From contig JALZVZ010000252.1 of the NCBI GenBank assembly GCA_023299945.1, positions 1 through 23,587 of the forward strand: a DNA stretch of 23,587 nt, written 5' to 3'. The notes beneath the pieces were generated by a model that was given only the letters and a program-made list of their open reading frames with translations, was not told the DNA's origin and made no database searches. Source of the DNA: Altererythrobacter sp. Lineage in GTDB: Bacteria > Pseudomonadota > Alphaproteobacteria > Sphingomonadales > Sphingomonadaceae. The position numbers and the translations under genes are program-made. This document shows, in pieces, positions 1 through 23,587 of the stretch; position 1 is the stretch's first letter, and each line of letters starts with the position of its first letter.

Positions 1-2
1 CC

Positions 3-119
3 GCCCGCAGCGGCGCAAGCCGCGAGGATATCGCGCGCCGGATGGCGTGCGGAAAACAAAAGACGCTTTGCCGCCGCAATCTCCAACAACTTCTTGACCC
101 CAAACCCAACCCCCGCTAA
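3..119 (+). CDS. C-terminal fragment of an unidentified protein (5' end outside window)
   Basis: An open frame runs from the window edge to a TAA at 117-119, giving about 38 residues that end ...LLDPKPNPR. The visible part is rich in Arg and Lys and begins with a helix-like stretch (ASREDIARRM), so it reads as the basic tail of a larger protein. I do not recognise the family. The minus strand is also free of stops over most of this short stretch, but it has no usable start there, so the + strand reading is preferred. The gene would be co-directional with the str operon but separated from rpsL by about 400 nt containing hairpins and a promoter, so it is probably a separate transcription unit. 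Confidence 0.35.
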   Translation, partial: ARSGASREDIARRMACGKQKTLCRRNLQQLLDPKPNPR

Positions 120-415
120 GCGCGCCCCTTCACGGTCATAGGCTTGCCTTTGCCCGTAACGAATTTGAGCTGAACATTGGCGGGCTACTCTCTTCTAACC
201 GAGGGAATATCCGGCAAAGTAATCCGGCGCTTTAGGGCAGACGGGTGGAGTGTTTTCAGTCTCGCGCACCGATAACACGGCGCCTTCGCGGCGGCTTTGT
301 TATCTCGCTTCATTCCGGCCTAAGTCCGGCAATGACGGATGCGCTAGGCCAATTCCTCCATTCTGAAATCCAACAAGCGGCGCAGACTATTGAACCTCGC
401 TTTGGTGCGCGGTGA
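120..415. other. Non-coding stretch upstream of the str operon
   Basis: I see no credible gene in these ~300 bases: frames are short and no ribosomal-protein or RNA-gene pattern is visible. It contains the inverted repeat at 271-304 and a smaller one near 313-336 (CATTCCGG against CCGGCAATG with one bulged base). The segment probably holds the end of the upstream transcription unit and the upstream part of the str promoter. Confidence 0.5.
271..304 (+). terminator. Hairpin upstream of the str promoter, possible terminator of the upstream gene
   Basis: GATAACA at 271-277 is perfectly complementary to TGTTATC at 298-304. Inside it, CGCC (281-284) pairs with GGCG (290-293) around a TTCGC loop. 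There is no run of T after the outer stem, so it is not a textbook rho-independent terminator. Its place between an upstream stop codon (119) and a promoter (~416) makes a terminator or processing site the simplest guess. Confidence 0.35.
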
Positions 416-421
416 TATAAT
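413..421 (+). promoter_or_regulatory. Extended -10 promoter for the str operon
   Basis: TGATATAAT is an exact TGn extended motif followed by a consensus TATAAT at 416-421. A TTGAAC lies at 390-395, but the 20-nt spacer is too long for a normal -35; an extended -10 can do without a good -35. Transcription would start near 426-429, about 95 nt before rpsL, placing the hairpin at 426-470 at or near the 5' end of the mRNA. Strong promoters are expected in front of str operons. Confidence 0.6.
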
Positions 422-425
422 CTGA

Positions 426-470
426 ACCTCATCAGGGACAGTGGGAACCGGTTTCCCGCCTGGATGAGGT
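426..470 (+). promoter_or_regulatory. str operon leader hairpin
   Basis: ACCTCATC (426-433) is perfectly complementary to GATGAGGT (463-470). Inner pairing continues with AGG/CCT and with GGGAA (443-447) against TTCCC (453-457). A second small hairpin follows (CACG 474-477, loop AAAAA, CGTG 483-486), then the rpsL ribosome-binding site. The structure lies between the promoter and the first gene, where mRNA-stabilising or r-protein-binding leaders occur. Function is inferred only. Confidence 0.55.
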
Positions 471-522
471 GAACACGAAAAACGTGCTCTGAAACGGGGC
501 GCGCAACACAAAAAGGGTAATT

Positions 523-894
523 ATGCCAACGATTAACCAGCTGGTCCGCAAGGGCCGCGTTCCGCAGAAGACCAAATCCAAGGTCCCTGCAATGGAAGCA
601 AACCCGCAAAAACGCGGCGTTTGTACGCGCGTTTATACAACGACACCAAAGAAGCCGAACTCGGCTCTGCGTAAAGTGGCCAAGGTTCGCCTGACCAACC
701 AGCGCGAAGTCATCACTTACATCCCGGGCGAGGGCCACAATCTGCAAGAGCACTCCGTTGTGCTCATCCGCGGCGGCCGTGTTCGCGATCTTCCCGGCGT
801 GCGTTATCACGTGCTGCGCGGTGTTCTCGATACGCAAGGGGTCAAGGACCGCAAGCAGTCTCGTTCGAAATACGGCGCTAAGCGGCCGAAGTAA
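523..894 (+). CDS. rpsL: 30S ribosomal protein S12
   Basis: S12 sits at the interface of the 30S subunit and helps control decoding accuracy at the A site. The 123-residue protein has the usual length. The family signature [13 protein letters not shown] is present near residues 40-52, with the accuracy-determining Lys43, and the second decoding loop reads GGRVRDLPG at 84-92. Asp89, the usual methylthiolation site of RimO, is kept. Position 88 is Arg where the E. coli protein has Lys. The start ATG has an AAGGG ribosome-binding site five bases upstream. It is the first gene of the str operon and is followed by rpsG after 56 nt. Identification is certain; any drug-response effect of Arg88 is inference. 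Confidence 0.99.
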
Positions 895-950
895 GAATTT
901 TGGTGCAGCGGGCTTTGTTGCCGCGCGCCAACTCCAGAGGAGTGTAATAT

Positions 951-1421
951 ATGTCACGTCGTCGTAGACCAGAGAAGCGGGTCATCCTGCCCGATCCCAA
1001 GTTCGGTGATCAGATTCTGTCGAAATTCATGAACAACCTCATGCTCGATGGTAAGAAGTCCACCGCAGAAGGTATTGTTTATTCAGCGCTTGATACAGTT
1101 GAGGCGAAGGCCAAGACCGATCCAGTGCAAGTGTTCCATGATGCTTTGAACAACGTAAAGCCTCAGGTTGAAGTGCGCAGCCGCCGTGTTGGTGGTGCGA
1201 CCTATCAGGTGCCTGTTGAAGTGCGTCCAGAGCGCGCTCAGGCACTTGCCATTCGCTGGATGATTACAGCAGCACGCGGCCGGTCGGAGACGACTATGTC
1301 TGCGCGCCTGTCATCTGAGCTGATGGATGCCGCCAACAACCGCGGAAATGCTGTGAAGAAGCGTGAAGACACGCACCGGATGGCTGATGCCAACCGCGCC
1401 TTCTCGCATTACCGCTGGTAA
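951..1421 (+). CDS. rpsG: 30S ribosomal protein S7
   Basis: S7 is a primary binder of the 3' major domain of 16S rRNA and nucleates assembly of the 30S head; it also lies near the E-site tRNA. The 156 residues match the family length. The basic N-terminus (SRRRRPEKR), the segment [16 protein letters not shown], and the [11 protein letters not shown] motif are typical. The AGAGGAG ribosome-binding site ends eight bases before the ATG. The gene lies 56 nt after rpsL and 27 nt before fusA. In E. coli, S7 represses the str operon by binding the rpsL-rpsG gap; here that gap is about half as long, so the same mechanism cannot be assumed. Confidence 0.99.
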
Positions 1422-1448
1422 CCCCCCTCTCTTACGGAGAACACTGAT

Positions 1449-3542
1449 ATGGCACGCGAATATCCGCTAGAGCGGTACCGCAACATTGGCATCATGGCGC
1501 ACATCGATGCTGGTAAAACCACCACGACAGAACGCATTCTGTACTACACTGGCAAATCCTACAAAATTGGCGAAGTGCATGATGGCGCTGCGACAATGGA
1601 TTGGATGGAACAAGAGCAGGAGCGCGGGATCACGATCACGTCTGCTGCAACCACAACTTTCTGGCAAAACGACGATGGTAAAGGTGAAAAGCACCGCATC
1701 AACATCATCGATACGCCCGGCCACGTTGACTTCACGATTGAAGTTGAGCGCTCTTTGCGGGTGCTCGATGGCGCGGTTGCTGTGTTTGACGGCGTCGCCG
1801 GAGTTGAGCCTCAATCCGAAACCGTATGGCGCCAAGCCGACAAATACGGTGTTCCACGGATGTGCTTCATTAACAAGCTCGACCGGACAGGCGCAGATTT
1901 TTACTACTGCGTTCAGTCGATCATCGACCGTTTGGGAGCAACACCTCTGGTGCTTTATCTCCCAATTGGCGCAGAAGCCGACCTCAAGGGCGTAGTTGAT
2001 CTGGTGAATATGCGTGGCATCGTATGGGAAAATGACGGCCTTGGCGCTGAATTTTCTTATGTCGATATCCCCGCAGACATGGCTGACAAAGCCCAGGAAT
2101 ATCACGAGAAGCTCGTTGAGACGGCCGTAGAGCTGGATGATGACGTGATGGAGAAGTTTTTCGAAGGCGAAATGCCTGACGCTGCAACTCTGAAAAGCCT
2201 CATCCGCAAAGGCACCATGGCGCGCAATTTCGTGCCAGTGATCTGTGGTTCTGCGTTTAAGAACAAGGGCGTACAGCCTTTGCTCGACGCGGTTGTCGAT
2301 TACATGCCTTCACCGCTCGACGTGCCTGCGATTAAAGGCATTAAGCCTAACAGCGAAGAAGAAGATGAGCGCGAATCTAGCGATGATGCGCCATTCTCAG
2401 CACTCGCGTTTAAGATCATGAACGATCCGTTCGTGGGCTCGCTTACCTTCACCCGCATTTATTCCGGCAAGCTGGAAAAAGGCGCGGTTACAAACTCTGT
2501 CAAAGAGAAGAAGGAAAAAATCGGCCGGATGCTGCTTATGCATTCCAACAACCGGGAAGACATTGATGAGGCGTTTGCCGGCGACATTGTCGCTATTGCA
2601 GGCCTGAAAGCGACCACCACTGGTGACACGCTTTGTGATCCAGCCAATCCGATTATTCTTGAGCGTATGGAATTCCCTGAGCCAGTGATCGAGCTGTCTG
2701 TGGAACCAAAAACCAAAGCTGACCAAGAAAAGATGGGCGTAGCGCTCAATCGTTTGGCTGCTGAGGATCCATCATTCCGCGTAACGACTGACCACGAAAG
2801 CGGTCAGACAATCATCAAAGGTATGGGCGAGCTTCACCTCGACATCCTGGTTGATCGTATGAAGCGCGAGTTCAAGGTCGAAGCAAATGTTGGCGCGCCT
2901 CAAGTGGCGTATCGCGAATCTTTGGGCCGCACTATTGACATCGACTACACCCACAAGAAGCAATCGGGCGGCACCGGGCAATTTGCCCGCGCCAAAGCGA
3001 ACTTTATCCCTGGTGAACGCGGTCAAGGCATTGTCTTTGAAGACAGCATTAAGGGCGGTAACATTCCTAAGGAATATATACCGAGCCTTGAAAAAGGTAT
3101 CCGTGAGCAAGCCGAAAGCGGCTATCTCATCGGCTTCCCAATCATCGACTTTACCATCCACGTAACGGACGGCGCCTATCACGATGTTGATAGTAGCACT
3201 GTGGCTTTTGAAATCTGTGGACGCGGCGCAATGCGCGAAGCGGCAGAGCGGGGCGGCATTAAACTGCTCGAACCGGTCATGAAGGTTGAAGTCGTCACAC
3301 CGGAAGATTATCTCGGTGACGTGATCGGCGATCTGAACTCGCGGCGCGGACAAATCCAAGGGACAGATACCCGCGGTAATGCCCAAGCTGTGGAAGCTTT
3401 CGTTCCATTGGCCAACATGTTTGGTTATGTGAACGAACTGCGCTCCTTCAGCCAAGGCCGCGCAAACTACTCGATGCAATTCAGCCACTACGAAGAAGTT
3501 CCGGCGGCTGTTGCACTAGAGGTGAAGGAGAAGCTTGCCTAA
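1449..3542 (+). CDS. fusA: Elongation factor G
   Basis: EF-G is the GTPase that drives translocation of tRNAs and mRNA and works with ribosome recycling factor. The 697-residue length is standard. GTPase motifs are AHIDAGKT (17-24), the switch-I RGIT (59-62), DTPGH (88-92) and NKLD (142-145). The later EF-G domains are also complete, including the GMGELHLDI motif of domain III and a domain IV segment with the motif GGTGQFA. The gene is in the canonical place between rpsG and tuf. A hairpin lies in the 93-nt gap downstream. No truncation or unusual replacement was noticed. Confidence 0.99.
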
Positions 3543-3562
3543 GCGCGAGCTTACGTCTAGGG

Positions 3563-3588
3563 GCGGCGCCTGTAATCATGGGTGCCGC
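3563..3588 (+). other. Intergenic hairpin between fusA and tuf
   Basis: GCGGCGCC (3563-3570) pairs with GGTGCCGC (3581-3588) over eight base pairs including one G-U, with a ten-base loop. No T run follows. It could be a processing or stability element that sets EF-Tu mRNA apart from the upstream genes, as EF-Tu is needed in large excess. That role is inferred. Confidence 0.4.
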
Positions 3589-3635
3589 ATCACCCTGCGA
3601 ATTTGTTTTGAAATTGACTTAGAAGGTTATTGAAA

Positions 3636-4826
3636 ATGGCGAAGGCTAAATTTGAGCGGAATAAACCGCACTGCAACATCGGCACCATTGGTCACGTTGA
3701 CCACGGTAAAACCACACTGACTGCAGCGATCACAAAAGTGATGGCTGAAGCATCAGGCGGCGAAGCCGTTGATTTTGCAAACATCGATAAAGCTCCTGAA
3801 GAGCGCGAGCGCGGGATCACAATCTCTACCGCTCACGTTGAGTACGAAACCGAAGCGCGTCACTACGCACACGTCGATTGCCCAGGCCACGCCGATTATG
3901 TGAAAAACATGATCACTGGTGCGGCGCAAATGGATGGCGCTATCTTGGTTGTGAACGCAGCTGACGGCCCAATGCCACAAACACGCGAGCACATCCTGCT
4001 TGCGCGTCAGGTTGGTGTGCCAGCTCTGGTTGTTTACATGAACAAGGTTGACCAAGTCGACGACGAGGAAATCCTTGAGCTCGTTGAAATGGAAGTTCGT
4101 GAACTTCTCAGCGAATATGGTTTTGACGGCGACGAAATCGCAATCACTAAGGGTTCAGCTCTTGCTGCTCTCGAAGGCCGCGATCCTGAAATCGGTGCCG
4201 ACTCGATCAAAGCTCTGATGGATTCAGTGGATGCGCACATTCCGCAGCCTGAGCGTCCAGTCGATCAGCCGTTCCTGATGCCAATTGAAGACGTGTTCTC
4301 AATCTCTGGCCGCGGTACTGTTGTAACCGGCCGTATTGAAACCGGCATCGTCAATGTTGGCGACGAAGTTGAAATCGTTGGCATCAAAGACACTTCAAAA
4401 ACTACCGTCACTGGTGTTGAAATGTTCCGCAAGCTGCTCGACAGCGGCGAAGCAGGCGACAACGTTGGCGCACTGATCCGCGGCGTTGCCCGTGAAGAAG
4501 TTGAGCGCGGTCAGGTTCTTTGTAAGCCTGGTTCGGTTAGCCCGCACACTGAATTCGAAGCGAGCGTCTACGTTCTTTCGAAGGACGAGGGTGGTCGTCA
4601 CACACCATTCTTTGCGAACTACCGTCCACAATTCTACTTCCGCACAACCGACGTAACCGGTGAAGTTGTTCTCCCTGAGGGCACTGAAATGGTTATGCCT
4701 GGTGATGACGTGAAAATCGCTGTTAAGCTGATTGCACCGATCGCTATGGACGAAGGTTTGCGCTTCGCGATCCGCGAAGGCGGCCGTACCGTTGGTTCGG
4801 GCGTTGTTGGTAAAATCACCAAGTAA
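3636..4826 (+). CDS. tuf: Elongation factor Tu
   Basis: EF-Tu delivers aminoacyl-tRNA to the ribosomal A site as a GTP complex. The protein is 396 residues with GHVDHGKT (19-26), switch-I RGITI, DCPGH (81-85) and NKVD (136-139), followed by two beta-barrel domains ending in [12 protein letters not shown] frame start at TTG 3630 adds only two residues; ATG 3636 is preferred because AGAAGG at 3621-3626 lies nine bases upstream and the product then begins with the family N-terminus [12 protein letters not shown]. It is the last gene of the str operon, with an inverted repeat and a strong terminator downstream. Whether a second tuf copy exists elsewhere cannot be seen. Confidence 0.99.
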
Positions 4827-4827
4827 G

Positions 4828-4856
4828 CGTTTCGCGCCAAGCTTTTGGCGCTAACG
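4828..4856 (+). other. Inverted repeat just after tuf
   Basis: GCGCCAA (4834-4840) and TTGGCGC (4845-4851) are perfect complements around GCTT, and outer CGTT/AACG (4828-4831 and 4853-4856) can add pairs. It begins right after the tuf stop and precedes the true terminator by about ten bases. It may protect the tuf 3' end after termination. Confidence 0.5.
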
Positions 4857-4863
4857 AAAAATT

Positions 4864-4901
4864 GGCCCGGTGCTCTTAATTGAGTGCCGGGCCGTTTTTT
4901 T
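4864..4901 (+). terminator. Rho-independent terminator of the str operon
   Basis: GGCCCGG (4864-4870) pairs with CCGGGCC (4887-4893), and the stem continues through two G-U pairs and GCTC/GAG-type pairs to a TTAATT loop, for about 12 bp. Seven T follow at 4895-4901. This is the best canonical terminator in the window and separates the str operon from the S10 operon. Confidence 0.85.
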
Positions 4902-5010
4902 GGCGGAGAGTAACGCTAAAAATGCAGCCTTTTTGATGGCTTATCCGCCCAATGGTTCCCGGCATTCTGTGTGACCATAATTAAGGGGGCGGGCAGGGCG
5001 AGAAAAGGGG

Positions 5011-5039
5011 TTGTCAGACTCAGCACTCAAACGTATATG
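5011..5039 (+). promoter_or_regulatory. Candidate S10 operon promoter
   Basis: TTGTCA (5011-5016) and TATATG (5034-5039) are separated by exactly 17 bases, close to the sigma-70/RpoD-type consensus. It lies just past the str terminator and would start RNA near 5046, leaving a leader of about 150 nt. This position suits the S10 operon. No experimental support is available. Confidence 0.45.
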
Positions 5040-5083
5040 CGCGCTTCAGGTTAGAGGATTCGTTCTCTTCCACGTAATTTTGT

Positions 5084-5140
5084 AAGGCCCCCGCAGTGGC
5101 CATCTGGGAAACCAGGCAGGCATAGCGGGTGGTCCTTTTT
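5084..5140 (+). promoter_or_regulatory. S10 leader hairpin with T tract, putative attenuator
   Basis: AAGG-CC-CCCGC (5084-5094) pairs with GCGGG-T-GG-T-CCTT (5125-5137), leaving two single bulged T on the 3' side. Inside, GCC (5099-5101) pairs with GGC (5119-5121), and CTGG-GAAA-CCAG (5104-5115) forms a GNRA-capped tip. The 3' arm runs into TTTTTGTTTTT (5136-5146). The form, a long hairpin plus U-rich tract inside a leader, is that of a transcription terminator or attenuator. In E. coli the S10 leader is controlled by ribosomal protein L4 by attenuation; here the regulator is unknown. Confidence 0.55.
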
Positions 5141-5192
5141 GTTTTTGAGAGGCGTAAAAACCTCTTTGGCTCTTTCGCATTGGTAATAGGTA

Positions 5193-5504
5193 ATGGAAGC
5201 TCAGAATATCCGCATTCGCCTGAAGGCGTTTGATCACCGTGTTCTCGATCAGGCAACTGGCGAGATTGCAGAGACAGCGCGCCGCACCGGCGCTCTTATT
5301 CGCGGCCCCATTCCCATGCCAACGCGCATTGAGAAGTTCACAGTGAACCGCGGCCCGCACATCGATAAGAAGTCGCGGGAGCAGTTCGAAGTGCGCACTT
5401 ACAAGCGGTTGCTCGACATCGTGCAGCCTAACGCCCAAACGGTCGACGCTTTGATGAAGCTCGACCTTGCTGCGGGTGTTAACGTAGAGATCAAGCTCGC
5501 TTAA
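5193..5504 (+). CDS. rpsJ: 30S ribosomal protein S10
   Basis: S10 is a head protein of the 30S subunit and, with NusB, part of the transcription antitermination complex. The 103 residues begin [19 protein letters not shown] and contain the family motif GPIPMPTR near residue 39 and the basic segment following [12 protein letters not shown]. The ATG follows a weak AGG-containing ribosome-binding site. It is the first gene of the S10 operon, lying 366 nt after tuf and, unusually, 273 nt before rplC instead of adjoining it closely. The sequence is complete and ordinary. Confidence 0.99.
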
Positions 5505-5777
5505 GCGAATTGGTCAAACGTCCTTCGGTCGGGACGCTAAACGAGCCGAGAATTACAGGAGCTCTTATGGCTCCGCTGGTCTTTTAAGATCGGCAAGACA
5601 TAGGGATACCGCCGGCGCTTCGCATGCGAAGCAAATGTCCGGGCCGCGTCCCCCGTCTCGCACCTGCCTTTACCGGTTGGTGCATTCAGCCCGGACGGGG
5701 CGACGTTACGAAATTACTGGGTTGTCACGCACGTTGGGAATGGTCCCTGCGTGCCTCTGTATTAGGAGTTACTGACG
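5505..5777 (+). promoter_or_regulatory. Highly structured rpsJ-rplC intergenic leader
   Basis: This 273-nt gap holds at least five inverted repeats: CGTCC/GGACG (5519-5536); GGAGC/GCTCC (5558-5574); a perfect 16-nt palindrome (5617-5632); GTCCGGGC (5637-5644) with GCCCGGAC (5689-5696), enclosing GCACC/GGTGC (5660-5683); and CACGCA (5726-5731) with TGCGTG (5748-5753), enclosing GGGA/TCCC. CCCCGTC (5651-5657) is also complementary to GACGGGG (5694-5700), which overlaps the 5689-5696 arm, so two folds compete. The region ends in the rplC ribosome-binding site AGGAG (5764-5768). It looks like an RNA leader for rplC-rplD and the genes after them. Confidence 0.5.
5567..5587 (+). CDS. Possible six-codon minigene MAPLVF
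   Basis: ATG at 5567 is preceded by AGGAG at 5557-5561 with five bases between, and the frame closes at TAA 5585-5587 after six codons. The ribosome-binding site and codons two to three (GGAGC against GCTCC) can pair with each other, so initiation might be controlled by folding. It may be a leader peptide, or a chance frame inside an RNA structure. No homologue is known to me. Confidence 0.2.
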   Translation: MAPLVF

Positions 5778-6572
5778 ATGCGCACTGGCGTGATCGCGAA
5801 AAAAGTCGGGATGACCCGCCTGTTTCAGGAGGATGGACGGCACGTACCTGTGACCGTTCTGGCGCTTGAAGACTGTCAGGTTGTTTCCCACCGTACTCAA
5901 GAGCGTGACGGTTATGTCGCGCTTCAAGTCGGTTCCGGCGAAGCGAAACAAAAGAACGTTGCGAAACCGCAGCGCGAACATTTTGCCAAGGCAGGCGTTC
6001 CTCTGAAGCGCCGCGTGGCTGAATTCCGGCTTGAGAATGAAGAGGGCTTTATGCCTGTTGGCGCTGTCATCAGCGCAGAGCACTTCATCGCCGGTCAAAA
6101 AGTCGACATCACTGGTCACACGCAAGGTAAAGGCTTTGCCGGCGCCATGAAGCGTTGGGGCTTTGGTGGTTTGCGCGCGACGCACGGCGTTTCGATCTCT
6201 CACCGGTCGCATGGTTCTACGGGTAACCGTCAGGATCCAGGCCGCGTGTTTAAGGGCAAGAAAATGGCGGGCCACATGGGTGATCGCCAGCGCACACAGC
6301 AAAATCTCGAAGTTGTTCGCACCGATGCAGAGCGCGGCCTTCTCTTTGTAAAGGGTTCTGTACCTGGATCGAAGAATGGCTGGTTGGTTGTTCAGGACGC
6401 TGTGAAGCTTCCTGTGCCTTCAGAAGCGCCTTTTCCTGGTGCGGTTCTCGACCTGAATGCAGCGGTTGACGCTGTTGTTGAGGCAGAAGCGCCTGCGGTT
6501 GATACTGCAGCGGCGGATACGCCAGCAGCGGATACGGCACCTGCGGCCTCTGACGAAAATAAGGAGGGCTGA
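5778..6572 (+). CDS. rplC: 50S ribosomal protein L3, with C-terminal extension
   Basis: L3 binds near the 3' end of 23S rRNA, starts 50S assembly, and reaches the peptidyl transferase centre. Core motifs are visible: [14 protein letters not shown] at the start, [13 protein letters not shown] near 117-129, SHGSTG at 144-149, and [13 protein letters not shown] near 156-168. The 264 residues exceed the E. coli length (209). The surplus is a tail from about residue 215, acidic and rich in Ala, Asp and Thr. The E. coli methylated Gln150 position aligns with Asn here. AGGAG nine bases before the ATG supports the start. The end carries the rplD ribosome-binding site, so the two are probably coupled. 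Confidence 0.98.
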
Positions 6573-6576
6573 GACC

Positions 6577-7200
6577 ATGAAAGTTAAAGTCCAGAAAATC
6601 GACGGTAAGGCGTCTGGCGATCTTGAGCTCAACGATACCATTTTCGGTGTTGAGCCGCGCGCTGATATCCTTCACCGTATTGTCACATGGCAGCTTGAAA
6701 AGCGCCGTGCGACCGCACGTCCGACCCGCGAACGGTCAGATGTCGCTCGCACTGGTGCAAAGTTCGGCGCCCAAAAAGGCTCCGGCGGCGCACGTCACGG
6801 CGAGCGCAGTGCTCCGATCTTCATCGGCGGCGGTAAAGCCCACGGCGCACGCAAGCGTGATTTCAACCCATCGCTGAATAAGAAAATTCGCGCTTTGGGC
6901 CTGAAGATGGCTTTGTCGAGCAAGGCGAAAGACGGTCTCGTAATCGTTGACACCCTTGAGCTGAAAGATGCCAAGACAAAGTCGCTCAAAGCCCACCTGG
7001 AAAAAGCTGGCTATGCCGGTAAAGTCCTCGTGATGGACGGCGAGAGCGTCAATGACGGTTTCTCAAAGGCGGCTAGCAACATTCCAAACATCAACGTGAT
7101 GTCTGCGACCGGTGCGAACGTCTATGACATTTTGAACCACGACACGCTGGTCCTGACCAAGGATGCTGTCGAAAAGCTGGAGGCGCGCTTCAATGGCTAA
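6577..7200 (+). CDS. rplD: 50S ribosomal protein L4
   Basis: L4 binds 23S rRNA, and its long loop lines the exit-tunnel constriction. In E. coli it also represses its own S10 operon. The true start is ATG 6577: AAGGAGG (6561-6567, inside the end of rplC) lies nine bases upstream and the product begins [15 protein letters not shown]. Length is then 207 residues, normal for the family; a longer frame from 6457 overlaps rplC and is not real. The tunnel loop is visible in the stretch around [12 protein letters not shown]. It overlaps rplW by eight bases. If the S10 leader is an attenuator, L4 would be the first regulator to test. Confidence 0.98.
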
Positions 7201-7504
7201 AAAGCAAGAAGTAGACGCGCGTCACTATGACGTGATTTTGGCTCCGCACATCACTGAGAAGGCAACGTTGGCTTCTGAGTTTAATGCGGTTGTCTTTAAG
7301 GTTGCGAATGATGCGACGAAGCCGCAGATCAAAGAAGCGGTAGAAGCGATCTTCGATACCAAGGTGGCGGGCGTGAATACGATCGTGACTAAGGGCAAGA
7401 CCAAGCGCTGGAAGGGTAAGCCTTACAAGCGTTCCGACATGAAAAAAGCGATTGTGACTTTGGCTGAAGGCCAAGATGCAATCGACATCACCAGCGGGAT
7501 CTGA
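7193..7504 (+). CDS. rplW: 50S ribosomal protein L23
   Basis: L23 sits at the tunnel exit and is the docking site for trigger factor and signal recognition particle. Start ATG 7193 gives 103 residues beginning [28 protein letters not shown] at 7179-7183 lies nine bases upstream within rplD. A frame starting at 7163 would add ten residues inside rplD and lacks support. Typical features are ITEKA near 19-23 and [20 protein letters not shown] in the C-terminal half. It overlaps rplD by eight bases and precedes rplB by eight, suggesting coupled translation. Confidence 0.98.
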
Positions 7505-7512
7505 GGCGAGAT

Positions 7513-8349
<837 letters not shown>

Positions 8350-8355
8350 TCCGAC

Positions 8356-8631
8356 ATGGCTCGTTCCGTCTGGAAAGGTCCCTTCGTCGAACTTAGCCTT
8401 CTTAAGAAGGCAGAAGAGGCGCAGGATGCAAGTAATACCAAGCCGATCAAAACATGGTCGCGCCGCAGTACTATCTTGCCACAATTCGTTGGCCTGACAT
8501 TTAGTGTCTATAATGGTCATAAGTTCATCCCGGTGTCCGTTAATGAGGACATGGTTGGGCACAAGCTCGGTGAATTTGCGCCAACGCGCACATTCCCCGG
8601 TCATGCTGCCGACAAGAAGGGCAAGCGATAA
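8356..8631 (+). CDS. rpsS: 30S ribosomal protein S19
   Basis: S19 forms a complex with S13 in the 30S head and contacts tRNA and the intersubunit bridge. The 91-residue product begins [20 protein letters not shown] and has the family stretch [22 protein letters not shown] followed closely by [13 protein letters not shown], at normal length. Its stop codon overlaps the rplV start by one base (TAATG), a sign of translational coupling. Confidence 0.99.
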
Positions 8632-9008
8632 TGGGCAAGGCAAAATCACCACGCCGCGTCGCGGATAATGAGGCATTGGCCGTTGGCACCTCGATCCGTG
8701 GCAGCGCGCAAAAGCTGAACCTTGTTGCGGAATTGATCCGCGGCAAGAAGGTTGAAGAAGCGCTAAACATTCTCTCCTTCTCCAAGAAGGCTATGGCGCG
8801 CGACGCCAGCAAGGTGCTCGCATCTGCTGTCGCAAACGCAGAGAACAACCATGATCTCGACGTTGACGCATTGGTCGTCGCCGAAGCGAGCGTGGGCAAG
8901 GCGATCACCATGAAGCGCTTTCATACGCGTGGACGCGGTAAATCGACGCGTATCCTGAAACCGTTTAGCAAACTGCGGATCGTAGTTCGCGAAGAGGAAG
9001 AGGCGTAA
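8631..9008 (+). CDS. rplV: 50S ribosomal protein L22
   Basis: L22 binds all domains of 23S rRNA, and its beta-hairpin lines the exit tunnel beside L4, where macrolide-response changes occur in many bacteria. The 125-residue protein has the N-terminal segment [19 protein letters not shown] and the loop region around [15 protein letters not shown]. Start overlaps the rpsS stop by one base. Only one base separates it from rpsC. Slightly longer than E. coli (110), mostly at the N-terminus and tail; otherwise ordinary. Confidence 0.99.
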
Positions 9009-9009
9009 G

Positions 9010-9705
9010 ATGGGCCAGAAGAGCAATCCAATCGGTCTGCGTCTGCAGATCAACCGCACCTGGGATAGCCGTTGGTACGCCGAAGGGCGTGACTATGCTC
9101 AGCTTCTCAACGAAGACATTGCGATCCGTAAATATATCTTCAAAAACCTGCCACAAGCAGCTGTTTCGAAGGTAGTGATTGAGCGTCCGGCTAAACTATG
9201 CCGCGTTTCAATCTATGCGGCTCGTCCTGGCGTCATTATCGGCAAGAAAGGCGCAGACATTGAAAAGCTGCGCTCGAAACTGGCGGCAATGACCGACAGC
9301 GAAGTGAAGCTGAACATTGTTGAAATCCGCAAGCCTGAAGTCGACGCGAAACTTGTCGCTCAAGGTGTTGCAGATCAGCTTATCCGCCGGATCGCATTCC
9401 GCCGCGCGATGAAGCGCGCTGTGCAATCCGCGCTGCGTCTTGGTGCTGAAGGCATTAAGATCACATGCGGTGGCCGTCTCGGCGGCGCTGAAATCGCACG
9501 GGTTGAATGGTACCGCGAAGGCCGCGTGCCGCTTCACACACTGCGTGCGAACATCGATTATGCCGAAACCGAAGCGCTTACCGCTTACGGGATCATCGGC
9601 ATTAAATGCTGGATCTTTAAGGGTGAGATTCTCGCCCATGATCCAACCGCTCAAGACCGGCTGATGATGGAAGCACAAACTTCCGGCGTCCGTCCGGCTC
9701 GCTAA
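9010..9705 (+). CDS. rpsC: 30S ribosomal protein S3
   Basis: S3 lies at the mRNA entry tunnel of the 30S subunit and contributes to the ribosomal helicase activity. The 231 residues begin [24 protein letters not shown] type II KH domain is visible with its GxxG loop as IGKKG after RPGVI (around residues 73-81). The C-terminal half contains the motif [12 protein letters not shown] near 154-165. Length and ends are normal. It follows rplV directly and precedes rplP by 15 nt. Confidence 0.99.
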
Positions 9706-9720
9706 GGGTAGGGTAGAGCA

Positions 9721-10155
9721 ATGCTACAACCGAAGAAAACTAAGTACCGCAAGGCCTTTAAAGGCAAGATCAAGGGTGACGCCAAAGGCGGCACGGCTTT
9801 GAACTTTGGCGCTTATGGTCTGAAGGCTCTTGAGCCAGACCGGATCACTGCTCGTCAGATCGAAGCGGCTCGCCGTGCGATCACACGTCACATGAAGCGC
9901 CAAGGACGTTTGTGGATCCGAGTGTTTCCTGATGTTCCGGTATCCAAAAAGCCTGCGGAAGTTCGTCAGGGTAAAGGTAAAGGGTCTGTCGAGTTTTGGG
10001 CTGCACGGGTGAAACCTGGCCGCATCCTGTTTGAGCTTGACGGTATTCCGGGCCCGCTCGCTGCAGAAGCGTTTGAACGCGCTGCGATGAAGCTGCCGAT
10101 TAAAACCAAAGTTGTTGCTCGTCTGGGCGACACCTCACACTTGGGAGGTGAATAA
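9721..10155 (+). CDS. rplP: 50S ribosomal protein L16
   Basis: L16 sits beside the A-site tRNA on the 50S subunit and helps late assembly and tRNA accommodation. The 144 residues begin [15 protein letters not shown]; the conserved segment [21 protein letters not shown] is complete and the [18 protein letters not shown] stretch follows. The E. coli hydroxylated Arg81 region ([11 protein letters not shown]) is present. Its TAA overlaps the ATG of rpmC by one base, so translation is probably coupled. Confidence 0.99.
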
Positions 10156-10367
10156 TGGCTAAGGTAGAAGACCTTCGCACGAAGAGTGAAGATCAACTCA
10201 GCGAGCAGCTCACTGAGCTGAAGAAAGAGCAGTTCAACCTGCGCTTTCAGGCTGCGACCAACCAGCTCGAGAAGCCTGCGCGGATCAAGCATGTTCGCCG
10301 TGAGATCGCTCAGATCAAAACGCTTCAAAACGAGCGCGCGGCATCTGCTGCGGCTGCGAAAGCATAA
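10155..10367 (+). CDS. rpmC: 50S ribosomal protein L29
   Basis: L29 is a small helical protein at the tunnel exit next to L23. The 70-residue product shows the family pattern SEDQLSEQLTELKKEQFNLRFQ, then the conserved RIKHVRREIAQIKT near 43-56, with an Ala-rich tail. It starts within the rplP stop codon (TAATG) and lies ten bases before rpsQ. Length is at the usual upper end of the family. Confidence 0.98.
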   Translation: MAKVEDLRTKSEDQLSEQLTELKKEQFNLRFQAATNQLEKPARIKHVRREIAQIKTLQNERAASAAAAKA

Positions 10368-10377
10368 GGGGTAGACA

Positions 10378-10668
10378 ATGCCTAAACGTATTCTCGTCGG
10401 GACTGTCACCTCTGACAAAACCGATAAAACCGTGACCGTGAAGGTCGAACGCAAGGTGAAGCACCCGCTTTATGGGAAGATCATCCGGCGCTCGAAGAAA
10501 TATCACGCGCATGATGAAACCAACCAATATGGCATGGGTGACACTGTCCGCATCGAGGAGACCAAACCGATCTCCAAGACAAAGACATGGACCGTGCTCG
10601 ACCGAGTGAATGCTGGCGGTACGCAAGCGGTGGAAGCCGATCTTGACGTTAAAGCGGCAAGCAACTGA
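10378..10668 (+). CDS. rpsQ: 30S ribosomal protein S17
   Basis: S17 is an OB-fold protein that binds 16S rRNA early in 30S assembly. The 96 residues begin [21 protein letters not shown] and include [21 protein letters not shown] and [18 protein letters not shown], all typical. It is about 12 residues longer than the E. coli protein because of a C-terminal tail ending KAASN. It is the last gene of the S10 cluster; a hairpin follows in the 63-nt gap before rplN, marking the S10/spc boundary. Confidence 0.98.
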
Positions 10669-10688
10669 TTTAGTAGACGTGAAGGAAC

Positions 10689-10707
10689 TGCCAGACGTGT
10701 TCTGGCA
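10689..10707 (+). promoter_or_regulatory. Hairpin at the S10/spc boundary
   Basis: TGCCAGA (10689-10695) and TCTGGCA (10701-10707) are perfect seven-base complements around CGTGT. There is no T run. It occupies the only sizeable gap between rpsC and rplE, at the point where spc operons begin. It could be a processing site, a partial terminator or an r-protein target. Confidence 0.45.
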
Positions 10708-10731
10708 AGCCAGTGAGAAGGAAACGGATCT

Positions 10732-11100
10732 ATGATCCAGATGCAATCCAATCTCGAAGTCGCGGATAATAGCGGCGCAAAGCGTGTCCAGTGCATTAAA
10801 GTGCTGGGCGGGTCGAAGCGCCGGTTTGCCTCCGTTGGCGACGTGATCGTGGTTTCCATTAAGGAAGCCCAGCCACGCGCAAAGGTGAAGAAGGGCGATG
10901 TTCATCGTGCTGTCATCGTGCGCACCAGAAAGGATGTTCGCCGTGCCGATGGCAGCGTCATCCGTTTTGACAGCAATGCTGCTGTTCTTGTGAATAAGAC
11001 CGAAGAGCCTATCGGCACTCGGATCTTTGGCCCAGTGGTTCGCGAACTTCGCGCCCGTGGCTTCATGAAGATCATCAGCCTGGCACCGGAGGTACTGTAA
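10732..11100 (+). CDS. rplN: 50S ribosomal protein L14
   Basis: L14 binds 23S rRNA at the subunit interface and is also the docking site of the silencing factor RsfS. The 122-residue protein begins [21 protein letters not shown] and has the family signature ending [19 protein letters not shown]; the end ([18 protein letters not shown]) is complete. An AAGGAAAC-type ribosome-binding site precedes the ATG. First gene of the spc operon; only one base separates it from rplX. Confidence 0.99.
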
Positions 11101-11101
11101 A

Positions 11102-11422
11102 ATGGCTTCTGCTAAGATCAAAAAAGGCGACAGCGTCGTGGTCTTGTCCGGTAAGGACAAGGGCCGCACTGGTACCGTTGAAAAAGTAATGCCAAAGGAC
11201 GGTAAAGTCGTCGTTGAGGGCATTAATGTTGCAGCGCGCCACCGCAAGCCGAGCCAGCAAAATCCGCAAGGCGGCATTGACCGTTTTGCTGCTCCTATGG
11301 ATATTTCCAAGGTTGCGATTGCTGATCCCAAAGATGGCAAGCCCACTCGTGTCCGTTTCGAAGAGAAAGACGGCAAGAAGGTTCGCGTTGCAGTGAAATC
11401 GGGGGAGACTATCGATGGCTGA
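11102..11422 (+). CDS. rplX: 50S ribosomal protein L24
   Basis: L24 is one of the two assembly-initiator proteins of the 50S subunit. A KOW motif is visible at the start ([20 protein letters not shown]), and the 106-residue length is usual. The C-terminal part shows the alphaproteobacterial-type segment [20 protein letters not shown]. The end overlaps the rplE start by eight bases, so rplE translation is likely coupled to it. In E. coli, S8 binds the rplX-rplE junction to repress spc; I could not identify that site here by eye. Confidence 0.98.
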
Positions 11423-11993
11423 TTATACCCCACGCCTCAAAGCCAAATACAACACAGATATCGTGAAAGCGATGACTGAGAAGTTCGGCTATAAGAACGC
11501 GATGGAAGTTCCAAAGCTCGACAAGGTGACGCTCAATATGGGTGTTGGCGAGGCGAGCCAAGACAAAAAGAAAGTGGCCATTGCCGCTGAAGAGATGGCA
11601 CTGATTGCAGGTCAAAAGCCTGTCATCACCAAGGCCAAGAAGTCGATCGCTCAGTTTAAGCTGCGCGAAGGCATGCCGATTGGTTGCAAGGTTACCTTGC
11701 GCAAGGATCGCATGTTCGAATTCATGGACCGCTTGGTAACAATTGCCATGCCACGCATTCGAGATTTCCGCGGTGTGAACCCGAAAAGTTTCGATGGCCG
11801 CGGCAATTACGCAATGGGTCTTAAAGAGCAGATCGTCTTCCCAGAGATCAGCTACGATAGAATTGATGTCGTTCGCGGCATGGATATTATTGTGACCACC
11901 ACTGCGAAGACAGACGAGGAAGCGCTTGAATTGTTGCGTCTCCTTGGCTTCCCGTTCCCGGCTGATGAAGCCGCCGAAAAAGAAGCAGCGTAA
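11415..11993 (+). CDS. rplE: 50S ribosomal protein L5
   Basis: L5 carries 5S rRNA into the central protuberance and contacts the P-site tRNA. The product has 192 residues and includes the signature [14 protein letters not shown] near 31-44 and [21 protein letters not shown] near 68-88. The C-terminal tail (DEAAEKEAA) is acidic and a little longer than in E. coli (179). ATG 11415 is preceded by GGGGGAGA within rplX, supporting the start. A 45-nt gap then leads to rpsN. Confidence 0.98.
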
Positions 11994-12038
11994 GCCGCTT
12001 CTGATGACAGAAACACGAAAGCAGAGAGCTTAAGTCCA

Positions 12039-12344
12039 ATGGCGAAACTGAGTTCCATTAACAAAAACGAGCGTCGTAAGAAGCTCGTGAAGAAACATGC
12101 AGCGAAATATGCCAAATTGCGGGCGATTGCTGATGACAAGAGCCTTGAAGAAGGCGAGCGTCTGATTGCACGTTTGAAGATGGCAGAGATTCCGCGGAAC
12201 GGTAACCCGACCCGCGTGCGCAATCGCTGTGCCACCACTGGCCGCCCACGCGGCTATTATCGCAAGTTCGGTCTGAACCGGATTGAGCTTCGGAACCTTG
12301 CCAATCGCGGCATGATTCCTGGCGTTACAAAGTCGAGCTGGTGA
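12039..12344 (+). CDS. rpsN: 30S ribosomal protein S14, zinc-independent type
   Basis: S14 binds the 16S rRNA head late in assembly. The 101 residues and single cysteine (within [17 protein letters not shown]) show the long form without the CxxC zinc ribbon. The family stretch [20 protein letters not shown] is complete and the protein ends KSSW. It has a clean ATG after the 45-nt spacer from rplE. A paralogous zinc-binding S14 is not present in this window. Confidence 0.99.
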
Positions 12345-12355
12345 GGAATTAACCG

Positions 12356-12751
12356 ATGGCTATGACAGATCCACTGGGTGACATGCTCACCCGCATCCGC
12401 AACGGTCAGCAGGCTAAGAAGGATTCCGTCCTTTCACCTGCGTCCAAATTGCGCGCTAATGTGCTCGAAGTTCTCACACGTGAAGGCTACATCCGTGGCT
12501 ATACACCTGATGATAGCGGCAAGCATGCTGCATTGCGGATTGAATTGAAATATTTCGAGGGCGAACCTGCTATTAAGTATGTCGCTCGTGTCTCCAAGCC
12601 GGGTCGCCGCGTTTATTCGGGTTCGAAAGAATTGCCGACTGTGCGCAATGGCCTTGGTATCGCTATCGTGTCGACCCCGCGCGGCGTCCTTTCGGACAAT
12701 GAAGCACGGCAAGAAAACGTCGGCGGCGAAGTTCTCGCGGAGGTCTTCTGA
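12356..12751 (+). CDS. rpsH: 30S ribosomal protein S8
   Basis: S8 binds helix 21 of 16S rRNA and, in E. coli, represses the spc operon. The 131-residue protein begins [19 protein letters not shown]; the second Met six bases on is an alternative, but the first has a GAGGAA ribosome-binding site at a suitable distance. The C-terminal motif [18 protein letters not shown] followed by [11 protein letters not shown] is diagnostic. The stop overlaps the rplF start by one base. Confidence 0.98.
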
Positions 12752-13284
12752 TGAGCCGGATTGGCAAAAAAGCGGTGGCGATCCCTGCGGGGGTTACAGC
12801 CACAATCGCAGACGGCACTCTGACTGTGAAAGGCCCTAAGGGTCAGCTCACTTTGGGACTTTCAGACTTCATCGACTACCGGGTCGAGGGTGACGAAATT
12901 CAGGTTAAGCCTGCCAATGACACTAAAACTGCTCGGTCCTTTTGGGGCATGCAGCGGACTTTGGTTTCCAACCTTATCGAAGGTGTAACCGATGGTTTCA
13001 CCAAGGTCCTGGAAATCACAGGTGTTGGTTATCGGGCGAAATCCCAGGGCAAGACCTTGAACCTGCAGCTCGGTTTTAGTCACGACGTCAATCTTCCAGT
13101 GCCAGAAGGCATTGAAGTGAAAACGCCGGATCAAACCACGATTGAAATCAGCGGTAGCGACAAGCAGGCAGTAGGGCAGTTCGCTGCTGAAATCCGCCGC
13201 TGGCGCAAGCCTGAGCCTTATAAGGGCAAGGGTATCAAATATCGCGGTGAGTATGTCTTCCGCAAGGAAGGGAAGAAGAAGTAA
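12751..13284 (+). CDS. rplF: 50S ribosomal protein L6
   Basis: L6 lies near the factor-binding centre of the 50S subunit, beside the sarcin-ricin loop. The 177 residues contain the two repeated L6 domains; the second shows [20 protein letters not shown] near 91-110 and the C-terminal signature [24 protein letters not shown]. The ATG is inside the rpsH stop (TGATG-type overlap of one base), so translational coupling is likely. Length and sequence are ordinary. Confidence 0.99.
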
Positions 13285-13285
13285 G

Positions 13286-13630
13286 ATGGCAAAGCTCTCT
13301 CTCTTTGAACGTCGTCGCCGCCGTGTTCGCACGGCTCTGCGCAATCGCGCTGGCGGTCGTCCTCGTCTCTCAGTGCACCGCACTGGGCGTCATATCTATG
13401 CGCAAATCATCAATGATGCAGATGGCCGTACGGTGGCCGCTGCCTCAACACTGGGGGAGAAATCCTCAGGTGCAAATGTTGATGCCGCGCAAAAGGTTGG
13501 CAAGGATATCGCTGCAGCTGCAAAGAAGGCCGGTGTTACCACTGTCGTCTTCGATCGCGGCGGGTTCCTGTTCCATGGCCGCGTAAAAGCGCTGGCCGAT
13601 GCCGCTCGTGATGGCGGGCTGGAGTTTTAA
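13286..13630 (+). CDS. rplR: 50S ribosomal protein L18
   Basis: L18 works with L5 to bind 5S rRNA in the central protuberance. ATG 13286 gives 114 residues, [22 protein letters not shown] at the start; the upstream frame start at 13247 lies inside rplF and is rejected. The family parts [20 protein letters not shown] and [26 protein letters not shown] are clear. The spacing is one base to rplF and three to rpsE. Confidence 0.98.
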
Positions 13631-13633
13631 ATT

Positions 13634-14425
13634 ATGGCTGATGAAAAGAACGCACCAGAAGCAGAAAAAGCAGCGGAAGCTGCAGCTCCTGTAGAAACAG
13701 CTGCGGCTCCTGCCGAAGCGGCTCCAGTGGCTCCGGCTGCTGAAGCGGCCCCTGCTCCGGCGGCGGCGCCTGCTGAAGAGCAAAAGCGCGGACGTGGTGG
13801 ACGTGGCGGTAACAATGACCGTGGCGGCCAAAACAAAGGCCGCGGACGCGGTGGACGTGATGGTGGCCGTGGCCGCCGCGAGGAAGAAGATGATGGCATC
13901 ATCGAGAAACTCGTGCACATCAACCGCGTTTCGAAAACAGTTAAGGGCGGTAAGCGCTTCGGCTTTGCAGCACTCGTTGTTGTTGGCGATGGTTCTGGCC
14001 GTGTTGGCTTTGGCAAAGGTAAGGCACGCGAAGTGCCTGAAGCGATCACCAAGGCAACGGCAGCTGCTCGCAAGAAGATGGTTCGTGTGCCTTTGAAAGA
14101 AGGTCGCACACTGCACCATGACGCCAAGGGCCGTTTCGGCGCTGGTAAAGTCACTGTGCGAACTGCGCCAGCGGGTACCGGCATCATTGCTGGTGGTCCA
14201 ATGCGCGCCGTTTTCGAAAGCCTTGGCGTTGCTGATGTTGTGACTAAATCGGTCGGTTCGTCCAACCCTTACAATATGGTCCGTGCCACTTTTGACGCGC
14301 TGACAAATCAGACTTCACCGAAGTCTGTGGCTCAGCGTCGCGGCAAAAAAGTTGTTGACCTTTTGGGTCGCGGCGGTGCGAGCACAACCGAGGCGGAAGC
14401 AGACGCTGCCGCCGTAACGGAGTAA
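13634..14425 (+). CDS. rpsE: 30S ribosomal protein S5 with long N-terminal Ala/Pro and RGG extension
   Basis: S5 is at the mRNA entry and takes part in decoding accuracy. The conserved core begins near residue 88 ([18 protein letters not shown]) and runs through [18 protein letters not shown] and [13 protein letters not shown] to the end. Before it lie about 85 extra residues against about 14 in E. coli: an acidic Ala/Pro stretch (roughly 1-50), an Arg/Gly/Asn tract with GRGGRGG-type units (52-82), then an acidic EEEDD patch. A short Ala/Glu tail (after residue 245) also exceeds E. coli. Such extensions occur in related alphaproteobacteria as far as I know. Start ATG 13634 follows rplR by three bases. 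RNA contact by the RGG tract is inference. Confidence 0.98.
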
Positions 14426-14431
14426 GTCCAC

Positions 14432-14608
14432 ATGGCTACGATCAAAATCAAACAGATTGGTTCGCCAATCCGTCGCCCTGACAAACAGCGCCAAATGCTG
14501 ATCGGTCTGGGTCTGAATAAGATGCATAAAGTCGTCGAGCTTCAGGACACACCTGAGGTTCGCGGCGCGATTGCCAAGCTGCCTCACATGGTAGCAGTGG
14601 TCGACTAA
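14432..14608 (+). CDS. rpmD: 50S ribosomal protein L30
   Basis: L30 is a small 50S protein between rpsE and rplO in most spc operons. The frame ATG 14432 to TAA 14606-14608 encodes 58 residues beginning [19 protein letters not shown], followed by [21 protein letters not shown] and ending HMVAVVD, an exact family pattern. Its short length makes it easy to miss. It starts six bases after rpsE and is followed by a hairpin in the 72-nt gap before rplO. Confidence 0.97.
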
Positions 14609-14614
14609 ATCTAT

Positions 14615-14641
14615 CGGGCGCTCGGCAATTGCCGGGCGCTC
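14615..14641 (+). terminator. rpmD-rplO intergenic hairpin, possible attenuator
   Basis: GCGC-T-CGGCAA (14618-14628) pairs with TTGCCG-G-GCGC (14629-14639), including one T-G pair; the outer bases repeat GGGCGCTC on both sides. A TTCTTT stretch follows a few bases on. The hairpin resembles a weak rho-independent terminator and might lower expression of rplO, secY and adk relative to upstream genes. That effect is inferred. Confidence 0.4.
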
Positions 14642-14680
14642 ATTCTTTCAGCGCGAACAGAAGCGAAAGCGAGTGCAAAC

Positions 14681-15172
14681 ATGAAACTTAATGAACTCCG
14701 CGATAATGAAGGCGCCCGTAAAGGCCGCATGCGTGTGGGCCGTGGTATCGGCTCCGGCAAAGGCAAGACTGCGGGTCGCGGTCAAAAGGGTCAGAAAAGC
14801 CGTGAGGGCGTAGCCATTAAAGGCTTCGCCGGCGGTCAGATGCCTCTTCATATGCGCCTTCCAAAGCGCGGCTTTAACAATCCGTTCGGCAAAGATTATG
14901 CCGAGGTGAACATTGGGATGGTCCAAAAATTCATCGACGCTAAAAAGCTCGACGGTAAAAAAGACATCTCCGAAGACGCATTGCGTGCCTGCGGCTTGGT
15001 CCGGGGCGGCAAAGATGGTGTTCGTCTGCTCGGCAAGGGTGAAATCACCGCAAAGGCGAAATTCGTCGTTGCTGGCGCGACTAAAGGCGCGATTGCTGCG
15101 GTTGAAAAAGCCGGTGGCAGCGTCGAAGTGACCGCACCGAAGCCTGAAAAAACCGACGAAAAAGCTGACTGA
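14681..15172 (+). CDS. rplO: 50S ribosomal protein L15
   Basis: L15 is a late-assembly 50S protein. The 163 residues start [22 protein letters not shown] and have the family pattern [20 protein letters not shown] near 24-43. A charged Lys/Glu/Asp tail makes it about 20 residues longer than the E. coli protein (144). The preceding gap of 72 nt holds a hairpin. Downstream lies the secY leader of 106 nt. Confidence 0.98.
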
Positions 15173-15182
15173 ATTGCAAAAG

Positions 15183-15251
15183 GATAGGGTCAAGGGTTCG
15201 ACATCGGGCCCTTGGCTCCCTATCTAACCAGTCTGGGCCGGTTTGACCGGC
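15183..15251 (+). promoter_or_regulatory. secY leader hairpins
   Basis: GATAGGG (15183-15189) pairs with CCCTATC (15218-15224), enclosing CAAGGG (15191-15196) with CCCTTG (15209-15214): a 13-bp stem with a small internal loop. A second hairpin, GCCGG-TTTGA-CCGGC (15237-15251), follows. No T run is present. The pair sits between rplO and secY and could tune SecY levels relative to ribosomal proteins. Confidence 0.5.
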
Positions 15252-15278
15252 ACCCAACAAGGGAACACTGGACAGACA

Positions 15279-16643
15279 ATGGCATCACGCGCCGATTCAA
15301 TCGCGAGCAATCTTAGCCTCGCCAATTTCTCGAAAGCCACCGAGCTGCGCCAGCGTATCTGGTTCACTATCGGTGCGCTTATTGTGTTCCGCTTTTTAAG
15401 CTTCATTCCGCTGCCGGGGATTAACCCGCTGGGCGTAGCGCAGCTGGCTGACCAGTTGCAGGGCGGCATTATCGGCATGTTCTCGATGTTCACTGGCGGT
15501 TCGCTGGAACGGATGAGTCTGATCGCGCTTGGCGTTATGCCCTATATTACAGCCTCTATTGTGGTGCAGATGGCCTCGGCCTTGCATCCGACATTGGCGG
15601 CGCTGAAGAAAGAAGGCGCTGCTGGGCGGCAAAAGCTCAATCAATATACGCGCTATGGCACAGTTTTCCTGTGTACCATTCAGGGCTATTTCTTGGCGGT
15701 GGGCCTTGAAAGCTTCGCCAGTTCCGCCGGTATTCAGGCCGTGGTTGACCCGGGCTATTTGTTCCGGATCGGCGCTGTCATCAGCCTTGTGGGCGGCACG
15801 ATGTTCCTGTTGTGGCTGGGTGAGCAAATCACCGCACGCGGCATTGGTAACGGCGTTTCGCTGATTATTATGGCGGGCATTGTGGCACAGTTCCCAAGCT
15901 TTGCGTCCAACCTGTTTGAAGGCGGCCGCACCGGTTCGATCTCTCCCACCATCATCATCGGCTTTATCATTATGGTCGTGGTGCTGATCTTGGGGATTTC
16001 CTTCTTCGAGCGAGCACAGCGGCGCTTGCTGATCCAATATCCTAAGCGTGCAACGCAGCGCGGCATGATGCAGGCAGATCGCTCGCACCTGCCATTGAAG
16101 CTCAACACTGCTGGCGTCATTCCGCCAATCTTTGCCAGTTCGCTATTGCTTTTGCCGCTGACGATTTCGCAATTTGCTGGCAATTCGGTGGACACGGAAA
16201 GCGGCGTTGGCGGCATCATCGTGACGCTTAACCAATATCTCCAACACGGTCAGCCGATCTATATGGCGCTCTATGCGCTTGGCATCATCTTCTTCTGTTT
16301 CTTCTACACTGCGGTTGTGTTCAACCCAGAGGAGACTGCGGATAATCTGAAGAAAAACGGCGGCTTCATTCCAGGCATTCGTCCGGGTAAACGCACGTCC
16401 GATTATCTCGATTATGTTCTGACCCGCATTACCGTGGTTGGTGCGATTTATCTGACGGTTGTCTGCGTTGTTCCAGAATATATGATCGCGCAGACCGGCA
16501 TTCCTTTGTTCCTTGGCGGAACCAGTCTGCTGATTGTGGTCAATGTGACCGTGGATACGATCAGTCAGATCCAATCGCATCTGCTCGCGCATCAATATGA
16601 CGGGTTGATCAAGAAGGCGAAGCTGAAGGGCCGCAAGCGCTAA
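15279..16643 (+). CDS. secY: Protein translocase subunit SecY
   Basis: SecY is the inner-membrane channel of the Sec translocon, working with SecE, SecG and SecA. The 454-residue product from ATG 15279 begins MASRADSIASNLSLANFSKATELRQRIWFT and shows about ten hydrophobic segments. Family landmarks include the plug region following FIPLPGINP, and a cytoplasmic loop with FFERAQRRLLIQYPKR. A longer frame from TTG 15243 would add 12 residues; it lies in the leader hairpin and I reject it. Its position in spc between rplO and adk is canonical. Confidence 0.98.
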   Translation: MASRADSIASNLSLANFSKATELRQRIWFTIGALIVFRFLSFIPLPGINPLGVAQLADQLQGGIIGMFSMFTGGSLERMSLIALGVMPYITASIVVQMASALHPTLAALKKEGAAGRQKLNQYTRYGTVFLCTIQGYFLAVGLESFASSAGIQAVVDPGYLFRIGAVISLVGGTMFLLWLGEQITARGIGNGVSLIIMAGIVAQFPSFASNLFEGGRTGSISPTIIIGFIIMVVVLILGISFFERAQRRLLIQYPKRATQRGMMQADRSHLPLKLNTAGVIPPIFASSLLLLPLTISQFAGNSVDTESGVGGIIVTLNQYLQHGQPIYMALYALGIIFFCFFYTAVVFNPEETADNLKKNGGFIPGIRPGKRTSDYLDYVLTRITVVGAIYLTVVCVVPEYMIAQTGIPLFLGGTSLLIVVNVTVDTISQIQSHLLAHQYDGLIKKAKLKGRKR

Positions 16644-16683
16644 ACACGCGCATTAGTTAAGCTTTGAGGGAAGTTGTTAGCTC

Positions 16684-17328
16684 ATGAATATTATTTTGCT
16701 TGGACCGCCGGGAGCCGGCAAGGGCACGCAAAGTGCTCGTCTGGTCGAAAATCATGGGATGAAGCAGCTCTCCACCGGCGACATGCTGCGTGCAGCGGTG
16801 AAGGCCGGTACGCCTGTTGGCCTGAAGGCTAAGGCTGTGATGGATGCTGGCGAGCTTGTCTCTGATGAAATCGTATCGGAATTGATCGATGCCGAGCTAG
16901 AGGCGTTGGGCAGCGATACCGGCGCGATTTTTGATGGCTATCCCCGTACAGAGGCGCAAGCAGGCAGCCTTGATGAAATCCTCGCAAAGCATGGACGCAC
17001 CCTTGATCACGTGATTGAGCTGGCCGTGGATGTGGATGCTTTGGTAGAGCGGATCACTGGCCGTTTTTCCTGCGCGGAATGCGGCGCTCTTTATCACGAC
17101 ACGGCCAATGCGCCTGCGAAAGAGGGCGTCTGCGACAGTTGCGGCTCAACTGAATTTAAGCGCCGTCCCGACGATAACGAGGAAACTGTGCGTACACGCA
17201 TGGAAGAATATCGTGCGAAAACGGCGCCGATTTTGCCCGGCTATGAAGCGCGCAATATCGTAACCCGCGTGGACGGTATGGCCGATATTGACGCTGTGAC
17301 CGGCTCGATTGAGGCAATCCTCACCTAA
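16684..17328 (+). CDS. adk: Adenylate kinase with zinc-type LID
   Basis: Adenylate kinase converts AMP and ATP to two ADP and keeps adenylate pools balanced in the cytoplasm. The 214 residues contain the P-loop GPPGAGKGTQ (7-16), the AMP-binding STGDMLRAAV (30-39), and DGYPRT (84-89). The LID holds Cys130, Cys133, Cys150 and Cys153 as two CxxC pairs, the zinc-binding form seen in many Gram-positive and some Gram-negative bacteria; the E. coli enzyme lacks it. The gene follows secY after 40 nt and normally precedes rpsM; here a cassette of three other genes intervenes. Confidence 0.98.
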   Translation: MNIILLGPPGAGKGTQSARLVENHGMKQLSTGDMLRAAVKAGTPVGLKAKAVMDAGELVSDEIVSELIDAELEALGSDTGAIFDGYPRTEAQAGSLDEILAKHGRTLDHVIELAVDVDALVERITGRFSCAECGALYHDTANAPAKEGVCDSCGSTEFKRRPDDNEETVRTRMEEYRAKTAPILPGYEARNIVTRVDGMADIDAVTGSIEAILT

Positions 17329-17406
17329 ATCACGGCAAAACCTGTCGCATTGATACTTTCCACGCTCCTCTGCTTGGCCTAGACCATGGGGCAAGAAGGG
17401 GAGGGT

Positions 17407-18150
17407 ATGATTCAAAAACTCACTGCACGTGTGTTTGGCGCAGCTGCCATGCTGGCCGCTGGCGCAGCTTTATCCATTTCCGCGCCCATTTCAGCCAAAG
17501 TCACCAAGGCCGATGATAAGGGCTTTGTCACACGTGACACTGCCGTGGTGGAGGCTGAACCGAAAGCGGTTTGGCTTGCGCTGATCTCTCCGTCTAAATG
17601 GTGGAATAAGGCGCACACATGGTCTGGCGATGCGGCGAATTTGACCTTGCGCCCGCAGGCTGGCGGATGCTTTTGTGAGCGTATCCCAGAAGATCCGGAT
17701 TCCGATGAAGTGACGCTTGAGGGCAGCGTTGAGCATTTGCGTGTCATTCAGGCTTTTCCTGAAAAAGTGCTGCGGATGCGCGGCGGGCTTGGGCCGTTGC
17801 AAAGCGAGCCGGCCACCGGCGTGCTCACGATTGCGATCGGCGCTAATGAAGATGGCGAGGGCACGCGGATCGTGTGGGAATATGTTGTGGGCGGTACCAT
17901 GCGCTACAAAGTGCCGGTGATTGCCAAGGTAGTTGACGGTGTGATGACGCAGCAATTGGACGCATTGGCAGCAATGCTGGGCCGAATTGATAAGCGGGTT
18001 GCTGATGATGCTCCCGCTGTGGACACGCAAGAAGAGGTGGCAGGCCCGGACGAAGATGCCCCTTCCACCGGCGAGGAAACAAAAGAGGATGCCAGTAAAG
18101 ACCGCATGGCTGAATTGACTGAGGCGGTTGAAGCTTTGGACGAAGAATAA
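17407..18150 (+). CDS. Exported SRPBCC-fold (START/Bet v1-like) protein
   Basis: ATG 17407 gives 247 residues. It begins with a signal peptide (hydrophobic core about residues 9-28, likely cleavage after SISAPISA near 30) and so is probably exported to the periplasm. Next comes a domain (about 38-195) with the SRPBCC pattern: VVEAEPKAVWLALISPSKWWNKAHTW, LRPQAGG, FPEKVLRMRGGLGP, and a C-terminal amphipathic helix. It ends in an acidic, Glu/Asp-rich tail (about 200-247). An alternative ATG at 17386 adds seven residues; ATG 17407 is preferred because GGGGAGGG lies upstream and the signal peptide starts cleanly. The ligand is unknown. It stands 78 nt after adk. Confidence 0.7.
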   Translation: MIQKLTARVFGAAAMLAAGAALSISAPISAKVTKADDKGFVTRDTAVVEAEPKAVWLALISPSKWWNKAHTWSGDAANLTLRPQAGGCFCERIPEDPDSDEVTLEGSVEHLRVIQAFPEKVLRMRGGLGPLQSEPATGVLTIAIGANEDGEGTRIVWEYVVGGTMRYKVPVIAKVVDGVMTQQLDALAAMLGRIDKRVADDAPAVDTQEEVAGPDEDAPSTGEETKEDASKDRMAELTEAVEALDEE

Positions 18151-18228
18151 ACACGCAAGAAACTAGCCCAGATGCACCGCAATAAGGCGCGCTGGGGATA
18201 CGGGACGCATAAGTATCATAGAATGCCT

Positions 18229-18244
18229 CACCCATGGTGGGGTG
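18229..18244 (+). promoter_or_regulatory. Small inverted repeat in the gdhA leader
   Basis: CACCC (18229-18233) is complementary to GGGTG (18240-18244) around a six-base loop, about 20 bases before the gdhA ATG. A TATCAT box at 18214-18219 could be a -10, but I find no good -35. The repeat is short and may be chance. Confidence 0.2.
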
Positions 18245-18265
18245 CAAGCATCAGGAGAAGATACA

Positions 18266-19618
18266 ATGGCAGTTTCCGATCACGTCGATCTCGCGACCTT
18301 CATGGCAGGGGTGAAAAAGCGCAACCCCGGCCAGACTGAATTCATTCAGGCAGTGCAAGAGGTTGCTCAAGATATTTACGGCTTTATCGACGATAAAGAA
18401 GAATATCACGCAGCCCAAATTCTGCGCCGTATGGCAGAGCCAGACAGGGTCATTTCCTTCCGCGTTTGCTGGGAAGATGACAATCACAATATCCGTGTTC
18501 AGCGCGGCTATCGGATCCAAAACAACAATGCGATTGGCCCGTATAAGGGCGGCATTCGTTTCCACCCATCTGTCACCGAAAGCGTGCTGAAATTCCTCGC
18601 TTTTGAGCAAACGTTTAAAAACTCGCTCACCGGTCTGCCAATGGGCGGGGGCAAGGGCGGGGCAAACTTCAACCCGCGCGGCAAATCCGACAGCGAAGTC
18701 ATGCGTTTCTGCCAAAGCTTCATGACAGAGCTTTACCGCCACATTGGCCCTGACACTGATGTGCCAGCAGGCGATATTGGCGTGGGCGGACGCGAAATTG
18801 GCTACATGTTTGGCCAGTACAAGCGCATCACCAACCGCTGGGAAGGTGTGCTGACCGGCAAGGGCCAAGAATATGGCGGCTCGCAAATGCGCCCCGAGGC
18901 AACCGGCTATGGCGCAGTGTATTTCATGCAGAACATGCTGAAACATGCAGGGCACGATGTTGAGGGCAAGACAGCCGTTATCTCTGGCTCCGGCAATGTT
19001 GCAACGCACGCGGCTGAGAAAATCACGCAATTGGGCGGCAAGGTTCTGACCCTGTCAGATAGCGGCGGCTTCATCCATGATCCTGACGGCATAAGCCAAG
19101 AAAAGATCGACTTTGTGAAGCAGCTCAAAACGGTCAAGCGCGGCCGGATCAGCGAATATTGCGATGAGTTCAAAGGGGCATCTTTCCATGAAGGCAAGCG
19201 CCCTTGGGATGTGACGTGTGATCTGGCTTTGCCTTGCGCAACTCAGAATGAGCTCAATGAGGCAGAAGCCGCGGCGCTGGTTAAGAACGGCGTTCAGGCT
19301 GTCTCAGAAGGTGCCAATATGCCTACGACGCTTGAGGGTGTGAAAGTCTTCCACGATGCGAAAATCCTCTACGGTCCGGGCAAGGCTGCCAATGCTGGCG
19401 GCGTGGCTGTGTCTGGTTTGGAAATGAGCCAAAACTCAGAGCGCATCAGCTGGAACCACGAACGCCTTGGTGAAATGCTGACCGAGCTGATGGAAGGCAT
19501 CCACGAAAAATGCGTCGAATATGGCGAGCATGACGGCCATGTCGATTATGTGAAAGGTGCAAATATCGCTGGCTTTAAAAAGGTCGCAGACGCGATGCTG
19601 GCCTTCGGCGTCGTTTAA
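18266..19618 (+). CDS. gdhA: NADP-specific glutamate dehydrogenase
   Basis: The enzyme makes glutamate from 2-oxoglutarate, ammonium and NADPH (EC 1.4.1.4) and is a route of nitrogen assimilation. ATG 18266 gives 450 residues, the size of the hexameric GdhA form. Motifs include GPYKGGIRFHPSV (91-103), PMGGGKGGANFNPRGKSDSE (125-144) with the catalytic Lys130, DTDVPAGDIGVGGREIGYM, and a Rossmann loop ISGSGNVA. AGGAG at 18253-18257 with an eight-base spacer supports the start; a GTG frame start at 18242 has no such support. It is followed by a convergent minus-strand gene. Location beside ribosomal genes is not usual. Confidence 0.95.
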   Translation: MAVSDHVDLATFMAGVKKRNPGQTEFIQAVQEVAQDIYGFIDDKEEYHAAQILRRMAEPDRVISFRVCWEDDNHNIRVQRGYRIQNNNAIGPYKGGIRFHPSVTESVLKFLAFEQTFKNSLTGLPMGGGKGGANFNPRGKSDSEVMRFCQSFMTELYRHIGPDTDVPAGDIGVGGREIGYMFGQYKRITNRWEGVLTGKGQEYGGSQMRPEATGYGAVYFMQNMLKHAGHDVEGKTAVISGSGNVATHAAEKITQLGGKVLTLSDSGGFIHDPDGISQEKIDFVKQLKTVKRGRISEYCDEFKGASFHEGKRPWDVTCDLALPCATQNELNEAEAAALVKNGVQAVSEGANMPTTLEGVKVFHDAKILYGPGKAANAGGVAVSGLEMSQNSERISWNHERLGEMLTELMEGIHEKCVEYGEHDGHVDYVKGANIAGFKKVADAMLAFGVV

Positions 19619-19638
19619 CCAACCGGCAACTGCAGAAA

Positions 19639-19671
19639 GGCTGCGCGTCTATTTAATACGGGCGCGCAGCC
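19639..19671 (+). terminator. Hairpin between convergent gdhA and lectin-like gene
   Basis: GGCTGCGCG (19639-19647) is perfectly complementary to CGCGCAGCC (19663-19671); nearby CTGC and GCAG may extend it. It starts 20 bases after the gdhA stop and contains the stop and last codons of the minus-strand gene. No T run follows on either strand. It may act as a two-way transcript end. Confidence 0.45.
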
Positions 19672-21115
19672 GCAGTTCAAAGCCGGGATCGCCGCTGCCG
19701 GTATCCCCGCGCATCGCGCCTGTGGGGATCACACGAATATGGGTGACCGCAGGGTCCGTGCCATCGCCGCTATCCGCCGGTACGTAGCTAAAGTCAGTTC
19801 CGTCTGTCGAGAAAGCAATGCAGTCGCCTGTGGTGGCCAGTGACACAAATGAGCAGGTCAGCGTTGTGGTTGGCGAGCCATCGGTGAATTGCACCGGCCC
19901 GCTGCCGGGCGCGCCAAAATCACTCACAACCAAAGCCAGCTCTGCCGGCAGGGCGTCTGTGACTTCGACAGTGTCGTAATTGGGCGGGGCATTTCCTTGG
20001 TTCGTCACATTAATTGTGTATTCGACCAATGCTCCAGGCAGCTCAAAATCGCCAAATGTTCCCGAGGTCGAAAATTTAACCTTCGATGTCGTTAAATCCG
20101 CAGCGAGATCGGCGTGAAAAGGCTGGCTAAAAGCAACAATACCGGCACGCTCTGCATCGCCTGCAGCGACACTGCGTTCTGTATCCTGATCCCGATCCTC
20201 ATCCACACGCAAGGTGATGGAATTGGAGCTGATCGCACAATAGCGCAGCCAGCCACCATCGGCATTTCGGCGCGATAACTTCTTGGCCACAACAACAGAT
20301 GTGCCCGTGCTGATACCTGTGGAATTGGCGAAGCAACCATCATCCCACCCAAGAATGTTAAAACCCGTTGTCGAAGCGCTCCAATCGATTGTTGTGCCGG
20401 CAGTATTGGGGAAATTTCCGCTGTTTCCTGATGGGAAAGCAACCCAGCCTATAACCTCTGTGCTGGGGAATGGGCCGCTGTCCGCTTGGCTGCGGTCGAT
20501 GGCAAGCTGAAACCCTGTCAACGACGGGTTCTGGGCGACCGAGGTGATGTGCGGCCGAGACGCGGCGTTGGCGACGTCGACTGTCTCACTATTGGTGGTT
20601 TGAAGGTGGTGCAAAATGGTGGGCGTATTGGGCAGTGATTTGCTGAAATCCACTGTGTCCCAGCCTGCAATACCGCCGGTAAAACCGGTGCCAAATTGCA
20701 CGGTGGAGGTTGAATGCAGGCCAGCTTCGATGATTTGCCCATCGGGCAAGACATGGCGGCCCGGTTCAACAGCGATGTAATGCACGGTCATGGCAAGGTG
20801 GCGGCCATCCCAATTGTCCGGCTCCACAATCAATTCATCAAAGCCAGTTGTGGTCACATTCTGAACTGTAACCGATGCGGAATTAGCGCCACTTTGGGCT
20901 GGCAGAACTATGACAATCGGCGGCGTGTCAAACGTCTGTTGAAATGAAACAAAGTCAGGCGTGCGGTTTGTTCCCAATGTATCGTGGGCCACGAATGTGC
21001 CCGCTTCTAGTCGGCCAGCGTGGGCAGCAGAAGGAAATAAGCAGGAGAAAGCGATCGCTATACATAGTAGCGAAGCGGCAATATTTCCGCGAAATAGGAA
21101 AGTCCTTCGTTTCAT
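19649..21115 (-). CDS. Secreted protein with tandem H-type-lectin-like repeats and DUF11-like end
   Basis: The 488-residue product begins MKRRTFLFRG, then a hydrophobic run and AHA, so cleavage near residue 33 is likely. Two alike units follow: about 39-132 (FVSFQQTFDTPPIVIVLPAQ, VTTTGFDELIVEP, VHYIAVEPG) and about 136-230 (VDFSKSLPNTPTILHHLQTT, LTGFQLAIDRS, VIGWVAFPSG). A middle segment (250-335) has paired Cys and the motif RVDEDRDQDTERS...AGIVAFSQPF, seen by memory in MSHA-type pilus-associated proteins. The end (340-488) resembles DUF11 (VEYTINVTNQGN, VTDALPAELAL). A surface or extracellular adhesin-like role is inferred. It is the only minus-strand gene here. The start has a poor ribosome-binding site. 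Confidence 0.65.
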   Translation of the reverse strand: MKRRTFLFRGNIAASLLCIAIAFSCLFPSAAHAGRLEAGTFVAHDTLGTNRTPDFVSFQQTFDTPPIVIVLPAQSGANSASVTVQNVTTTGFDELIVEPDNWDGRHLAMTVHYIAVEPGRHVLPDGQIIEAGLHSTSTVQFGTGFTGGIAGWDTVDFSKSLPNTPTILHHLQTTNSETVDVANAASRPHITSVAQNPSLTGFQLAIDRSQADSGPFPSTEVIGWVAFPSGNSGNFPNTAGTTIDWSASTTGFNILGWDDGCFANSTGISTGTSVVVAKKLSRRNADGGWLRYCAISSNSITLRVDEDRDQDTERSVAAGDAERAGIVAFSQPFHADLAADLTTSKVKFSTSGTFGDFELPGALVEYTINVTNQGNAPPNYDTVEVTDALPAELALVVSDFGAPGSGPVQFTDGSPTTTLTCSFVSLATTGDCIAFSTDGTDFSYVPADSGDGTDPAVTHIRVIPTGAMRGDTGSGDPGFELRLRARIK

Positions 21116-21152
21116 CGTAAATACTGTATATCGAAAAAATTAACGGGGACTT

Positions 21153-21170
21153 AGGGGTTTACCCCTTTTT
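21153..21170 (+). terminator. Weak terminator-like hairpin
   Basis: AGGGG (21153-21157) pairs with CCCCT (21162-21166) around TTTA, and T continues to 21170. The five-base stem is short. It lies upstream of the minus-strand gene and would stop + strand transcripts before the alpha operon. It may be a barrier that isolates the alpha operon leader from antisense read-through. Confidence 0.3.
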
Positions 21171-21189
21171 ACACAGGTTGCATTGGCGG

Positions 21190-21406
21190 TTGACGAGGGC
21201 GGCGAATCATCTTAAGCGCGAACTTCATTCGACAGTCTCGAACGGTCCGGCAGGCAGCAGCTATTCATAGATGTGCGCTTAACCGGATTTTTGCCGTTTT
21301 GGCCTCGGGGCATGTGCGAATGTTTTGGAAGCGTTGAGATAGAGATGAGGCCGTAGCGAAAACGCGCTGCATACCCTCAAAATCTCTGTGGAGCATGGAG
21401 AAGTAA
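21190..21406 (+). promoter_or_regulatory. Alpha operon upstream region and leader
   Basis: TTGACG at 21190-21195 is a fair -35, but no good -10 lies 16-18 bases on, so a promoter is only suspected. TTAAGCGC (21212-21219) is perfectly complementary to GCGCTTAA (21275-21282), enclosing TTCGA (21228-21232) with TCGAA (21238-21242). As the cassette separates adk from rpsM, a promoter for rpsM must lie here or read-through must cross an opposing gene. In E. coli the alpha operon leader is bound by S4; the S4 gene is not in this window. Confidence 0.4.
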
Positions 21407-21775
21407 GTGGCTCGTATTGCCGGGGTAAATATCCCTACAAATAAGCGCGTAATTATCGCGCTCACATATATTCACGGAATTGGCCGGACGACTGCGGTGA
21501 AAATTGCAGATCAGCTTGGCATTGATCACAGCCGCAGGGTCCAAGACCTGAGCGATGCTGAGGTTTTGTCGGTCCGCGAAGCGATTGATGCAGATCTCAC
21601 CGTTGAAGGTGATTTGCGTCGCCAGACAGCGATGAACATTAAGCGCCTGATGGACCTTCGGTCTTATCGCGGCCTTCGTCACCGTAATGGCCTGCCCGTT
21701 CGCGGTCAGCGCACGCACACCAATGCCCGCACCCGTAAGGGTAAGGCTAAGCCGATTGCTGGGAAGAAGAAGTAA
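21407..21775 (+). CDS. rpsM: 30S ribosomal protein S13
   Basis: S13 is in the 30S head, pairs with S19 and contacts L5 and tRNA. The 122 residues begin with GTG (21407) and read [21 protein letters not shown]; the later family parts [20 protein letters not shown] and the tail [17 protein letters not shown] are complete. GGAG at 21397-21400 lies six bases upstream. It is the only gene in this cluster for which I chose a non-ATG start. An ATG GAG AAG TAA sits immediately before the GTG. It is the first gene of the alpha operon, 80 nt before rpsK. Confidence 0.98.
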
Positions 21776-21855
21776 TCACTTTGCTGGCTGGTCGAATGGC
21801 CGCCATTACAAGTGGTTTTCCCTGTCTTCTCTCGTATATTTAAGGAATACGTATA

Positions 21856-22245
21856 ATGGCACGCGAAGCAGGTCGGGTTAAAAAACGCGACAAGAAAAAT
21901 ATCTCAAGCGGCGTTGCGCACATCAACGCCAGCTTTAACAACACCATGATCACCATCACCGATGCGCAGGGCAACACCATTAGTTGGTCCAGCGCGGGTA
22001 CGATGGGTTTTAAAGGTAGCCGCAAGTCTACACCTTACGCAGCGCAGGTTGCAGCGGATGACGCTGGCAAGAAAGCTGCTGACCATGGTGTGCGCACGTT
22101 GGAAGTAGAAGTGAAGGGGCCAGGTTCGGGCCGCGAGAGTGCATTGCGCGGTCTTGCTGCTGTTGGCTTCACGATCACTTCGATCCGCGATGTGACTTCG
22201 ATCCCGCACAATGGGGTTCGTCCATCTAAACGTCGCCGCGTCTGA
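21856..22245 (+). CDS. rpsK: 30S ribosomal protein S11
   Basis: S11 lies on the platform of the 30S subunit near the mRNA exit. The 129-residue product starts [22 protein letters not shown] and has [20 protein letters not shown] near 23-42, and the C-terminal signature [15 protein letters not shown], whose Asn-Gly in HNG is the site of isoaspartate formation in E. coli. An AAGGA ribosome-binding site is nine bases before the ATG. The stop codon forms part of the inverted repeat at 22242-22301. Confidence 0.99.
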
Positions 22246-22341
22246 TCCGTAGCTTTATGGCGTCGGAGAAATTCGCCGCCAAATAAGTCCCACAGGATCA
22301 GCGCCGCGGTCAACTGGCCAAGCCGATCCTTCACTGCTGAT
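22242..22341 (+). promoter_or_regulatory. rpsK-rpoA leader with alternative pairings
   Basis: CTGATCC (22242-22248, overlapping the rpsK stop) is complementary to GGATCAG (22295-22301), around a GGCG/CGCC inner pair (22259-22262 and 22274-22277). The same 22295-22302 segment can instead pair with GATCC (22325-22329, via GGATC) or with GCTGAT (22336-22341, via ATCAGC). Only one can form at a time. The last lies about ten bases before the rpoA ribosome-binding site, so the choice of fold could govern rpoA translation. Confidence 0.4.
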
Positions 22342-22360
22342 ATAAATCCAGGGGAAATCC

Positions 22361-23416
22361 ATGTCCGTCAATATCAAGAACTGGCAGGAACTTAAGAAGC
22401 CCAACACTCTCGAGGTTAAAGAGGGCGGGGACAAGGGCCGCAAGGCAACATTTGTCGCTGAACCGCTTGAGCGTGGCTTTGGCTTGACACTTGGCAATGC
22501 GCTTCGCCGCGTGCTGCTGTCTTCGCTTCAAGGTGCTGCGATTACGTCGATCAAGATTGAGAACGTGTTGCACGAATTCTCATCACTGGCCGGCGTTCGC
22601 GAAGATGTCACCGACATCGTTTTGAACGTGAAGCAAATCGCTTTGAAAATGGAAGGCGAGGGCGTCAAGCGTCTGCAACTTTCCAAAACCGGTCCTGCCG
22701 AAGTGAAAGCGGGCGACATTGCTGTTACCGGCGACATTGAAGTGATGAACAAGGATCTCGTGATCTGTCACTTGGATGATGGCGCGACGCTCAACATGGA
22801 ACTGACCGCTGACGTTGGCAAAGGCTATGCGCCTGCGGTTCAGAACCGTCCGATTGATGCGCCGATTGGTCTTATTCCGGTCGACTCGCTATATTCTCCA
22901 GTGCGTCAGGTCAGCTATAAGGTTGACAATGCACGGGTTGGCCAAGAGCTCGATTATGACAAGCTCTCGCTCAGTATTGAGACAGATGGCACAATCACTC
23001 CAGAAGACGCCGTGGCCTATGCTGCGCGCATCCTTCAGGATCAGCTGACATTGTTCGTACACTTCGAAGACGGTGTGCCGCAGCCGCAATCAGCAATGAT
23101 TGGCCAAGCCGCGACCCCGCAAGAAGACGATGCAAACCAATTGAACCGTTACCTCCTCAAGAAGGTCGACGAATTGGAATTGTCGGTGCGTTCGGCAAAT
23201 TGTCTCAAGAACGACAACATCATCTATATCGGCGATCTGGTTCAAAAAACCGAAGCGGAAATGCTGCGCACGCCAAACTTTGGCCGCAAGTCCTTGAACG
23301 AAATCAAGGAAGTGCTCTCCAGCATGGGTCTCCGCCTCGGAATGGACATTCCGGGTTGGCCGCCTGAAAACATCGAAGAAATGGCTAAGAAGCTCGAGCA
23401 AGAACTTCTCGGTTAA
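22361..23416 (+). CDS. rpoA: DNA-directed RNA polymerase subunit alpha
   Basis: Alpha forms the dimer that nucleates RNA polymerase assembly, and its C-terminal domain binds UP elements and activators. The 351-residue protein has an N-terminal domain with [20 protein letters not shown] near 38-57 and a C-terminal domain with [20 protein letters not shown] near 272-291, then [22 protein letters not shown]. This is about 22 residues longer than in E. coli (329). AGGGGAAA upstream supports the ATG. It lies 115 nt after rpsK and 121 nt before rplQ; both gaps have inverted repeats. Confidence 0.99.
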
Positions 23417-23426
23417 TCACGGTATC

Positions 23427-23462
23427 GGCGGCGCACCTCTCAGCACTTGAGAAAGCGCCGCC
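23427..23462 (+). terminator. rpoA-rplQ intergenic hairpin
   Basis: GGCGGCGC (23427-23434) is perfectly complementary to GCGCCGCC (23455-23462), and TCTCA (23438-23442) with TGAGA (23448-23452) pairs inside, for about 13 bp in total. There is no T run. It could be a processing or stability site in the alpha operon transcript, or a partial terminator after rpoA. Confidence 0.45.
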
Positions 23463-23537
23463 AGCACTGGGCTACCTCGTACGGGCCCCTTACGAACGCG
23501 CAGCCTTCAATTGGGCGCGCGCATAAAGGAATAAATT

Positions 23538-23587
23538 ATGCGTCACGGACTTTCACAGCGTAAACTCAGCCGTAAATCGGGCCACCG
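23538..23587 (+). CDS. rplQ: 50S ribosomal protein L17, N-terminus only (cut by window edge)
   Basis: ATG 23538 opens a frame with 16 complete codons before the window ends, reading MRHGLSQRKLSRKSGH. This matches the L17 N-terminus (MRH...R.L.R.SxHR) and the gene's fixed place after rpoA. AAAGGA at 23525-23530 lies seven bases upstream. L17 is a 50S protein near the tunnel exit. The rest lies beyond the window, so length and intactness cannot be judged. Confidence 0.95.
   Translation, partial: MRHGLSQRKLSRKSGH

Follow-up and report, generated by a model that had tools for sequence, protein, structure and literature searches.

What controls the S10 operon in Sphingomonadaceae, and whether it is an attenuator of the L4-dependent kind found in E. 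coli, is the question raised by the DNA ahead of rpsJ in a draft genome of Altererythrobacter sp. (2,511,287 bases). The window, by which we mean the whole stretch analysed (contig 252 of that genome, 23,587 nt), carries the gene order rpsL-rpsG-fusA-tuf, followed by rpsJ-rplC-rplD-rplW-rplB and further ribosomal protein (r-protein) genes, with gene names given from our reading of the open reading frames (ORFs) and with all features below on the forward strand. The product of rpsJ (5193..5504), ribosomal protein S10, is also the Nus factor NusE (PMC5725501, PMC10931766), and shares 99%–100% identity with the S10 proteins of Erythrobacter and further Sphingomonadaceae entries. Within the same r-protein cluster, between adk and rpsM, the window also holds three long ORFs (17386–21115), one of which resembles glutamate dehydrogenase as read from the ORF alone. 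For comparison, rpsJ was present in 114 of 119 genomes of the family, yielding 113 parsed leaders (L200 being incomplete), and among 114 leaders of an outgroup sample, 107 had at least 110 nt of upstream sequence, with L238 left unparsed.

The comparisons support a promoter belonging to rpsJ itself. The tuf gene ends at 4826 and is followed by a separate terminator of the str operon at 4863..4894, listed by the terminator scan with 13 pairs and then TTTTTTT. Further downstream lie the −35 element TTGTCA (5011..5016), common to the tuf end of most relatives, and, after a spacer of 17 nt, the −10 element TATATG (5034..5039), which reads TATAGG in relatives. Our program scanner missed this pair as it accepts a −10 element only with T as its sixth base, while a relaxed pattern recovered it in 70 of 94 family leaders; within the 60 leaders printed first, every match had a spacer of 17. 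For most leaders of the family, the promoter lies within the 3' end of tuf (e.g., L102, L112, and L137); in the window's lineage, the tuf terminator comes first and the promoter stands apart from tuf. Codon choice is an independent argument that the S10 operon has its own promoter, as the glycine codon preceding the last two valines of tuf, where the −35 element lies, was GGG in 73 of the 92 leaders with a visible tuf end, compared with 9 out of 1579 other glycine codons of the tuf stretches, and the tuf stop codon fell inside TAATATAG in 66 of these 73 GGG leaders. Judged by these patterns, the S10 promoter is under selection and constrains the tuf 3' end in most relatives.

Transcription would start a few bases after TATATG, and the leader RNA would then form two hairpins. 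The one near the expected 5' end, P1 (5053..5068; AGAGGA-UUCG-UUCUCU), was predicted by folding, and its GGATTCG recurs by eye in many relatives among the printed leaders. The larger, P2 (5084..5137), is a three-tier, terminator-like hairpin with a GAAA tip and counterparts in relatives, which the scanner missed since it allows loops of 3–8. Folding of 5080–5146 gave −28.8 kcal/mol (z −2.23; 7 of 200 shuffles as good), and the entire leader (5040–5170) was only mildly more stable than its shuffles (z −1.79; 14 of 200). P2 runs into the imperfect U-tract TTTTTGTTTTT (5136..5146), followed by a small hairpin of 6 bp recognized by eye, P3 (5147..5166; GAGAGG/CCTCTT), which in relatives is variable and at times absent. 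An earlier note on this DNA had described the promoter-like pair, the separate str terminator, the GNRA-capped hairpin with its run into the U-tract, and the second hairpin before rpsJ, all of which were recovered here. No known family accounts for the leader, as Rfam gave no gathering matches in the window or in the loci of five relatives, and the two matches in 4827–5777 were far under gathering, both at 4827–4926.

Terminator-like hairpins at this place are a recurrent property of the family. By a fixed rule (a hairpin of −14 kcal/mol or lower before a T-rich tract, within the 130 nt preceding boxA, the element described below), one was found in 69 of 94 family leaders compared with 8–19 in eight dinucleotide-shuffled sets of 94 leaders, although some of the 69 are the first hairpin after tuf rather than counterparts of P2. 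With a stricter cut of −19 kcal/mol, the real count stayed at 69 and the shuffled sets fell to 5–12. By eye, the U-tract after P2 in relatives is usually interrupted by one non-T, and we thus read the terminator at P2 as probably leaky. P2 itself is not uniform across the family: with regular expressions, 50 P2 sequences were extracted, of which 49 were aligned (L179 was omitted as a tuf terminator), and their joint alignment folded to just 3 pairs. From this set, we picked by eye 20 P2 sequences of a sister clade and 17 of the window's clade. A hand-written structure for the sister clade paired in 91.8% of cells. Both sides had changed in 23 cells (8.5 in shuffles), and the covariation score reached 0.228, compared with 0.158 for shuffles and no more than 0.136 for a slid structure. 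The count of doubly changed pairs stood out little (8 versus 5.4, reached by 37 of 500 shuffles), and further pair types showed no clear excess (22 versus 21.4). In the 17 sequences of the window's clade, the stem was kept in 94.7% of cells, with no covariation measure clearly above shuffles. Compensatory changes in relatives, proposed beforehand as a check on this hairpin, are supported in the sister clade and not significant in the window's own.

A model built from the 20 sister-clade sequences (R1) had the rpsJ leader as its best match (E < 0.001) in 6 of the 24 family genomes searched, and two of the six (G013 and G008) had supplied training sequences; the best R1 match elsewhere in those 24 genomes had an E of 0.008. 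Among 89 further loci (46 of the family and 43 of other alphaproteobacteria), R1 matched L168 and L169 only, both of the family, and it does not match the window leader. At E up to 1, there were 55 matches, part of them on the reverse strand of a leader or elsewhere (L005, L019, L101, and L122). Taken by its sequence record, P2 has been retained while changing fast. No antiterminator emerged for it: pairing between arms of P1 and P2 was seen by eye in a few relatives, and is absent from others and from the window.

The most conserved element of the leader, as measured across the aligned relatives, is located downstream of terminator-like P2. It is a putative NusB-S10 binding site, boxA GCTCTTTCGCATTGG (5169..5183), starting four bases past the end of the feature delimited in the earlier note (5165). 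The full stretch GCTCTTTCGCATTGGT (5169–5184) begins 24 nt before rpsJ, resembles the boxA of rRNA operon (rrn) leaders in family members, and precedes a weak Shine-Dalgarno-like AGG (5188..5190). Of the 113 family leaders parsed, 94, the window's among them, have GCTCTTT no more than 45 nt ahead of rpsJ, usually 23–24 nt from the ATG, and 58 of these 94 contain exactly GCTCTTTCGCATCGGT. The 16 boxA positions averaged 1.79 bits, compared with 0.16 over the preceding 44 nt and 0.53 over the following 7 nt; leader selection itself fixed the first seven bases, and the next nine, which are unselected, were 72%–99% identical. Genome-wide, the 16-mer GCTCTTTCKCATYGGT had a single match apiece in 78 of the 119 genomes, and the reversed pattern was matched nowhere; 77 of the 78 matches lay directly before rpsJ when compared by eye with rpsJ positions. 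The single match elsewhere was at G062:C53:15203 (L296, around 605). The pattern CTCTTTSRCATYG had five matches in the window's genome, one of them at rpsJ. Two boxA-like sites of that genome lie outside clear genes, near TGTCACCTTTG stretches (L084 around 1501, and L085 857–869).

GCTCTTT is absent from 19 of the 113 family leaders, of which L158 and L159 carry GTTCTTTGAAAT, and L192 and L193 carry, by eye, GTTCTTTGACA. In folding, the boxA core was unpaired above 0.5 in 44 of 94 leaders (median 0.47; 0.65 in the window), so the site is not clearly open in predicted structures. In some leaders (L014, L019, L024, L026, and L148), several of them from Sphingomonas, an upstream AAGAGC or similar could by eye pair with GCTCTT and hide boxA. 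Outside the family, [CT]TCTTT[GC] was found in the last 160 nt of 8 of 107 alphaproteobacterial leaders, some of which are short as their contigs end in tuf. Three of the eight are from Magnetospirillum (L036, L037, and L038), with GCTCTTTGAA or GGCTCTTTGAA at −74 before rpsJ, which from its sequence is perhaps an independent boxA; the other five (L051, L056, L079, L230, and L267) were not taken for boxA.

Likeness to rrn boxA could be assessed in the five of 39 family genomes in which 16S was located, a set that does not include the window's own rrn leader. In these genomes, boxA lies 206–273 nt before 16S, compared with 24 nt before the start codon of rpsJ, and reads GGCTCTTTGACATTG in G002, CGCTCTTTCTCATTG in G003, G037, and G005, and GGTTCTTTGACATTG, in three copies, in G031. 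The GCTCTTT core and the following CAT(C/T)G are common to the rrn and rpsJ forms, whereas the conserved CGGT end of the rpsJ boxA is without an rrn counterpart. Three of the five genomes lack GCTCTTT before rpsJ. G002 and G031, the sole genomes where both sites were seen, carry GCTCTTTCGCATCGG before rpsJ, and their two forms differ at positions 8–9 (rpsJ form TTTCGCATCGG or TTTCTCATCGG versus rrn form TTTGACATTG). The conservation past the rrn-like part of boxA (CGGTA, 5180–5185 in the window) has no obvious Shine-Dalgarno role.

Because S10 is NusE and binds boxA together with NusB (PMC10931766), the best reading of this leader, to which we assign a probability of roughly 0.55, is that the S10 operon is under Nus-factor autoregulation, with NusB-S10 acting on the leader boxA behind a leaky terminator. 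The features that point to it are the constraint on the promoter, the hairpin, and the likeness, position, and conservation of boxA. Against it weigh the differences between the rpsJ and rrn forms, the family leaders (and three of the five genomes with a readable rrn leader) that lack GCTCTTT, the CGGT end peculiar to rpsJ, and a core that folding does not clearly leave unpaired. Under Nus-factor autoregulation, part of the transcripts would probably end at the imperfect U-tract after P2 (leaky attenuation), which places the role of P2, we infer, at the level of termination. Read-through transcripts would expose boxA, nearly abutting the ribosome-binding site of rpsJ, and when S10 exceeds the demand of ribosome assembly and rrn transcription, NusB-S10 would bind there. 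The bound NusB-S10 would then join the polymerase-borne Nus complex and block initiation on rpsJ, leaving the untranslated operon open to Rho, with less S10 and less product of the genes behind as the outcome.

The binding, repression, and Rho steps of this scheme are modelled on the E. coli suhB leader, in which a boxA 6 nt before the Shine-Dalgarno sequence promotes Rho-dependent termination by repressing translation; for that repression, the complete Nus complex is required, and an additional 100 nt of spacing is tolerated (PMC5725501). In leaders of this type, as a rule a single Nus gene in a genome has boxA. In suhB and in gammaproteobacterial rpsJ, a Nus-factor gene has boxA less than 50 nt ahead of its start and close to the Shine-Dalgarno sequence, and the same is found here, with a boxA-like sequence less than 50 nt from the start of a gene encoding a Nus factor. 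According to the same source, whose scan concerned gammaproteobacteria only, rpsJ (NusE) is likewise among the boxA-preceded genes, in three gammaproteobacterial genera, and the form scanned for was GYTCTTTAANA, the Sphingomonadaceae form being GCTCTTTCKCATYGG (PMC5725501). Unlike suhB and gammaproteobacterial rpsJ, Sphingomonadaceae have boxA behind a terminator-like hairpin, in most parsed leaders. A boxA-controlled Nus-factor leader, known from E. coli suhB, would on this sequence evidence occur here in a new clade and with a new architecture. A literature search that had most subscription papers outside its reach returned no boxA or attenuator before rpsJ in alphaproteobacteria, and neither a Zymomonas transcription start site paper (PMC7566282) nor an attenuator survey (PMC2965389) names rpsJ in the accessible main text.

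The analogy with suhB makes repression of rpsJ the likeliest effect of boxA, and leaves antitermination as the main rival. The element shares its motif with rrn boxA, and downstream of it lie a long gene cluster and, after rpsJ, a structured gap of 273 nt, so that boxA might load an rrn-like antitermination complex that carries the polymerase through the S10-spc-alpha cluster and this gap, a positive rather than a repressive role. However, boxA is transcribed after P2 and hence cannot relieve it, and it all but adjoins the ribosome-binding site, an arrangement shared with suhB, where boxA acts as a repressive element (PMC5725501), all of which makes antitermination a somewhat unlikely explanation. 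That P2 has no regulatory role, and is a mere second terminator of the str operon placed after the S10 promoter, would suit the many leaders in which this promoter lies inside tuf, as any tuf terminator must then sit in the S10 leader. Yet P2 and its U-tract are also retained where a separate tuf terminator, judged by eye, precedes the promoter (the window, L001, L006–L009, L091, L095, L096, L100, L101, L115, L119, L122, and L138), and we regard this explanation as unlikely. The retention also agrees with the earlier note's argument that a terminator within the leader goes beyond what simple termination needs.

The same note had appealed to L4, which in E. coli controls the S10 operon, and a terminator-like hairpin in a leader of roughly 150 nt, retained and covarying in the sister clade, would fit an attenuator of this type, at which L4 and NusA stabilize a pause at P2 and cause termination. 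The L4-controlled leader of E. coli is also structured, with a site resembling an intrinsic terminator (PMC10931766), but it is without sequence or model similarity to the window leader: the local score between the two was equalled by 260 of 300 shuffles, R1 had no match in the E. coli leader at E up to 10, and the 200 nt ahead of rpsJ in E. coli contain no boxA-like TCTTT. Leaders of the E. coli type are characterized by an L4-binding structure that mimics domain I of 23S rRNA. Furthermore, P2 varies strongly between clades, and an L4 site of the E. coli type is reportedly missing even in Pseudomonas (PMC10931766). With boxA as the most conserved element, L4 control is not supported, and we consider it very improbable. 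A transcription attenuator as such is partly supported, by the terminator-like hairpin and U-tract between promoter and rpsJ.

A second conserved structured RNA (5593..5777) was detected in the 273-nt gap between rpsJ and rplC, ending shortly before the rplC start. Among 140 rpsJ-rplC gaps measured, 78 had its core motif by regular expression, and 47 of these were aligned, showing 43 invariant columns. When the structure included a pseudoknot, 97.2% of cells paired, 62 cells were changed on both sides compared with 18.3 in shuffles, and the covariation score was 0.182 compared with 0.094 in shuffles and at most 0.069 for slid structures. The pseudoknot helix is nearly invariant (two U-A to U-G changes) and, as it hardly varies, its support is complementarity; the RNA is probably pseudoknotted according to this model. 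At E up to 0.1, a model of this RNA (R2) matched 46 of the 59 family genomes, many of the matches being training sequences, and by eye the best match in each of the 46 adjoins rpsJ, that in G037 being short and weak (E 0.0018). In a class-level draw of 114 genomes, R2 was strong in G000 and G089, both of the family, and weak in four others (E 0.03–0.09, three of them partial). Rfam gave no match in 5505–5777 at E up to 5. Mimicry of 23S rRNA was rejected, with a mean local score of 9.9 for the 47 sequences against E. coli 23S versus 10.05 for shuffles; GATACCGCC (at 2458), CATCACA (2512), and GGGCTGA (2524) are collinear in E. coli 23S.

Within the family, boxA and the rpsJ-rplC RNA tend to co-occur and to be jointly absent: 15 of the 19 leaders without GCTCTTT have an rpsJ-rplC gap under 140 nt lacking the core motif, compared with one (L171) of those with it. 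From gene order, our guess is that this RNA, rather than the 5' leader, would be the likelier leader for L3 or L4. For the Alphaproteobacteria, a candidate L2 r-protein leader in the gene cluster treated here is listed before rplB (PMC7247131), and the accessible part of that source contains no S10, L3, or L4 leader of Alphaproteobacteria. Our literature search, with most subscription papers outside its reach, found no description of the rpsJ-rplC RNA. We tentatively suggest, as a possibility held with limited confidence, that two switches in Sphingomonadaceae replace the single L4 switch, namely a NusB-S10 boxA before rpsJ and a pseudoknotted, L3- or L4-sensing RNA before rplC-rplD. In such an arrangement, the boxA switch would tie r-protein synthesis to the demand for rrn antitermination, and the second RNA would govern the remaining genes.

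Nus-factor autoregulation of rpsJ, proposed for three gammaproteobacterial genera (PMC5725501), looks common in Sphingomonadaceae, a family with many species amenable to laboratory work, and the RNA between rpsJ and rplC would be a new r-protein leader candidate. If the reading is correct, rrn leaders and the S10 leader would compete for the same NusB-S10 complex, and a shared RNA motif would couple the supply of ribosomal proteins to rRNA transcription.
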